DNA from: Vicingus serpentipes | GTDB lineage: Bacteria > Bacteroidota > Bacteroidia > Flavobacteriales_E > Vicingaceae | Direction of reading: 5' to 3' | Length of the DNA stretch: 64,000 bases | Assembly: GCF_007993035.1 (NCBI RefSeq) | Contig: NZ_VOOS01000003.1 | Coordinates: 461,501-525,500 of the forward strand | Shown: one piece after another, positions 1-64,000 of the stretch | How positions within the stretch are numbered: position 1 is the first letter of the stretch | Layout of the letters: each line of letters starts with the position of its first letter | The notes under the pieces: model-generated | What the model was told of the DNA's origin: nothing | Database searches by the model: none | Seen by the model: the letters and a program-made list of their open reading frames with translations, nothing else | Translations under genes and position numbers: made by a program

Positions 1-297
1 TTTATCTTTAGTATCGAAATGAACAATTATTTTGTAGGGCTTATTTGGAGTGATGTTTTCTTTAGGAATTTCTACTGAAGTACAATCGCAATCAACTTTT
101 GGAGAGATTAATTGTAATGGAATTTTTCCGTTATAAGTAAAATTATAGGTTAATGTAATTTGATGTCCTTCATCAACCTTCATAAATTTTTGAGTAGGTT
201 TTTCAAAAATAATATTATCAGAAGTTTGAGAAAAAGAAAAGCCTGCTACTAAAAGTAGTAGCAGGCTTAAACTAAACTTAATAAAGTTACATAACAT
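1..297 (-). CDS. DUF1573 secreted protein, C-terminus beyond window
   Basis: Partial gene: 99 codons are open from an ATG at 297 and run off the left edge. The N-terminus is a clear signal peptide (MLCNFIKFSLSLLLLLVAGFSFSQ-type hydrophobic run ending in a Q after the cleavage site). The mature part has the beta-sandwich style of DUF1573, with a C-D-C-T motif near residue 76 that matches the G-C-G-C-T motif region of the neighbour at 314-781. It lies 16 bp downstream of that gene, same strand, so the two are probably co-transcribed paralogues. Function of DUF1573 proteins is not established; they are exported, Ig/ASPM-SPD-2-Hydin-like domains common in Bacteroidota. Oddity: a terminator-like hairpin lies inside the signal-peptide codons. 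Confidence 0.8.
   Translation of the reverse strand, partial: MLCNFIKFSLSLLLLLVAGFSFSQTSDNIIFEKPTQKFMKVDEGHQITLTYNFTYNGKIPLQLISPKVDCDCTSVEIPKENITPNKPYKIIVHFDTKDK
231..268 (-). terminator. Terminator-like hairpin inside a coding region
   Basis: On the minus strand a perfect 13-bp stem (arms at 256-268 and 239-251, loop of 4) is followed directly by a T-rich run (TTCTTTTTCT). It fits an intrinsic terminator for the upstream DUF1573 gene (314-781), but it lies within the signal-peptide codons of the next gene. It may act as an attenuator that lowers expression of the second gene. Confidence 0.6.
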
Positions 298-313
298 AAC
301 CTAACCTAATATC

Positions 314-781
314 TTAATTTGCAACTGGAGCACCAGTAGCGTTCTCTTTTACTGGAGTTGTTTTAGGAGCAATAATATTTCCTTTAATTCTAATTACTTT
401 AGTTGCTTCAGTAGCATTTGAAGTAATTGTAACTGACTTATTAATAGCACCTAATCTCTTAGTGTCATATTTTACCTTAATTACAGATTTTTCACCAGGT
501 AAAATTGGTTCTTTTGGCCATGTTGGAACTGTACATCCACAACTTCCTCTAGAGTTTGAAATAATTAATGGTTCTTTACCAGTGTTAGTAAATACAAATT
601 CTCTAACACCATCAGCACCTTGTTCAATTGTACCGTAGTCAATAACTTCAGTCTCAAATGTCATTACTGGTGCATTTGGGTTGTCAATAGTAGTTGCAGC
701 AGCATCAACTTTAGTGTCTTGTGCTTGCATACCTATAATGGTACAAACAACTAACCCAAACGATAATAATACTTTTTTCAT
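314..781 (-). CDS. DUF1573 domain secreted protein
   Basis: 155 residues from the ATG at 781: signal peptide MKKVLLSFGLVVCTIIGMQAQ, then one DUF1573 domain with the family motif GSCGCTVP (about residues 79-86) and a short Pro/Thr-rich tail. The longer frame to 814 begins at a non-ATG codon and would overlap a TAnnTTTG -7 element at 812-819, so the ATG at 781 is preferred. It is exported to periplasm or surface; molecular role unknown. First gene of a two-gene set with the partial DUF1573 paralogue, and divergent from valS. Confidence 0.85.
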   Translation of the reverse strand: MKKVLLSFGLVVCTIIGMQAQDTKVDAAATTIDNPNAPVMTFETEVIDYGTIEQGADGVREFVFTNTGKEPLIISNSRGSCGCTVPTWPKEPILPGEKSVIKVKYDTKRLGAINKSVTITSNATEATKVIRIKGNIIAPKTTPVKENATGAPVAN

Positions 782-811
782 AGTTTTTAGTTTTAATTGA
801 TTTTTCGTAAA

Positions 812-819
812 CAAACTTA
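812..819 (-). promoter_or_regulatory. Candidate -7 promoter element for DUF1573 gene
   Basis: TAAGTTTG on the minus strand matches the Bacteroidota -7 consensus TAnnTTTG and lies about 30 nt before the ATG at 781. No good -33 TTTG is seen. Confidence 0.45.
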
Positions 820-935
820 TGGTTAATCTCTTTTGTAATAAATGTTATTAACACTTCTTTAACAAAATGAATATCAACACAACATCGATACTATCTAATA
901 TTATGCCAAATAATAATTTTCAGCATTATATTCTA

Positions 936-966
936 TTGAATCTTGCATCGTAAAATGTTACATTTG
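936..966 (+). promoter_or_regulatory. Candidate valS promoter (TTG / TAnnTTTG)
   Basis: TTG at 936-938, 20-nt spacer, then TACATTTG at 959-966, matching the Bacteroidota -33/-7 pattern. It predicts a transcript start near 972 and a leader of about 38 nt before the valS ATG. Confidence 0.55.
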
Positions 967-1009
967 CTGACTTAAAAATACAATAGATTTTATAATTAAT
1001 ACACAAGTA

Positions 1010-3637
1010 ATGGAGATTGCAAAAAACTATTCACCAAAAGATATAGAAAGTAAATGGTATGAATACTGGATGAAAAATGATTTTTTCAGCTCAGTTCCAG
1101 ATGATAGAGAGCCATATACAATTGTAATTCCACCTCCAAATGTTACGGGTGTTTTACATATGGGGCATATGTTAAATAATACAATTCAAGATGTATTGAT
1201 TAGAAAAGCGCGTATGGAAGGGAAGAATGCATGTTGGGTTCCTGGTACTGATCATGCATCTATTGCTACAGAATCAAAAGTGGTAAATCTTTTAAGAGAA
1301 AAAGGTATAAACAAAAGAGATATAGGAAGAGAAAAGTTTTTAGAACATGCATACGAATGGAAGGATAAGTATGGAGGTATTATACTTGATCAATTAAAAA
1401 GATTAGGAGCAAGTTGCGATTGGAATAGAACTCGTTTTACTATGGAACCTAAACTGAATGAAGCTGTAATTCATTCTTTTGTTGAGTTACATAAAAAAGG
1501 ATACATATATAAAGATTGGAAGATTGTAAATTGGGATCCAACAGCCCAAACAACTTTATCTAATGAAGAAGTAATCCGTAAAGATGTTCAGTCTAAATTG
1601 TATCATGTTAAATATAAATTAGCTGATAGTGATGAATACATTGTAATAGCTACAACTCGTCCTGAAACAATAATGGGAGATAGTGCAGTATGTGTTCACC
1701 CAAAAGATGAACGTTACTTTCATTTACATGGTAAAAAAGTAATTGTTCCAATGGTTGGAAGAGAAGTGCCAATTATTTGTGATGATTATATAGATATTGA
1801 GTTTGGGACAGGAATGTTAAAAGTTACTCCAGCACATGATACAAATGATTATGAAATTGGACAACGTCATAATTTAGAAGTGATAGATACTTTTAATGAT
1901 GATGGAACTATTAGTGAGGTTGCAGGAATATTCGTAGGAGAGGATCGTTTTGTTGTTCGTAAAAAAGTAGCTAAATTATTAGAAGAGAAAGGGCAGTTAG
2001 TTAAGGTTGAGGAAATTACAAATAATGTTGGTTTTTCAGAAAGAAATCCTGATACAGTAGTTGAGCCTAAATTGTCTCTTCAATGGTTCGTAAAGATGGA
2101 TGAAATGGTAAAGCCAGCTTTAGAACATGTAATGAATGATGACATACAGTTTTATCCATCAAAATTTAAAAACACTTATAATCACTGGTTAGAGAATATT
2201 AGAGAGTGGCCAATTTCTCGTCAACTATGGTGGGGACAACAAATCCCCGCTTATTATTATAATGAAGTTAACGATTATGTTATTGCGGAGACTAAAGAAG
2301 AAGCTTTAGAGTTAGCTAAAATAGAGTCAGGTAATTCAAGTTTAAAGTTAGATGATTTAAGACAAGATGAAGATGTTGTAGATACATGGTTTTCTTCTTG
2401 GTTATGGCCAATTTCTGTATTTGATGGATTTGGAGAAGATAAAACAGAAATAGACTATTATTACCCAACTAATGTTTTGGTTACAGGTTGGGATATTATT
2501 TTCTTTTGGGTTGCTCGAATGATATTTGCAGGATATGAATTTAAAAATGAACAACCTTTTAAGGATGTTTATTTTACCGGGATGGTGAGAGATAAGCAGC
2601 GAAGAAAGATGAGTAAATCTCTAGGGAATTCTCCTGATGCCTTGGGTTTAATTGATACTTATGGTGCTGATAGTGTTCGTTTTGGGATGCTTTCATGTGC
2701 AGCTGCAGGTAATGATTTATTGTTTGATGAGTCTTTATTAGAACAAGGGGGTAAATTTTCAACTAAAATTTGGAATGCATTTAGATTGGTAAAAGGTTGG
2801 GAAGTTGATGAGTCATTAACACAGCCAGAAAGTGCTAAGATTGCTATTGAATGGTTCGATTCTAAATTAAATGGAACATTAATTTCTATTGAAGACAATT
2901 TTTCAAAATATAGGTTGTCAGATGCTTTAATGAGTACTTATAAATTAATATGGAACGACTTCTGTTCTTGGTACTTAGAATGTGTAAAGCCAGAGTACTT
3001 AAAGCCAATTGATAAAGCTACTCTTAAAGTTACTATTAACTATTTCGAACAACTATTAAAAGTATTGCATCCTTTTATGCCATTTGTAACGGAGGAGTTA
3101 TGGCAAAATATTGAAGAAAGAAAAGAAGGTGAAACAATTATGTTGTTGGATTATCCAAAAACTGGTAAAGTTAATATGCATTTGTTAGCTGATTTTGAGT
3201 ATACCACAAATGTTATTTCTGAAATAAGAACTTTACGTAAATCGAAAAATATAGCTAATAAAGACCAGATTGAATTATTGGTTAAGAAAAACGAAAATAT
3301 TAATCTAGATTTAGATACTTTAGTTAGTAAATTAACTAATTTATCAAGCTTAACTTATGTTGATAATAAAGTTGATGGAGCTTTCTCATTTGTAGTAAAA
3401 AGTAATGAGTATTATATTCCTTTAGCAGGAAATGTTGATGTAGAGGCTGAAATTGAAAAGATTAAAGCTGAATTAGAATATGCAAAAGGGTCGTTAAATA
3501 TTGCAAATAAAAAATTAAGTAACGAAAAATTTGTTTCAGGTGCACCAGAGCAAGTAGTAGCTGCAGAGCAAAAGAAAAAAATAGATGCTGAAGCTAAAAT
3601 TAAAGTTTTAGAGGAGCAGTTGGCTAGTTTAAATTAA
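1010..3637 (+). CDS. valS: Valine--tRNA ligase
   Basis: Class I aminoacyl-tRNA synthetase of 875 residues, the usual length. It charges tRNA-Val in the cytoplasm using ATP. Visible landmarks: PPPNVTG and the HIGH-type motif HMGH at residues 50-53, an editing (CP1) domain with TTRPETIMGD around residue 215, the KMSKS loop exactly at 533-537, an anticodon-binding domain, and a C-terminal Lys/Glu-rich coiled coil. The start ATG follows a matching TAnnTTTG promoter. It is monocistronic, closed by a strong terminator at 3724. Identification is secure. Confidence 0.98.
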   Translation: MEIAKNYSPKDIESKWYEYWMKNDFFSSVPDDREPYTIVIPPPNVTGVLHMGHMLNNTIQDVLIRKARMEGKNACWVPGTDHASIATESKVVNLLREKGINKRDIGREKFLEHAYEWKDKYGGIILDQLKRLGASCDWNRTRFTMEPKLNEAVIHSFVELHKKGYIYKDWKIVNWDPTAQTTLSNEEVIRKDVQSKLYHVKYKLADSDEYIVIATTRPETIMGDSAVCVHPKDERYFHLHGKKVIVPMVGREVPIICDDYIDIEFGTGMLKVTPAHDTNDYEIGQRHNLEVIDTFNDDGTISEVAGIFVGEDRFVVRKKVAKLLEEKGQLVKVEEITNNVGFSERNPDTVVEPKLSLQWFVKMDEMVKPALEHVMNDDIQFYPSKFKNTYNHWLENIREWPISRQLWWGQQIPAYYYNEVNDYVIAETKEEALELAKIESGNSSLKLDDLRQDEDVVDTWFSSWLWPISVFDGFGEDKTEIDYYYPTNVLVTGWDIIFFWVARMIFAGYEFKNEQPFKDVYFTGMVRDKQRRKMSKSLGNSPDALGLIDTYGADSVRFGMLSCAAAGNDLLFDESLLEQGGKFSTKIWNAFRLVKGWEVDESLTQPESAKIAIEWFDSKLNGTLISIEDNFSKYRLSDALMSTYKLIWNDFCSWYLECVKPEYLKPIDKATLKVTINYFEQLLKVLHPFMPFVTEELWQNIEERKEGETIMLLDYPKTGKVNMHLLADFEYTTNVISEIRTLRKSKNIANKDQIELLVKKNENINLDLDTLVSKLTNLSSLTYVDNKVDGAFSFVVKSNEYYIPLAGNVDVEAEIEKIKAELEYAKGSLNIANKKLSNEKFVSGAPEQVVAAEQKKKIDAEAKIKVLEEQLASLN

Positions 3638-3723
3638 AGAAATCTTGTTTTAGCCTCTTTGTTTTTTGAATAAAATAATTTGTTAAATATTATTCGTCGA
3701 AATTAATTATTTGTTAATACTAT

Positions 3724-3752
3724 AAAAAAAGCACATTAATGTGCTTTTTTTT
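3724..3752 (+). terminator. Intrinsic terminator after valS
   Basis: AAAAAAAGCACAT / ATGTGCTTTTTTT inverted repeat with a T-run; it is A/T-flanked on both sides so it could work in both directions. Confidence 0.85.
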
Positions 3753-3823
3753 ATATATTCGGTGCAACTTTAATGTAGATATAGTAGTCTACTCTCAAAA
3801 CATAAATTAAATTGAATAAAAAT

Positions 3824-6800
3824 ATGAAGAATATTTTCTTACTAGCCTTGCTAACTTTAGCAAATGTATTCACTTTTGCTCATGGGCATAAAAATTCTGA
3901 ATCAGATTTTCATTTTACAGAAAATAAAGGTCAGATAAATAAAGTTGTTAAATATCATACAAAACTTCATGTTGGAGATATTTATTTTGAATCAAATGCA
4001 TTTACATTTGACCTTTATTCTGAAGAAGACTTAAATCAGCTATACCAGAGGAGACATACGAAAAAAGGTAGAGAGCTTGCTGATGACTCTGAACTAATGT
4101 TAAGGAAAAATGTTTATAAAATGAATTTTGTAAATTCAAATTCATCAGTTTCGGTATCTGGGAATGAGGAAATGGAAGGAGTTAAAAATTATTTAAGAGG
4201 TAATGATCCTACAAAATGGGCTTCAGGTGTTAAGTCTTTCTATCATTTAAATTATAATAATATTTATGATAATATTGATGCAGAAGTTTATCCTAAAGAT
4301 GATTTTTTGAAATATGATTTTATTGTAAAAGTAGGGGGTAATCCTAATGATATTCTTATAAACTATGAAGGTGTTTCATCTTTAAGTTTAAATAATGGTT
4401 CATTAGAAGTAGAGTTGCCAAATACGCATGTGAAAGAACTAGCACCAGTAGCTTATCAAACAATAAATGGGGTAAAAACCAATGTAAGATGTAAGTTTGT
4501 TTTAAATGGAAATAACGTTTCTTTTACATTTCCTGACGGATATAATACAAATGAAGAACTAATTATTGATCCAACTTGGGTGTTTTCAACTTTAACAGGC
4601 TCTACAGCTGATAACTGGGGGTTTACAGCAACTTACGATGATAATGGAAATTTTTATGGAGGAGGTATAGCATTTGCAAGTGGTTTTCCAACTACAGCAG
4701 GTGCTTATGATGTTTCTTTTGGAGGTGTAATAGATGCTGCAATTATAAAATATAATCCAACTGGAACTGCAAGAGTATATGCAACTTATTTAGGAGGCAG
4801 TAGAGCAGATCAGCCCCATAGTTTAGTAACAAATGCAGCAGGTGAACTTGTAATTTTAGGAGTAACAGCCTCTACTAATTTCCCTACAAGTCCAGGGGCA
4901 TATAGTACTTCTCATAGTGGAGGTAATACTGTCAGTCCGAATTCAGCACAATTTACAGGAGGGTCTGATATTTTCGTTACTAAATTAAATGCAGCAGGAA
5001 ATGCTTTAATAGGAAGTACATATATTGGAGGAAGTGGAAATGACGGTTTATCATTAAATACAAATTTAAACTTTAACTACTCTGATGAAAATAGAGGAGA
5101 GGTAGTAATTGATAATAATGGAGATATTTATATTGCTTCTACTTCAAACTCTACAAATTATCCTACAACTGCAGGTTGTCATCAACCAAATAGAGCAGGT
5201 AATTATGACGCTGTAGTTTCAAAATTTTCAGCAACTCTAGATGTTTTGCATTGGTCTACATATATGGGAGGTTCTAGCGGTGATGCTGGATATTCTATAA
5301 GGGTGAATGAGTCGAATAATACTGTGGCAGTATGTGGAGGTACAGTAAGTAATGATATTGGAACGACTCCGGGTGTTATAAAGCCTACTTATGGAGGTTC
5401 AACAGATGGGTATATTGGTGTTTTAAATAATGCAGATGGGTCATTAAATGCATTAACTTATATTGGTACAAATTCTTATGATCAAGCTTATATTTTAGAA
5501 GTAGATAAATTTGGTGATATTTTTGCAACTGGACAGTCAAAAGGTGCTTATCCTGTTTCTGGAGGAGTTTATAGTAATGCAAATTCACCTCAATTTATTC
5601 ATAAAATGAGTGGTGATTTAACCACTACAGATTTTAGTACGGTTTTCGGTTCAGGCTCAAATACTGCCGTAGATATTTCTATTACAGCGTTTTTAGTTGA
5701 TAATTGTAGTAATATTTATGTAGCAGGTTGGGGAGGGGGCTCTAACAATGAAGGGTCAACTACAGGTATGCCTGTAACTGCGAATGCAATAGATGGAACA
5801 ACTGATGGTAGTGACTTTTATTTTATTGTATTAGAGAGAGATGCTCAAAGTTTATTGTATGGTACATACTTTGGGGATGCTTCTTCTGACGAACATGTTG
5901 ATGGTGGTACTTCTCGTTTTGATAAGAAAGGAACAATTTACCAAGGCGTTTGTGCTGCTTGTGGAGGTGGTAATAATTTTCCTACTTCGCCTGGAGCATA
6001 CTCTAGCACTAACGGATCCTCTAATTGTAATTTCGGAGCCATAAAAATTGGTTTAGATTTTCAAGGAGTTACTGCAAGCGCAATTGACCCAGGACCTCAA
6101 ACACTTTGTAACCCTCCGTTTGATGTTAATTTTGATGCAGGAACAACTCCTCCACCTAATACTTATTGGGACTTTGGAGATGCAACAACTTTAGGGGTAG
6201 GGGTTGATTATACTCCAACACATACTTATGCTGATTCTGGTACTTATACGGTAATGTATGTAGCTATCGACTCTTCTTCATGTAATATTGCTGATACAGT
6301 ATATTTCACTGTAGATGTTATCCAAACAGGAACATTGACGGCAAGTATAGATATACCTCCTTATGATCCTTGTACTGTTGGAGGACTAACTGTAGATTAT
6401 AACTTTACAGGAACTGGAGCCGATTCTCTTTGGTGGGATATGGGTAATGGCACAACATATATTGATAGTGTTGACTTTAGTTATACTTATAACACACCTG
6501 GCACATACTATGTAGAGATGCAAGCCTATGAATTTGCATGTGGTGGATTTGTATCAATTAAGGATACTATAGATTTTAACCCAGTATTTACGTCTGTTAC
6601 TGCAGTTGATCCTGGGCCTCAAACATTATGTAATCCACCTTTTGATGTGACTTTTGATGCAGGAGGAACACCTCCGAATACTTATTGGGATTTTGGAGAT
6701 GGAACTACACTTGGAGTAGGAGTTGATTATAATCCAACTCACACTTATGCAGATTCTGGTACATATATAGTGATGTCTGTAGCAATTGATTCTAACTCTT

Positions 6801-8929
6801 GTAATTTTTCTGACACAGCTTATTTTACAGTAGACGTTATTCAAACAGGTACATTAGATGCTCAAATTAATATACCATCTTATGACCCGTGTTCTGTTGG
6901 TGGTTTAACTGTGAACTATAATTTCACAGGCTCTGGAGCAGATTCACTTTGGTGGGATATGGGTGATGGAACTACCTATAGTGATAGTGTTAACTTTAAC
7001 TATATATATAATACTCCGGGTACTTATTATGTAGAGATGCAAGCTTATGAATTTGCATGTGGAGGGTTTGTTTCAATAATAGATACTATTGATTTTAACC
7101 CTGTATTTACATCTGTTACTGCAGTTGATCCAGGTGATCAAACAATATGTAATGCACCATTTAATGTAGATTTTGATGCTGGAGGTACTCCTGCAAATAC
7201 ATTTTGGGATTTTGGAGATGGAACAACATTAGGAATAGGTGTTGATTACACTCCAACACATACATATGCAGATACAGGCAGTTATGTTGTAATGTCAGTA
7301 GCAATTGATTCTTCAACATGTAATATTGCTGATACAGCATATTTTAATATTACTCTTATTCAACCAGCTGCGTTAGATGCACAAATCGTAATACCTGCTT
7401 ATGATCCATGTACTACCGGTGGTTTAACTGTAGATTATTCATTTACAGGAGCAGGAGCAGATTCTTTATATTGGAATATGGGTGATGGCACAACTTATAT
7501 TGATAGTGTTAATTTTAGCTATACTTATAATACTCCAGGAACATATTATGTAGAGATGCAAGCGTATGAATTTGCTTGTAGTACAAGTGCTACAATAATG
7601 GATACAATAGATTTTAATCCAGTGTTTACTTCAGTAACAGCAGTTGATCCAGGAGATCAAACGATATGTGCTGCTCCTTTTAATGTTGATTTTGACGCCG
7701 GAGGAACGCCTCCAAATACGTTTTGGGATTTTGGAGATGGAACAACATTAGGAATAGGTGTTGATTACACTCCAACACATACTTATGCAGATACAGGAAG
7801 TTATGTTGTAATGTCAGTTGCAATTGATTCGTCAACTTGTAATATTGCTGATACTGCGTATTTTAATATTTCAATAATTCAACCTGAGGAGTTAGACGCT
7901 CAATTTGTAATACCTCCTTATGATCCATGCCAATCTACTTTGAATGTCAATCTTAGTTTTACAGGAACTGGAGCTGATTCATTGTATTGGAATATGGGGA
8001 ATGGAGATGTTTTTGTTAATGATCAAAATGTTAATTATACCTACACCACACCAGGTGAATTTATTATTGAACTACTTGCTTATGATTTTGATTGTAATGT
8101 TACTGAGTCAATTAGTGATACAGTACGTTTTTTCCCTACTAATGCACAAGTAAACACTTCAATCAACCCTAATGTTGATGTTTGTGGTTCTAATTTAGCT
8201 GTTAATTTTTCATCTGGAAATCCAGCTCCTCCTCAAAATTATTGGGATTTTGGAGATGGAAATACTTCAACAAGTATTGACCCAGTTCATACTTATTTAA
8301 CTTCTGGTACTTATAATGGATTTTTTGTAGCAATTGATTCTAATACTTGTAATATTGCTGATACAATGTATTTCCCAATTACAGTGAATTTAATACCAGA
8401 GTTGAGTGTTAATTTTGAATATGTTCCGCCAGTTCCTTGTGAAGCAATAAATTATTCAGTTGAATTAGCTGCAAATGCAGAAGGAGCTGATTCTATTTAT
8501 TGGACGATGGGTGATGGGACAGAATTTATTAATGACACAATAATTTCTTATGAATATGCTGGTCCGGGAACTTATGCAATTACTGTTACTTTATTTAAAG
8601 AAGGATGTGCTCCTAAAGTATTTTCTAATGGAGCAACTTTTATTGAGTTAGCTGAATCATCAGGTATTGTTCCTAATGTTTTTACACCTAATGGAGATGG
8701 CTTTAATGATGAATTAGTCTTTTTAGGAGTAGATAATACTGAGAATTATAGTATAAGAATTTTTAATAGATGGGGTCAAACAGTTTTTGAATCTACAGAT
8801 GCTCAAGATAATTGGGACGGTAAAGGTTCAAATGATGGTACTTATTTTTATGAGTTGAGATATACGGATGTATGTAGTAATGAAGAAAAATTAGTTACCG
8901 GATATGTAACCCTAATTGGAAAGAATTAA
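3824..8929 (+). CDS. T9SS type B cargo protein with SBBP and PKD repeats
   Basis: Very large exported protein, 1701 residues from the ATG at 3824 (a TTG four codons earlier is less likely). Order: signal peptide (1 to about 20); a DUF7948-like domain (about 30-240, starting near ENKGQINK); an SBBP beta-propeller-like region (about 250-740) with repeated YLGGS and NFPTSPGAY motifs; a PKD array (about 755-1610) with WDFGDG motifs; and a gliding-motility-associated C-terminal domain (about 1613-1701, NVFTPNGDGFND, FNRWGQ). Known of the family: such C-terminal domains direct secretion and surface anchoring by the type IX system. Role is probably adhesion or a surface fibre; substrate unknown. Its last 185 bp are nearly identical to those of the next gene. 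Confidence 0.9.
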   Translation: MKNIFLLALLTLANVFTFAHGHKNSESDFHFTENKGQINKVVKYHTKLHVGDIYFESNAFTFDLYSEEDLNQLYQRRHTKKGRELADDSELMLRKNVYKMNFVNSNSSVSVSGNEEMEGVKNYLRGNDPTKWASGVKSFYHLNYNNIYDNIDAEVYPKDDFLKYDFIVKVGGNPNDILINYEGVSSLSLNNGSLEVELPNTHVKELAPVAYQTINGVKTNVRCKFVLNGNNVSFTFPDGYNTNEELIIDPTWVFSTLTGSTADNWGFTATYDDNGNFYGGGIAFASGFPTTAGAYDVSFGGVIDAAIIKYNPTGTARVYATYLGGSRADQPHSLVTNAAGELVILGVTASTNFPTSPGAYSTSHSGGNTVSPNSAQFTGGSDIFVTKLNAAGNALIGSTYIGGSGNDGLSLNTNLNFNYSDENRGEVVIDNNGDIYIASTSNSTNYPTTAGCHQPNRAGNYDAVVSKFSATLDVLHWSTYMGGSSGDAGYSIRVNESNNTVAVCGGTVSNDIGTTPGVIKPTYGGSTDGYIGVLNNADGSLNALTYIGTNSYDQAYILEVDKFGDIFATGQSKGAYPVSGGVYSNANSPQFIHKMSGDLTTTDFSTVFGSGSNTAVDISITAFLVDNCSNIYVAGWGGGSNNEGSTTGMPVTANAIDGTTDGSDFYFIVLERDAQSLLYGTYFGDASSDEHVDGGTSRFDKKGTIYQGVCAACGGGNNFPTSPGAYSSTNGSSNCNFGAIKIGLDFQGVTASAIDPGPQTLCNPPFDVNFDAGTTPPPNTYWDFGDATTLGVGVDYTPTHTYADSGTYTVMYVAIDSSSCNIADTVYFTVDVIQTGTLTASIDIPPYDPCTVGGLTVDYNFTGTGADSLWWDMGNGTTYIDSVDFSYTYNTPGTYYVEMQAYEFACGGFVSIKDTIDFNPVFTSVTAVDPGPQTLCNPPFDVTFDAGGTPPNTYWDFGDGTTLGVGVDYNPTHTYADSGTYIVMSVAIDSNSCNFSDTAYFTVDVIQTGTLDAQINIPSYDPCSVGGLTVNYNFTGSGADSLWWDMGDGTTYSDSVNFNYIYNTPGTYYVEMQAYEFACGGFVSIIDTIDFNPVFTSVTAVDPGDQTICNAPFNVDFDAGGTPANTFWDFGDGTTLGIGVDYTPTHTYADTGSYVVMSVAIDSSTCNIADTAYFNITLIQPAALDAQIVIPAYDPCTTGGLTVDYSFTGAGADSLYWNMGDGTTYIDSVNFSYTYNTPGTYYVEMQAYEFACSTSATIMDTIDFNPVFTSVTAVDPGDQTICAAPFNVDFDAGGTPPNTFWDFGDGTTLGIGVDYTPTHTYADTGSYVVMSVAIDSSTCNIADTAYFNISIIQPEELDAQFVIPPYDPCQSTLNVNLSFTGTGADSLYWNMGNGDVFVNDQNVNYTYTTPGEFIIELLAYDFDCNVTESISDTVRFFPTNAQVNTSINPNVDVCGSNLAVNFSSGNPAPPQNYWDFGDGNTSTSIDPVHTYLTSGTYNGFFVAIDSNTCNIADTMYFPITVNLIPELSVNFEYVPPVPCEAINYSVELAANAEGADSIYWTMGDGTEFINDTIISYEYAGPGTYAITVTLFKEGCAPKVFSNGATFIELAESSGIVPNVFTPNGDGFNDELVFLGVDNTENYSIRIFNRWGQTVFESTDAQDNWDGKGSNDGTYFYELRYTDVCSNEEKLVTGYVTLIGKN
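6086..8164 (+). repeat. Four tandem 519-522 bp coding repeats (PKD pairs)
   Basis: Units start at 6086, 6608, 7127 and 7646, giving lengths of 522, 519, 519 and 519 bp; the first carries one extra codon. Each encodes two PKD domains, one beginning near DPGxQT and one near the YDPC segment. A fifth, diverged unit follows from 8165. Units 2-4 share long stretches at nucleotide level, e.g. the DFGDGTTLG codons. Confidence 0.9.
8745..8929 (+). repeat. Direct repeat copy 1 (C-terminal domain codons)
   Basis: 185 bp matching 11561-11745 with a single mismatch (A at 8920 versus T at 11736). It covers the last 61 codons plus stop. Confidence 0.95.
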
Positions 8930-8951
8930 TTTTTTGTTAAATAATTGCATT

Positions 8952-8985
8952 AAAAAGAGAAAATCATTCGATTTTCTCTTTTTTT
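8952..8985 (+). terminator. Intrinsic terminator after first PKD gene
   Basis: AAAAAGAGAAAATC / GATTTTCTCTTTTT stem with a 4-nt loop and a long T-run. Confidence 0.85.
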
Positions 8986-8995
8986 TTTAACTTAA

Positions 8996-9024
8996 TTTGA
9001 ATATTAAAAATATGTTTATATTTT
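8996..9024 (+). promoter_or_regulatory. Candidate promoter of second PKD gene
   Basis: TTTG at 8996-8999, 17-nt spacer and TATATTTT at 9017-9024 (one mismatch to TAnnTTTG). It lies between the upstream terminator and the ATG at 9061. Confidence 0.35.
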
Positions 9025-9060
9025 AGATGATTAATATATAAAATGCTTTAAATCAAACAT

Positions 9061-11745
9061 ATGAAATATATATATATATTATGCACACTATTTTTCTTAA
9101 GCTTATTCTCACAAGCTCAAGTAGTAACTGATAATTCCAATACTGTTGAATATTATATTCAAAATGTTTTATTAGGGTCAGGAGTATCTGTAAGTAATAT
9201 AACTATTAATGGCAATCCTGCAAATGTGAATGAACCGATGGTTGGTGAATTTACTGATGCATCATCAAGTATTGGATTGCCAAATGGATTAATTTTAGGC
9301 TCAGGAGATATTGATTTAGCTTCACAGAATAATACTTCAGGTAGTTCGAGTCTAGGTGGAGGAGGAAATTCTGGTCAAGATCCAGATCTGTCGGTTATTG
9401 CTACAAATACTCTTTATGATCAAACAATAGTTGAGTTTGATTTTATTCCTTTAGGAGACACTTTGAGTTTTAATTATGTTTTTGCTTCTGAAGAATATAA
9501 TGAGTTTGTTTGTTCGGGGTATAATGATGTTTTTGGTTTTTTTTTAACTGGCACTAATCCATTAGGGGGTACTTATAATTCTCAAAATATTGCATTAGTA
9601 CCTAATCCTTCTATTCCTGGAACTTTTACAAATACAGCAGTTGCAATTAACACAATAAATTTAGGTGTTGCAGGTTCTAGTGGGACTGCTTCCAACTGTA
9701 ATGCAATAGATCCAGCATGGACATCTTATAATGTATTTTATGTTAATCATCCTGGAGTTTCAAATTATACTTATGATGGAAGAACAGTTTCACTTCCAGT
9801 TATTGCTCCAGTAGTTTGTGGTTTAACCTATCATATTAAGATGGCAATTGCAGATGCTGGTGATGGAGGTTATGATTCAGGAGTTTTTTTAGAAGCAGGT
9901 AGTTTCTCTTCTAATGGAGCGTTAGATGCAACAACTGCTGATGTACCTTCAAATATCCAATTATGTGGATCTCCTTTTAATGTAACATTTAACACAGGTC
10001 CAAATCCACCACCTGCAAGTTATTGGGATCTAGGAGATGGAACTATTTTAACAAATCTAGATACTGTTAATCATACTTATGCAGATTCAGGTACTTATGT
10101 TGTTATGTATGTGGCTGATGATCCATCTCCATGTGTTCAAGCTGATACAGCTTATTTTACTGTAGATGTAATACAAACAGGAACACTAGATGCACAAATA
10201 GATATACCACCTTATAACCCTTGTCAAGATAGTTTAACCATTCTATTAGCATTCACAGGCTCAGGAGCTGACTCATTGTATTGGGATATGGGCAATGGAG
10301 ACACATTTATTAATGACACATTGATTTCATATACTTATTATACAAACGGAAATTATATTCTTACTTTTCAAGCATATGATTTTGCCTGTGGAGGATTTAA
10401 TACAATTAAAGATACAATTCGTTTTAACCCTGTTTTTACAGCTGTAACAGCTACAACTCCAGGAGATCAGGAATTTTGTGGGGCGCCATTCAGTGTTGAC
10501 TTCACATCTGGAGGAACTCCTCCTCCAAATAGTTTTTGGGATTTTGGAGATATTGCTCCAAATGACACATCTACATTAGATAATGTAACCTATACTTATG
10601 CTGATACAGGAAGTTATACTGTAATGTATGTTGCAATCGATTCAAACACTTGTAATATTGCAGATACAGCTTATTTTGACATTACTTTAACTCCAGCAGA
10701 GGTTTTAGATGCTCAATTTACTATTCCTCCATACAATGATTGTCAAGATTCGTTGACTGTAAGTTTGGCATTTACAGGTACTGGAGCAGATTCATTGTAT
10801 TGGAGTATGGGAGAAGGAACTACATATATTAATGATACATTGGTTAATCATACTTATACTTCAAATGGAGATTTTATAGTGACATTTGAAGCTTATGACT
10901 TACAATGTAATACTAGTGCTACTTTAACTGATACAGTTCATTTTAATCCTGTTTTTACAGCTGTAACAGCTGTTGTTCCTGATTCAATTAATGAATGTGA
11001 AGGTAATTTAACAGTTGACTTTTCATCTGGAAATCCTGGGCCTCCACAAAATATATGGGATTTTGGTGATGGAGTAGGAACATCCACTCAAATAGATCCA
11101 ACTTATACTTATGCAAGTAACGGAACTTATACTGTAACTTTTACAGCTATTGATTCATCTACATGTAATATTTATGAGACTGCTAGTTTTGATGTGGTTA
11201 TTAATTCATTACCAGCTATAAATGTAAGCATGGATTATGTGCCACCAGTTCCATGTGAGGCTGTAGATTATAAAGTCGAGTTAGCAGCCTCATTAGCAAA
11301 TGCAGATTCTATTTTCTGGGATATGGGAGATGGAACTACATTTAGTGAAGATACAGTAATTTCATATGAATATGCTACGTTTGGAAATTATACAATTGTT
11401 GTAACATTATTTAATGATGATTGTGGTGCTAAATCATTTTCATACAATGCTGACTTTATAGAATTGGAAGAATCATCTGGAATAATACCAAATGTGTTTA
11501 CACCAAATGGAGATGGTATGAATGATGAATTGGTTTTCTTAGGAATTGATCAAACTCAGGATTATAGTATAAGAATTTTTAATAGATGGGGTCAAACAGT
11601 TTTTGAATCTACAGATGCTCAAGATAATTGGGACGGTAAAGGTTCAAATGATGGTACTTATTTTTATGAGTTGAGATATACGGATGTATGTAGTAATGAA
11701 GAAAAATTAGTTACCGGATATGTAACCCTAATTGGTAAGAATTAA
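9061..11745 (+). CDS. T9SS cargo: choice-of-anchor L and PKD domains
   Basis: Exported protein of 894 residues. Signal peptide (1-19, ending SQAQ); a choice-of-anchor L domain (about 25-285, with VLLGSGVSVSNITING and FVFASEEYNEFV-like segments); at least five PKD-like domains (about 300-800); and a gliding-motility-associated C-terminal domain from about residue 806. The last domain marks it as a type IX secretion substrate to be attached at the cell surface. It follows its own terminator and promoter, so it is likely transcribed separately from the 1701-residue protein upstream although the two are clearly related. PKD units resemble those of its neighbour (e.g. the VIQTGTLDAQI linker), and the final 61 codons are the same almost base for base. 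Probable adhesin or matrix protein; ligand unknown. Confidence 0.9.
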   Translation: MKYIYILCTLFFLSLFSQAQVVTDNSNTVEYYIQNVLLGSGVSVSNITINGNPANVNEPMVGEFTDASSSIGLPNGLILGSGDIDLASQNNTSGSSSLGGGGNSGQDPDLSVIATNTLYDQTIVEFDFIPLGDTLSFNYVFASEEYNEFVCSGYNDVFGFFLTGTNPLGGTYNSQNIALVPNPSIPGTFTNTAVAINTINLGVAGSSGTASNCNAIDPAWTSYNVFYVNHPGVSNYTYDGRTVSLPVIAPVVCGLTYHIKMAIADAGDGGYDSGVFLEAGSFSSNGALDATTADVPSNIQLCGSPFNVTFNTGPNPPPASYWDLGDGTILTNLDTVNHTYADSGTYVVMYVADDPSPCVQADTAYFTVDVIQTGTLDAQIDIPPYNPCQDSLTILLAFTGSGADSLYWDMGNGDTFINDTLISYTYYTNGNYILTFQAYDFACGGFNTIKDTIRFNPVFTAVTATTPGDQEFCGAPFSVDFTSGGTPPPNSFWDFGDIAPNDTSTLDNVTYTYADTGSYTVMYVAIDSNTCNIADTAYFDITLTPAEVLDAQFTIPPYNDCQDSLTVSLAFTGTGADSLYWSMGEGTTYINDTLVNHTYTSNGDFIVTFEAYDLQCNTSATLTDTVHFNPVFTAVTAVVPDSINECEGNLTVDFSSGNPGPPQNIWDFGDGVGTSTQIDPTYTYASNGTYTVTFTAIDSSTCNIYETASFDVVINSLPAINVSMDYVPPVPCEAVDYKVELAASLANADSIFWDMGDGTTFSEDTVISYEYATFGNYTIVVTLFNDDCGAKSFSYNADFIELEESSGIIPNVFTPNGDGMNDELVFLGIDQTQDYSIRIFNRWGQTVFESTDAQDNWDGKGSNDGTYFYELRYTDVCSNEEKLVTGYVTLIGKN
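11561..11745 (+). repeat. Direct repeat copy 2 (C-terminal domain codons)
   Basis: Second copy of the 185-bp stretch also found at 8745-8929, one mismatch. Identity stops abruptly at the left end, where the codons before it differ. Confidence 0.95.
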
Positions 11746-11761
11746 TTAAAGCATAACAAAT

Positions 11762-11791
11762 AAAAAAGGCAGCTATATAGCTGCCTTTTTT
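11762..11791. terminator. Bidirectional intrinsic terminator
   Basis: AAAAAAGGCAGCTA / TAGCTGCCTTTTTT palindrome between two convergent genes; A-run and T-run on both flanks serve both strands. Confidence 0.9.
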
Positions 11792-11816
11792 ATTTGTTAA
11801 TTATTTTTCTTTCTTT

Positions 11817-12869
11817 CTAGGATTTTGTATAAATAGTTTGAGTGGGGAATGCCATTTCTAAACCTTTAGCATTAAATTGTTTTAAAATTTCTAAGTTAAT
11901 TTCTGTTTGGGTTTGAAGAATATCTCCTTCCTTTTTAATGTAATAGATAAAAAGAATTCCTAAAGAAAAATCACCAAAGGCATTAAAAGAAACTAAAAAA
12001 TTGTTTTCAACATTTTCGTTAGTTGCTGCAATTTCTTTTAATAAAGAAATGCCTTGTTCTACTTGTTCAGCAGTAGTATCGTAAATTAATCCAATATTTA
12101 AAATTACTTTCCTAGTTGGTTCAGCTGTAACATTTTCAACCATATTACCTATAAACTGAGAGTTAGGAATTGTTACTAATCTTCCTTCAAGGGTTCTCAT
12201 TCTACTAATTCTAATTCCAATTTCTTCTATAGAGCCATCAAAACCTCCAATTTTAATTCTATCTCCTACCTTAAAAGGTTTGTCGGTAAAAATCATAATA
12301 CCGCCAAAAATGTTGGATACAGAGTCTTTTGCAGCCATAGCTAATGCTAACCCTCCAATTCCTAAACCAGCGATTAAAGCTCCAACATCATAACCAGCAT
12401 TATTTAGAGCGACAATTACTCCCAAAATCCATATTATAGATCTTAATCCTTTCTGAACAATAGGCATTATTTGGTCGTCTAAATCACTTTCAGTTTTTTC
12501 GGTTAATGGAACAATGTATTCCTCTATAATTGCATCTACCAATCGAGCAATTAACCATGTAATATTAATTGCAATTAAGATGTGATAAACTTTTCCCATC
12601 CAAGCATACCAAAAATCAGTAAATTCTAATCGGTTTAATCCATACCATAAGCCAAAAATTGTAATTGCTAAGACAATAGGTTCTTCTATCATGTCAACAA
12701 TTATATCGTCAATTTTTGTTTTTGTTTTGCTCGTAAGTTTTTTTACTATTTTACCAAAAAACCAGTATACAATTTTACCTATAATTACAGCTCCAAGTAT
12801 TATAAGAAAGGTAATAGACCAATCACCAACGGTGTTGTAATAAAATTCTTTTGCTAAAAAATCTTCCAT
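11817..12869 (-). CDS. MscS family small-conductance mechanosensitive channel
   Basis: 350 residues from the ATG at 12869. The frame extends to a TTG at 12887, but that codon lies inside a TAnnTTTG -7 element, so it is unlikely. Inner-membrane channel that releases ions on membrane stretch. Visible: an N-terminal membrane segment, further helices around residues 60-140, then the MscS pore helix and beta domain (GGLALAMAAKDSVSNIFGG, followed by FTDKPFKVGDRI), and a cytoplasmic alpha/beta C-terminal domain. Convergent with the upstream PKD gene and closed by a shared terminator. Bacteroidota usually carry several paralogues; exact gating type cannot be told. Confidence 0.92.
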   Translation of the reverse strand: MEDFLAKEFYYNTVGDWSITFLIILGAVIIGKIVYWFFGKIVKKLTSKTKTKIDDIIVDMIEEPIVLAITIFGLWYGLNRLEFTDFWYAWMGKVYHILIAINITWLIARLVDAIIEEYIVPLTEKTESDLDDQIMPIVQKGLRSIIWILGVIVALNNAGYDVGALIAGLGIGGLALAMAAKDSVSNIFGGIMIFTDKPFKVGDRIKIGGFDGSIEEIGIRISRMRTLEGRLVTIPNSQFIGNMVENVTAEPTRKVILNIGLIYDTTAEQVEQGISLLKEIAATNENVENNFLVSFNAFGDFSLGILFIYYIKKEGDILQTQTEINLEILKQFNAKGLEMAFPTQTIYTKS

Positions 12870-12884
12870 AATTATATTTTTCTT

Positions 12885-12892
12885 CAAAGTTA
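12885..12892 (-). promoter_or_regulatory. Candidate -7 element for MscS gene
   Basis: TAACTTTG on the minus strand, about 16 nt before the ATG at 12869; it predicts a leader of only about 10 nt. Confidence 0.4.
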
Positions 12893-12909
12893 GTAAAATC
12901 AGAAAAAAA

Positions 12910-13152
12910 CTAAATTTTTGATTTTATTGTTTCAAATTCTTTTTCAGATGAAATTTCCCAGTAGGGTTCAAAATCACTAATCATATCTGAAATGAAGTTG
13001 AAATCAGGTAAAATGTTTGCTGTAAAGTGATGAATTTCAGCTTTATCTTTTAATAATTTAACCTCCTCAAATTCAGTTTTGGAAATAATTTTAAAAAATG
13101 ATTTTTCATTTTTATATTTTCTGAAGATTGGGAAAATATTGTTTGAGTTCAT
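12910..13152 (-). CDS. Small protein of unknown function
   Basis: 80 residues from the ATG at 13152; the longer frame to 13203 begins with TTG and its extra residues look like translated intergenic DNA. The protein is charged and soluble, without signal peptide, membrane helix or cysteine clusters. It has the alternating short strand/helix look of a small alpha/beta fold (FFKIISKTEFEEV, YWEISSEKEFETI: two similar aromatic-Ile-Ser-x-x-EFE segments, a possible internal repeat). I do not recognise the family. It sits upstream of mscS on the same strand (gap about 40 bp) and divergent from guaB. Confidence 0.6.
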   Translation of the reverse strand: MNSNNIFPIFRKYKNEKSFFKIISKTEFEEVKLLKDKAEIHHFTANILPDFNFISDMISDFEPYWEISSEKEFETIKSKI

Positions 13153-13264
13153 AAAAGTAAAATTACAATAAACTTTAGATGTTGAAGTTACAATGATTAA
13201 CAAATTTTAACGTGTTGAAATGAACTATTTTTAGTACTTTCGCCTCAATTTTTAGAAAGCAATT

Positions 13265-14737
13265 ATGAGTGAATTATCAGATAAATTTATAGGAGAAGGA
13301 TTAACTTATGATGATGTTTTAATGGCACCATCTTATTCAGAAGTTTTACCTAGAGATGTTGATATCTCAACACAATTTACAAAAAAAATAAGGTTGAATA
13401 TTCCTGTGGTTTCTGCTGCAATGGATACTGTAACAGAATCTAAACTAGCAATAGCTATTGCTCAGGAAGGAGGAATAGGTGTTTTACACAAAAACATGAC
13501 TATTGCAGAACAAGCTGACAAAGTTAGAAAAGTAAAACGTTCAGAAAGTGGAATGATTCAAGACCCTGTTACAATTTCTGTTGATTCAAATGTAGGAGAC
13601 GCATTAAAACTAATGAGTGAATTTAAAATTGGAGGCATACCAGTTGTTGATTCAGAAAATAATTTAGTTGGAATTGTAACAAATAGAGATTTAAGATTCC
13701 AGAAAGTTATGACAACTCCTGTTAGAGATGTTATGACTAGTAATAATATTATAACTGCAGTTGAAGGAACAGATTTAGATAAAGCAAGAGAGATATTGCA
13801 ACAACATAAAATTGAGAAATTACCAGTAGTTGATGCCAATAATAAGTTAAAAGGTTTAATTACATACAAAGACATTACTAAGGTACAATTGAAACCTAAT
13901 GCTTGTAAGGATACTTATGGAAGATTAAGAGTTGCTGCTGGTGTTGGTGTAACTGCAGATATTATGGATAGAGTAGATGCACTTTATAAAGCAGGAGTCG
14001 ACGCTATAGTAATTGATACTGCTCATGGTCATTCGAAAGGAGTGATAGATACATTAAAAAAAGTTAAATCAGTTTATCCTGATTTACAAGTTGTTGTTGG
14101 TAATATAGCAACTACACAAGCGGCTAAAGATTTAGCTGATGCTGGTGCAGACGCAGTAAAAGTTGGTATTGGTCCAGGTTCTATATGTACAACTAGAATA
14201 ATCGCTGGTGTTGGTGTGCCTCAATTATCTGCGGTTATGATGGTAGCTGAAGGGTTAAAAGGAACAGATGTTCCATTAATTGCAGATGGTGGAATTCGCT
14301 TTACAGGAGATATTGTTAAAGCATTATCTGGAGGAGCAGATTCAATTATGGCTGGTTCTTTGTTTGCAGGTGTAGATGAGTCTCCAGGAGAAGCTATTAT
14401 TTACGAAGGAAGAAAATTTAAGGCATACAGAGGAATGGGGTCAATTGAAGCAATGCAAAAAGGTTCAAAAGATAGGTATTTTCAAGATGCTGAAGATGAT
14501 ATCAGTAAATTGGTTCCTGAAGGAATTTCGGGAAGAGTACCTTATAAAGGGTTTTTAAGTGAAGTTATTTACCAGATGGTAGGAGGTTTGAGAGCTGGAA
14601 TGGGATATTGTGGGGCACGTAATTTAGAAGAATTAAAAAATGCAAAATTTGTAAGAATAACAAGTGCAGGATTTACAGAGAGTCATCCACATAATATTAC
14701 AATTACAAGAGAAGCACCTAATTATTCAAGACGTTAA
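13265..14737 (+). CDS. guaB: Inosine-5'-monophosphate dehydrogenase
   Basis: 490 residues, usual length. It oxidises IMP to XMP with NAD, the committing step of GMP synthesis, in the cytoplasm as a tetramer. Visible: N-terminal barrel start ([21 protein letters not shown]), two CBS domains (about 95-205), the catalytic loop [10 protein letters not shown] with the nucleophile Cys at residue 308, the IADGGIR phosphate-binding stretch and a flap with [22 protein letters not shown] pair about 25-50 nt upstream resembles a weak -33/-7 promoter. It is followed after 39 bp by a parvulin gene with no terminator seen, so read-through is likely. Confidence 0.98.
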
Positions 14738-14776
14738 AATTTTATTATTTATATAATTATAAAAAGGTAAAGTATT

Positions 14777-16759
14777 ATGAGAAAAATAAGTTTATTACTA
14801 TTAATTGCACTAACATCATTTTTAGCAAAAGCTCAAGATAATGATCCTATTTTATTAACCATAAAAGATAAAAATGTTTTATTGTCTGAGTTCAATGCCA
14901 TATTTAAAAAGAACAATACGAAAGACACTAAAATAACTGAAGAGTCAGTTAAAGAATATTTAGACTTATACATTAAATTTAAACTTAAAGTAACTGAAGC
15001 TGAAGAGTTAGGTTATGATACGACTGCTGCTTTCATAAAAGAATTGGAAGGATATCGAAAGCAATTAATTCAACCATACTTATCGGATAGAGAAGTGACA
15101 GAAGGATTAATAAAAGAAGCTTACGAAAGAATGAAATTTGATGTAAATGCCAGTCATATTTTATTTAATGTTGGGGCTGATGCATTACCTAAAGATACTT
15201 TAGCAGCCTATAATTTAGCTTTAAAAGCTAAACAAAGAATAATGAAAGGAGAGTCTTTTGAAAAAGTTGCAGAAGAAATGTCTTCTGATCCTTCAGCAAA
15301 AACTAATAAAGGAAATTTAGGTTATTTTTCAGCTCTTCATATGGTTTATCCTTTTGAAACGGCAACGTATAATTTAAAAGTTGGTGAAATTTCAAATCCT
15401 GTTAGAACAAGGTTTGGTTATCATATTATTAAATTAAATGATAAGCGACAAGCAAGAGGAACAATTAGAGTTGCTCATATTATGCTTCAGTGTGCAAAAG
15501 ATGCCACCGAAGAAAAAGTGAAAGAGCAAGAGACTAAAATAAATGAGATTTATTCAAAACTTAAAGAAGATCCTAGTCAGTTTAAAGCATTAGCTAAACA
15601 ATATTCTGATGATAAAAATTCAGGTTCAAGAGGTGGTGAATTAGCTCCATTTACAGCAGGTAAGATGGTTGCCGAATTTGAAGAATCAGCATTTGCTTTA
15701 ACAGTTGATGGAGCTATTGGTACTCCAATAAGAACAGATTATGGTTTCCACATTATTCAACGTTTAGAATTAATTGAATTGGATTCTTACGAGAATTTAT
15801 ACAATTCATTAAAATCTAAAGTAAGTAGAGATTCAAGAGCAAACAAAAGTAAAGATGTAGTTATTGATAGAATTAAAACTGAAAATAAGTTTGTTGAGAA
15901 TTTATCTGAACGTAACGATTTTTATAAAATTATTTCTGAAGATGATTTATTAAATGGCACTTGGACTGCTGAAAAAGCAAAATCACTAACGAAATTAATG
16001 TTTGGATTCTATGCTGCTGATGGAGATAAAATTGAATTTACTCAAACTGATTTTGCTCAATACTTAGAGCAAAATAAACCAAAAGTTAATCCAAAAAATG
16101 CTCCAAAAGTTGTTGAGTTAGTGAATAAATTATACAGCCAAGTATTGGAAGAAGAAGCACTTAAATTTAAAGAGAATCGTTTACCTAAAACCAATCTAGA
16201 ATATAAATTATTATATCAAGAATATAGAGATGGAATTTTATTATTCGAGTTGACAGATAAAAAAGTTTGGTCTAAAGCAATAAAAGATTCTACAGGTTTA
16301 CAAGCTTTTTATGATAAAAACAAAAATAATTACATGTGGGGAGAGAGAGCTGATGTAACTATTTATAAATGTAGTGATGAAAAAGTAGCGGCTAACTTAG
16401 AAAAAATCTTAAAAAAGAAAGCTAAGAAAGGTTATTCTAATAATGACATTTTAAAAATGGTAAATGTTGATAGTCAATTAGCTTTATCTATTGAGGAGGG
16501 TAAATATGAAAAAGGACAAAATGAATTGGTTGATAAAGTTGAATGGAAAGCAGGTACTACTATTAAAAATGTTGCAGATAAAAATGTAAATATTGTGGTG
16601 ATAAATGAAGTTTTAAAGCCAGAACCTAAGCAGTTAAATGAAGTTAGAGGTTTAGTTACATCAGATTATCAAAATTATTTAGAAAAAGAATGGGTAGAAA
16701 ATCTAAAAAGCAATTATAAGGTTACTGTAAATAATGAAGCTTTAAAACTTGTAAAGTAA
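14777..16759 (+). CDS. Exported peptidylprolyl isomerase, two parvulin domains
   Basis: 660 residues with a signal peptide (MRKISLLLLIALTSFLAKAQ). Periplasmic folding chaperone/prolyl isomerase of the PpiC/SurA type. It has an N-terminal SurA-like helical region (about 30-120), then two PpiC rotamase domains (about 125-225 and 230-335, each with the conserved H-I-L or H-I-M start, GG-(N/E)LG/A and GFHII-type ends), and a long C-terminal part with no clear motif. First of three related genes (14777-19012) that appear to be an outer-membrane biogenesis set. A terminator-like hairpin follows. Confidence 0.92.
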   Translation: MRKISLLLLIALTSFLAKAQDNDPILLTIKDKNVLLSEFNAIFKKNNTKDTKITEESVKEYLDLYIKFKLKVTEAEELGYDTTAAFIKELEGYRKQLIQPYLSDREVTEGLIKEAYERMKFDVNASHILFNVGADALPKDTLAAYNLALKAKQRIMKGESFEKVAEEMSSDPSAKTNKGNLGYFSALHMVYPFETATYNLKVGEISNPVRTRFGYHIIKLNDKRQARGTIRVAHIMLQCAKDATEEKVKEQETKINEIYSKLKEDPSQFKALAKQYSDDKNSGSRGGELAPFTAGKMVAEFEESAFALTVDGAIGTPIRTDYGFHIIQRLELIELDSYENLYNSLKSKVSRDSRANKSKDVVIDRIKTENKFVENLSERNDFYKIISEDDLLNGTWTAEKAKSLTKLMFGFYAADGDKIEFTQTDFAQYLEQNKPKVNPKNAPKVVELVNKLYSQVLEEEALKFKENRLPKTNLEYKLLYQEYRDGILLFELTDKKVWSKAIKDSTGLQAFYDKNKNNYMWGERADVTIYKCSDEKVAANLEKILKKKAKKGYSNNDILKMVNVDSQLALSIEEGKYEKGQNELVDKVEWKAGTTIKNVADKNVNIVVINEVLKPEPKQLNEVRGLVTSDYQNYLEKEWVENLKSNYKVTVNNEALKLVK

Positions 16760-16765
16760 TAAAAT

Positions 16766-16794
16766 AAAAAGAGCTGTAATTCACAGCTCTTTTT
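16766..16794 (+). terminator. Intrinsic terminator between chaperone genes
   Basis: AAAAAGAGCTGT / ACAGCTCTTTTT stem with a 5-nt loop, lying in the 50-bp gap before the next gene of the set; it likely lowers rather than abolishes read-through unless a promoter is hidden. Confidence 0.75.
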
Positions 16795-16809
16795 ATTGAC
16801 TTTAAACTA

Positions 16810-17676
16810 ATGAGAAATTTAATCTTCATATTATTTATAACCTTTTCTTTTGTTTCATGCAATTTATTTGAAGAAAAAATTGAAGAAAATGCTATTGCTC
16901 GAGTTCAAAATAAAATTTTATTTGATTCAGAACTAAAAGAAGTAATCCCTTTTGATGCTTCTACTGAAGATAGTTTATTGATTGCTAATAATTATATCCA
17001 AAAGTGGATTAAACAAAATTTGATACTTGAAAAAGCTGAATTGAATTTAAAATCAGAACAAAAAAATTTCACTAAACAATTAGAAGATTATAGAAATACC
17101 TTGGTTATTTATACCTATGAAGGAGAATTAATTAATCAACGATTAGATACTAATGTTTCTGATCAAGAAATTAAGTTATATTATGAACAAAATGAACATA
17201 ATTTTGATTTAAAAGACGATATTGTTAAGGTAAGATATTTGAAAGTAACAAAGCAGGCACCAAATATTAAAAAGATTAGAAAGTATTATAAATCTACTAA
17301 AGCAGAAGATGTAGAACAGCTAAAAGAGTTTTCTCATCAATTTGCTGAAAAGTTTCACTTAAATGAAAATGAGTGGATATTGTTTGATGAAGTATTAAAA
17401 GAAGTACCGATCAATGTTAGTGATAAATCAGGTTATTTAAAAAATGTTAAGTATACTGAAATAGAAGATTCATTATCTTACTATTTTGTATATTTTAAAG
17501 ATTATAAGCTTGAAACAGATGTTTCGCCTCTTAGCTTTGAGAAAAAGAATATAAAAAACATTATTATTAATAGAAGGAAGTTGGAGTTGGTAAGTAAAAT
17601 GAAGCAAGAATTGTATCAAGAAGCATTACAGAAAAAAGAATTTGAAATATATAAAAATGAAGAAAATAAACCTTAA
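16810..17676 (+). CDS. SurA-like lipoprotein lacking a rotamase domain
   Basis: 288 residues. N-terminal lipoprotein signal: hydrophobic run then lipobox-like FVSC with Cys17 as the lipidation residue. The following 40-150 region resembles the SurA/PpiC N-terminal helical fold (repeated ALxxWIKxxLIL and YEGELINQ-type helices, as in trigger-factor/SurA chaperones), but no parvulin motif follows. It lies between two parvulin genes and its 3' end overlaps the next start by 20 nt, implying translational coupling. Probably a membrane-anchored partner in periplasmic chaperoning; function inferred from context only. Confidence 0.8.
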   Translation: MRNLIFILFITFSFVSCNLFEEKIEENAIARVQNKILFDSELKEVIPFDASTEDSLLIANNYIQKWIKQNLILEKAELNLKSEQKNFTKQLEDYRNTLVIYTYEGELINQRLDTNVSDQEIKLYYEQNEHNFDLKDDIVKVRYLKVTKQAPNIKKIRKYYKSTKAEDVEQLKEFSHQFAEKFHLNENEWILFDEVLKEVPINVSDKSGYLKNVKYTEIEDSLSYYFVYFKDYKLETDVSPLSFEKKNIKNIIINRRKLELVSKMKQELYQEALQKKEFEIYKNEENKP

Positions 17677-19012
17677 TAGCTTAATTGCATTTTCATTACT
17701 ATTCACAAGTTTGGTTGGTTTTTCACAAAATGAAGGTGGAAAAGTGATAGATGGAATTGTAGCTACAGTTGGTGATAAAATAGTTTTAAAATCTGAAATT
17801 GAAAATCAGATTACATCTTTAAAAGCTCAAGGGGTTATTATTGATGATGCTGCTAAATGTCAATTATTTGAAGAGGTTTTGTTTCAAAAATTATTGTTAA
17901 ACCAAGCAGCAATTGATAGCGTAGAGGTTACAGAGGCTCAAGTTGAATCGGAGATGAATAGAAGATTAAACTATTTTATTTCTCAAGTTGGTTCAGAACA
18001 ACGTTTAGAACAATACTATAAAAAATCGATGATTGAAATTAAGAATGAGTTTAGAGTTATTGTTGAAGAACAATTAATTGTTCAGATGATGCAAGGAAAT
18101 ATTACAGGAGGGGTGAAAGTAACCCCAGAAGAAGTAAAGAACTTTTATAAAGGATTACCAGAAGATAGCATACCAACAGTTAATTCAGAAGTTGAGGTGG
18201 CTCAAATATTAATAAATGCAAAAGAGAGCGATGCTGCTAAAAATCAAGCTAGAGAGCGTTTAAATGGAATTAGAGAAAGAATAATAAATGGAGAACAATT
18301 TTCTACGTTAGCTGTTTTATATTCTGAAGATGAAGGCTCTGCTAAAAAAGGAGGAGAACTTGGTTTTTTAGGAAGAGCTGATTTAGTTCCAGAATATTCT
18401 ACCACCGCTTTTAAATTAAAAAACAGCACAGTCTCTGAAATAGTTGAATCACAATTTGGGTTTCATATTATTCAATTAATAGAAAGAAGAGGACAGAAAA
18501 TAAATACTCGGCACATTTTAATTAAAGTTCAAGTAGAAGAGGAACAAATTTTATTAGCAAAGCAAAAAGCAGATAGTATCTATAATTTAATAACAACTGA
18601 TACTTTAACTTTTGGTGAATTGGCGTTTAAATATTCTGACGATAAACAAACAAAGAATAGTGATGGGTTAATGGTGAGCCCTCAAACAGGTACATCAATT
18701 TTAGATATAGAACAAGTTGATCCTCAAATATTTTATATTATAGATAATATGAAACCAGGAGAGATATCTAAACCTGTACCAGCCGAATCGTTTGATGGAA
18801 AGAAAGGATATAGAATTATTAAACTACTAAGTAAAACTGAACCTCATAAGGCTAAGTTTGAAACAGATTACGCTAGAATACAAGAAGCTGCTTTAGCTGG
18901 AAAGCAAAATGAGGCAAATCAAAAGTGGATTAAAGATAAGATAAAGACTACTTTTATTAAAATTGATGATGAGTATATGAATTGCTCGTTTGATAACAAC
19001 TGGTCTAATTAA
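17657..19012 (+). CDS. surA: SurA-like periplasmic peptidylprolyl isomerase
   Basis: 451 residues from the ATG at 17657 (the frame begins with a TTG five codons earlier). Signal peptide to about residue 24 (VGFSQ). SurA N-domain (about 30-165, starting VIDGIVATVGDKIVLKSEIENQ, the hallmark of SurA), followed by two PpiC domains (about 180-275 and 285-385). It escorts outer-membrane proteins through the periplasm. The start overlaps the preceding lipoprotein gene. The C-terminal helix seen in E. coli SurA is partly present. Assignment as SurA orthologue is strong by domain order, less certain one-to-one. Confidence 0.9.
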   Translation: MKKINLNSLIAFSLLFTSLVGFSQNEGGKVIDGIVATVGDKIVLKSEIENQITSLKAQGVIIDDAAKCQLFEEVLFQKLLLNQAAIDSVEVTEAQVESEMNRRLNYFISQVGSEQRLEQYYKKSMIEIKNEFRVIVEEQLIVQMMQGNITGGVKVTPEEVKNFYKGLPEDSIPTVNSEVEVAQILINAKESDAAKNQARERLNGIRERIINGEQFSTLAVLYSEDEGSAKKGGELGFLGRADLVPEYSTTAFKLKNSTVSEIVESQFGFHIIQLIERRGQKINTRHILIKVQVEEEQILLAKQKADSIYNLITTDTLTFGELAFKYSDDKQTKNSDGLMVSPQTGTSILDIEQVDPQIFYIIDNMKPGEISKPVPAESFDGKKGYRIIKLLSKTEPHKAKFETDYARIQEAALAGKQNEANQKWIKDKIKTTFIKIDDEYMNCSFDNNWSN

Positions 19013-19053
19013 TAACTTTTAGTATTTTTAGAATCATTAATTGATAATAAACT

Positions 19054-20025
19054 ATGGCTGAATCTCCTTACCAAAATGATGTTGAAGCAATTGATGCTTT
19101 TGTAAAAAAATACGAATTACTAACTAAAGAAATTGGGAAAGTAATTGTAGGGCAAGATGACGTAATTAAAAATCTATTAATTACTGTTTTTAGTCGAGGA
19201 CACTGCTTATTAGTTGGTGTACCAGGTTTAGCTAAAACCTTATTGATTAATACCATTTCTGATGCATTAGGATTGAGCTTTAACCGTATTCAGTTTACAC
19301 CAGATTTAATGCCTTCAGATATTATAGGTTCTGAAATTTTAGATGAGAACAAGAATTTTAAATTTATAAAAGGACCCATTTTTGCCAATATGATTTTGGC
19401 TGATGAGATTAACCGTACACCACCTAAAACGCAAGCAGCCTTACTAGAAGCCATGCAAGAAAAAACGGTTACTGCTGCGGGGCATCAATATAAGCTAGAT
19501 AACCCATTTTTTGTATTAGCAACACAAAACCCAATAGAACAAGAGGGAACTTACCCTTTGCCAGAAGCACAATTAGACCGTTTTATGTTTAACATTTGGG
19601 TAGATTATCCAAAATATGCTGAAGAACTAGCCATTGTAAAAAGCACGACTACTGATAATCATGTGGTATTAAACCACATTATGAGTGCTGAAGAAATTGT
19701 GTTTTTTCAAAACTTAATACGTAAAATGCCAGTAACCGATAATGTTATTGAGTATGCTGTTAAGTTGGCAACAAGTACTCGTGCAGGAAGTGAGTTTGCT
19801 ACCGAAAATGTAAACAACTATTTAAGTTGGGGAGCTGGACCAAGAGCCTCTCAATATTTAATTATTGGAGCAAAGTGCCATGCAGCTATTAATGGTAAAT
19901 ATGCACCAGATATTGAAGATGTGAAAGCTGTTGCTGAACCAATTTTAAGACATCGTATTGTACGAAATTACAAAGCTGAAGCAGATGGTTTTTCTATTGA
20001 AAAGATAATTGAGAGTTTATTGTAA
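19054..20025 (+). CDS. MoxR family AAA+ ATPase
   Basis: 323 residues, normal for MoxR/RavA-type AAA_3 ATPases. Walker A GVPGLAKT (near residue 50), Walker B and following MoxR signature LADEINRTPPKTQAALLEAM, sensor 1 ATQNPIEQEG and a C-terminal lid. It acts as a cytoplasmic chaperone-like ATPase for assembly of a protein complex. It is co-directional with surA at 41 bp. The usual downstream partners (DUF58, von Willebrand proteins, Bat genes) are missing: the next gene is convergent. Partner therefore unknown. Confidence 0.93.
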   Translation: MAESPYQNDVEAIDAFVKKYELLTKEIGKVIVGQDDVIKNLLITVFSRGHCLLVGVPGLAKTLLINTISDALGLSFNRIQFTPDLMPSDIIGSEILDENKNFKFIKGPIFANMILADEINRTPPKTQAALLEAMQEKTVTAAGHQYKLDNPFFVLATQNPIEQEGTYPLPEAQLDRFMFNIWVDYPKYAEELAIVKSTTTDNHVVLNHIMSAEEIVFFQNLIRKMPVTDNVIEYAVKLATSTRAGSEFATENVNNYLSWGAGPRASQYLIIGAKCHAAINGKYAPDIEDVKAVAEPILRHRIVRNYKAEADGFSIEKIIESLL

Positions 20026-20033
20026 CAAAAATT

Positions 20034-21818
20034 TTAAACCGCCATCAACTGGATGTTACTCAAGTTTTTGTAAATCCCGTTTTCCTTTTTAATCAATTCG
20101 TCGTGGGTTCCAGTTTCTTTAATTTTTCCGTTTTCCAATACCAATATTTTATCAGCATTTTTAATGGTACTTAATCGGTGTGCAATTACAATAGATGTAC
20201 GTCCTTTCATTAAGCGTTCTAAGGCTTCTTGAACTAATCGTTCGCTTTCGCTATCTAAAGCACTTGTTGCTTCATCTAACACCAAAATAGAAGGGTCTCT
20301 TAATATTGCTCTAGCAATAGCAACACGTTGTTTTTGTCCGCCACTCAGTTGTATTCCTCTGTCACCAACTATAGTTTCAAATTTCTCAGGGAAACTTTCA
20401 ATAAACTCTAACGCATTGGCTTGTTTAGCAGCAGCAAAAATTTCTTCGTCAGTTGCTCCAGGTTTACCATATTCAATATTTTCTTTTATGGTTCCTCCAA
20501 AAAGCATTACTTCTTGTGGTACTAATGCCATCTGACTTCTTATTTCTGATAGATGGTACTCATTAAAATCTATACCATCAATTGTGATATCTCCTTCATT
20601 GGGTTTGTAAAAACCAAAAATTAAAGCTGCAATGGTAGATTTACCTGCTCCACTTGGCCCAACAAAAGCAATTTGCTTTCCATGTTCTACTGAAAAAGAA
20701 ATATCCCTTATTACTTCTATATCTCTTCTAGAAGGATAAGAAAAGTTAACATTATTAAAACTTAAATTACCTTCTATTTTAATTGAATTCGATTTTGTTA
20801 AAGCGATATCTTCTGTTTTTTCTTCCAAAATATCCATTAAACTTTCGGTAGCTCCAATCGCTTTTTGTAGTTGTGAAAATAAATCGGCAGTACCTCCAAA
20901 CGAAACACCAATAAATGCAGCATACAAAGCAAACTGTAATAATTCTCCTATAGTAATACCTTTAGTTGGGTCAAGTTCGTTAATCGCAACCATGTGTAAA
21001 CCATACCATATTATTGCCATTAAGCCAGAACCAGCAACAAACATAATTAAGCCAATAAACATTCCTCTCCATTTCGCTCTTTTAATTGAAGTTGCTACAG
21101 ATTGGTCTATACTTTTATTGTAGCGTAAAATTTCAAAAAACTCATTGGCGTACGCTTTTACACTAGCAATTCCATGTAAAGTTTCATCTACCACTTTGTT
21201 AGATTCTGTAATATCGTCTTGTGCAATAACAGATAGTTTTTTTATGAACTTACCAAAGAAAACACCTATTAAAGCAATAACGGGGATTAATGCAATAATA
21301 AAAACGGTTAACCTTCCAGAAATGTAAACCAAGAAAAATAAACCAACTGGTATTGTTATTATTTGACGAATTATTTCAGCAATGGTAATCGTAAATGTTT
21401 CTTGTAATAATGAAACATCAGCACTAATTCTACTGCTTAATTCACCAACTCTTTTTTGAGAAAAGAAACTCATTGGAGATGAAATTAAATGCTGGTAAGT
21501 TTTTGTCTTAAGTAATGCTAACGATTTGTGAGCTACAATTCCAAATAAATAAATTCTTAAAAAAGCAGAAAAACCAATAACAAAAAACAATCCAATTAAT
21601 AATTGGATAAAGTATTTAACTTCTGCGTCAGAAGAGCTTTTTACAGCATCCATTAAGTTTCCTAATATTCTAGGAAAAGCTAACATAGCCACTGTGGAGA
21701 ACAATAAAACAACCATTCCAATTCCAAAAGGAACTCTAAATGGTTTTATAAATTGGAATACGCGTAAAGCTTTTCTAGTTGATTCTTTTGAAAATTTTGG
21801 TCTATCTTTTCTCGCCAT
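20034..21818 (-). CDS. ABC exporter, fused membrane and ATPase domains (MsbA-like)
   Basis: 594-residue half-transporter acting as a homodimer in the inner membrane. Six-helix ABC membrane domain (about 25-330), then nucleotide-binding domain: Walker A GPSGAGKST, signature LSGGQKQR, Walker B ILVLDEATSALD and H-loop IAHRLST. Similar to MsbA/LmrA-type exporters; substrate lipid or drug not determinable. Its ATG overlaps the stop of the upstream oxygenase gene (TAATG), so the two are translationally coupled, which hints at, but does not prove, a shared role. Confidence 0.92.
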   Translation of the reverse strand: MARKDRPKFSKESTRKALRVFQFIKPFRVPFGIGMVVLLFSTVAMLAFPRILGNLMDAVKSSSDAEVKYFIQLLIGLFFVIGFSAFLRIYLFGIVAHKSLALLKTKTYQHLISSPMSFFSQKRVGELSSRISADVSLLQETFTITIAEIIRQIITIPVGLFFLVYISGRLTVFIIALIPVIALIGVFFGKFIKKLSVIAQDDITESNKVVDETLHGIASVKAYANEFFEILRYNKSIDQSVATSIKRAKWRGMFIGLIMFVAGSGLMAIIWYGLHMVAINELDPTKGITIGELLQFALYAAFIGVSFGGTADLFSQLQKAIGATESLMDILEEKTEDIALTKSNSIKIEGNLSFNNVNFSYPSRRDIEVIRDISFSVEHGKQIAFVGPSGAGKSTIAALIFGFYKPNEGDITIDGIDFNEYHLSEIRSQMALVPQEVMLFGGTIKENIEYGKPGATDEEIFAAAKQANALEFIESFPEKFETIVGDRGIQLSGGQKQRVAIARAILRDPSILVLDEATSALDSESERLVQEALERLMKGRTSIVIAHRLSTIKNADKILVLENGKIKETGTHDELIKKENGIYKNLSNIQLMAV

Positions 21819-22639
21819 TAGAATTTTTTCTTGTTTTTATCTTGAAAATCTAAAGAAGTAATCCCTAGTTTTTTTAATAATCTTTTGATATTTAATTTTA
21901 AAGGTTCTTTTATAGATGTTGCTACTTTTTTACCAATAGCATCATCTGGTCTTGCTTTAAAATGAGAGTCCACATACTTAAAACCTTTTTCCGGTTTAGT
22001 AGAATAGTAGGTGTAAAATGATTTTCGTGTCTCTCCTTCTGGAACTGTTATTTTTCCATAGCCATGAGGAGTTGTTTCGTCAGTTAAAAATATTACAGCT
22101 CTATTCCAATCACAAGGAATAGTCGCTTCACATTTTGTCATTTTCTGATCCCACAATTCTAAATCACCGCCGTATTCAGGTTTCCATTCCTTATTTAGGT
22201 AAATTAAAAAATTTAACCTTCTCCAAAGGTCTTCCATAGGGTTGTAGTTAGAGTCGATATGAACATCAACATAACTTCCATTCGAGCCTTGATGAACTCC
22301 AGCACCTAAAGCGTCATCAGATGTAACTAAACCAGTTAAACCAGTTATAGTTTCTATATTTTTAATAAAATCAGGATGGGCTAAAGCTTTTTTTATTACT
22401 AAAAAGTCTGGATGAAAACGATCAAAATGATAGTCTTCGTTTTTATTTTCGTTTAAGCTTTTACGCTTCACATTTAAAATATCCATTTTAGGAAAATTCT
22501 CGTAAAGTGAAGTCGCAAATTCTTCATCCAAAAAATTAGGTAAAACAACATGTTTACATGGTTTCCCATTTTCAAAATCGTGTTTTAGCTGAAGAACTTT
22601 TTCTTCATCTAAATAGATAGGATTTATAATGTTTTTCAT
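21818..22639 (-). CDS. 2-oxoglutarate/Fe(II) dioxygenase, prolyl hydroxylase type
   Basis: 273 residues. Iron ligands are visible as H-x-D in YVDVHIDSNYNP, and a distal His in TTPHGYGK; the 2-oxoglutarate-binding Arg is in TRKSFYTYY. The jelly-roll fold resembles the 2OG-Fe(II) oxygenase 3 / Tpa1-like family (proline hydroxylation) found as stand-alone bacterial genes. Basic C-terminal tail (LLKKLG, DKNKKKF). Coupled by a 1-nt stop/start overlap to an ABC exporter. Substrate could be a protein, a small molecule or a lipid/sugar; I cannot say which. Confidence 0.85.
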   Translation of the reverse strand: MKNIINPIYLDEEKVLQLKHDFENGKPCKHVVLPNFLDEEFATSLYENFPKMDILNVKRKSLNENKNEDYHFDRFHPDFLVIKKALAHPDFIKNIETITGLTGLVTSDDALGAGVHQGSNGSYVDVHIDSNYNPMEDLWRRLNFLIYLNKEWKPEYGGDLELWDQKMTKCEATIPCDWNRAVIFLTDETTPHGYGKITVPEGETRKSFYTYYSTKPEKGFKYVDSHFKARPDDAIGKKVATSIKEPLKLNIKRLLKKLGITSLDFQDKNKKKF

Positions 22640-22684
22640 TAAAATGATTGTTTACAAGCGAACAAAGATAAGTAAAATCTAAGT

Positions 22685-24430
22685 TTAAAAGTAGTTCACA
22701 AAACCAAAGTGAACTTTTGCATTTTTAAACAACATTGGATTGTCAAATTGTTTACCTAAAGCATAGCTAATAGAGAAAATTCCGGCTTTGGTTTCAAAGC
22801 TCATACCAGCTCCAAATCCATATGGAGTATCTGAAATATTAGAATTGATTTTACGATTTTCGTAATATGCTCCATCTGCAAATAAATAAAGATAAGAGTT
22901 TTGCTCTAAGATAAAACGATATTCTATAGTTTGAATAGTATAAGATGATGTATAAATTGATTCTTCATCAAATCCTCTTAATGTAAAAAGACCACCTATT
23001 CTTAATAATTCATTTTCAAAAAGGTTGTCGTTGTAGGTTAATCCATTTTGAGTGCCAATTTTAATTACACTTCTGTTTCTAATAGGAAGATATATACTAG
23101 CGTTTAAGTTAACATTATAAAGGTTAGATTTGAGCTTTATGTCATTATACAAACTTTCATCTAAGGCATTATTTTTTTTAATTTTTTTCGTCCCTATCGC
23201 ACCTTCAGTATCTATTTCGTATCCTTTTCTAGGGTTTAATCGATAATCTAGTTTAGCATAATAAAAGTTAATGCCATAAAGCTGAGTAGAAATATCTGCA
23301 AAATTTGGTAAAACTGTTAGCGTTTCAAAACCTGAAGTAGATAATAGGGACGATGATTTGTTTTGAAAAAACACGCTCATATAGTTATTCCCTTTTAGGA
23401 TGTAACGAATTCCAATTTTATTAAAAACATCTATAAAGGTGGTATCTTTTTTAAATAATTTAAAGTTAAAATCTAATCCAAAAGGAGTATTAAACAGAAA
23501 GGGGTAGCTAAATTTTGCTTTTAAATCTTGAGTGCTTTTTTGTAAAGATCTCCAGTTAAAATCGATTTCTTCTCCTTTTTTAAATGAGTTAACAAGATTT
23601 AATTTTACATCACCGGTAAAACGTAATTCGCCTGTATTGTTGTCAGGTTGAATACCTAAAACACCATTAAAACGACTGGCTTTTTTCTTTTTAAGATTAA
23701 GAAGAAGCTCGTTTTCATTTTCTTTGAAAATCATTTTAAATGGTTGTTCCTCCTCTACAAAAGGAAGCTCTTTAATTCTATTGCTTATAGTTTTTATTAA
23801 GGTTTCATTGTAATAATCTCCATTTTTTATTCGAATGTAATTTTGGATGTATCGATCAGAAATTGTTGCTGTGCCAATAATTTTAACACTATCAACCAAA
23901 CAGAATTTATTTTTTGAAAGATTAAGATTAGCAGAAATGGTATTGTTATAAATGCCCAAGCTATCCATTTTTAATGAAGCAAATGGGAATCCATTATTTT
24001 CATAATGCGTGATAATTCGTTCATAAAAGGAATAGAGTTGTCTATTATTAAAAGGTCGATTCATGAAGATTTTATCTCTAAAGCCAACTTTACTTAATAC
24101 TTCTTCATCAATATTGGTTGTGGTTAAATACGTCCATTTGTACTGTTTACCTAAATGAATATATGCTTTATAGGTAGTAGAGTCAATGAGAACACTATCT
24201 ATAGTTGCCGTTAAATAAGCTTGACTATTTAATTGATTTACAATAGCTGTTAGTTCTGTTTTTAATTCTAACTGATTAATAATTTTATTGTAGCTAATAA
24301 TTTTTGAAGGTTTTATTAGGCTATCACTAAATACCAATTTTAGCTCAATTTTTTGTGCAAAAAGTTGAGCAGTACTAAAAATTAGAACAAATAATATGAA
24401 GTTGAGTTTAGCCAAAATTGTATAGTACAA
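22685..24430 (-). CDS. BamA/TamA-family outer membrane protein (Omp85)
   Basis: About 581 residues, signal peptide ending LFAQ. N-terminal half has POTRA-like segments (e.g. about 90-160 with YENNGFPFASLKMDS, and 165-225 with IRIKNGDYYNETL, both typical POTRA phrases); C-terminal half is a beta barrel with the family's RGFDEESIY-like loop (L6 RGF motif) and a terminal aromatic. It inserts or exports proteins at the outer membrane. No ATG exists near the start: the frame opens with TTG at 24430 and a second TTG at 24415 (M-A-K-L-N) gives a tidier signal peptide. Separate from the true BamA, which is larger; TamA-like is likelier. Confidence 0.85.
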   Translation of the reverse strand: MYYTILAKLNFILFVLIFSTAQLFAQKIELKLVFSDSLIKPSKIISYNKIINQLELKTELTAIVNQLNSQAYLTATIDSVLIDSTTYKAYIHLGKQYKWTYLTTTNIDEEVLSKVGFRDKIFMNRPFNNRQLYSFYERIITHYENNGFPFASLKMDSLGIYNNTISANLNLSKNKFCLVDSVKIIGTATISDRYIQNYIRIKNGDYYNETLIKTISNRIKELPFVEEEQPFKMIFKENENELLLNLKKKKASRFNGVLGIQPDNNTGELRFTGDVKLNLVNSFKKGEEIDFNWRSLQKSTQDLKAKFSYPFLFNTPFGLDFNFKLFKKDTTFIDVFNKIGIRYILKGNNYMSVFFQNKSSSLLSTSGFETLTVLPNFADISTQLYGINFYYAKLDYRLNPRKGYEIDTEGAIGTKKIKKNNALDESLYNDIKLKSNLYNVNLNASIYLPIRNRSVIKIGTQNGLTYNDNLFENELLRIGGLFTLRGFDEESIYTSSYTIQTIEYRFILEQNSYLYLFADGAYYENRKINSNISDTPYGFGAGMSFETKAGIFSISYALGKQFDNPMLFKNAKVHFGFVNYF

Positions 24431-24447
24431 CGCTTAAAGTGAAGGGA

Positions 24448-25131
24448 TTATTTTACATTCCAATCTATTGGATTTTTCCCCATGGATATTAACAATTTGT
24501 TGGTTTTACTAAAATGTTTGTTTCCAAACCAATAACCTCGGTTCGCGCTTAAAGGTGATGGATGTCCAGTAGTTAAAATGTGGTGTTTTTTTCTGTCAAT
24601 TTTTGCACCTTTTTTCTTTGCAAATCCGCCCCACAATAAAAATATAATACCTTCTCGTTTTTCTGACAATTGTTGAATAACCGAATCGGTAAATTTTTGC
24701 CAACCAATATTTTGATGTGAATTAGGGTCGCTCTCTCTAACTGTTAGGCTAGCATTTAATAAAAGTACACCTTGTTTTGCCCATGAAGTTAAATTTCCAT
24801 TTGCTGGATAAGGAATGTTTAAGTCAGTTTTTAATTCTTTAAAAATATTTTCTAGGGATGGGGGAAATTTGATGCCATCTTGAACTGAAAAAGATAAACC
24901 ATGAGCTTGTCCAATACCATGATATGGATCTTGACCAATAATAACAACTTTTACATCATCAAAAGGTGTAGTGTTAAAAGCCTTAAAAATGTCCTTGCTA
25001 GGAGGGTATATGGTAAAGTTTTTTTGTTCGTTTATTAAAGTGGATTTTATATTGATAAAATAATCGCTATTAAATTCCTTTTGCAGGACTTTTTTCCAGC
25101 TTTTTTCGATATTAGTTTTTATTACTTGCAT
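24448..25131 (-). CDS. ung: Uracil-DNA glycosylase
   Basis: 227 residues from the ATG at 25131 (another ATG at 25137 and a TTG at 25140 are possible). Removes uracil from DNA in base excision repair. Family-1 motifs: catalytic water-activating GQDPYHG (Asp), FPPSLENIFKEL-type region, LLLNASLTV, and the C-terminal HPSPLSANRG loop inserted in the minor groove. A match to the -7 element lies at 25138-25145, so the leader would be extremely short. Usual length; identity secure. Confidence 0.97.
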   Translation of the reverse strand: MQVIKTNIEKSWKKVLQKEFNSDYFINIKSTLINEQKNFTIYPPSKDIFKAFNTTPFDDVKVVIIGQDPYHGIGQAHGLSFSVQDGIKFPPSLENIFKELKTDLNIPYPANGNLTSWAKQGVLLLNASLTVRESDPNSHQNIGWQKFTDSVIQQLSEKREGIIFLLWGGFAKKKGAKIDRKKHHILTTGHPSPLSANRGYWFGNKHFSKTNKLLISMGKNPIDWNVK

Positions 25132-25293
25132 GCACATCAAAATTAACTAAAAAATAGAGGAATAAAGGCTATGTGAATAGTTAACAAACTTCCATTGAAC
25201 TGTTAAAATAAATAGTTGTGAAAAAATAAATTAGTGTTAAATGATTATTTATTATTATTTTTGGTTTTTACTAACAAATTACACCATTCAGGA

Positions 25294-25419
25294 ATGAAAA
25301 AAGTTTTAATCGCATCAGCTACTCTTTTTTTAATAGCATTAGTTTATTCTTCATGTAAATCTCACGAGTCTTGTCCTGCTTATGGTAAAGCCGATACAAG
25401 TAAAAATGTTCGTGCGTAA
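25294..25419 (+). CDS. Very small lipoprotein
   Basis: 41 residues from the ATG at 25294; the longer frame upstream does not look translated and the ATG lies well after a TATTTTTG -7 match at 25256-25263. Signal peptide with lipobox SSC (Cys20), leaving a mature peptide of only about 22 residues: CKSHESCPAYGKADTSKNVR. Two Cys residues remain near the N-terminus. It stands 6 bp upstream of ytxJ and is probably co-transcribed. Function unknown; short CPAYG-type lipoproteins occur in other Bacteroidota as far as I recall. Confidence 0.75.
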   Translation: MKKVLIASATLFLIALVYSSCKSHESCPAYGKADTSKNVRA

Positions 25420-25425
25420 ATAACC

Positions 25426-25764
25426 ATGAATTGGTTAAAACTTGAATCTTTAGCTCAGCTAAACGAAATCATTTCAAATTCTTTTCTTCCAGAAAATAAA
25501 GGCGTTGCTATATTCAAACATAGCACACAGTGTCCTGTAAGTTTTGCTGCTAAATCTAGATTAGAATCAACTTGGAATTTTGATAATGAACTACCTGTTT
25601 ATTATTTAGATTTAATAGCGTTTAGAGAAATATCTAACCAAATAGCTTCAGAGTTAAATATTACTCACCAATCGCCTCAGCTTTTAGTTGTAAAAGATGG
25701 TAAATGCATTTATAATGCTTCACACATCAGTATCTCAGTAAAAGAACTTGAAAAAGTTATTTAA
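25426..25764 (+). CDS. ytxJ: YtxJ, bacillithiol system redox-active protein
   Basis: 112 residues with a thioredoxin-like fold. The FKHSTQCPVS motif (Cys about residue 37) is the mark of YtxJ (DUF2847), a monothiol protein found only in organisms making bacillithiol, where it is thought to remove bacillithiol from proteins. It implies this organism uses bacillithiol. The gene is preceded by the small lipoprotein and its last 8 bp overlap, tail to tail, the OsmC gene on the other strand, another thiol-stress gene. Confidence 0.92.
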   Translation: MNWLKLESLAQLNEIISNSFLPENKGVAIFKHSTQCPVSFAAKSRLESTWNFDNELPVYYLDLIAFREISNQIASELNITHQSPQLLVVKDGKCIYNASHISISVKELEKVI

Positions 25765-26164
25765 AATTAAACGAAATCGTTTGTTTTATTTCTGGGTTTA
25801 AACTCAAAGCAACGGGACAAGTTCTGGCCGCATTTTCTAAGACTTTTTTCTCCTTATCAGTATAAGTTTGATTTGTAAAACTAATATCAATAATAATTTC
25901 AGAAATCTTTCTAGGATTAGCGCTCATAATTTTGGTTATTTCAGCTTCAATGTTTCCTAAATTTATGTTGGACGTATTGGCAACTATACCAAGAATGCTA
26001 ACCATACAACTTGCTAAAGCAGTTGCGACTAAGTCGGTAGGAGAAAATGCTTCACCCTTACCATGATTATCAGTTGGAGCATCTGTTAATATTGTTTTTC
26101 CACTTTTTAAATGGGTAGCTTCAGTTCTTAAACTTCCTAAGTAGGTAATTTTTGATGTAATCAT
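25757..26164 (-). CDS. OsmC/Ohr family peroxiredoxin-like protein
   Basis: 135 residues of the OsmC-like fold: N-terminal strands, GKGEAFSPTDLVATALASCMVSILG with the first active Cys (about 56) in the long helix, and the second Cys in NAARTCPVALSLNPEI (about 119). Such enzymes reduce organic hydroperoxides with these two cysteines. It is YhfA/OsmC-like rather than Ohr. Cytoplasmic. Convergent with ytxJ, overlapping by 8 bp. Confidence 0.92.
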   Translation of the reverse strand: MITSKITYLGSLRTEATHLKSGKTILTDAPTDNHGKGEAFSPTDLVATALASCMVSILGIVANTSNINLGNIEAEITKIMSANPRKISEIIIDISFTNQTYTDKEKKVLENAARTCPVALSLNPEIKQTISFNFK

Positions 26165-26249
26165 GTTTATTTTTTTTCAAATGTAATTGCTTTTATATCA
26201 TATCTACAAATAAGGTTTACATATTATTTATGTTTAAATTTGCTTCTAG

Positions 26250-26996
26250 ATGTTTAGAATAGGGATAATACTAGGGTTGATTTTTTTTACACTTCATTTA
26301 AGTGCTCAACAAACTGTATTTGAAGAAGCTAGAACCATCTATAAAAAAGAAAACACTTATGGAGGTATGATTCATACTTCTGGTTGGGGTTTAACTTACC
26401 GACATGGAAGATATACTTCTGGTTTTAGTCGTCGTATTTATGAATTAGAATTCACCAACTTTAAGCATCCTAAAGAAATTAAAACATTTAGTTCTGTTTT
26501 AAATGGTTCGAGTGGTTATTTCTATGGAAAACAAAACTACTTATTAGCTCTAAGAACAAGTATTGGAAATAATAATACTTTTATAAGTAAACAAAGTGTA
26601 AGAGGAATAGCAATTTCTTATGTTTTAAATTGGGGAATTACATTTGCGTATGCAAAACCAGTTTATTTAGAAGTTATTACACAAGATGATGATAACTTCC
26701 CAATTACAGAAGTTCAGCGATATAATCCAGAAATACATGATAGAGGAGATATTATAGGAAAGGCTTCTTTTTTTAGGGGATTTTTAGATGGTAGATTTTA
26801 CCCAGGTGCATTAATTAAAGCAGGGTTAAATTTTGAATCATCACGCCAACCTGAAAATATTAATGCACTTGAAGTAGGAATGACATTAGATGCTTTTTTA
26901 CAAAAAGTGCCGATTATGGGAGATGACACTCCTAATCAACAATTTTTATTTAATTTTTATGTAGCCCTTAATTTTGGGGGTAAAAAAACAGAATAA
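26250..26996 (+). CDS. Putative outer membrane beta-barrel protein
   Basis: 248 residues with signal peptide ([20 protein letters not shown]). The mature part is aromatic- and Gly-rich with alternating strands ([29 protein letters not shown]) and ends [13 protein letters not shown], consistent with a small outer membrane barrel. No named family recognised, though this sort of protein next to lipA is familiar in Bacteroidota. The -7 match TAAATTTG at 26235-26242 sits only 7 nt before the ATG. It is followed by lipA after 2 bp, so the two form an operon. Confidence 0.75.
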
Positions 26997-26998
26997 CA

Positions 26999-27880
26999 TT
27001 GGAAAACAAAGAAGTAAAAATACCTTCTTCAGAAAATAAGATGAAGAATAAGCCAAGTTGGTTGAAAGTAAAATTACCAACAGGAGAAGAATATAAAAAA
27101 GTAAGAAATATAGTTTCTGAGCATAAGCTTCATACGATTTGTGAAAGTGGAAATTGTCCTAATATGGGTGAATGTTGGGGCGCAGGAACAGCTACTTTTA
27201 TGATTCTAGGGAATATTTGTACTCGTTCTTGTGGTTTTTGTGCTGTTAAAACTGGACGTCCTTTGGCAGTAGATTTAGAAGAACCAATTAGAGTAGCTAA
27301 TTCTGTAAAATTAATGAATGTTAAGCATTGTGTAATTACTTCTGTAGATAGAGATGATTTAAAGGATGGAGGTTCCATAATTTGGACTGAAACTGTAAAT
27401 AAAGTAAGAGAGGTTTCTCCAGGGACAACTATGGAAACCCTAATACCTGATTTTAAAGGAGATTGGGATAATTTGCAACGTATTATTGATGTAGCTCCAG
27501 AAATTGTATCGCATAACTTAGAAACGGTTCGAAGGTTAACCAAACAAGTAAGAATTCAAGCTAAATACGATAGAAGCTTAGAAGTAATTAAAAGGTTAAA
27601 AGATGGAGGGATGAGAACTAAATCAGGAGTTATGCTTGGTTTAGGAGAAACGGAAGAAGAAGTAATTGAAACTATGCAGGATTTAACAAATGCAGGTTGT
27701 GATATTTTAACTTTAGGACAATATCTACAACCTACACCAAAACATCTTGCTGTTCAAGAGTTTATAACTCCAGCTCAATTTGCTAAATATAAAGGAATTG
27801 GATTGAAAATGGGCTTAAGATATGTGGAGAGTGGACCATTAGTTCGTTCTTCTTATCATGCGGAGAAACATATGTTCTAA
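26999..27880 (+). CDS. lipA: Lipoyl synthase
   Basis: 293 residues if started at TTG 26999; an internal ATG at 27041 ([15 protein letters not shown]) is a real alternative. Radical SAM enzyme that inserts two sulfurs into octanoyl chains on lipoyl domains. Auxiliary cluster ligands [12 protein letters not shown], radical SAM ligands CTRSCGFC, and the C-terminal RSSYHAE motif that also binds the auxiliary cluster are all present. Downstream of the membrane protein gene at 2 bp, closed by a terminator at 27900. Confidence 0.96.
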
Positions 27881-27899
27881 TAAATAAAATTTAAAAATT

Positions 27900-27927
27900 A
27901 AGCTCCGAATTAACCGGAGCTTTTTTT
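27900..27927 (+). terminator. Intrinsic terminator after lipA
   Basis: AAGCTCCG / CGGAGCTT stem, short AT-rich loop and a 7-T run; ends only 7 bp before the next ATG. Confidence 0.85.
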
Positions 27928-27934
27928 ATTGAAT

Positions 27935-28630
27935 ATGGAAAGGAAATACGAACATATATTTTTTGATTTAGATCGAACGCTTTGGCATTTTGATGAGAAC
28001 TCTAGAAAAGTTTTAGGGGATATTTATCATAAATTCCACTTATATAAGTATATAGATTTACCTGATGATTTCATTTCGGTATATGAAATTATTAATGAAG
28101 AGCTTTGGACACTTTACCGAAATGGTAAAATTGCTAAAGAAAATTTACGATCAGAACGATTCCATCAAACCTTATTAAAGTTTAAAAATAATAATGAGCC
28201 TTTGGCAGATGAAATAGGTACCTATTATGTAGATAACTCTCCATTGCAAACAATTTTATTGCCTTTTGCAATTGATGTTTTAGAGCATTTAAAAGGAAGG
28301 TATCAAATGCATATAATTACTAATGGTTTTGAAGAGATTCAATTAATTAAATTGAATAATTCCAAGATTGAGCATTATTTTGATCAAGTTATTTTTTCAG
28401 AGAAAGTGGGAGTAAAGAAACCACACCCTTTAATTTTTAAGCAAGCAATAAAAGGTGCTGGAGCTACTTTTGAAAACTCATTAATGATTGGAGATGATTT
28501 TTATGCTGATATCTGTGGCGCTCAACGAGTAAAAATGGATAGTATTTATTTTAACTACAATAAAACAGTACATAATTACAAAATTGATAGAGAGATTAAT
28601 TGCTTGAGCGAATTGTTTGAAATATTATAA
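27935..28630 (+). CDS. HAD hydrolase, YjjG-type nucleotidase
   Basis: 231 residues from ATG 27935 (a TTG two codons earlier is discounted). Haloacid dehalogenase fold: motif I FFDLDRTLW (nucleophile Asp), motif II TNGF, Lys in KKPHPLIF and motif IV GDDFYADICGA. The order and length match the YjjG family, 5'-nucleotidases acting on non-canonical pyrimidine nucleotides. Soluble, cytoplasmic. It begins immediately downstream of the lipA terminator, so transcription must start within or just before that hairpin, or come by read-through. Confidence 0.88.
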   Translation: MERKYEHIFFDLDRTLWHFDENSRKVLGDIYHKFHLYKYIDLPDDFISVYEIINEELWTLYRNGKIAKENLRSERFHQTLLKFKNNNEPLADEIGTYYVDNSPLQTILLPFAIDVLEHLKGRYQMHIITNGFEEIQLIKLNNSKIEHYFDQVIFSEKVGVKKPHPLIFKQAIKGAGATFENSLMIGDDFYADICGAQRVKMDSIYFNYNKTVHNYKIDREINCLSELFEIL

Positions 28631-28631
28631 A

Positions 28632-28668
28632 AATAAAAGAGGCTAACCATTGGTTAGCCTCTTTTATT
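28632..28668. terminator. Bidirectional intrinsic terminator
   Basis: AATAAAAGAGGCTAACC / GGTTAGCCTCTTTTATT palindrome between convergent genes. Confidence 0.9.
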
Positions 28669-28686
28669 GAAATACAGTAATAAAAA

Positions 28687-28926
28687 TTATTCTGCAGTTT
28701 TAGTTTCAGAAGTTTTAGCTTTTGCTGAATGACAAGATTTTTTGTCAGCAGATGCTTTAGAAGCACAACAAGATTTTTTTGCTGAAGCTTTAGAACAAGA
28801 TTTTTTAGAATCTTTACTAGTACATTCTTTTTTATCACATTTTTTACCATCTTCACAAGGAGATGCAGAAATTGTAGTTAATCCAACAAAGCTAAATAAT
28901 GCGATTGATAATAATAATTTTTTCAT
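28687..28926 (-). CDS. Small exported Cys/Lys/Ser-rich protein
   Basis: 79 residues. Signal peptide (MKKLLLSIALFSFVGLTTISAS), then a low-complexity mature part of about 57 residues with 7 Cys spaced among Lys, Ser and Ala (KKC, KSC, KSCC, KSCH) and an Ala/Lys/Thr-rich tail. No family recognised. The Cys/His content suggests metal binding or disulfide cross-linking in the periplasm or at the surface; that is inference. Other-strand frames here are shadows of its repetitive codons. Monocistronic, between terminator 28632 and an intergenic region of 115 bp before psd. Confidence 0.8.
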   Translation of the reverse strand: MKKLLLSIALFSFVGLTTISASPCEDGKKCDKKECTSKDSKKSCSKASAKKSCCASKASADKKSCHSAKAKTSETKTAE

Positions 28927-29041
28927 TTTAATTGAAGTTTAGTTCTTAATAAGGCTAAAAATAAGCATTTTTGTTTTGTTTGTTTGTAGTTTAACGAAAT
29001 TTAACAATTAATTTAAACAATTCAGAATCGTTCTAAAAGAA

Positions 29042-29698
29042 TTAAAATTCAGCAAGAGTTGTAATCCCTCCTTTTACAGTTTCGTTTAATTTTACCTTTA
29101 ATTTAGCATCTAGTGGTAAGTATAAATCAACTCGAGATCCAAATTTAATAAACCCACATTCTTCTGTTTGAACACAATCTTTACCTTCTTTGTCAAAGAA
29201 TACAATTCTTCTTGCTAAAGCACCAGCAACTTGTCTAAACAGAACAGTTCTACCTTTCTCATCTTCAACAACAGCTGTAGTTCTTTCATTATCAGTCGAT
29301 GATTTTGGGTGCCAAGCAACTAAAAATAAACCAGGGTGATATTTGAAATATTTTAGTTTACCAGCAATTGGATATCTATTAATGTGCACATTAATAGGAG
29401 ACATAAAAACCGAAACTTGTAAACGTTTTTCTTTAAAATATTCTGTTTCTTCAACTTCTTCAATTACTACAACTTTACCATCTGCTGGCGAAATAATATG
29501 TCCATCTCGTTGAACAAAATTTCTGCTTGGACTTCTGAAAAATTGTAAAATTACAATTAGCAAAAATGCAGAAATAGCATAAGCCAAAACTTTAATTATT
29601 ATATAGTCATTCAAAAAGAAATAAACTAAGCCATTTAAAACAGCAGCAAATAATAAGGTAATCAATAATGAAGGGTATCCTTCTTTGTGAAATTTCAT
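29042..29698 (-). CDS. psd: Phosphatidylserine decarboxylase, short type
   Basis: 218 residues, the short proenzyme class. Two N-terminal membrane helices (about 10-55), then the decarboxylase domain: ISPADGKVVV, FMSPINVHINRYP, and the self-cleavage site in IKFGSRVDLYLP, where Gly-Ser splits to make the pyruvoyl group on the alpha chain. It forms phosphatidylethanolamine in the inner membrane. Last gene of the rsfS-ftsH-DUF2007-cdsA-psd operon, with cdsA supplying the CDP-diacylglycerol used two steps earlier. Confidence 0.95.
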   Translation of the reverse strand: MKFHKEGYPSLLITLLFAAVLNGLVYFFLNDYIIIKVLAYAISAFLLIVILQFFRSPSRNFVQRDGHIISPADGKVVVIEEVEETEYFKEKRLQVSVFMSPINVHINRYPIAGKLKYFKYHPGLFLVAWHPKSSTDNERTTAVVEDEKGRTVLFRQVAGALARRIVFFDKEGKDCVQTEECGFIKFGSRVDLYLPLDAKLKVKLNETVKGGITTLAEF

Positions 29699-29734
29699 TT
29701 AATAGGGTTTAAAAAACGGACAAAAATAATTAAA

Positions 29735-30553
29735 TTAACTTATCAATACTAAATAGCAATAGATAAAAGGTACGGATAGAAATAGTCCATCAAATCGGTC
29801 AAGTATTCCGCCATGTCCTGGTAGTATATTTCCTGAATCTTTAATGTTTAAACTTCTTTTTAGCATAGATTCCACTAAATCACCTAACCCACCAAAAATC
29901 ACTGTGATTATAGCAACTATAATCCATTCCACTAAATTAAGTTCTGTAAAGTAAATTGAACTAATGTAAGCTACAGCCAAGCCTAATATTCCACCACCAA
30001 TACTACCTTCCCATGTTTTTTTAGGAGAAATTCTTTCAAACAATTTATGTTTTCCAAAAAATCTACCAGATAAGTATGCACCAGTATCATTAGCCCATAA
30101 AATAAAAAAGAACCCCCATAAAATATGATAACTAAAGTCAGCTTGAAATTGATTGTTTTGGTAAAATCCTAAATGATATAACAACGCAAAAGGTAAAGCA
30201 ACATAAATACTAGCTAACAAAGTGTATGCAATATTTACAAAAGGAAATTTAGATTTGCGATACAGTTCGATTAGAAAAATTAAAAAAGATAAACCTAATG
30301 GAATTACAAAGTATTTTAACTCAATTTGATTTTGAGTAACTAAAGCAAAAATGCTAAAGAGAAAAATGCTTATGATAATACCAATAATTTTAATTGGGTT
30401 TACTTCTTTAGATTTTTTTACAAGGTTGTAAAACTCATCAGTTCCTAAAAGCACAATTGTAAAAAATAAAATAAAAGTACTAAGTTGACCAAAGTACATT
30501 GCAGCTAATAGTGTGAGCACAAAAAAAGTTCCAGTGATAGCTCTTGTTAACAT
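29735..30553 (-). CDS. cdsA: Phosphatidate cytidylyltransferase
   Basis: 272 residues with about eight membrane helices. Makes CDP-diacylglycerol from phosphatidate and CTP. C-terminal signature present: KKTWEGSIGG, then GDLVESMLKRSLNIKDSG and GHGGILDRFDGLF with the metal-binding Asp residues. It starts directly after the DUF2007 stop and is 36 bp upstream of psd. Confidence 0.95.
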   Translation of the reverse strand: MLTRAITGTFFVLTLLAAMYFGQLSTFILFFTIVLLGTDEFYNLVKKSKEVNPIKIIGIIISIFLFSIFALVTQNQIELKYFVIPLGLSFLIFLIELYRKSKFPFVNIAYTLLASIYVALPFALLYHLGFYQNNQFQADFSYHILWGFFFILWANDTGAYLSGRFFGKHKLFERISPKKTWEGSIGGGILGLAVAYISSIYFTELNLVEWIIVAIITVIFGGLGDLVESMLKRSLNIKDSGNILPGHGGILDRFDGLFLSVPFIYCYLVLIS

Positions 30554-30766
30554 TTAATCGATGTTTTTTGTAATGATGTGTTTTGCATTTATTGCATCAT
30601 TTTCTTTTACATGAACTTCAATATCTCCGTTCATTAAATGAAGGTGCATAGAGTCCATTTTATTAATGATGATAGAAGGAATTTTGTGGTCTTCTAACAG
30701 CGATTTAATAATTTCGGCAGTGTTTATATTATTGCATTTATGTATAATAACCCAGCCGTTAGCCAT
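30554..30766 (-). CDS. DUF2007 family small protein
   Basis: 70 residues. Alpha/beta ferredoxin-like small domain; the N-terminal sequence (VIIHKCNNINTAEIIKSLLEDHKIPSIIINK) with a C-terminal EVHVKENDAINAKHII fits DUF2007 (putative signal-transducing protein, PII-like fold). Role unknown. Overlaps the ftsH stop by one base (TAATG) and abuts cdsA, so expression is tightly coupled to both. Confidence 0.85.
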   Translation of the reverse strand: MANGWVIIHKCNNINTAEIIKSLLEDHKIPSIIINKMDSMHLHLMNGDIEVHVKENDAINAKHIITKNID

Positions 30767-32799
30767 TATGCATTGTTTTCGTCAGCTGTTGTATCATCAA
30801 CTTTTTTATCTTCGGTTGTTGGGTTAGCAACTTCTGTTTCTGCTTCTAACACTTCTGCTTGTTCAATAATAGCTTCTGCTTTTTTAGAAACTTTTTTCTC
30901 AGCAATCAATTCATCTTCAAACATGCTTTTACCGAAAATAGCTTCCAAATCATCTCTAAAGATTACTTCTTTTTCTAATAGTTTCTCAGCTAATAAAATT
31001 AGTTTGTCTTTATTGTCTTTTAATATTTGAACAGTTCTTTTGTATGAAGTTTCTATTAAAGCACTAACTTCATTATCAATAAGTTCAGCTGTTTTATCCG
31101 AATATGGTTTAGAAAAAGAGTAATCACTTTGGCCAGATGAATCGTAATAACTTCTGTTTCCAATTTTATCATTTAAACCATAAACGCTAACCATTGCATA
31201 TGCTTGTTTAGTAACTTTTTCTAAATCGCTTAAAGCGCCAGTAGATATTTTACCAAACATAACTTCTTCTGCAGCTCTTCCTCCTAAAGCAGCACACATT
31301 TCGTCAACTAGTTGCTCTGTTGTAGTAATTTGTCTTTCTTCAGGCAAGTACCATGCAGCTCCTAAAGATCTTCCTCTAGGTATTATGGTAACTTTAATTA
31401 AAGGATTTGCATATTTTACTAACCAACTCACTGCAGCGTGACCAGCTTCATGAAAAGCAATTGTTTTCTTTTCGTGATCAGAGATTAGTTTATTTTTCTT
31501 TTCTAAACCACCAACAACTCTATCAACAGCATCTAAAAAGTCTTGTTTACTTACTTTTTTCTTGTCATGTCTTGCAGCAATTAAAGCAGCTTCATTACAA
31601 ATGTTAGCAATGTCTGCACCAGAAAAGCCTGGAGTTTGTTTCGCTAAGAAATCAATATCAATAGAATCGTCAGTTTTAAGTGGTTTTAAATGCACTTTAA
31701 AAATTTCTTTTCTTTCATGAACTTCTGGTAAATCAACATGAATTTGTCTATCAAATCTACCTGGACGAACTAAAGCTCTATCCAATACATCAGCTCTATT
31801 TGTTGCTGCTAATACAATTACACCAGTATTGGTGCCAAAACCATCCATTTCAGTTAATAACTGATTTAATGTGTTTTCTCTTTCATCATTCGATCCTTGT
31901 GCCATTCCTTTTCCTCTTGCTCTACCAATGGCATCAATTTCATCAATAAAAATAATTGAAGGAGCTTTATCTTTAGCTTGTTTAAATAAATCTCTTACTC
32001 TAGATGCTCCAACACCAACAAACATCTCAACAAAATCAGAACCTGAAAGTGAGTAAAAAGGAACTTTCGCTTCACCAGCAACTGCTCTTGCTAATAAAGT
32101 TTTACCTGTTCCCGGAGGACCAACAAGTAAAGCACCTCTAGGAATTTTGGCTCCTAAGTCGGTATATTTTTGTGGTTTTTTCAAGAAATCAACGATTTCT
32201 TGAACTTCTTCTTTAGCACCTTCTAAACCAGCTACATCTTCAAAAGTTACGTTAGTACCTTTTTCTTTGTCGAATAGTTGTGCTTTGGATTTGCCAATAT
32301 TAAAGATTTGTCCGCCAGCACCACCAGCACCTCCAGACATACGTTTCATAATAAAATACCAAATACCTACAAAAATTAAAATAGGAAGTAATAAACTTAA
32401 TATTCCTCCAAACCAATCTTCTTCGGTAGTGTATTTGTATTTTAAATCATAATCTTTCGACCAAGTTTTTAAATCAGCATCAAATACATCTCCAGAACCA
32501 ATCTCAAATGTATAATGAGGCCCAGCTGCAGGCATTCCAAAGCTAGGTGATTTGATTTTTTTGTTGTGAGGTTCGTTTTCTAAAGCTTCTGGGTTAAGAT
32601 AAACTTTTGCAGTTTTATGGTTAACAATAACTACTTCGTTAACCTCTCCATTAACTACCATTGATTCGAATTCGCTAGGAGTAATTACAGAATTACCACC
32701 TTGCCAGTTGAAAAGATTAAGTGAAATTAATGCAACACCAACTATTGCATAAATCCAATAAAAATTAAAAGGTTTTTTAGGGCTTTTTTTTGCTGCCAT
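30766..32799 (-). CDS. ftsH: ATP-dependent zinc metalloprotease FtsH
   Basis: 677 residues. Membrane-anchored AAA+ protease that degrades misfolded membrane proteins and unstable regulators. Two N-terminal membrane helices (about 17-33 and 130-148) flank a periplasmic domain; Walker A GPPGTGKT at 227-234; Walker B IIFIDEID; zinc site HEAGH at 450-454 with a later Asp ligand; an acidic, low-complexity tail of about 45 residues. Second gene of the operon, 34 bp after rsfS. Confidence 0.97.
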   Translation of the reverse strand: MAAKKSPKKPFNFYWIYAIVGVALISLNLFNWQGGNSVITPSEFESMVVNGEVNEVVIVNHKTAKVYLNPEALENEPHNKKIKSPSFGMPAAGPHYTFEIGSGDVFDADLKTWSKDYDLKYKYTTEEDWFGGILSLLLPILIFVGIWYFIMKRMSGGAGGAGGQIFNIGKSKAQLFDKEKGTNVTFEDVAGLEGAKEEVQEIVDFLKKPQKYTDLGAKIPRGALLVGPPGTGKTLLARAVAGEAKVPFYSLSGSDFVEMFVGVGASRVRDLFKQAKDKAPSIIFIDEIDAIGRARGKGMAQGSNDERENTLNQLLTEMDGFGTNTGVIVLAATNRADVLDRALVRPGRFDRQIHVDLPEVHERKEIFKVHLKPLKTDDSIDIDFLAKQTPGFSGADIANICNEAALIAARHDKKKVSKQDFLDAVDRVVGGLEKKNKLISDHEKKTIAFHEAGHAAVSWLVKYANPLIKVTIIPRGRSLGAAWYLPEERQITTTEQLVDEMCAALGGRAAEEVMFGKISTGALSDLEKVTKQAYAMVSVYGLNDKIGNRSYYDSSGQSDYSFSKPYSDKTAELIDNEVSALIETSYKRTVQILKDNKDKLILLAEKLLEKEVIFRDDLEAIFGKSMFEDELIAEKKVSKKAEAIIEQAEVLEAETEVANPTTEDKKVDDTTADENNA

Positions 32800-32833
32800 T
32801 TTTTTAGTTTATTTTTTGTTTCAATCTAAATGA

Positions 32834-33202
32834 TTAGTTGTACTCTTTAAATTTTGCATCGGCCCACAAGCCTTCAACATTATAAAAATCTCTTGTTTCT
32901 TCTTGGAAAATATGGATAACTACATTTACATAGTCTAATAGAATCCATTCAGCATTTCCAAATCCTTCAGAATGCCAAGGTTTATCATTTAGCGTTTTTC
33001 TTACTTCTTCTTGTACTGCTTTTGACAGTGCATTTACGTGAGTATTTGATGTTCCTGAGCAAATAATGAAAAAATCGCAAACTGCGTTTTCTGTTTCTCT
33101 TAAATCTATACTGATGATTTTCTCTCCTTTTAAGTCTTGAAGACCTTTTGTCGCTACACCAACTAACATTTCTGATGATGATAATGCTTTCTTTTTACTC
33201 AT
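32834..33202 (-). CDS. rsfS: Ribosome silencing factor
   Basis: 122 residues of the RsfS/Iojap family (nucleotidyltransferase-like fold). It binds uL14 of the large subunit and blocks subunit joining when nutrients fall. The motifs DFFIICSGTSNTHVNAL, PWHSEGFGNAEWILLDY and VVIHIFQEETRDFYNVEGLW are those of the family. First gene of the ftsH-cdsA-psd operon and divergent from birA; a TATTTTGC stretch about 30 nt upstream resembles, with one base missing, the -7 element. Confidence 0.96.
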   Translation of the reverse strand: MSKKKALSSSEMLVGVATKGLQDLKGEKIISIDLRETENAVCDFFIICSGTSNTHVNALSKAVQEEVRKTLNDKPWHSEGFGNAEWILLDYVNVVIHIFQEETRDFYNVEGLWADAKFKEYN

Positions 33203-33329
33203 TAATTATTTTAAAAAATTTGATGCAAAATAACGAATTATAAGCGAGTAAATACTTGTTAATTATAAACATTTAACACTTTTTTGAACTAAAATATTCA
33301 AATTCTTCTTTTTTGCTCTAGCTATTGAA

Positions 33330-33337
33330 TATATTTG
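33330..33337 (+). promoter_or_regulatory. Candidate -7 element for birA
   Basis: TATATTTG, exact match to TAnnTTTG, 8 nt before the ATG at 33346; implies an almost leaderless message. A TTTG upstream is at the wrong spacing (14 nt). Confidence 0.35.
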
Positions 33338-33345
33338 GCTTTAAT

Positions 33346-34095
33346 ATGAGTGAAGGATTAACTTTTGGCTATAGAATAATTAAATTAGATGAAGTGGCAT
33401 CTACCAACTCATATGCTCATAATTTAGCTGTTGAAACAAATTTAATTGAAGGATTAGTTGTTTTGGCAAAAAATCAAACAGAAGGCAAGGGGCAAAGGGG
33501 TAATATTTGGCAAGTAGAATCGGGTAAAAACTTAACGTTTTCGTTGGTGTTAAAACCCAATTTAGCCGTAAGCGAACAATTTATGCTAAGTAAAGTTGTT
33601 GCCTTAGGAATTGCTGATTTTTTAGCATCGTTAAACTTAGAACAAGTTAACATAAAATGGCCAAATGATATATGGGTAAACAACAAAAAAATTGCAGGTA
33701 TTTTAATTGAAAACACCTTAAAATCCAATAAAATAAGCACCTCAATTGTTGGGGTTGGTTTAAATGTAAACCAACAAGTATTTAACTCAAATTTAAATGC
33801 TACTTCTTTACAAAACGAGTTGAGTATAAATTTTGATATAGAAATCCTTTTAAACGATTTATTAATTTGTTTAGAGAAACGCTACTTAATGTTAAGGGCT
33901 TTACAATACCAAAAAATAAATACCGATTACCTTAATAATTTACTGGGTTATAATACTGAACTCAACTATAAAATTGGCGAAAACCATTGTAAAGGAATAA
34001 TAAGAGGAGTAAACCCTCTAGGTTTATTGCAATTAGAAATTGAAGGACAGCTTAATGAATTTGATTTAAAAGAAGTGAGTTTGATTGGGGTTTAG
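33346..34095 (+). CDS. birA: Biotin--protein ligase, catalytic domain only
   Basis: 249 residues from ATG 33346; the longer frame starts at TTG 33325, upstream of a -7 match. Activates biotin with ATP and joins it to the biotin carrier of acetyl-CoA carboxylase. Motifs: STNSYA, biotinyl-AMP loop GKGQRGNIWQ, KWPNDIWVNNKKIAGIL, and a small C-terminal SH3-like domain (GIIRGVNPLGLLQLE). There is no N-terminal helix-turn-helix, so unlike E. coli BirA it cannot act as a repressor. Divergent from rsfS. Confidence 0.94.
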   Translation: MSEGLTFGYRIIKLDEVASTNSYAHNLAVETNLIEGLVVLAKNQTEGKGQRGNIWQVESGKNLTFSLVLKPNLAVSEQFMLSKVVALGIADFLASLNLEQVNIKWPNDIWVNNKKIAGILIENTLKSNKISTSIVGVGLNVNQQVFNSNLNATSLQNELSINFDIEILLNDLLICLEKRYLMLRALQYQKINTDYLNNLLGYNTELNYKIGENHCKGIIRGVNPLGLLQLEIEGQLNEFDLKEVSLIGV

Positions 34096-34098
34096 TGT

Positions 34099-34170
34099 TT
34101 CGTTTAACGTTTTGGCTATGCGCAGTGTCCCGAAGGGCATTGTGTATAGGTATTGTTGTAGCCAGTTATT
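34099..34170. repeat. Folded left end of cassette-like module
   Basis: Contains TTCGTTTAAC (34099-34108), whose inverse GTTAAACGAA occurs at 34995-35004; a long imperfect hairpin (arms 34116-34130 and 34135-34149, all 15 positions pairable with five G-T pairs); and GTTGTAGCCA (34155-34164), whose inverse TGGCTACAAC is at 34946-34955. GTTTAAC fits the integron core-site pattern RYYYAAC. The remaining gap to 34351 has no supported gene, only a 49-codon stop-free minus-strand frame (34222-34371) without a plausible start. Confidence 0.55.
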
Positions 34171-34351
34171 TTTTTTAAGTTCATATCTTCTATAAGTGTA
34201 GTTATCTCATTCGTAAAAAAACTATTTAACAAGTGTCATAAACTTATCCAAAATCTTTACCGAAGGCAAATTCGCAAGATTTACGTCAGCTGTAACGAGG
34301 CCCCTTTTCAGCACATTGAAATAATGGCAGCATTTAAACACGTTGAATGTT

Positions 34352-34936
34352 TTACAAGAAATGGGCTTCTTTTACAATATCCCAGCCAAAAAAGCCTTCA
34401 TCCATGGTATAGTATAAGTATGTGCTACTTTTGGTTTTGCCAATATTTATGGTGAAAATAACATCTTCGTGCTTGAAAATTACTTTTGTAAAAGTGGATT
34501 GCTGCAGCCCATTATTGGCGAGTTTATCAGCATCATAAAGGTCTTCATCATGAGCTCCAAAAGCTGTTGTTTTGTAATGCTTCAATTTGCCTTTGCTGAA
34601 ATAATAATTGAATGCGAAAGGCAAGGTTGAAAAGGAAATGATGTAAAAAAAGTAGCCCAAACTTAACGCAAGCATCATTTTATTCTTCTTACTTATTAAC
34701 TCAGTATTACTCAAATACGGAAGTTCTTTATTTAATGCTTCCTTTTGTTTTTTGGACTGTTTCAAAACCACGAAGTAGAATAGAAGGTAATATGGTATGG
34801 CCAAAAATAAATTGATTACAAAAAAATATAGCCAACTTATATCGGTTTTGTAAACGATTTTCAAAAATGCAATGTTTAACCCAACGAGAATCAGGAAAAG
34901 TATGCTTATTAACTTGGTTTTTGGAGTGATTTTCAT
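34352..34936 (-). CDS. Unknown membrane protein in cassette-like module
   Basis: 194 residues. Three predicted membrane helices (about 9-27, 37-57 and 88-108) followed by a soluble C-terminal half (about 115-194) with alternating strands, ending IGKTKSSTYLYYTMDEGFFGWDIVKEAHFL. No family recognised. The gene stands alone between birA and an SRPBCC gene, in a region where the genes on both sides are housekeeping and the flanks carry inverted, folded sequences (34099-34170 and 34945-35004). It is therefore probably mobile or recently acquired cargo. No signal peptide; the N-terminus acts as an anchor. Confidence 0.65.
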   Translation of the reverse strand: MKITPKTKLISILFLILVGLNIAFLKIVYKTDISWLYFFVINLFLAIPYYLLFYFVVLKQSKKQKEALNKELPYLSNTELISKKNKMMLALSLGYFFYIISFSTLPFAFNYYFSKGKLKHYKTTAFGAHDEDLYDADKLANNGLQQSTFTKVIFKHEDVIFTINIGKTKSSTYLYYTMDEGFFGWDIVKEAHFL

Positions 34937-34944
34937 TTTACAAA

Positions 34945-35004
34945 TTGGCTACAACGCTGTTCTTGGAAACGTTTTAATATTTCTTAAAACTGTTGTTAAA
35001 CGAA
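34945..35004. repeat. Folded right end of cassette-like module
   Basis: TTGGCTACAACG at 34945-34956 mirrors the left GTTGTAGCCA. Inside are ACAAC (34951-34955) / GTTGT (34992-34996) and GTTTTAA (34971-34977) / TTAAAAC (34984-34990), giving a nested stem, and GTTAAACGAA (34995-35004) mirrors the left TTCGTTTAAC. GTTAAAC fits the core-site pattern GTTRRRY. Confidence 0.5.
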
Positions 35005-35042
35005 GTTCGAGTATTTTTATGATAAAGTCAATGTTTGTTAAT

Positions 35043-35072
35043 AAAAAAGCCTCGCATTGCGAGGCTTTTTTA
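35043..35072. terminator. Intrinsic terminator, likely bidirectional
   Basis: AAAAAAGCCTCGCA / TGCGAGGCTTTTTT. It most likely ends the minus-strand pyrE-SRPBCC operon. Confidence 0.85.
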
Positions 35073-35092
35073 TCGTCTTATTTTGTGTTGTC

Positions 35093-35494
35093 TTATTTAT
35101 ACTTCTCAACCAATTTATCCGAAAGCATATTAAAAAAGTTTGTCAATGGTTTTTCAACCATCATTTTCATAAATGGGTTTATTTCGCCATCAAACTTTAG
35201 TTTGGCTTCGGTGGTGTTGTTTTCTTTTTCTTCTAAAAAAATGTTTAAGGTAAATTTAAAAGGCACTTTACCATAAGAATCTAAATAAATTAAAGAATTA
35301 GGTGTAGCAGCTACTCTTTTTAATCCAATATCAGTCATTCCTTTAATTCTAAAGGTACAATACTCTTCAGTTGAGTCCCAGTTTTCAATTTTATCTTCAG
35401 GAAATAATCCTTTAAAATTATTAATGTCAAACAAAAAATTATAAACCGTTTCAGGATTAGCGTTAACTATTTTTGGGGTAGTATCAATAATCAT
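35093..35494 (-). CDS. SRPBCC (START-like) family protein
   Basis: 133 residues with the helix-grip pattern of SRPBCC/polyketide-cyclase-like proteins: N-terminal strand and helix (ETVYNFLFDINNF), central strands (CTFRIKGMTDIGLKR), and a long C-terminal helix (FFNMLSDKLVEKYK). These bind hydrophobic ligands; ligand not known. It is 9 bp downstream of pyrE on the same strand, and this pairing is, as I recall, common in Flavobacteriia. Confidence 0.85.
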   Translation of the reverse strand: MIIDTTPKIVNANPETVYNFLFDINNFKGLFPEDKIENWDSTEEYCTFRIKGMTDIGLKRVAATPNSLIYLDSYGKVPFKFTLNIFLEEKENNTTEAKLKFDGEINPFMKMMVEKPLTNFFNMLSDKLVEKYK

Positions 35495-35503
35495 AATCGT
35501 ATT

Positions 35504-36148
35504 TTATTTTGGTGACCATTCGGATGGATTTTCTCTCCATTCAGTTAATGATTGAACATCTTTTTCAGTAATGTAATTTTCAGCTTCAGCAGCTTGTATC
35601 AATACATTATAATCGCTTAAGGTTAATAACTTACATTTCTTTTCCTTAAAGTTGTTTTTAGCTAAATCAAAATCGTATGTAAAAATTGCAGCCATTCCTA
35701 AAACAATGCAATCGCTTTCTCTCAAAGCATCAACAGCTTTTAAACTACTTCCACCTGTAGAAATTAAATCTTCGATAACCACTACATTTTTACCTGTAGG
35801 TACTTCACCTTCAATTAAGTTTTGCATTCCGTGTCCTTTTGCTGCCGAACGAACGTAGCAAAATGGTAAGCCCATATCTTCAGCAATAAGAGCTCCAATA
35901 GCAATTCCACCAGTAGCTACACCAACAATTACATCTACATTTGGGTAGTTGTTTTCTATGGCTTCAACAAACTGTTGACGAACAAAAGTTCTCACCTTTG
36001 GATAAGATAAAATTTTTCGATTATCACAATAAATTGGTGACTTCCAACCCGATGCCCACGTAAAATGATTTGCAGGTTGCAATTTAATCGCTTTAATTTG
36101 TAATAACGATTGGGCTACTTTTGTTGCCGATTCTTTATTAAATATCAT
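35504..36148 (-). CDS. pyrE: Orotate phosphoribosyltransferase
   Basis: 214 residues from ATG 36148 (the open frame continues 56 codons further into the divergent gene, but a -7 element lies between). Converts orotate and PRPP to OMP in pyrimidine synthesis. The PRPP-binding motif VVVIEDLISTGGSS (two acidic residues then TGG), the catalytic loop Lys in RSAAKGHGMQN and VGVATGGIAIGALIAE are typical. Operon with the SRPBCC gene; its start codon is only 7 bp from that of the divergent NUDIX gene. Confidence 0.96.
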   Translation of the reverse strand: MIFNKESATKVAQSLLQIKAIKLQPANHFTWASGWKSPIYCDNRKILSYPKVRTFVRQQFVEAIENNYPNVDVIVGVATGGIAIGALIAEDMGLPFCYVRSAAKGHGMQNLIEGEVPTGKNVVVIEDLISTGGSSLKAVDALRESDCIVLGMAAIFTYDFDLAKNNFKEKKCKLLTLSDYNVLIQAAEAENYITEKDVQSLTEWRENPSEWSPK

Positions 36149-36152
36149 ATCG

Positions 36153-36160
36153 CAAATGTA
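36153..36160 (-). promoter_or_regulatory. Candidate pyrE -7 element inside the NUDIX start
   Basis: TACATTTG on the minus strand, the same element as before valS and rpmE2, lies 4 nt before the pyrE ATG and overlaps codons 1-2 of the divergent NUDIX gene. Confidence 0.4.
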
Positions 36161-36776
36161 TAAAGTTTTTATTAAGAATAAAGTGATTTTGTTCACGAAT
36201 AATGAAACAAAATTAGCGCCAAAATTTAATAGTTTTTTACAATTGAATTTTTTTGAAAAAAATGCAGTGCCTTTTATTACCGAATTACTTTTGTCTAAGA
36301 ATAGAATAAGCGGCATTATTATTTGTGTTGATGATGTGGAAGAAGCATTTCAGGAGTTTAAATCAACCTTTAAAGTAATTGCAGCAGCTGGAGGGGTAGT
36401 TAAAAACACCCAAAACGAAACCTTATTTATTTACAGACTAGATAAATGGGATTTACCCAAAGGCAAGGTAGAACAAGGAGAGCAAATTGATGAAGCTGCA
36501 ATAAGAGAGGTAGAAGAAGAATGTGCAGTTACTGGACTAGAAATTATTGCTTCGCTAAAAGATACTTACCATATTTATACAATGGGAGAGGAGTTGGTTT
36601 TAAAGCAAACGCATTGGTTTAAAATGAAAACAACATTTAATGGTAAATTAATTCCGCAAACAGAGGAAGGTATTGAAGAAGTGAAATGGATGAGTGATGA
36701 TGAAATTAATACTAATGTTTTGGCGAATACTTATGCTTCAATAGCTGATTTTATAGCAACTAGCGTTTGTTTATAA
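36156..36776 (+). CDS. NUDIX hydrolase with N-terminal extension
   Basis: 206 residues. A complete Nudix box is visible (GKVEQGEQIDEAAIREVEEE, about residues 112-131, matching G-x5-E-x7-REUxEE), preceded by AAGGVVKN and WDLPKG. Hydrolyses a nucleoside diphosphate linked to another moiety; substrate unknown. The first 70 residues form an extra domain (VFIKNKVILFTNN) that I cannot assign. Tail-to-tail overlap of 17 bp with the TlpA-like gene. Confidence 0.88.
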   Translation: MYKVFIKNKVILFTNNETKLAPKFNSFLQLNFFEKNAVPFITELLLSKNRISGIIICVDDVEEAFQEFKSTFKVIAAAGGVVKNTQNETLFIYRLDKWDLPKGKVEQGEQIDEAAIREVEEECAVTGLEIIASLKDTYHIYTMGEELVLKQTHWFKMKTTFNGKLIPQTEEGIEEVKWMSDDEINTNVLANTYASIADFIATSVCL

Positions 36777-38220
36777 GATCAAAAAAATCTTTTTCAATAT
36801 TATCTTCTGTTGCACGTTCGGCTGTTCCGCCAGGTCTTCCGGCAGGGGCTTTCAAAATCGTTAAATCATCATCTAATAAATAATAAGCAGGAGTTGTTTT
36901 AATCTGATAATACTCCAATAGTTTTTGGTTTTTGCCTAGGTGTAAAAATGGCCAATTGTAAGTTGGGTTTTTAGCTAAAAAAGCAGTCATTTTTTCAAAA
37001 TCATTGTCGGTACAAATACTTAAGAATTCTATTCCTTGACTATATTTTTTATATAATTGCTCCATTACTTTCATTTCTTTTTGGCTAGGCACATTCCAAG
37101 TAGACCAAAAATTGATGTACAACGGTTTGCCTTTAAATGAGGATAAAGAAATTAATTCTCCATTAGGGTTTGTTAACTCAAAACTTGGAGCTTTAGATCC
37201 GCTACTTAATGGTTTTTTAGTTAAATCATTAATAAGTTCGGCAGCTATATTTTTTTGATGAGGAAAATCACTTGTTGTTTTTATCTCATTCATTATTTTA
37301 ATGATGTTGTCTCTGTTAAAATATTTGTCATTGCTAATGGTTAGTAGTCCATACAATGCAAACAATTCTTTAAACTCTTTTGTTTCTAAAAAAGGATATT
37401 TATCTAGAGCTTTTGATAAAGCTGAAAAACTAGCTTGTTCATTGATTGCTTTAGCAACATCAAGTCCTGAAATTTTAAGCGTTAAATCTTTCATTTCAGT
37501 TTTAAAAAATGTTTTAAAAAAGTTAATGTATTCAGAACTGTTGTATAAAATTGGCTTGTTGTGCAGGTATTCTGTGTAAATGTTTGCTTTAGTGCTTAAG
37601 CTGTTTTTACCTGTTTTATTGTCTTGGTAAGAAACATCTATCGAATTTTCGAGTATAGCAATTGTGTATTTAATATAGCCTTTTACAAATGTAGATTTTA
37701 CATTTTCGGCATCACTTAACATCTTTGTTTTAAAAGCTTTAATTTTTGGTTCTATAGAGCGATCTCTTTTTACAAATAAGGTGTAGTTTTCATCAAAAAA
37801 TGAATCGTATTTATCGTTAAACTTTTTTATTTCTTGGTTTAGTTCGGTTGGTGCCGGAAAGTTAAATTTAAGCGAGAGTTGTTTGTCGTAAACACGTTGT
37901 TTATTATATTCTTCGTTATAACTTAGCGAAACATTATAAACCATTCCAGGTTGAGCAAAAAACCATGTTGTTTTATCTTCTATTTTTAAAAATATTTTTT
38001 GAATTTCTTCACATTCAAACTCAAAGTTAAATGTGCCATTTTGAGCTATGGTAGTGTAACCAATTGTTTGAATATTGTCGCTAAAATAATCGGTGTAAGA
38101 ATAAACTGTAATTTCTTGGTTATCAAAATCTTTTACGTTTCCTTTAATTACAGTTTTGCTACCAAAAGAAATAAGGGTATTAAGTAATAATATAAATGAA
38201 AAGAGTGATTTTAAATGCAT
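36760..38220 (-). CDS. TlpA-like thioredoxin-fold protein lacking CXXC
   Basis: 486 residues. Signal peptide (ending LISFG), an N-terminal beta-rich DUF4369-like domain (about 20-130, KGNVKDFDNQEITVYS), a helical middle, and a C-terminal TlpA/AhpC-TSA thioredoxin domain (about 345-480) with APSFELTNPNGE, NFWSTWNVPSQ and cis-Pro KTTPAYYL. In the active site WCxxC is replaced: Trp375 is followed by Asn376-Val-Pro-Ser379, so both redox Cys are missing. Hence periplasmic but probably not an oxidoreductase; perhaps a binding or structural role. Last gene of the operon with coaD, 12 bp apart. Confidence 0.85.
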   Translation of the reverse strand: MHLKSLFSFILLLNTLISFGSKTVIKGNVKDFDNQEITVYSYTDYFSDNIQTIGYTTIAQNGTFNFEFECEEIQKIFLKIEDKTTWFFAQPGMVYNVSLSYNEEYNKQRVYDKQLSLKFNFPAPTELNQEIKKFNDKYDSFFDENYTLFVKRDRSIEPKIKAFKTKMLSDAENVKSTFVKGYIKYTIAILENSIDVSYQDNKTGKNSLSTKANIYTEYLHNKPILYNSSEYINFFKTFFKTEMKDLTLKISGLDVAKAINEQASFSALSKALDKYPFLETKEFKELFALYGLLTISNDKYFNRDNIIKIMNEIKTTSDFPHQKNIAAELINDLTKKPLSSGSKAPSFELTNPNGELISLSSFKGKPLYINFWSTWNVPSQKEMKVMEQLYKKYSQGIEFLSICTDNDFEKMTAFLAKNPTYNWPFLHLGKNQKLLEYYQIKTTPAYYLLDDDLTILKAPAGRPGGTAERATEDNIEKDFFDLINKR

Positions 38221-38232
38221 AAAAAAGGTGTT

Positions 38233-38694
38233 CTAAAAATCATTTTGAATTGAGGTAGGTACAAATTGCTTTGCATCTCCTTTATAAATTAGTATATCAC
38301 GTACAATTGTAGAATTTATTGCCATTAACTCAGGAGAAGTTAACATAAATATAGTTTCAATATTGTTATTTAATGCCTTATTCATTAAAGCGATATTGCT
38401 TTCGTATCCATAATCTGTAGGGTTTCTTAGTCCTCTTAAAATGTATTGAGCATTAATTTTAGCACAAAAATCTACTGTTAGTCCATCATAAAAAATCACT
38501 TCCACTTTTGGGTTGTTTTTAAAAGTTGTTTTAATCCAAGCTATTCGTTGTTCTAATGTAAAAAGGTATTTCTTAGCTGTATTACTGCCAACACCAATAA
38601 CAATTTTATCGAATAAAGGTAGAGCTCTTAAAACAATATCTTCGTGTCCTTTCGTAAAAGGATCAAATGAACCAGGAAATAATGCAATTTTCAT
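38233..38694 (-). CDS. coaD: Phosphopantetheine adenylyltransferase
   Basis: 153 residues from ATG 38694 (TTG extension to 38718 rejected). Fourth step of coenzyme A synthesis. Class motifs: FPGSFDPFTKGHEDIV (HxGH-like, ending GH) at the N-terminus, YILRGLRNPTDYGYE and INSTIVRD near the C-terminus (ISST-R motif). Located 10 bp after the DUF6268 gene. Identification secure. Confidence 0.96.
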   Translation of the reverse strand: MKIALFPGSFDPFTKGHEDIVLRALPLFDKIVIGVGSNTAKKYLFTLEQRIAWIKTTFKNNPKVEVIFYDGLTVDFCAKINAQYILRGLRNPTDYGYESNIALMNKALNNNIETIFMLTSPELMAINSTIVRDILIYKGDAKQFVPTSIQNDF

Positions 38695-38704
38695 AAAATC
38701 AAAG

Positions 38705-39631
38705 TTAATTATTCTCAATCATAAAACGGTAGAGCAAACGTACTTTAAAAATCAAGCCATCTTCAAAATCTTGGTTTAATTGTTTTCTATCATCTCCAAA
38801 CTTAAAAGCCGAAAAGCCAAAATCAACTTTATCAGAAGAATCATAAACACGGTACGATCGGCCAACGGAATAACCAACTTGAGGCTCAATAATTAAATGT
38901 GTTGTTTTTGAATGGAGCTGTAGTAAAGCAAAAATTTCGTTAGAAGTTTTAACTAAATATTGATTTTGAACATCGCCAATGTAAAAACTTCTAACAAATG
39001 AATTAAAAGAAATACCACTATTAAGCCAACTTTTTAGCCTATAATTTAAGCCAGCATATACAGGTAAAGTAAAATTTGCTTCGAATTTTTGATTTTCGCT
39101 TTTGTAGTAAAAACCTAATAAAGGAACTGCAAATGGACCAAATAACTCATGGTTATAATAGGCTCCAAACTTGTATTTAAAGTTTTTGGTTTTAGTTTTT
39201 TCAAATAGTGCTAATCCACCAATTTGGAAATGGTTCCCATTTATTTTTTTTAAATCAGAAGATAATTTTGGAAGTAAGATAATAGTGCTGCTAAAATTTT
39301 CAGAATGATTGGTTTTATAACCAATTTTTGGATTGATGGTGTAGATTAAATTATTGGTTTTAGCGGTTTTTAAATTAGTTTGTTCATAAACAACGCCAGA
39401 AATAAAAACATTTTTGTTTTTTAATACAATGGGTGCTGTTAAATCAATTCCAAAATCAATTAATTGTGTTTTTGAGTTGAGATTTAGTGTGTCGTCTTTT
39501 ATTTTGTTTTCAGGAGTAGCAGAATAGCTAAACTTAACTAAATCAATATAGTTTTGAGTAAAAGTAAATAGGGGTAGAACAGAAAAAAGTAATACAACTA
39601 ATAATTTTTTTAATGCTAATACTAATTTCAT
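38705..39631 (-). CDS. DUF6268-type outer membrane barrel protein
   Basis: 308 residues, signal peptide to about residue 26 (PLFTFTQ). The mature chain is a series of amphipathic strands (YKTNHSENFSSTIILLPKLSS, FKYKFGAYYNHELFGPFAVPLLGFYYKS) ending in FKVRLLYRFMIENN, as in outer-membrane beta barrels of the DUF6268 family; no function is known. It starts directly at the stop of the metallophosphoesterase gene (0-bp gap) and is followed by coaD. Confidence 0.8.
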   Translation of the reverse strand: MKLVLALKKLLVVLLFSVLPLFTFTQNYIDLVKFSYSATPENKIKDDTLNLNSKTQLIDFGIDLTAPIVLKNKNVFISGVVYEQTNLKTAKTNNLIYTINPKIGYKTNHSENFSSTIILLPKLSSDLKKINGNHFQIGGLALFEKTKTKNFKYKFGAYYNHELFGPFAVPLLGFYYKSENQKFEANFTLPVYAGLNYRLKSWLNSGISFNSFVRSFYIGDVQNQYLVKTSNEIFALLQLHSKTTHLIIEPQVGYSVGRSYRVYDSSDKVDFGFSAFKFGDDRKQLNQDFEDGLIFKVRLLYRFMIENN

Positions 39632-40879
39632 TTAATCTAATTCAATAACAGTTATTTCAGGTAAAATGCCAACTCTTCCAGGGTATCCAAGAAATCCTAA
39701 ACCTCTGTTTACATAAATGTATTGGTTATTTTTTTTATATAATCCAGCCCATTGCTTGTATAAATATTTAGAAGGGCTCCATTTAAATCCAGGGATTTCA
39801 ATTCCAAATTGCATGCCGTGTGTATGTCCCGAAAATGTTAAGACAATGTCTTTGTGTTCAGGGAGTATAATTGCATCCCAATGAGAAGGATCGTGGCTTA
39901 ATAATAATTTCACATCATCTTCTAAACAACCAACTTTTGCTTTATCAATATCACCATACTTTGGAAAGCGTAAGGCACCGCCCCAGTTTTCAACTCCTAA
40001 AATAGCAAGGCGTTCGTTGTTTTTGGTTAAGATATGGTTTTCGTTTAATAATAATTTCCACCCCAATTTAGCATGAACAGTTTTCATTAAGTCATAATTG
40101 TGTTTTTTTCCTGCCAAGTCATCTTTTTGGTAGTAATAATCTCCATAATCATGATTTCCTAAAATAGAAAATACTCCCATAGGAGCTGAAATTGTTTTAA
40201 GTGTTTCAATAAAAGGAATAGCTTCTTCGGTAATATCATTTACCAAATCACCAGTAAAGAAAATGATGTCTGGTTTTTGTTGTTTAATTATTTTGATAGC
40301 TGTTTCTAATGGTTCCGTAGAAATAAAACTGCCAACATGTAAATCGGAAATTTGAACAATTCGAAGTCCTTTAAAAGAGTCAGGTAAATTTTCGATTGTG
40401 ATTGATTTTCTTTTAACAGTATAGTCAAAAGCAGATTTCAGCATTCCAAAAACTAAAGTTCCGAATGGTAATGCAGAAACAATTACCCCCGTTTTTTTTA
40501 AAAAATCTTTACGTGTTATTTGATTTTTACCTTCTGATTTTATTGTAGGGTTTAATTTTTTTTTGAGATAAATGATTAGTATTTCAATGTCATGAGCAAT
40601 AATAAAAATACAGCCAATTAATTTTGATATAAGCACAACAAAAACAAATCCTAATACATAAACACGGACTATTTTAGGAGGTTTTATATTGCTTGAAAAA
40701 TATGATGCAATATAAAACATTAAGCCAATTGTAGCGGCAGTATAAATCCAATATGCAATTTGTAAAGGCTGTTTTAAGTTGTGGGTTATTTTTTTTACAA
40801 TAGCATTAAATGAACGGTAGTAATACCAATCAATAATTACGATAAAAAATATAGAAGTAAGTATGAATTTTAAATACAC
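39632..40879 (-). CDS. Membrane-anchored metallophosphoesterase
   Basis: 415 residues, GTG start at 40879 (no ATG upstream or nearby). N-terminal membrane part with about four helices (1-115), a linker TRKDFLKKTGVIVSALPFG, then a calcineurin-like phosphoesterase domain (about 170-415): QISDLHVGSF, FFTGDLVND, LGNHDYGDY, LLSHDPSHW and FSGHTHGMQFG, all five metal-site blocks. Similar to YkuE/YaeI-type enzymes, which in E. coli act on lipid A precursors (LpxG/YaeI-like) but substrate is not certain here. First gene of an operon with DUF6268, coaD and the TlpA-like gene. Confidence 0.9.
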   Translation of the reverse strand: MYLKFILTSIFFIVIIDWYYYRSFNAIVKKITHNLKQPLQIAYWIYTAATIGLMFYIASYFSSNIKPPKIVRVYVLGFVFVVLISKLIGCIFIIAHDIEILIIYLKKKLNPTIKSEGKNQITRKDFLKKTGVIVSALPFGTLVFGMLKSAFDYTVKRKSITIENLPDSFKGLRIVQISDLHVGSFISTEPLETAIKIIKQQKPDIIFFTGDLVNDITEEAIPFIETLKTISAPMGVFSILGNHDYGDYYYQKDDLAGKKHNYDLMKTVHAKLGWKLLLNENHILTKNNERLAILGVENWGGALRFPKYGDIDKAKVGCLEDDVKLLLSHDPSHWDAIILPEHKDIVLTFSGHTHGMQFGIEIPGFKWSPSKYLYKQWAGLYKKNNQYIYVNRGLGFLGYPGRVGILPEITVIELD

Positions 40880-40954
40880 TTAAGTACGCTTTTATGAAAA
40901 CAAAAGTATTTGTTTTTATTTAATTATTATTTTCCATTAAAATTTAATTAATTA

Positions 40955-40987
40955 TTTGGAATTTTATAGAATTAATGGTTACATTTG
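40955..40987 (+). promoter_or_regulatory. Promoter of rpmE2 (TTTG / TAnnTTTG)
   Basis: TTTG at 40955-40958, 21-nt spacer and TACATTTG at 40980-40987. It is the best full match to the Bacteroidota sigma-ABfr pattern in the window; predicted transcript start near 40993, leader about 31 nt. Confidence 0.65.
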
Positions 40988-41023
40988 CCACCGCTTAAAA
41001 AAGAACTGATAAAACAAAAAGAG

Positions 41024-41278
41024 ATGAAAAAAGATATACATCCAGAAAATTATAGAACGGTAGTATTTAAAGATATGTCAAACGAGTATGCATTTTTATG
41101 TAAATCTACAGCTGCTACAAATGAAACTATTGAATGGGAAGATGGAAATGAATATCCTGTGATTAAGTTGGAAATTTCTCACAAATCTCACCCTTTTTAC
41201 ACTGGTAAACAAAACTTAGTAGATACGGCAGGTAGAATTGATAAGTTCAAAAACCGTTACGCAAGACACAAAAAATAA
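41024..41278 (+). CDS. rpmE2: Type B 50S ribosomal protein L31
   Basis: 84 residues from ATG 41024; a longer frame to 40985 would begin inside the -7 element. Type B L31: starts [17 protein letters not shown] and has only one Cys (in FLCKS) instead of the zinc-binding CxxC pairs of type A, and carries the longer C-terminal part with [10 protein letters not shown]. Ribosomal protein of the large subunit that does not depend on zinc. Monocistronic, with own promoter and terminator. Confidence 0.97.
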
Positions 41279-41297
41279 TATTTTCACAATATTTCTT

Positions 41298-41328
41298 AAA
41301 AAGTCCCGATATACGTCGGGACTTTTTT
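41298..41328 (+). terminator. Intrinsic terminator after rpmE2
   Basis: AAAAAGTCCCGA / TCGGGACTTTTTT hairpin with a 6-nt loop and T-run. Confidence 0.9.
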
Positions 41329-41359
41329 ATTTTAGTGCTATCTTAAAAATTGAATAAAA

Positions 41360-42544
41360 ATGAATGTAGTTTTTTTTGATGATAATAGAATAGAATTTTT
41401 ACCCTTAACTTATACGAAACCTATTGCATTACTAAGAATTGGTATACTTACTTTGGAGGAAAAATGGGTTAAGTATTTTGAAAAAAATAATGTTAAACCA
41501 ATTATTTCATATCTAACAGAATCCTACTTAAGTAAAAAATATCCATTTATTGATGTAAAGGAGAGTTTTTACATTAATTCGAGGTATTGTCCTAATCCTT
41601 TTTTAATTGATTTTATATTAAACAACATAAATAGCAACGAGGCAATTTATGATGGAGAAACATTAATTGCAGCAAAGAGTAGTTATGAAGAATTTAAGGA
41701 TCAAAAATTTTATATAAAGGATTACAATCAAAGTTTTGTTCAATTAAAAATTGAAAAGATAACGGATTTATTTGCTAAAAATGAAGAAGCTATAAAGGCT
41801 GATTATGAATTTCTTACTGAGGGCAGAAAATCACAAGAATTATCTACTACCAATACACTTGTTGGAAACAATATATTTGTAGAAGAAGGTGCAAAAATTG
41901 AAGCAGCAGTATTAAATTCAACAACAGGACCTATTTATATTGGAAAAGATGCTGAAATTATGGAAGGAAGTGTTGTTAGAGGACCTTTGGCTATGTGTGA
42001 AGGTGCTGTATTAAAACTTTCTACTAAAATTTATGGTGCAACAACAGTCGGTCCTTATAGTAAAGTTGGAGGAGAAGTAACCAATAGTATAATTCAAGGT
42101 TATTCAAATAAAGGACATGATGGCTTTTTAGGAAATTCAATAATTGGCGAATGGTGTAATTTAGGCGCGGATACGAATAATTCTAACCTAAAAAATAATT
42201 ATGCAGAAGTTAAATTATGGTCATATGAAACTGAAAGGTTTAAGAATACTGGGTTACAATTTTGTGGTTTAGTGATGGGAGATCATTCTAAATGCGGCAT
42301 AAACACCATGTTTAATACAGGTACTGTAGTTGGAGTTTCAGCTAATATTTTTGGTAGTGGATTTCCACGTAATTTTTTACCTTCTTTCACATGGGGTGGG
42401 GCTAGTGGATCAACTACTTATGCTTTAGCCAAAGTGTTTCAAGTAGCTGAAAAAGTAATGGAAAGAAGAGGTGTTGAATTAACTGGTTTTGACAAAGAAA
42501 TATTGACAACTGTTTTTGATTTATCCGACAAATACAGAAAGTAA
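41360..42544 (+). CDS. GlmU-like protein with left-handed beta helix
   Basis: 394 residues. N-terminal Rossmann nucleotidyltransferase-like half (1-160; LTYTKPIALLRIGILTLEEKW) in which the usual GxGxRxxP nucleotide loop is absent or replaced by FFDDNRIEFLPLTYT, and a C-terminal left-handed beta helix of hexapeptide repeats (about 165-340; VGNNIFVEEGAKIEAAVLNSTTGPIYIGKDAEI). It belongs to the GlmU-family group of Bacteroidota, putative sugar nucleotidyltransferase or acetyltransferase; not the classical bifunctional GlmU. Located just after rpmE2, an arrangement I have seen in other Bacteroidota genomes. Confidence 0.85.
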   Translation: MNVVFFDDNRIEFLPLTYTKPIALLRIGILTLEEKWVKYFEKNNVKPIISYLTESYLSKKYPFIDVKESFYINSRYCPNPFLIDFILNNINSNEAIYDGETLIAAKSSYEEFKDQKFYIKDYNQSFVQLKIEKITDLFAKNEEAIKADYEFLTEGRKSQELSTTNTLVGNNIFVEEGAKIEAAVLNSTTGPIYIGKDAEIMEGSVVRGPLAMCEGAVLKLSTKIYGATTVGPYSKVGGEVTNSIIQGYSNKGHDGFLGNSIIGEWCNLGADTNNSNLKNNYAEVKLWSYETERFKNTGLQFCGLVMGDHSKCGINTMFNTGTVVGVSANIFGSGFPRNFLPSFTWGGASGSTTYALAKVFQVAEKVMERRGVELTGFDKEILTTVFDLSDKYRK

Positions 42545-42604
42545 TTACGACAAAATTTCCGTAATCAAATAATGGCACAAACCTTGAAAGGTTATAGGTG
42601 CTAT

Positions 42605-42633
42605 AGTATTTAATTAAGGAATAATTAAATACT
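42605..42633. promoter_or_regulatory. 12-bp perfect inverted repeat upstream of lon
   Basis: AGTATTTAATTA (42605-42616), 5-nt spacer, TAATTAAATACT (42622-42633), 31 bp before the lon ATG. Perfect dyad symmetry, so it could be an operator for a dimeric regulator; no T-run follows, so it is not a terminator. No -7 consensus match is seen after it. Confidence 0.45.
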
Positions 42634-42663
42634 GCCATATTGACTTAAATAAAAAGATATTTT

Positions 42664-45108
42664 ATGAAAGATAATTTTGATTTTGACCAAATAGCATTAT
42701 CAAATGTGATGGATGAAGATGCTGAATTTATTCCTTTGTTATCTGCTGATGATGAAGAGCAGATTAATTCAGAAGAGTTGCCAGTTGAATTACCAATTTT
42801 ACCATTAAGAAACACAGTTTTGTTTCCTGGGGTTGTTATTCCAATAACAGTTGGACGAGATAAGTCTATAAAGCTGATTAAAGAAGCTTATAAAGGAAAT
42901 AAAACATTAGGTGTTGTTTCTCAAAAAAATGATGAGGTTGAAGATCCGAATTTTGAAGACTTAAATAAAGTTGGAACCGTAGCCCATATATTAAAAATGT
43001 TGAGAATGCCTGATGGAAATACAACTGTTATTATCCAAGGTAAAAGGCGTTTTCGATTGAAAGAAGTAACGCAAACTATTCCCTATTTAAAAGCAACAAT
43101 TGAATCATTTAACCAAGCAGAAAAACCAAAAGGCAAAAATTTTAATGCCTTAGTAAGTTCTATAAAAGATTTAGCTTCTCAAATAATTGAGCAATCACCA
43201 AACATTCCGACTGAAGCAACTTTTGCAATAAAAAATATAGAAAGTCCAACCTTCTTAATCAATTTTATTGCCTCAAACATGAAGGCAGGAGTTCAGGAAA
43301 AGCAAGACTTATTGGAAGTTCCTGAGTTAAATGAAAGAGCAAATAAATTGTTAATTCATTTATCTAAAGAGCTTCAATTGTTAGAACTTAAGAATGATAT
43401 TCAATCAAAGGTTAGAACAGATTTAGATAGACAGCAAAGAGAGTATTTCTTGAATCAACAAATGAAACAAATTCAAGAAGAATTAGGTGGAGACCCTGTT
43501 CAGCAAGAAGTTGAAGAATTTATTGCAAAAGCAAAAAAGAAGAAATGGAATAAAGAGGTTGAGAAAAGATTTAACAAAGAGGTTGAAAAATTATCAAGAT
43601 TAAATCCACAAGCAGCTGAGTATTCAGTTCAACTAAATTATATCGAAACCCTAGTAGAATTACCTTGGGATAGTTATACGAAGGATAATTTTGATTTAAA
43701 GAGAGCTCAAAAAATATTAGATAGAGATCATTTTGGATTGGAAAAAGTTAAGGATAGAATAATTGAGCATTTAGCTGTATTAAAGCTAAAAGGAGATATG
43801 AAATCTCCAATATTATGTTTGTATGGTCCTCCAGGTGTTGGTAAAACATCTCTAGGAAAATCTGTAGCAGAGGCATTGGGTAGAAAATACGTTAGAATGT
43901 CGTTAGGAGGATTAAGAGATGAAGCAGAAATTAGAGGGCATAGAAAAACCTATATAGGAGCAATGCCAGGAAGAGTAATTCAAAATTTGAAAAAGGCAAA
44001 TTCTTCAAATCCAATTTTTGTTTTAGATGAAATAGATAAATTAAGCAATAGTCATCAAGGAGATCCTTCATCAGCTTTATTAGAAGTATTAGATCCAGAA
44101 CAAAATGCTACGTTTTATGATAATTTCTTAGAGCTAGATTACGATTTATCTAAAGTATTATTTATTGCAACTGCAAACTCATTATCTTCGATTCAGCCAG
44201 CTTTAAGAGATAGAATGGAAATTATAGAAGTAAGTGGTTATACAGTTGAAGAAAAGATTGAAATAGCTAAAAAACATCTTATTCCTAAGTTGTTGAAAAA
44301 TCATGGACTAAAGAAGACAGATATTAATATTCCTAAAAATGTAATTGAGAAGGTAATTACTGAATATACAAGAGAATCAGGGGTTAGGTTATTAGAAAAA
44401 ACTTTGGCTAAGGTTGTTAGAAGTATTGCAAAAGAAATTGCAATGGAAAATGAGTTTGAGTCTAAAATTTCATTAGAGCAATTGAGTAAAATTTTAGGTC
44501 CTGGTCATTCCAAAGATAAATATCAAGGAAATGATGTAGCTGGTGTAGTTACTGGTTTAGCATGGACTTCAGTTGGAGGCGATATTTTATTTATTGAAAC
44601 AAGTTTAAGTAAAGGAAAAGGAAAATTAACGCTTACTGGGAATTTAGGAGATGTAATGAAAGAGTCAGCTGTAATTGCGTTGGCTTATTTAAAAGCTCAT
44701 TCAGAAATGATTGGCCTTACTCCAGAAGTTTTTAATAATTGGGATATTCATGTGCATGTTCCAGAAGGAGCAACTCCAAAGGATGGACCATCAGCTGGAA
44801 TAACAATGTTAACAGCTTTAGCATCGGCATTTACACAACGTAAGGTTAAAAATAAATTGGCTATGACAGGGGAAATAACTCTTAGAGGAAGGGTGTTGCC
44901 TGTAGGAGGAATAAAAGAGAAGATTTTAGCTGCTAAAAGAGCCGATATTACAGAAATAATTCTTTCTGAAGATAATAGAAAAGACATCTTAGAGATTAAT
45001 GAAAATTACTTGAAAGGAGTAACGTTTCATTATGTGAAAAACATGATGGAAGTGATAGATTTAGCCTTAACAAATCAAAAAGTAAGTAAAGCAATAAAAG
45101 TGGCTTAG
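42664..45108 (+). CDS. lon: ATP-dependent Lon protease
   Basis: 814 residues. Cytoplasmic AAA+ Ser-Lys protease that clears damaged proteins. N-terminal substrate-binding domain (about 40-235; [19 protein letters not shown]), AAA module with Walker A GPPGVGKT at 388-395 and FVLDEIDKL Walker B, and the C-terminal protease with catalytic Ser710 (KDGPSAG) and Lys751 (GGIKEK). An acidic 35-residue N-terminal extension precedes the domain. The inverted repeat upstream may control it. Confidence 0.97.
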
Positions 45109-45192
45109 CCTTTTGTTTTTATAGGGTTTTAGTAATTAACATTGTGTTGATAATTATTGAAAAGTTTAAAAATTAAACAAAAGCAAATAAGT

Positions 45193-45200
45193 TACTTTTG
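45193..45200 (+). promoter_or_regulatory. Candidate -7 element for dnaN
   Basis: TACTTTTG, exact TAnnTTTG match, 25 nt before the dnaN ATG. No convincing -33. Confidence 0.4.
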
Positions 45201-45225
45201 TTTTAGTTAAAAAAGAAAAAACCAA

Positions 45226-46347
45226 ATGAAATTTATAGTATCAAGTTCAATTTTATTAAAACAACTACAGTTAGTTGGAGGTGTTTTAAACTCTAGCAAT
45301 ACATTACCAATTTTAGATAATTTTCTATTTGAAATCAAAAAAGGAAAATTAAGTATTACGGCTTCTGATTTGGAAACAACGATGATTACTCAGGTTAATG
45401 TTGAAGCTAAAGAAGATGGAGTTATAGCAATGCCTGCAAAACTATTGTTAGATACGTTAAAAACGTTTCCAGAGCAACCTTTAACTTTTACAATTGATAA
45501 TGATAATTTCGGAGTAGAAATTTCTTCAGATTACGGTAAATATAAATTAACAGGACATAACGGCTCTGAATTTCCTAAAACTCCAAAGTTAGATTCTCCA
45601 TCAAATATTAATATTGATGCAGCTACTTTGGCAAATGGAATTAATAAATCTTTATTTGCTACAGGAAATGATGAGTTAAGACCGGTAATGTCGGGAGTGT
45701 TTTTTGAATTGAATAACGATGATTTGACATTTGTTGCTACTGATGCTCATAAATTGGTTAAGTATAAAAGAACTGATATTAAATCAGAAGTAGGGTCATC
45801 ATTTATTTTACCTAAAAAGCCTCTAACATTATTAAAAGGTGTATTAGCAAATTTAACTGAAGAAGTTAAAGTACAATACAACGAAACAAATGCAATGTTT
45901 GCATTTGGAGATACTAAAATGATTTGTAGATTAATTGATGGAAAATACCCAAATTATAATGCAGTAATTCCAACAGAAAATCCAAACAAACTAACAATTA
46001 ATAGAAACGCATTATTAAGTTCAGTAAAAAGGGTTTCTATTTTCTCTAATAAAACTACTCATCAAGTTCGTTTAAAAATAACGGGAAGTGAATTAAGTGT
46101 TTCAGCAGAAGATTTGGACTTTGCAAATGAAGCAAACGAAAGATTAACTTGTCAGTACGAAGGTGAGGATATGGAAATCGGATTCAATTCTAGATTTTTA
46201 GTAGAAATGTTAACTAATTTAACTTCAGAAGAAGTAAATATTGCAATGTCGGCACCAAATAGAGCTGGAATTTTAACTCCTTCAGAAAAAGAAGATGAGG
46301 CAGAAGAAATTTTAATGTTAGTTATGCCAGTAATGTTGAACAATTAA
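45226..46347 (+). CDS. dnaN: DNA polymerase III beta sliding clamp
   Basis: 373 residues, the usual length for the three-domain clamp that encircles DNA as a dimer and tethers polymerase III. Domains about 1-120, 127-245 and 246-373; recognisable stretches MKFIVSSSILLKQLQLVGG, LPILDNFLF, FVATDAHKLV and the C-terminal LMVMPVML, which forms the peptide-binding pocket edge (P-M-x-L). It does not sit next to dnaA here. Own promoter candidate; terminator follows at 46369. Confidence 0.96.
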   Translation: MKFIVSSSILLKQLQLVGGVLNSSNTLPILDNFLFEIKKGKLSITASDLETTMITQVNVEAKEDGVIAMPAKLLLDTLKTFPEQPLTFTIDNDNFGVEISSDYGKYKLTGHNGSEFPKTPKLDSPSNINIDAATLANGINKSLFATGNDELRPVMSGVFFELNNDDLTFVATDAHKLVKYKRTDIKSEVGSSFILPKKPLTLLKGVLANLTEEVKVQYNETNAMFAFGDTKMICRLIDGKYPNYNAVIPTENPNKLTINRNALLSSVKRVSIFSNKTTHQVRLKITGSELSVSAEDLDFANEANERLTCQYEGEDMEIGFNSRFLVEMLTNLTSEEVNIAMSAPNRAGILTPSEKEDEAEEILMLVMPVMLNN

Positions 46348-46368
46348 GATGAAAAAAATAAGAGAACT

Positions 46369-46407
46369 AAACTGTCATTCTGATAATTGAAGAATGGCAG
46401 TTTTTTT
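46369..46407 (+). terminator. Intrinsic terminator after dnaN
   Basis: AAACTGTCATTCT / AGAATGGCAGTTT stem (one G-T pair) with a 9-nt loop and T-run. Confidence 0.8.
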
Positions 46408-46419
46408 ATATAAAGTATT

Positions 46420-47343
46420 ATGGAATTTTTAAAAAAATTAACTGAGATAGAGGCTCCTTCAGGAAGTGAATATATGATGAAAGAATTTTTGATGAACTAC
46501 ATCAACGAAAATAAATCGGGATGGAAAGTTCAACCAGAAATAATTGAAGGAGAAGATTTTCAAGACAATATAATTTTAGTTTTTGGGGAGCCTCGAACAG
46601 CAATTTTTGCTCACATGGATTCTATTGGTTATACTGTTGGGTACGAGAATAATTTGATTAAAATAGGTGGTCCTGGAGCTAAAAAGGGAGCACTATTAGT
46701 TGGAGAAGATAGCCAAGGAAGAATTGAAGGGGAGTTAGTTACAGAAGAAGATGACCATCAATTTTTAACCTATTCTTTAAAATTTAATCGAGAAGTTGAA
46801 AGAGGAACAACATTAACTTATAAATCTGACTTTAGAGAAACAGATGAGTTTGTTCAATGTTGTTATATGGACAATCGATTAGGAATGTGGGTAGCTTTAG
46901 AAGTCGCAAAAACACTTGAAAATGGTATAGTTGTTTTTTCATCATGGGAAGAACATGGAGGGGGTAGCGTTGGTTATTTAGGTAAGTTTTTATACGAAGG
47001 CTTCGATGTGAAACAAGCCTTAATTTCTGATATAACTTGGGTTACAAAAGGAGTAGAACACAATAAAGGTGTAGCAATTTCATTACGAGATTCTGGTATA
47101 CCAAGAAGACTTTATTTAAATAGAATTAAAGAACTTGCAAAAGAAAGTGGAATTCCATATCAATTAGAAGTAGAAAGTGCTGGAGGAAGTGATGGGAATG
47201 CTTTGCAGCGTTCACCTTATCCTTTTGATTGGTGTTTTATTGGTGCCCCAGAAGATAATGTTCATACTCCAGATGAAAAAGTACATAAAAACGATATAAA
47301 AGCCATGGTTGATATGTATAATTATTTAATGGCAAGACTTTAA
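46420..47343 (+). CDS. M42-like metallo-aminopeptidase
   Basis: 307 residues, two-zinc peptidase of the M42/M28 clan. Ligand-type residues visible: AHMDSIG (His and Asp), MDNRLGMW (Asp), SSWEEHGGGSVGY (two Glu, one catalytic, one ligand), SDITWVTKG (Asp) and a C-terminal DNVHTPDEKV His. Cytoplasmic, since no signal peptide is seen. It starts right after the dnaN terminator. Some M42 proteins act as cellulases or glutamyl peptidases; substrate not determined. Confidence 0.88.
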   Translation: MEFLKKLTEIEAPSGSEYMMKEFLMNYINENKSGWKVQPEIIEGEDFQDNIILVFGEPRTAIFAHMDSIGYTVGYENNLIKIGGPGAKKGALLVGEDSQGRIEGELVTEEDDHQFLTYSLKFNREVERGTTLTYKSDFRETDEFVQCCYMDNRLGMWVALEVAKTLENGIVVFSSWEEHGGGSVGYLGKFLYEGFDVKQALISDITWVTKGVEHNKGVAISLRDSGIPRRLYLNRIKELAKESGIPYQLEVESAGGSDGNALQRSPYPFDWCFIGAPEDNVHTPDEKVHKNDIKAMVDMYNYLMARL

Positions 47344-47370
47344 TAATGTTAAACTTATAAAGTTTAAAAA

Positions 47371-47748
47371 ATGAATAAATTTTTAGGATTACAAGTTATT
47401 ATTTCTTTGTGTTTACTTTCAACTAAAGTGTATTCACAATGTGATACCACAGATATTGTTGTCAATAAGGTAATAATGCCTAATATTTTTACTCCAGATA
47501 TCGATGGTTATAATGATGGGTTTAGTATATATGCAGACTGTATAAAGAGTATAGAGAAAAAAATCTATAATAGATGGGGGCAATTACTTTATAAATCAAA
47601 TTTTGTAAATGACCAATGGAATGGTAGGACTACAACAGGTTCAGAAGTACCTGAAGGGACTTATTTTTATGTGTTTGATGTGGTTTATAGCTTTAATAAT
47701 ATAGAGTCTCAAAAAACTTATAAAGGTTCGCTTACTTTGATGAGATAA
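47371..47748 (+). CDS. Minimal T9SS type B sorting-domain protein
   Basis: 125 residues: signal peptide (about 1-22, ending KVYSQ), a linker of about 15 residues with one Cys, then a single gliding-motility-associated C-terminal domain (about 35-125: VIMPNIFTPDIDGYNDGF, IYNRWGQLLYKS, DQWNG, VPEGTYFYVF, ending KGSLTLMR). There is no cargo domain. Known of the family: the domain directs export through the type IX system. Here it would be exported almost as a bare domain. It differs from the large PKD proteins in sequence. Standalone, 27 bp after the peptidase. Confidence 0.85.
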   Translation: MNKFLGLQVIISLCLLSTKVYSQCDTTDIVVNKVIMPNIFTPDIDGYNDGFSIYADCIKSIEKKIYNRWGQLLYKSNFVNDQWNGRTTTGSEVPEGTYFYVFDVVYSFNNIESQKTYKGSLTLMR

Positions 47749-47807
47749 AATTTCATCAAAGTAACCTCAACATTATTGCTATATTTACTTTTTATTAGAG
47801 TTTAAAA

Positions 47808-49424
47808 GTGAAGATTCCAACTACCATTTTTTCTAAAAGTAATTTAATTTTAATAGCCCTGCTTTTAATAGGGTTGCTTTATTTCTGTCTAAAATCTAAT
47901 ACATATATTCATGAAAATTTAAGTTGGGATGAAGTACATTACAGCAGTTTGGCAGACAAAGGAATTGTTTATAATGCATTAGAAAAAAACAGCTTAAATT
48001 TTATTGGTTTTTATAAAATTGGAAAAGCTAGAGCTGATAAGGATACTTTACTTAATCAGCAGTTGGTAAAGGAATATAACTACCCTGATGAAAATCTAAA
48101 CCCGTTTTATTTACGTCATTATCACCCTCCCTTAGCAACTTATTATTGGAGTTTTTTTACTTCAAATGCTAATATTTATGAAAAAGATAAAAGTTTAAGG
48201 TTTAGCAATATCCTTTTAGGCGTATTTACTATTTTATCGCTTTTAATTTCACTCAGAATTGCAAAAATATTAACCGCTCAAAGTTTTAGTAGTATATTAA
48301 TCTTCTCAATACTTTTGATTTTAAGCGATATCTTTAATTACAGCTTTGAAACACTCAATTTTCATACTTTTCAATTTCTTTTTTCGGTAATTTTTGTTGC
48401 CTGCTTAATTCGTTGGATTAACAATCAAACTAAAAAGAATGCTTTATTTGTTGGTGTGTCAACTGCTTTTATGTTTTTATCTTTAGAGACAGGTTTGTTT
48501 GTTGTTGCAGGTGCAATTTTAGCCTTATTATTAACAAAGCAAATAAAAGTAATTTTTAATTTTTCACTTCAAATATTTGGGAGCTTTTTCATTACAATTA
48601 TTGCTCTTTGGCCTGGTATTTTAAAAACATTAGCCCCAGTAAAAACATGGATAATGTATGCGGCTCGAATATTTTTAAAAGGGAATGATGAGTATGACAG
48701 TGTTGATATGGGAGGAGCATGGAAAACAATGTTTTATGAGAATATTGTTTTATTTACTGTAATAATATTTACTGTAATAATACTCCTTATAATTTCAAGA
48801 AAAATAGCAAAAAATAAAACTTACATCATTCCTTATCTTGTTGCATTTACTTATTTTATTGCTATAACTCCCTTTATTTTAAATAAGACTTACATTTTTC
48901 CAGTTATCGGATTGCTAATTTTTGCAATTGTATATAATATATCAGTAATAGATTTAAAGGAGTTTCAATATATAAAAACCAATAAAAAAATAAAAGAATA
49001 TGTTTTGCTAGCTTTATTAATCGGCTATATTTTCATTCCTTTTTTTAATTTAAATTATACTGATAATATAAATATAAATATAAAAGAAAGAGAGTCTTTT
49101 AATCAAGATATATTAGAATTAAAGGAATTGTTGAATTCTAAACACAACATTATTGCATTTAATGGACAGTCATTACGTTATTATCTACAAGACGAATCTA
49201 TAGTTGATTTGAGAAAAAACTCAATGCAAAATCCAGGTTATTATATTCGAGAAAATGGATTGTATAAAAATGTTACTGAAGAATTAAAAATGAATAGGAT
49301 AGGAGCGGTAGTTATACCAAAAAACTACCTAGATTATTATCCAGCTTCAAAAACTAAAATACTAGAAGATTATAATTACAAAAAAATTAAACTAAAACAT
49401 TTTGAAGTTTTCCTATCTCAATAA
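47808..49424 (+). CDS. GT-C type membrane glycosyltransferase (ArnT/PMT-like)
   Basis: 538 residues, GTG start at 47808. About 10-11 predicted membrane helices. The first external loop has an acidic motif typical of the GT-C fold (NLSWDEVHYSSL), and RHYHPPLATYYW (HPPL motif) follows, as in ArnT and GT39/83 enzymes that use polyprenyl-phosphate sugars. C-terminal soluble portion (about 430-538). It begins the surface-glycan region. Acceptor unknown. Confidence 0.8.
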   Translation: MKIPTTIFSKSNLILIALLLIGLLYFCLKSNTYIHENLSWDEVHYSSLADKGIVYNALEKNSLNFIGFYKIGKARADKDTLLNQQLVKEYNYPDENLNPFYLRHYHPPLATYYWSFFTSNANIYEKDKSLRFSNILLGVFTILSLLISLRIAKILTAQSFSSILIFSILLILSDIFNYSFETLNFHTFQFLFSVIFVACLIRWINNQTKKNALFVGVSTAFMFLSLETGLFVVAGAILALLLTKQIKVIFNFSLQIFGSFFITIIALWPGILKTLAPVKTWIMYAARIFLKGNDEYDSVDMGGAWKTMFYENIVLFTVIIFTVIILLIISRKIAKNKTYIIPYLVAFTYFIAITPFILNKTYIFPVIGLLIFAIVYNISVIDLKEFQYIKTNKKIKEYVLLALLIGYIFIPFFNLNYTDNININIKERESFNQDILELKELLNSKHNIIAFNGQSLRYYLQDESIVDLRKNSMQNPGYYIRENGLYKNVTEELKMNRIGAVVIPKNYLDYYPASKTKILEDYNYKKIKLKHFEVFLSQ

Positions 49425-49495
49425 TAAGATAGAAATAAGTTTTAATTCGTTTTTGAAACTATTAAATTTGAATCAAGCTATAATTTAAAATAAAT

Positions 49496-52156
49496 ATGAA
49501 AGAATTTTTTAATAAAAACTGGAAATATCTAGCCATTTTAGCTGGCTTTCTTGCAGTTGCAAGTATATATTTTCTACCTGCTTTACAAGGATATTTTTTA
49601 GTACAAGGAGATACTTCAAGTTGGAAATCAGCAGCTAAGGAGTTGATGGATTTTAGAGCATTTTATGGAAAAGAAGCTGTTTGGACAAACTCAATGTTTG
49701 GGGGTATGCCTGGGTATATTATTAATACAATCTATTTAAATGGATTTACCCAAATTGATAAATTAATTGGGCTAGGACTGCCATTTCCAATAGACGTAAT
49801 GTTTATTTCTATGGTGTCTTTTTTAATTCTATCAAAGTCTTTAAAGGTTGAAACGTTAATTGCAATAATTGGAGCTGTAGCTTTTGCATTTATTTCATAT
49901 AATTTATTGATTATTGAAGCGGGACATAATACAAAAATGAGAGCTATAGCTTATATGCCAGCTGTATTAGGTGCATTTATAATGATGTATAAAAGTAAAA
50001 AGTTGTTATTTCCAACAGCTTTATTAGCATTTTTTATGGCTCTTGAAATAAGAGCAGGGCACATTCAGATGACTTATTATTTAGCATTTATTTTAATAGC
50101 TATTGGTATTTATGAATTTATAAACTACATCAAATCAAATCAAATCAAGTCTTTTTTGATTAGAACCATATTAATCGTTGTTGCATCAAGCTTTGGCTTA
50201 TTAGCCAATTTTACTAATACTTATTATACTTATTCATACGGTAAGGATACAATGAGAGGGACGCCTGAGATAACTGTAAAACCAGATGGTAATAGTAAAG
50301 AAAAAACTCAATCATCAGGATTAGATAGAGATTATATTGTTCAATGGTGTTATGGTAAGCAAGAATCATTAAATCTTCTAATTCCTAACGCAAAAGGGGA
50401 TAGTAAAAATTTAACAGGTAAGTATTTTGACTACTTAAGAGAGAGTAATCCTCAATTGTATAATTTTTCAGTTGAGCAATATCAGAAAAATGGAGGTAAA
50501 GTTTTTGGAGGGTATTGGGGGGATCAGCCCTTTACTTCTGGTGCTAATTATTTGGGTGCTGTAATTGTTCTATTAGCAATTATGTATTTGATTTTTGTTA
50601 AATCAAAATTAAAATGGGCATTTGCGGGAGTTAGTTTTTTAGCCTTGTTACTTGCATGGGGAAAAAATTTAGGAGGTTCTGTTGACGAAATGTGGTTAAC
50701 TAACTTTTTTATTGACTATGTGCCTTTATACAGTAAGTTTAGGGCAGTATCATCCATACTTGTTATTTTAAATCTATTATTTCCTTTAATGGCTGTTTTG
50801 TTTATAAATTATATTTATAAAAACAAAGAATGGGCGAAGCAAAATTTAAAGAAGTTAATGATAGGTGCTGGAAGTATAGGAGGAATTGTTCTAATATTGG
50901 CTTTAATGCCTAATCTATTGTCGTTTACAAGTGATACCGAAAATGTATTGTTAAATGGTTTGTATAATCAACAAAATGGAGCTATAAATATAGCTGATCT
51001 TGAATTAACACTTACTGAATTTAGGAGTGGAGAGTTTCAAAAAGATGCATTCAGAACCCTTGGTTTTATGACAATAGCAATAGCCTTACTTTTCCTTTGG
51101 ATTAGCGATAAATTAAAATATAATTTAGCTATTTTAGGATTAGCTTTTTTAGCATTAATTGACGTTACTTTAGTTGACAAACGTTATTTAAATAATGAAA
51201 AAAATCCACAAAACAAACGAGAATATCTATCATGGGAAAAGATAACTGGATTTGAAAATACTCCTAATGCAAGCCAAGGAGATTATCAAATATATTCAAT
51301 ACAAACTGAAAAAAATCCTAAAATAGAACAAGAAGCATTAGAAAGAATAAGTGAAGCAAAAAAGGTAAGTAAAAAGAATAGTTCAAAAATTGAAGAGAGC
51401 ATTCGATTTGCTACGCTTAATTTTAATACTAATTACCGGGTAATGAATTTAGATAATCCTTTTAATAGTGCTACTGTAGCTTATTTTCACAAATCATCAG
51501 GTGGTTATCATGCAGCGAAAATGGCAAGGTATCAGGATATGATTGATTTTTATATTCAAGGAGAATTGTCGATGTTACAAACACCAGAAAAAACAAAGGT
51601 GTTAAATATGTTGAATACAAAATACTATTTATATCAAGGAAACTTAGTACTGGATAATCAATACGCCTATGGGAATGCTTGGTTTGTGAATAATACAAAA
51701 GTAGTTGAAAATGCTAATCAAGAAATATTGGCAATAGGAGATATAAATCCTAAAGAGACTGCTGTAGTTGATAAAAAGTTTGAAAATCTTATAGATAAGA
51801 GTTATCAAAATAATGAAGCATTTATTGTTATGGAAGACTACAAGCCTAACCATATTGTATACAATAGTAAATCTAATACTAATCAATTAGCTGTTTTTTC
51901 TGAAATGTATTATCATGATGACTGGGTTGCTTATATAGATGGGAAACAAGTCCCACATTTAAGAGCTAATTATGTTTTGAGATCTTTACCTGTTCCTGCA
52001 GGTGAACATAAGATAGAGTTTAAATTTGAACCAAAAATGATTGTGGTAGGTGATATTATATCAATTAGTGTTTTTGTTTTAATTATTCTAGCATTAGCAT
52101 TTAGTTTTTTTCAAGAATGGAAAGCTAAAAATGAAGATAAATTAACAGGGGTATAA
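49496..52156 (+). CDS. YfhO family membrane protein
   Basis: 886 residues with about 12 membrane helices in the first two thirds and a large extracytoplasmic C-terminal portion (about 540-850) closed by a last helix. The N-terminal FLPALQGYFLVQGDTSSW, WTNSMFGGMPGY and EAGHNTKMRAIAY motifs are those of YfhO, a GT-C-like family linked to lipid-linked sugar transfer (in Bacillus and Listeria to lipoteichoic acid glycosylation). It is the second of two GT-C-like proteins in the cluster. Confidence 0.85.
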   Translation: MKEFFNKNWKYLAILAGFLAVASIYFLPALQGYFLVQGDTSSWKSAAKELMDFRAFYGKEAVWTNSMFGGMPGYIINTIYLNGFTQIDKLIGLGLPFPIDVMFISMVSFLILSKSLKVETLIAIIGAVAFAFISYNLLIIEAGHNTKMRAIAYMPAVLGAFIMMYKSKKLLFPTALLAFFMALEIRAGHIQMTYYLAFILIAIGIYEFINYIKSNQIKSFLIRTILIVVASSFGLLANFTNTYYTYSYGKDTMRGTPEITVKPDGNSKEKTQSSGLDRDYIVQWCYGKQESLNLLIPNAKGDSKNLTGKYFDYLRESNPQLYNFSVEQYQKNGGKVFGGYWGDQPFTSGANYLGAVIVLLAIMYLIFVKSKLKWAFAGVSFLALLLAWGKNLGGSVDEMWLTNFFIDYVPLYSKFRAVSSILVILNLLFPLMAVLFINYIYKNKEWAKQNLKKLMIGAGSIGGIVLILALMPNLLSFTSDTENVLLNGLYNQQNGAINIADLELTLTEFRSGEFQKDAFRTLGFMTIAIALLFLWISDKLKYNLAILGLAFLALIDVTLVDKRYLNNEKNPQNKREYLSWEKITGFENTPNASQGDYQIYSIQTEKNPKIEQEALERISEAKKVSKKNSSKIEESIRFATLNFNTNYRVMNLDNPFNSATVAYFHKSSGGYHAAKMARYQDMIDFYIQGELSMLQTPEKTKVLNMLNTKYYLYQGNLVLDNQYAYGNAWFVNNTKVVENANQEILAIGDINPKETAVVDKKFENLIDKSYQNNEAFIVMEDYKPNHIVYNSKSNTNQLAVFSEMYYHDDWVAYIDGKQVPHLRANYVLRSLPVPAGEHKIEFKFEPKMIVVGDIISISVFVLIILALAFSFFQEWKAKNEDKLTGV

Positions 52157-52160
52157 TCGT

Positions 52161-53051
52161 ATGATTTCTGTTGTAGTTTGTACTTATAATAGAGAAGTCT
52201 ATTTGCCTAAAATGCTAGAAAGCATTCATTCGCAAATTTGTGAAAAAACTGATTTTGAAATTGTTTTAGTAAATAATAAGTCAACAGATAATACCGAAGA
52301 AATTTGTTTAAATTTTAAAAAAGAAAACCCATCAATTAATTTCAATTATTTCTTAGAAAAAAATCAAGGATTATCATATGCTCGTAATAGAGGTATAAAA
52401 GAATCAAAAGGAGATTTTATCGTTTTTGTAGATGATGATGCTTTTTTAGATGAAAATTATATCAAAGAGTTAGCTGTATATCTAAAAAAATCAGAAGGAG
52501 ATTTAGGTTTTGGAGGTAAAATATTACCATTTTTAGAATGTGAATTACCTGCATGGATGTCTAAATATTTATCTTCATTAATGTCTATTATTGATTTAGG
52601 AAATGAAGTTAAGTTATTTAAAGGATCAAAATATCCTATTGGAGCAAATATGGGAGTATCAAAAGGGGTTATAGATAAGATAGGAATGTTTAACGAATCT
52701 TTAGGACGCACAGGAATATCGATGCTTGGAGGAGAGGAAAAAGACTTTTTTTTTAGAATTAAAGAAGCCGGGATTCCAATTTATTATTACCCAAAAATGT
52801 TAGTTCATCACGTGATTCCAGAAAAAAGGTTAACTGTTGAATTTATTAAAAAACAAGCTGAAGGAATTGGCGTTTCAGAAAAACTAAGAACAAAAAAAAC
52901 TGGCGAGTTTTTAAAACGTTCAATATTGGAGCTTTATAAATGGGGAGGAACATTTGCATTATTTTTTATTTATTTAATAAAGGGACAAGTATCAAAAGGA
53001 GTAATGTTGTTAAAGTTTAGATGGTGGATTAGTAGAGGGTTATGGGGATAG
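52161..53051 (+). CDS. Family 2 glycosyltransferase
   Basis: 296 residues, GT-A fold. N-terminal VVVCTYNREVYLPKMLESI, nucleotide-sugar site FVDDDAF (DxD) near residue 92, LGGEEKDFFFRI (acceptor-side ED motif) and a basic C-terminus with one hydrophobic segment. Transfers one sugar to a growing glycan in the cytoplasm. Starts 4 bp after YfhO and overlaps the flippase start by 10 bp. Confidence 0.92.
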   Translation: MISVVVCTYNREVYLPKMLESIHSQICEKTDFEIVLVNNKSTDNTEEICLNFKKENPSINFNYFLEKNQGLSYARNRGIKESKGDFIVFVDDDAFLDENYIKELAVYLKKSEGDLGFGGKILPFLECELPAWMSKYLSSLMSIIDLGNEVKLFKGSKYPIGANMGVSKGVIDKIGMFNESLGRTGISMLGGEEKDFFFRIKEAGIPIYYYPKMLVHHVIPEKRLTVEFIKKQAEGIGVSEKLRTKKTGEFLKRSILELYKWGGTFALFFIYLIKGQVSKGVMLLKFRWWISRGLWG

Positions 53052-54535
53052 TAATTCGTAAAACCATATCAACATCAATAATTAATTACCTAGGTGTTTT
53101 ACTTGGAGTTGTGAATGTATTGTGGCTTCAAACGGCAATTATTTCTGAACTTCAAATAGGAATTTTGAGTTACGTAGTAGATGTATCGATATTACTTTTG
53201 CCTTTTATTTTATTTGGCACAAGTGGTTTACCAGCTCGTTTTATACATCTTTTTGCAGAAGGAAAAGATAGGAATGAATTTATAAATTTATTGTTTATAA
53301 TACCTCTGATGACAGTTGTTATTACAGCAATTGTTTTCTTCGTTTTTGAGTCTAATTTAATTAAATCGTTGGGTGCTGATGCAGTTACTTACAGTCAATT
53401 TTTAGTATTTATTATTCCTTTAGTATTTTGTTATGCATATCAATATTTGTTAGAAGCGATACTAGCAACTGCCTCTCTAACAGTGTTCTCTGCATTCTTA
53501 AAAAGTATATTTAGAAGAGTAGTACTAATAGCTCTTCTTGTTTGTTTTTCAGTTCAAATATTAAATTTTTATCATTTGGTTTTATTTTATGTGTTTGCAC
53601 ATTTCATTGAAGTACTAGTTCTCTTTTTCTTTTTTAAGAAACATTTAAAATTCAAATTCAGTTTACCAAAATTGAATGTTTCTTCGGAGAAAAAGAAAGA
53701 AATAAAATCTTATGCTTTCTATTTAATAATTGGAGTTAGTGGGGTTGTAATGGTAGGTAAAATTGATTCAGTAATGATTAGTGGAATTACAGATGATTTT
53801 GGACAATTAGGAATATATTCAATAGCCTTTTTTATTGCAACAGTTATAGAGTTGCCTAAGCGAATAGTTCATCAACTAGCATTTCCCATAATGTCAAAAA
53901 ACGTTACTGAAAATAAACAAGAAGAGCTTAGTGAGATGTATAAGCAAACCGGAGTTAATATGTCAATTATAGGTTTGTTTATGTTTTTAATTATTTGGTA
54001 TAATATAGATGAATTATTTTTAATAATACCTAATGGTACTATTTATTCGACAGGAAAATGGGCAGTATTTTTTATAGGGATTTCTAAAGTTTTAGATGTT
54101 ATTTTTGGTACAACTGATTTAATGATAAATGCTACAAAACATTATAAATGGAACGGTGTTTTGATACCTATTTTAATAGGATTAACCTTTATTACAAATT
54201 ACTTTTTTATTAAAGAATATGGAATAGTTGGAGCCGCAATTGCAACAAGTTTAACTGTGTTTGTTTATTCTATAATTAAATATGTTTTAGTGATAATTCG
54301 GTTAAAGATGAATTTAATTTCGATACAACATATTTATATTACCATTACAACAATAATTGTAATAGGTGTGTTTTATATTAAGCCAATATTTTCGGCTAAT
54401 AACTTTATAGAAATTGGCTTGAACAGTTTAATTATTAGTTTTATTTTTATTGGAGGAAATTATATCCTAAAATCATCCAAAGAAATGAACCAGCTTATTG
54501 ATAATAGTTGGAATAAATATATCAGAAAAAAATGA
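53042..54535 (+). CDS. Oligosaccharide flippase (Wzx/MATE-like)
   Basis: 497 residues with about 14 membrane helices and no signal peptide, in the polysaccharide-biosynthesis (MVF/MOP) exporter fold; characteristic are the first helix TISTSIINYLGVLLGVVN, the central charge-poor helices and a C-terminal AAIATSLTVFVYSIIKYV. It moves lipid-linked oligosaccharide across the inner membrane. Overlaps genes on both sides (10 and 4 bp), so part of one tightly coupled transcript. Confidence 0.88.
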   Translation: MGIVIRKTISTSIINYLGVLLGVVNVLWLQTAIISELQIGILSYVVDVSILLLPFILFGTSGLPARFIHLFAEGKDRNEFINLLFIIPLMTVVITAIVFFVFESNLIKSLGADAVTYSQFLVFIIPLVFCYAYQYLLEAILATASLTVFSAFLKSIFRRVVLIALLVCFSVQILNFYHLVLFYVFAHFIEVLVLFFFFKKHLKFKFSLPKLNVSSEKKKEIKSYAFYLIIGVSGVVMVGKIDSVMISGITDDFGQLGIYSIAFFIATVIELPKRIVHQLAFPIMSKNVTENKQEELSEMYKQTGVNMSIIGLFMFLIIWYNIDELFLIIPNGTIYSTGKWAVFFIGISKVLDVIFGTTDLMINATKHYKWNGVLIPILIGLTFITNYFFIKEYGIVGAAIATSLTVFVYSIIKYVLVIIRLKMNLISIQHIYITITTIIVIGVFYIKPIFSANNFIEIGLNSLIISFIFIGGNYILKSSKEMNQLIDNSWNKYIRKK

Positions 54536-55194
54536 AAATTATAGCACTTTTACCTATGAAGGGAAACTCAGAAAGAGTGCCGAATAAAAATCTAAAAGAT
54601 TTTAATGGAAAACCCTTGTTTCATCATGTGCTTGAATCTTTGCAGAATTGCAAATTGGTTGATGAGGTTATAATTAATACAGATAGTGATAAAATTGCCG
54701 ATAGCGCAACTACTTTTTCAAAAGTAAAAATTCATCAACGTCCCCAAGAAATTTGTGGTGATTTTGTTTCTATGAATGAAATTATAAATAACGATCTGGA
54801 TAGATCAGATGGAGATATTTATATTCAAACACATAGCACTAATCCTTTGCTTAAGACAGAGACAATAACTAATGCTATTCAAGAATTTAAAAATTCGGAT
54901 AAAGATTCTTTATTTTCTGTGACAAAACTTCAAACGCGTTTGTATTGGAAAGATGGGAAGCCAGTAAATCACAATCCTAATGAATTAATAAGAACACAAG
55001 ATTTGCCCCCACTTTTTGAAGAAAATTCTAATATCTTTATTTTTACAAAAGAATCTTTTTCTAATTCGGGAAACAAGAGGATTGGGGTAAAACCCTTAAT
55101 GTTTGAAATTGATAAATTAGAAGCAATAGATATTGATGAACCTCAAGATTTTATCTTAGCTGAAACTATTCAAAAACTTAACTTAGTGAAGTAA
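54532..55194 (+). CDS. CMP-sugar-acid type cytidylyltransferase (NeuA-like)
   Basis: 220 residues. N-terminal nucleotide-binding motif LLPMKGNSERVPNKNLKDFNGKPL, close to that of CMP-N-acylneuraminate and CMP-Kdo synthetases, plus IQTHSTNPLLKTETI (the QxTSPL-like motif). It would activate a sugar acid with CTP. Coupled to flippase by ATGA and to the aldolase by a 1-nt overlap. No NeuB or NeuC homologue appears nearby, so the acid is not obviously sialic acid. Confidence 0.88.
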   Translation: MKIIALLPMKGNSERVPNKNLKDFNGKPLFHHVLESLQNCKLVDEVIINTDSDKIADSATTFSKVKIHQRPQEICGDFVSMNEIINNDLDRSDGDIYIQTHSTNPLLKTETITNAIQEFKNSDKDSLFSVTKLQTRLYWKDGKPVNHNPNELIRTQDLPPLFEENSNIFIFTKESFSNSGNKRIGVKPLMFEIDKLEAIDIDEPQDFILAETIQKLNLVK

Positions 55195-55949
55195 TGAACT
55201 TAAAACAAAAAATACGAAATAAACAATTAACCTTAGGTAGTTGGATAACAATTCCAAACCAAGCTGTTATTGAAATAATGGCAACGGCAGGTTTTGATTG
55301 GTTAACGATTGATATTGAGCATTCGGCAGTAAATATAGAAAGTGTCCAAAATTTAATTGGTTTTATTCAAGGCAAAGGAATTAAAGCTTTTGTCAGAGTT
55401 TATGGCAATGATGAAGTAATCATCAAGCGGGTACTAGATGCCGGAGCAGATGGAATTATAGTTCCAATGATTAAGTCTAAACAAGAGGCTCAAGAACTAG
55501 TTAATCATGTTTATTATCCACCATTAGGGAAAAGGGGAGTTGGTTTATCAAGAGCTCAAGATTATGGTCTTGGATTTGATAAATATCAAGAAACGTTAAA
55601 AAATGATGTAGTTGTAATTGCTCAAATAGAGCACATTGATGCAATTAATAACTTAGAGGAAATTCTATCTATAGAAGAGATTGACTCTACTTTAATTGGG
55701 CCTTATGATTTGTCAGCTTCAATGAATAAGCCTGGACAGTATGATTTGCCAGAAGTAAAAGAAGCTATTGCAAAATATGATAAAATTTGTGATGCTTTGA
55801 ATAAACCTAAAGGTGCTCATGTAATTCAATCAGATTATAGTTTTACCCAGTTAAAAATTGATTTAGGTTATACTTTCTTAGCTTTTTCATTAGACTTTTT
55901 CTTTTTGGGAGATAAAGCTAGAGAACAAATGGCATTACTTAAAAAATAG
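55194..55949 (+). CDS. HpcH/HpaI family class II aldolase
   Basis: 251 residues, TIM-barrel class II pyruvate aldolase. Metal/catalytic residues visible: DIEHS (His base near 41), VRVYGND (Arg), AQIEH (Glu ligand) and LIGPYDLSAS (Asp ligand). Such enzymes reversibly join pyruvate to an aldehyde, making 4-hydroxy-2-keto acids. Within a glycan cluster it probably builds or cleaves a keto-deoxy sugar acid. Adjacent starts and stops on both sides show operonic coupling. Confidence 0.9.
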   Translation: MNLKQKIRNKQLTLGSWITIPNQAVIEIMATAGFDWLTIDIEHSAVNIESVQNLIGFIQGKGIKAFVRVYGNDEVIIKRVLDAGADGIIVPMIKSKQEAQELVNHVYYPPLGKRGVGLSRAQDYGLGFDKYQETLKNDVVVIAQIEHIDAINNLEEILSIEEIDSTLIGPYDLSASMNKPGQYDLPEVKEAIAKYDKICDALNKPKGAHVIQSDYSFTQLKIDLGYTFLAFSLDFFFLGDKAREQMALLKK

Positions 55950-56840
55950 ATGAATATGAAGATAGCAGTTTTTGGAGGTACAGGGTTTTTAGGTAGTTAT
56001 TTAGTGACAGAATTGTTAGAACGTGGTTATAATGCATTTGCTCTAGATATTAATGATTCAGAGCATATCCCTTTAGATAAATTTATTAAAACGGACATTT
56101 TAGATGTTCACCATTTAAGTCAACTTTTTGCGGATCATAAATTTGATGTTGTTTATAACTTAGCTGGATTTGCTAGTTTAGAAAAGGCGGTTGAAAACCC
56201 TGTTGCTGCATTTCAGTTAAATGTTATGGGTAATCTTAATCTTATAGATTTATGCGTAAAACATGAAGTGAAGCATTTTGTTTATGCCAGTAGTGCTTAT
56301 GCTATGAGTAGTAAAGGTTCTTTTTATGGTTTATCTAAATTATCTTCAGAAAAGATAGTTGAAGAGTACAAAGAAAAATACAATTTAGATTATACGATTT
56401 TACGTTATGGGTCATTGTATAGTGAAAGAGATTTTGAAAACAATTACATTTTTAATTTAGTTAAAAATGCGATTAAAACTGGAGAAATAAATCATGCAGG
56501 GGATGGAGAAGAGGTAAGGGAATATATTCATGCTTTTGACGCAGCAAAATTATCGGCAGATGTTATAGAAAATGAAGAACATAAAAATAAACATCTAGTA
56601 TTAACTGGTGTAGAACGTATAAAGCGTGGTGAATTATTTAAAATGATTAATGAAATATTGGGTGATACTTTGAAGATCAACCTTTCAGCTGATGGGTATA
56701 AAAATCATTACAAATATACTCCATACAGTTTTACGGCAAAAACTAGTCAGAAATTAACTCCTAATCCTTATGTTGAAATGGGACAAGGACTGTTAGCCTG
56801 CATTCAAGAAGCAAATGAAATATTAAAGGGAGATGAGTAA
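55950..56840 (+). CDS. NAD-dependent sugar epimerase/dehydratase (extended SDR)
   Basis: 296 residues. NAD motif GGTGFLGS, catalytic Ser in YASSAYA and YGLSK (Tyr-x-x-x-Lys). Typical nucleotide-sugar epimerase/dehydratase fold; substrate unresolved. An alternative Met3 start (55956) gives MKIAVFGGTG. Directly abuts the aldolase stop and overlaps the next gene by 8 bp. Confidence 0.9.
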   Translation: MNMKIAVFGGTGFLGSYLVTELLERGYNAFALDINDSEHIPLDKFIKTDILDVHHLSQLFADHKFDVVYNLAGFASLEKAVENPVAAFQLNVMGNLNLIDLCVKHEVKHFVYASSAYAMSSKGSFYGLSKLSSEKIVEEYKEKYNLDYTILRYGSLYSERDFENNYIFNLVKNAIKTGEINHAGDGEEVREYIHAFDAAKLSADVIENEEHKNKHLVLTGVERIKRGELFKMINEILGDTLKINLSADGYKNHYKYTPYSFTAKTSQKLTPNPYVEMGQGLLACIQEANEILKGDE

Positions 56841-57501
56841 AACCTTGTTTTTATCTTACCCATTAAATGATGAAGCCTTTGGTTATGGAAATGGCAATCG
56901 TTTTAAAATTTCTCAAGTAAGAGATATGTGTTGTGGAGATACCAGTAACAATTCTGTTTTTGAAATGCCCACACATTATGGTACTCATATTGATTTTCCT
57001 TATCATTTTTCTATAAATGGAAAAAAATCTACAGACTATCAAGCTAGAGATTTTATATATGATCAAATTGGTATTGTTGAGATTGACTCCGAAAAAGTAG
57101 AAGATTATTTAATCAAAAATAAAAATTTAGAGATAGATCATTTAGATCCCAATATTCAACTTTTATTTATTAAAACAGGTTTCTGTTCTAAACGATATAC
57201 GCCTCAATACTGGGAGTTTGGATTCGGATTTCATCCAGAGACTGCAACTTTTTTAAAACAAAACCTCCCTAATTTAAAAGCGATTGCTTTTGATTTAATT
57301 TCAATGAACTCATTCCAGCAAAGAGAAATAGGAAGAGAAGCCCATAAAGAATATTTAATTGAGAATGATATTTTAATTGTTGAAGAGGTAGACTTATCTC
57401 AAGTATCTTCTCAGACTCAGTTTAATGAAGTAATTATTGCTCCTCTTTTACTTGATAAAGCTGATGGCGCTCCAGTAACTATAATTGCAAAAACAGTATG
57501 A
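56833..57501 (+). CDS. Cyclase family protein (kynurenine formamidase-like fold)
   Basis: 222 residues with the family's metal-binding motif HYGTHIDFPYH (H-x-G-T-H-x-D), and a further H-E-like motif HPETATFL around residue 137. Members hydrolyse amides such as N-formylkynurenine or lactone-like substrates. Among sugar genes it may deacylate or open a cyclic sugar acid; this is inference. Overlaps its neighbours (8 and 4 bp). Confidence 0.85.
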   Translation: MSKTLFLSYPLNDEAFGYGNGNRFKISQVRDMCCGDTSNNSVFEMPTHYGTHIDFPYHFSINGKKSTDYQARDFIYDQIGIVEIDSEKVEDYLIKNKNLEIDHLDPNIQLLFIKTGFCSKRYTPQYWEFGFGFHPETATFLKQNLPNLKAIAFDLISMNSFQQREIGREAHKEYLIENDILIVEEVDLSQVSSQTQFNEVIIAPLLLDKADGAPVTIIAKTV

Positions 57502-58145
57502 TAAAAGCTATATTTTACGATTTTGATGGAGTCATTAAAGAATCTACTGATATAAAATCAAAAGCATTTTATGATTTATATATTGAATTTGGTGAAGCTA
57601 TTGCTAAACAAGTTGAACACTATCATATTGAACATGGAGGTGTTTCTAGATTTGAAAAAATTAGGTATTGGCATAAAACACATTTAAACATTGAAATTTC
57701 AGATAATGAGTTAGAACTTTGGGCTCAAAAATTTTCAGATTTAGTTTTGAAAAAAGTAGTAGAAAGCCCTTATGTAAATGGGGCTTTAAATACAATTACA
57801 AATCTGAGTAAAATTTATAAACAGTATATTATAACAGGAACACCACAAAATGAAATTGAAAAAATCTGTAATGATTTAGAAATCTCACATTTGTTTGAAA
57901 AAATATGCGGTTCTCCCACTAATAAAATAAAATGGTGTAATCAATTAATGCCTGAAATAGGATTAAGTAATAAGGAAATAGTTTTTATTGGAGATGCTAC
58001 TACTGATTATGATGCCGCTAGTTACCATAACTTATATTTTATTTTGAGAGAACATAAAGAAAATGAGCTACTTTTTGCTGATAAAAGTGTTATTAAAATT
58101 AAGGATTTACTAAGTTTGGAATCAGTAATAAAAAAAATAAATTAA
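57498..58145 (+). CDS. HAD family phosphatase (beta-PGM/Gph type)
   Basis: 215 residues. Motif I YDFDGVIKES with nucleophile Asp8 and acid Asp10; motif II in the ITGTPQNEI stretch; motif IV FIGDATTDYDAA. A cap domain is inserted between motifs I and II. Probably dephosphorylates a sugar-acid phosphate in the same pathway. Overlaps the cyclase gene by ATGA and the dehydrogenase gene by 1 base. Confidence 0.88.
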   Translation: MIKAIFYDFDGVIKESTDIKSKAFYDLYIEFGEAIAKQVEHYHIEHGGVSRFEKIRYWHKTHLNIEISDNELELWAQKFSDLVLKKVVESPYVNGALNTITNLSKIYKQYIITGTPQNEIEKICNDLEISHLFEKICGSPTNKIKWCNQLMPEIGLSNKEIVFIGDATTDYDAASYHNLYFILREHKENELLFADKSVIKIKDLLSLESVIKKIN

Positions 58146-59065
58146 TGAGAGTAGCGGTAACATCACCATCATTTTCTAAACATCCTGATTTAATTGCCAA
58201 AATGGGAGAAGAATTTCCTGATGCTAAGTTAAATTTAGAAGGGTTACTTTTTTCTAAAAGTGAACTAGTTGAATATTTAAAAGATTATGATGCCGCAATT
58301 GTTGGTTTAGATGAAATAGATGATGAAGTTTTAAGTCAATTACCACACTTGAAAATTATTGCTAAATATGGTGTTGGATTAAATAACATAGATTTAGAAG
58401 CATGCAAAAAATATAATGTGAAGATCGGTTGGACTGGTGGAGTAAATAGAGTTTCTGTTGCTGAAATGGTCTTAGGAAATGCACTTTCTTTGTTACGTAA
58501 TTTATACCAAACTTCTAATTTACTTAGTGATGGTGTATGGAAAAAAGATGGAGGAGAACAACTTACGGGCAAAACGGTTGGGATTATTGGTGTTGGTTTT
58601 ATTGGTAAGGAATTGATAAAAATGTTAAAACCTTTTAATTGTAAAATATTGGTTAATGATGTGATTAATCAAGATGCGTATTATGCTGAAAATAAATTAA
58701 TAGAAGCATCAAAAGAAGAAATTTTTAAAAATTGTGATGTTATTACAATTCATACCCCTTTAACAATAGAGACAAAGTATATATTAAATAAGCAAGCATT
58801 TGATATGATGAAATCAAATGCTATAATATTAAATACAGCTCGAGGAGGTATAGTGGAAGAAAATGATTTATATTTTGCTTTAACTGAAGGGAAAATTAAG
58901 GCTGCATCACTTGATGTTTATGAAGAAGAACCGCCTACTAATATGAAATTACTAAGTTTACCAAACTTAATTTGCACCCCTCATATTGGAGGGAATGCAA
59001 AAGAAGCTGTTTTAGCTATGGGGATGAGTGCAATTGGCCATTTAATAGATTTTAAAATACAGTGA
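58145..59065 (+). CDS. D-2-hydroxyacid dehydrogenase (SerA-like)
   Basis: 306 residues. Rossmann motif VGIIGVGFIGKEL, catalytic Arg in NTARGGIVEE, Glu in DVYEEEPP and His in CTPHIGGN complete the NAD(H)-dependent 2-hydroxyacid dehydrogenase set; it lacks the ACT domain of long SerA enzymes. It would interconvert a 2-keto and 2-hydroxy acid, fitting with a neighbouring pyruvate aldolase. Overlaps the next start by 4 bp. Confidence 0.92.
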   Translation: MRVAVTSPSFSKHPDLIAKMGEEFPDAKLNLEGLLFSKSELVEYLKDYDAAIVGLDEIDDEVLSQLPHLKIIAKYGVGLNNIDLEACKKYNVKIGWTGGVNRVSVAEMVLGNALSLLRNLYQTSNLLSDGVWKKDGGEQLTGKTVGIIGVGFIGKELIKMLKPFNCKILVNDVINQDAYYAENKLIEASKEEIFKNCDVITIHTPLTIETKYILNKQAFDMMKSNAIILNTARGGIVEENDLYFALTEGKIKAASLDVYEEEPPTNMKLLSLPNLICTPHIGGNAKEAVLAMGMSAIGHLIDFKIQ

Positions 59066-59868
59066 TAACTGATATGTTGAAGAAAAAAATAAAAGAATTA
59101 GTTCCAAATAGCTTGATTGATCAGCCAGGAAAGTTGAGTCGAAGTAAGTATGAAATTGCTAAACTTAAGGATAAATTTAAAGGAAAACGTTGTTTTATTG
59201 TAGGTAATGGTCCTTCTTTAAATAAAATTGATTTAAAACTATTAGAAAACGAGTACAGTTTTGCTGTTAATTCAATTTATTATAAAACCCAAGAAATGGG
59301 CTATAAGCCTAGTTTTTATGTTGTAGAAGACCCTCATGTGATAAATGATAATATCAATGAGATTAATAATTACCAGTGTGATTATATGTTTTTTCCCGCT
59401 AAATTTAAGTCTAAATTTAAAAAGGGAGACAATCGTTATTTTTTGAATTTAGATTATTCTTTTTACAACGACACTAGTCCTTATTTTGAGATACCTAGAT
59501 TTTCTCAAGATTTATCAGAGGAAGCGTTTTGTGGACAATCTGTAACCATTGTGAATTTACAATTAGCCTATTATTTAGGGTTTACAGAAGTTTATTTGAT
59601 TGGAATGGATTTTAGTTATAATATACCAGATAGTGCTAAAGTTGATGGCAATGTAATTGAAAGCACCGAAGATGATGTTAATCATTTTCATCCTGATTAT
59701 TTTGGTAAAGGTAAAAAGTGGCATGATCCTAAATTACATAACGTTTTAAAAAGTTACCGCTTAGCAAGATTAATGTTTGAATTAGATGATAGAAAAGTTA
59801 TAAATGCAACTGTTGGTGGAAATTTAGAAGTATTTAATCGTTTAGATTTCAACTCTTTATTCAAATAA
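59062..59868 (+). CDS. DUF115/GT42-like glycosyltransferase candidate
   Basis: 268 residues; GTG start overlapping the previous stop (GTGA), or ATG at 59074. The core FIVGNGPSLNKIDLKLLENEYSF with CGQSVTIVNLQLAYYLGF and VYLIGMDFSY matches the DUF115 (MptE-like) domain, and, from memory, the arrangement of family 42 sialyltransferases such as Cst-I (AGNGPSL, then S-G-V-type helix, then LCGIDFY). It would accept a CMP-activated sugar. Placed after the CMP-sugar genes, this makes it a candidate transferase of the product. No membrane anchor seen. Confidence 0.75.
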   Translation: MITDMLKKKIKELVPNSLIDQPGKLSRSKYEIAKLKDKFKGKRCFIVGNGPSLNKIDLKLLENEYSFAVNSIYYKTQEMGYKPSFYVVEDPHVINDNINEINNYQCDYMFFPAKFKSKFKKGDNRYFLNLDYSFYNDTSPYFEIPRFSQDLSEEAFCGQSVTIVNLQLAYYLGFTEVYLIGMDFSYNIPDSAKVDGNVIESTEDDVNHFHPDYFGKGKKWHDPKLHNVLKSYRLARLMFELDDRKVINATVGGNLEVFNRLDFNSLFK

Positions 59869-59874
59869 GTTATT

Positions 59875-60651
59875 GTGAAAAGGAAATTGAGTGAAATATT
59901 TTATTTCTTCTTGGCTACAGTTATAAAGTTGAGATTAATATTTTATAAACTTAAAAATTCTAATAAGCCATCTATATTTATTTTTACTGATTCTAGAGGG
60001 TTTGATGTGACTAAAATAACTCATAAATACAATCCTTTCTCTTGGTATACTAAGTATTTTATAAAAAACTATAAAGCAGATGTGTATGTTTGTCCGGAGC
60101 GAACAACAACCGTTTATGATTTTTTGGAATATTATCACAATACAAAAAAACAATACAAATTTGTTTTAGCTCATATAGGTGTAGTAGATTTTGCATCTCG
60201 ACCAATCTCTCAAAATATAGAAATTTTAGAGTCTAAAAAAAGTAAAATTATTGGTTTTTTTGGTGAGGAAATTTATCAAAGACTGATTGATTTTAAAGGC
60301 TACAGTGAAGAATATAATGGTGAGAAAACATCGTCAACAGTCCCTGAATTCATGGTTGAATTGATAGCTACTGAATTTAATAAAATTGAAAATTTAATAT
60401 GGATAAGTTGTAATGATGTTGATTTAAACTGGGTTGGAAATTATAAAAAACGACCTTCTAATTCAGGTATGATTTTAGAAAAAAGTAAAATGATGTTGGC
60501 TTTTTTAAAAAATAGCACAATTTTGGACTTAACAAAGTTGTCATATTCAGAAATACATGAATATACTTGTGATAATGTACATTTAACAAAAAAAGGAAGT
60601 AGATTTATCCTTGATAATTTAAATGAATTAATAGAGAAAAAATACAATTAA
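59875..60651 (+). CDS. SGNH-hydrolase-like protein
   Basis: 258 residues, GTG start at 59875. N-terminal hydrophobic segment (about 8-25), then IFTDSRGF with DSR at 39-41 in place of the GDS block I, WISCNDVD (block III-like N-D) and DNVHLTKKGSRF (block V D-x-x-H). It therefore has the SGNH outline with a non-standard first block. May add or remove O-acyl groups on the glycan. Family membership is my inference from motifs. Confidence 0.65.
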   Translation: MKRKLSEIFYFFLATVIKLRLIFYKLKNSNKPSIFIFTDSRGFDVTKITHKYNPFSWYTKYFIKNYKADVYVCPERTTTVYDFLEYYHNTKKQYKFVLAHIGVVDFASRPISQNIEILESKKSKIIGFFGEEIYQRLIDFKGYSEEYNGEKTSSTVPEFMVELIATEFNKIENLIWISCNDVDLNWVGNYKKRPSNSGMILEKSKMMLAFLKNSTILDLTKLSYSEIHEYTCDNVHLTKKGSRFILDNLNELIEKKYN

Positions 60652-61560
60652 ATGATTGAAAATTACCATAAAGCAATAAAAGAGGCTGTTGAAAGTGATG
60701 GGATTATTACTGATGACGAAGTATTGACTGGTTTTTCTGGGCATAGAATGGTTAGATTGTTACAGAATGTTGCAAAAGCTAGATTAGATCAAAATACTTG
60801 TTATGTTGAGGTTGGAGTTTTTCAAGGATTAACATTGTTGTCAGTGGCAAGAGTTCTAAATAAAGCACAAGTTTATGGGATAGATAATTTTGCTTTTTTT
60901 GATAAAGCAGGTAAAAACTTATCTATTGTTAATGAAAGAACTAAAAAATTAAATCTTAACAACGTAAACATTGTTAATGAAGATTATGAAGATGCTTTAG
61001 AGAATTTAAAAAATCATATAGGAGATAAAAAAGTTGGAGTTTATTTTATAGATGGTCCTCATGATTATAGAAGTCAATTAATGTGTTTAGAATTAATGAA
61101 ACCTTATTTAGCAGATAATGCTATTATTATAGTTGATGATAGTAATTATAGGCATGTAAGACAGGCTAATAGGGATTTTTTATATAACAACAAGGAATAT
61201 AAATTAATGTTCCAGTCATACACAAAATGCCATCCCCTAAATTTAAATGAGAATGATAGAAAAGAAGCTGAAAAAGATTTTTGGGATGGTGTAAACGTAA
61301 TTGTAAAAGACACAGAAAATAAATTAAAAGAAGCATTTCCTCCAACTTATAGAAATAGAAAATTATACGAAATTGAGCATGAACTCCATGCTTCCAAACA
61401 TCCTGATACATTAGTATATTTTTTGCCTATAGCAAATACCTTAGGGGGGCTGGTTAAGAGAATATCAAAGAAAACTTTTTCTAAAGCAGGTAAATTTACT
61501 GCAATGAATACATATAGTGAAAACTTACCTAAAAACGACTTTAATGAATCTTTAAAATAG
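60652..61560 (+). CDS. Class I SAM-dependent methyltransferase
   Basis: 302 residues with the Methyltransf_24/TylF-like pattern: VEVGVFQGLTLLSVA (SAM motif I), YGIDNFAF, VGVYFIDGPHDYRSQL (motif II, metal-binding-type DGxHxY) and IIIVDDSNYRHVRQA. Probably O-methylates a sugar. Starts with no gap after the SGNH-like gene. The C-terminal 80 residues (LHASKHPDTLVYF onward) are additional and basic. Confidence 0.87.
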   Translation: MIENYHKAIKEAVESDGIITDDEVLTGFSGHRMVRLLQNVAKARLDQNTCYVEVGVFQGLTLLSVARVLNKAQVYGIDNFAFFDKAGKNLSIVNERTKKLNLNNVNIVNEDYEDALENLKNHIGDKKVGVYFIDGPHDYRSQLMCLELMKPYLADNAIIIVDDSNYRHVRQANRDFLYNNKEYKLMFQSYTKCHPLNLNENDRKEAEKDFWDGVNVIVKDTENKLKEAFPPTYRNRKLYEIEHELHASKHPDTLVYFLPIANTLGGLVKRISKKTFSKAGKFTAMNTYSENLPKNDFNESLK

Positions 61561-61563
61561 TGA

Positions 61564-62799
61564 ATGAAAACTCCTTGGTATAAAATATTAGGGCCAGGGC
61601 TATTATATGCAGGTGCGGCAATAGGGGTTTCTCATTTGGTTCAATCTACTAGGGCTGGCGCTGATTTTGGGTATGGGTTAGTTTGGGCTATATTAATAGC
61701 TAACTTTTTAAAGTATCCTTTTTTTGAATTTGGTCCTCGATACGCAGCAAGTACTGGTAATAGTTTGCTTTATGGCTATAAAGCTATAGGTAATTGGGCT
61801 TTATATTTATTTATTGCTATCACTTTTATAAGTATGTTTATCATTCAATCTGCAGTTACAGTTGTTACTGCAGGATTGGCTTCTGAAATTTCTGGACTGG
61901 ATATCTCTCCTTGGTTAATGTCAACTATTTTGTTAGCTATCTGTACCTCTATTTTATTAGTAGGAAAATATACTGTTTTAGATAAAGTAATGAAAGTGAT
62001 AATCTTAACGCTTTCAGTTAGCACTATTATTGCTTTAGTAGCTGCATTTACAGGTCATAATGAGCAATATCAAGAATATATGGTTTCATTTACTTTCTCT
62101 GAAAAAAGTCATGTGTTATTTTTAATAGCTTTAATGGGGTGGATGCCTGCTCCGTTTGATATTTCGGTTTGGCATTCACTTTGGACAGCAGAAAAAAATA
62201 ATCATCAAAAAAGTAATTTAAAAGAAGCTTTACTTGATTTTAAAATTGGCTATTGGGGTACAATGATTTTAGCCTTATGTTTTGTTTCCTTAGGAGCAAT
62301 TACAATTTATGGTTCAGGAATTGAATTACAAAATAGTGGAGGAGCTTTTGCCAAACAATTAATAGGTATTTATACTAATAATATTGGGAGTTGTGCTTAT
62401 TTTGTTATAGCAATTGCAGCTTTTACTACTATGTTAAGTACAACAATAACTTGTTTAGATGCTTCTCCTAGGACGTTAACTGAAAGTTGTAATTTAATTA
62501 TTGGTAATGCTAAATACAATAAGAAGTTTTATATTTTATGGATTCTAATACTAGCGATTGGAACAGTATTTATTTTAGCTTTTTATTTAACTAATATGAA
62601 AGCTTTAGTTGATTTCGCAACTACCTTAGCTTTTTTGTCCTCACCAATAATTGCTATTTTAAATTATCTAGTTATTACAGGTAAAACGATGCCTACAGAA
62701 AATAAACCTAGCTTATTATTAAAAGGATTAAGTTGGTTGGGTATAATTTATTTTATTGGGTTTTCTATTTATTTTTTGATTTTAACTAATTCCATTTAA
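61564..62799 (+). CDS. Nramp-family transporter, non-canonical metal site
   Basis: 411 residues with about 11 membrane helices. N-terminus KILGPGLLYAGAAIGVSH aligns with Nramp helix 1, where the canonical DPGN metal-binding motif would be; instead there is AIGVSH. In helix 6 the canonical A-x-x-M motif region is GWMPAPFDIS. Thus a divergent member, perhaps nearer the Nramp-related magnesium transporters. Three bp after the methyltransferase, last of the co-directional series; may be unrelated to the glycan. Confidence 0.85.
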   Translation: MKTPWYKILGPGLLYAGAAIGVSHLVQSTRAGADFGYGLVWAILIANFLKYPFFEFGPRYAASTGNSLLYGYKAIGNWALYLFIAITFISMFIIQSAVTVVTAGLASEISGLDISPWLMSTILLAICTSILLVGKYTVLDKVMKVIILTLSVSTIIALVAAFTGHNEQYQEYMVSFTFSEKSHVLFLIALMGWMPAPFDISVWHSLWTAEKNNHQKSNLKEALLDFKIGYWGTMILALCFVSLGAITIYGSGIELQNSGGAFAKQLIGIYTNNIGSCAYFVIAIAAFTTMLSTTITCLDASPRTLTESCNLIIGNAKYNKKFYILWILILAIGTVFILAFYLTNMKALVDFATTLAFLSSPIIAILNYLVITGKTMPTENKPSLLLKGLSWLGIIYFIGFSIYFLILTNSI

Positions 62800-62848
62800 A
62801 ATCATTTCTATTTTGCACCTTTTTTAGCATCTTTACGTACAATTTATT

Positions 62849-64000
62849 ATGTACCATAAAAATAAACTTCATATAGCTTTTTTTGTGCTGTTAGTATCTT
62901 CCTTTTTAGGAAATATAAGTGCTCAATGTCCTCAGTTGTATGATTTTTTTGGGACACCAAACAATACCCCTTATTGGTATGATTGTACAGGTAATAATTA
63001 TACGTTAACAATCCAATCTCCAAATAATATAGGTAGTTACACTATTGATTGGGGAGATGGCAGCTCTAATAGCACTGGAGGTTCTCTAATTCCACCAGCA
63101 AGTGTAACTCATACATATAATTCGGCTGTAGATACTTTTATTGTGACATTTACTGAAGATACTTCAGGGTGTGTAATTCAAGGGGTTATGGTAATGGAAG
63201 AAGCAACAAGCGCTTCTATTCAAATTCCAATTGGTGGTTTAACTCAAACTTGTGCACCAGCACCTCTAGAATTTATTAATAGTAGTACTAATACATCAGA
63301 AACAACTGTGTTTACATGGGATTTTGGTGATGGAAGTCCTCCAGTAGTTTATGATTATACTAATGTTGGGCAAACAATATCTCACACCTACCAACAAGGA
63401 ACTGTAAATTGTGTTACTCAAGTTACATTAACAGCTGAAAATTACTGTAATACAATTCAAGGAGGAAATAGTATGGCAACATTTAATCCAATAAGAATTT
63501 GGGATATAGATGATGCTGCAATTAATGCTTCTGCAACTGTTTTATGTTATCCAGACACAATTGTTACTTTTCAAAACATTACAAACAGAAATTGTTTAGC
63601 TCAAGGAAATATAGCTCAACGTTATGAATGGTGGAATTTTGGTGATTATTGGGGTAATGGTTATGATTCAATTGTAGGTTGGGTAGCTTGGCCTCCTGCT
63701 AATCCTTATACAATGGCTTATCCTGGAATAGGAAGTTATGATGTAATGATGGTAGATAGTAGTTTTTGTGGATTAGATACAGCATTTATTACAATTCAAA
63801 TTGTTCCTCCTCCATTTGCTGCACTTAATGCGAATAAGGATACAATTTGTGAAGGAGAATCAATAACATTTAGCAACCTTTCTGGAGGTGGAGCAAACGC
63901 ATATTTTTGGAACTTTGGAGATGGAGGAGGCTGGGTTCCATCAGCCGGAGGAGCTGTTAATCATACTTATAATAATGCTGGGGATTTTACGATACAAGTT
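62849..64000 (+). CDS. Large PKD-domain secreted protein, cut by window end
   Basis: Open for 384 codons from ATG 62849 to the right edge. Signal peptide (MYHKNKLHIAFFVLLVSSFLGNISAQ), then at least three PKD-like domains with WGDGSS, WDFGDGSPP, WWNFGDYWG and WNFGDGGG motifs, separated by paired Cys in the same style as the proteins at 3824 and 9061. Probably another T9SS cargo, but its C-terminal domain is not in the window. Repeats here are diverged, unlike the 519-bp units at 6086. Confidence 0.85.
   Translation, partial: MYHKNKLHIAFFVLLVSSFLGNISAQCPQLYDFFGTPNNTPYWYDCTGNNYTLTIQSPNNIGSYTIDWGDGSSNSTGGSLIPPASVTHTYNSAVDTFIVTFTEDTSGCVIQGVMVMEEATSASIQIPIGGLTQTCAPAPLEFINSSTNTSETTVFTWDFGDGSPPVVYDYTNVGQTISHTYQQGTVNCVTQVTLTAENYCNTIQGGNSMATFNPIRIWDIDDAAINASATVLCYPDTIVTFQNITNRNCLAQGNIAQRYEWWNFGDYWGNGYDSIVGWVAWPPANPYTMAYPGIGSYDVMMVDSSFCGLDTAFITIQIVPPPFAALNANKDTICEGESITFSNLSGGGANAYFWNFGDGGGWVPSAGGAVNHTYNNAGDFTIQV

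Follow-up and report, generated by a model that had tools for sequence, protein, structure and literature searches.

CMP-activated ulosonic acids such as sialic acids, Kdo and pseudaminic acid are, to our knowledge, generally attributed to PEP-dependent synthases. A 64,000-nucleotide stretch of the Vicingus serpentipes genome (here called the window) contains an operon with a NeuA-like cytidylyltransferase and an aldolase but without a NeuB, PseI or LegI synthase, which raises the question of how the sugar acid would be made. An earlier note on this DNA had suggested an aldolase-based route. Our main reading, to which we give a probability of about 0.5, is an operon that supplies a surface glycan with a CMP-activated 2-keto sugar (ulosonic) acid and does so without PEP-dependent NeuB or KdsA.

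Layout of the locus and the enzymes it encodes

Seven abutting ORFs at 54532 to 59868, all on the plus strand, make up the operon, and neighboring genes either abut or overlap by up to 8 bp (gaps, -8 to 0 bp). The coordinates first reported held on re-checking, and Pfam domains agreed with the families that the earlier note had named for all seven genes. A flippase and a glycosyltransferase flank the operon. The features are as follows.

53042..54535, +, Wzx-type flippase (PF01943); 4-bp overlap with the operon; context of glycan export
54532..55194, +, NeuA/PseF-like cytidylyltransferase (CTP; PF02348, 1.3e-31); predicted maker of the CMP-linked sugar acid
55194..55949, +, HpcH/HpaI class II aldolase (ALD; PF03328, 8.4e-33)
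55950..56840, +, extended, NAD-type, GalE-like SDR oxidoreductase (PF01370; D33, Y126xxxK130)
56833..57501, +, cyclase-family metal hydrolase (CYC; PF04199; HxGTHxDxPxH motif, H48-H58); putative lactonase
57498..58145, +, HAD-IA phosphatase (PF13419, HAD_2; DxD motif DFDGV)
58145..59065, +, D-2-hydroxyacid dehydrogenase (DHG), NAD-type, PGDH-like (PF02826/PF00389)
59062..59868, +, DUF115 protein of GT42/Maf fold (PF01973, MptE-like); candidate CMP-sugar transferase
59875..60651, +, protein without a Pfam family; accessory at most
60652..61560, +, methyltransferase (PF13578); accessory, retained in the nearest relatives

In the proposed pathway, a 2-keto acid would arise when the aldolase condenses a sugar aldehyde, which probably carries a phosphate, with pyruvate or hydroxypyruvate. 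The HAD enzyme would remove phosphate from this acid, the NeuA-like enzyme would couple it to CMP, and the DUF115 protein may transfer the activated product. The SDR, CYC as a lactonase and DHG could form an oxidative arm in which a sugar becomes a lactone, then an aldonic acid and finally a 2-keto acid; this arm would either supply the aldolase substrate or shape the product. The observations behind this scheme are a conserved gene set, interchangeable parts, intact catalytic motifs and a GT42-type fold; from these we infer the reactions and their order.

The cytidylyltransferase is predicted to be a NeuA/PseF-family CMP-sugar synthetase and, by the models, not to be Kdo specific. NeuA ranked first when the protein was searched against the PDB, and PseF was its best NCBIfam match (103 bits, below the 205.7 cut-off), while KdsB models gave at most 58 bits against cut-offs of at least 155, a comparison of sequences only. 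The earlier note had regarded Kdo as a substrate that would speak against its proposal. KdsA is encoded at C3:12926, about 0.5 Mb away from the operon, and a KdsB-like enzyme at C4:284684 (C3 and C4 being contigs of the genome); since Kdo thus has separate enzymes of its own, it is not needed as the operon product and was rejected in that role.

The aldolase matches the HpcH/HpaI class II profile and has its catalytic and metal residues, and a pyruvate-type reaction is predicted. Catalytic residues H43, R68, E146 and D172 were invariant in 43 relatives, among which H147, Y171 and H209 formed a signature specific to the cassette-associated subfamily. The nearest solved structure was YfaU/RhmA (5e-37). 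In the aldolase tree, the window member belonged to a clade of 50 rows (support, 100/97). All of these adjoin a cytidylyltransferase except two, which lie at contig ends. Outside the clade fell E. coli GarL, along with most of the aldolases that lack the gene set. The characterized members of the HpcH/HpaI family work mostly in catabolism, with a preference for short aldehydes, which counts against a synthetic role. A phage search returned only two distant aldolase matches, in unannotated records.

The window SDR most resembles a nucleotide-sugar epimerase, and a simple aldose oxidation does not suit such an enzyme. Its structure model, built from an input that left out one row from a plasmid record, matched GalE TM0509 at Z 32.6, and the fold search gave a GalE-like fold only, which does not fix the reaction. 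In CYC, motif residues H48, T51, H52, D54 and H58 were invariant across 12 sequences. DHG scored 223 bits against the PGDH model, below the cut-off of 454, and its PDB matches included PGDH (3e-47) and 2-ketogluconate reductase (8.5e-29).

The DUF115 protein probably starts at an ATG (59074) and not at a GTG (59062), because its relatives begin at the ATG. A profile of 13 DUF115 relatives retrieved Cst-II first from the PDB (E, 5e-5). Structure modeling, which the earlier note had proposed as a check on the resemblance to family 42 sialyltransferases, gave an AlphaFold model (pLDDT, 85.9) with a GT42/Maf-type fold, so that profile and modeled fold both bear out the resemblance. The model aligned with Maf at Z 15.3 (200 residues; rmsd, 4.3) and with Cst-II at Z 12.7 (187 residues; rmsd, 3.9); MptE/HPPK has the same fold too (Z 11.9). 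N207-H208-F209 and Y213 were invariant, and the alignment near the Cst-II catalytic histidine was ambiguous. The protein is a candidate transferase of the CMP-sugar, with putative use of this donor. The gene at 59875..60651 is linked in the nearest relative and also adjoins DUF115-type loci elsewhere.

Co-occurrence and exchange of genes across bacteria

We collected 61 loci with a close relative of the aldolase, most of them recovered via the aldolase alone, from at least eight phyla; close relatives are among them, and the loci are not all independent. A cytidylyltransferase was present in 54, DHG in 53, and the SDR and HAD genes in 46 each. When phyla were sampled evenly, a cytidylyltransferase adjoined the aldolase at 12 or more of 22 places. 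A rough binomial estimate for the co-occurrence (~1e-15) takes 2% of each genome to be close to a cytidylyltransferase and serves only as an indication. The association of the gene set is real, and its parts are interchangeable in at least eight phyla. Cultured hosts include Polaribacter glomeratus and Flavobacterium akiainvivens, and Acuticoccus has the set on a plasmid. Failure of the genes to occur together elsewhere, named at the outset as an outcome that would tell against the route, was thus not seen.

Non-homologous exchange was found at two steps, each with at least five changes on the aldolase tree. The cytidylyltransferase was NeuA-like in 40 loci and KdsB-like in 14, never both, and the KdsB-type replacements passed Kdo-subfamily cut-offs. 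In 20 of the 61 loci, a Polaribacter cassette being one example, a 6-phosphogluconolactonase (TIGR01198, above cut-off) takes the place of CYC, again never with both. The second exchange implies a lactone-opening step, and on the basis of this swap CYC probably acts as a lactonase. DUF115 was found in only 11 of 61 loci and was rejected as an essential part of the cassette. The earlier proposal is partly borne out: a gene set dedicated to a CMP-linked 2-keto sugar acid, free of NeuB or PseI, is supported, and formation of a keto-deoxy acid from pyruvate by the aldolase is one of two candidate routes.

Origin of the 2-keto acid

The aldolase is the simplest choice of keto-acid-forming enzyme, and an oxidative route is its serious rival. 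Operons that lack the aldolase (L135, L137, L145, L146, L147, L163, L164 and L172) retain the cytidylyltransferase and DHG side by side, some also with an SDR and an SMP-30 gluconolactonase; because of these operons, the aldolase would not be the sole feeder of the cytidylyltransferase. Together with the lactonase swap, they suggest that the oxidative module could itself form the 2-keto acid. The SDR would convert an aldose, or its phosphate, to a lactone; the hydrolase would open it; DHG, not the aldolase, would oxidize C2; HAD would dephosphorylate the product; and the cytidylyltransferase would activate the resulting 2-keto-aldonic acid. The aldolase would then have a secondary role, for example, epimerizing or trimming the acid through reversible cleavage.

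We hold this oxidative route only tentatively. Consistent with it, three unrelated lactonase types occur across the operons (PF04199, the pgl type of TIGR01198 and SMP-30, PF08450), and a phospholactone-type lactonase is accompanied by HAD in nearly all loci while the SMP-30 type is seen without HAD. L163 is a four-gene run of CTP, DHG, SDR and SMP-30 genes whose SDR scored highest against a glucose 1-dehydrogenase model, although below its cut-off. Both the SDR and DHG have the NAD-type acidic residue, and 2-ketogluconate reductase is among the DHG relatives. However, the oxidative route offers no evident function for an aldolase that most loci retain with intact catalytic residues, and L131 and L141 combine aldolase, cytidylyltransferase and HAD without DHG. 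The window-type SDR is GalE-like, and SMP-30 was seen in three loci only.

Whichever enzyme forms the keto group, the loci may represent a widespread, modular, PEP-independent route to CMP-ulosonic acids in which an oxidative arm and/or an HpcH/HpaI aldolase stands in for NeuB/KdsA. Its products would be acidic sugars that belong to neither the Kdo nor the nonulosonic series, for example, non-3-deoxy 2-keto-aldonic acids. We put this broader reading at even odds.

It is doubtful that the cytidylyltransferase activates a non-ulosonic acid, such as a phosphonate or hydroxy acid, made by the aldolase and dehydrogenase. Relatives in PF02348 use other acids, and DHG, found in 53 of 61 loci, is a constant partner, both of which would fit such a product. 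However, the KdsB-type replacements, the YhcH-family neighbors and the GT42/Maf-type transferase all indicate ulosonic acids, and PEP mutase was not recognized among the operon genes in a Pfam/NCBIfam domain search.

Still less probable is that a NeuB locus makes the ulosonic acid and the operon serves just to modify it and activate the resulting variant. NeuB is present in the genome, so that its absence, as claimed in the earlier note, stands for the operon and not for the genome. It does not lie just outside the cluster, a position that would have weighed against the proposal: the sole strong NeuB maps to position 782379 of contig C1, where a cytidylyltransferase and a HAD phosphatase of its own accompany it. 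A tailoring operon would have no need for an aldolase, and Nitrosomonas aestuarii has the gene set, yet only a 33-bit NeuB-family match. Ordinary sugar-acid catabolism lying near glycan genes by chance would suit the mostly catabolic nature of known HpcH/HpaI aldolases but was rejected as very improbable, given the flippase and glycosyltransferase at the operon flanks and the finding that catabolic-type aldolases of the same scan were without nearly all cassette partners.

Relation to known systems

A literature search found no description of such a cassette or route, a weak negative given that subscription journals lay mostly outside it. As in the Kdo pathway (KdsD, KdsA, KdsC and KdsB), a PEP-independent CMP-ulosonic route would form, dephosphorylate and CMP-activate a 2-keto acid, and a KdsB-type enzyme takes the cytidylyltransferase place in some cassettes. 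Unlike that pathway, the operon has no KdsA and contains an HpcH/HpaI aldolase, a putative lactonase, an SDR and a hydroxyacid dehydrogenase. With the sialic, pseudaminic and legionaminic acid pathways (NeuB/PseI/LegI plus NeuA/PseF) it shares a NeuA/PseF-like cytidylyltransferase and a candidate transferase of GT42/Maf fold, but it lacks the PEP-dependent synthase and the UDP-HexNAc dehydratase/aminotransferase set. Family and catalytic residues are common to the window aldolase and the class II enzymes HpaI, GarL and YfaU/RhmA; in contrast with these, it belongs to a distinct clade whose members stand beside cytidylyltransferases and not catabolic genes. The DUF115 model has its fold in common with GT42 sialyltransferases and Maf glycosyltransferases (Z 12.7 and 15.3), but identity is just 16 to 18%, MptE/HPPK is also alike in fold and the transferase role is a prediction.

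If the main reading is true, there would be a second route to CMP-ulosonic acids and probably new acidic sugars on many bacterial surfaces. Many genes whose present names go no further than acylneuraminate cytidylyltransferase, HpcH/HpaI aldolase or DUF115 would gain a concrete function, and searches for NeuB would have missed this glycan class. The E. coli K3 capsule is reported, in work cited in PMC10433991, to contain 4-deoxy-2-hexulosonic acid.

Sialic acid catabolism by NanA and YhcH likewise pairs an aldolase with an anomerase, YhcH being a Neu5Ac anomerase that serves an aldolase (PMC8141875). NanA differs in belonging to an unrelated aldolase family, and the direction proposed here would be the opposite. 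A YhcH-type gene, of the sialic-acid anomerase family, is absent from the window and present in 17 of the 61 related loci.

The operon and its assignment

The seven open reading frames run from 54532 to 59868 on the + strand, with inter-gene gaps of -8 to 0 bp. Pfam and NCBIfam confirmed the functions that the earlier note had assigned to them.

Genes of the operon, all on the + strand within 54532-59868
CTP, cytidylyltransferase
ALD, HpcH/HpaI aldolase
SDR, extended SDR oxidoreductase
CYC, cyclase-type hydrolase (PF04199)
HAD, HAD phosphatase
DHG, D-2-hydroxyacid dehydrogenase
DUF115, PF01973 protein

None of the seven proteins passed any NCBIfam cut-off (e.g., PseF, 103 of 205.7 bits; HpaI, 185 of 368.8 bits), so the set contains no straightforward ortholog of a named enzyme. 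The 5′ flank of the operon encodes a Wzx-type flippase and a GT2 glycosyltransferase, and the 3′ flank a family-less protein and a methyltransferase; the setting is therefore a glycan locus. An Nramp transporter is found at 61564-62799, followed by a surface-type protein with a PKD domain (62849-64000) that is incomplete at the window end.

In our preferred reading, the operon most likely directs synthesis of a CMP-activated 2-keto sugar acid independently of NeuB and KdsA. The gene set, its conservation, the swaps, intact motifs and folds are observed; all reactions and their order are inferred. The defining synthases of the NeuB and Kdo pathways were tested and are absent from the operon, which is therefore assigned to neither. 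Activation, and probably also transfer of the sugar, would proceed as in those two pathways. The absence of NeuB/PseI claimed previously holds for the seven genes but not for the genome, an assembly of 34 contigs totalling 2.9 Mb (99.9% complete) with one strong NeuB at C1:782379. This gene is not beside the operon; it sits on another contig in a locus (C1:781523-784000) with its own PF02348 cytidylyltransferase, HAD phosphatase and methyltransferase. KdsA (C3:12926) and the best genomic cytidylyltransferase match, taken as KdsB (C4:284684), are also encoded elsewhere, so the operon is not needed for Kdo. At E 1e-30, the genome has no second aldolase of the window's type. No published account of the cassette was found in the open literature, subscription journals being mostly outside the search.

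Conservation and gene swaps

A genome-contig scan with the aldolase as lone query gave 66 loci. The other operon genes almost always accompanied relatives of at least 44% identity; none accompanied those at 29-37%, which are mostly alphaproteobacterial and apparently catabolic. In a 61-locus set (aldolase above 250 bits, family-built profiles, loci from even genome samples added) that includes many close relatives, and in which contig ends account for some genes missing from L040 and L041, the counts were a cytidylyltransferase in 54 loci, DHG in 53, SDR and HAD in 46 each, and DUF115 in 11. Sampling the phylum evenly (375 genomes) gave 22 aldolase places in 21 genomes, and at least 12 of these places adjoin a cytidylyltransferase. 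In an aldolase tree of 87 sequences, several with long branches, the window falls in a 50-row clade (support 100/97) that excludes E. coli GarL. All members adjoin a cytidylyltransferase except two Omnitrophota rows at contig ends; the clade spans Bacteroidota, Ignavibacteriota, Campylobacterota, Bdellovibrionota, Pseudomonadota, Thermodesulfobacteriota, Actinomycetota and Omnitrophota.

The cytidylyltransferase is NeuA-like in 40 loci and KdsB-like in 14, never both. Since the KdsB-like partners exceed Kdo-subfamily cut-offs, this exchange points to an ulosonic acid-type substrate. YhcH-family genes (17/61 loci), usually between CTP and ALD, would fit such a substrate by analogy with E. coli YhcH, a Neu5Ac anomerase that supplies an aldolase with the open substrate form (PMC8141875).

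A lactonase is present in 33 of the 61 loci, of the 6-phosphogluconolactonase type in 20 and the cyclase type in 13, never both. Loci lacking the cyclase often carry a protein above the TIGR01198 6-phosphogluconolactonase cut-off (two tested), mostly between SDR and HAD. Mapped onto the aldolase tree, each swap requires five or more changes. Lactone opening is the predicted role of the cyclase-type enzyme, because a non-homologous 6-phosphogluconolactonase replaces it; this is the best evidence for that role.

Predicted enzymes

The aldolase, whose nearest solved structure is YfaU/RhmA, keeps H43, R68, E146 and D172, which by comparison with HpaI are the family's catalytic His and Arg and metal-binding Glu and Asp. 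H147, Y171 and H209, among others, are constant within the cassette group and not outside it. The cyclase motif HxGTHxDxPxH is intact. The SDR retains YxxxK as well as the kind of acidic residue usual in NAD-binding enzymes, and the best match to its model is GalE TM0509 (Z 32.6). DHG is closest to PGDH; its solved relatives include glyoxylate reductases and one 2-ketogluconate reductase. The proposed likeness of DUF115 to family 42 sialyltransferases was supported, with Cst-II ranked first by sequence profile (E 5e-5) and matched by the model at Z 12.7, alongside Maf (Z 15.3) and mammalian sialyltransferases (Z about 9.7), but HPPK is matched as well (Z 11.9).

Possible source of the sugar acid

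We give roughly even odds (about 0.5) that the aldolase builds the sugar-acid skeleton. An oxidative route, with the aldolase in a secondary role, is less likely but a serious rival. Searching from the cytidylyltransferase side revealed aldolase-free operons in which CTP adjoins DHG (L135, L137, L147, L163, L164, L169-L171, and Roseobacter-group plasmids pAge77 and p4SUD7 and Gemmobacter p5). A classical SDR is present in several of these operons, and an SMP-30/gluconolactonase (PF08450) in three. In L163, a tight CTP-DHG-SDR-SMP30 run, the SDR scores best as glucose 1-dehydrogenase, under that model's cut-off. An operon-encoded aldolase can hardly supply the 2-keto acid there; oxidation of an aldose via lactone and aldonate to a 2-keto-aldonate would explain all four genes. 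Conversely, L131 and L141 combine aldolase, cytidylyltransferase and HAD with no DHG nearby. Either aldolase or DHG alone can therefore accompany the cytidylyltransferase; the window operon has both. Phospholactone-type lactonases are accompanied by a HAD phosphatase in nearly all loci, whereas the SMP-30 type is seen without one, which fits phosphorylated and free intermediates, respectively.

Aldolase-free CTP-DHG pairs also adjoin DUF115 genes in L163, L164 and the Roseobacter-group plasmid loci L145, L146 and L172, three of these five with SMP-30; such pairs possibly yield a CMP-activated keto-aldonic acid by oxidation alone.

A larger variant (L085 8590-15500, L043, L127 and L086) has a DHG-cytidylyltransferase core, mostly with aldolase and in part with YhcH and cyclase, and adds an MviM-like oxidoreductase, a SIS isomerase, a FabG-like SDR and a 3-dehydroquinate synthase-like protein (PF01761). 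In another variant with cyclase, YhcH, DHG and cytidylyltransferase, an inositol-monophosphatase-family protein (L084:7427-8158) perhaps substitutes for HAD. Proteins with radical-SAM-like cysteine motifs, recognized by eye, lie within or adjoin some cassettes (L010:12892-13938, L036:11439-12335 and L131:3531-4526). Five Bacteroidota cassettes share a conserved protein of 359 aa, probably a lipoprotein and without a Pfam match (family F27; L013:11986-13062), which lies between HAD and DHG or directly 3′ of DHG.
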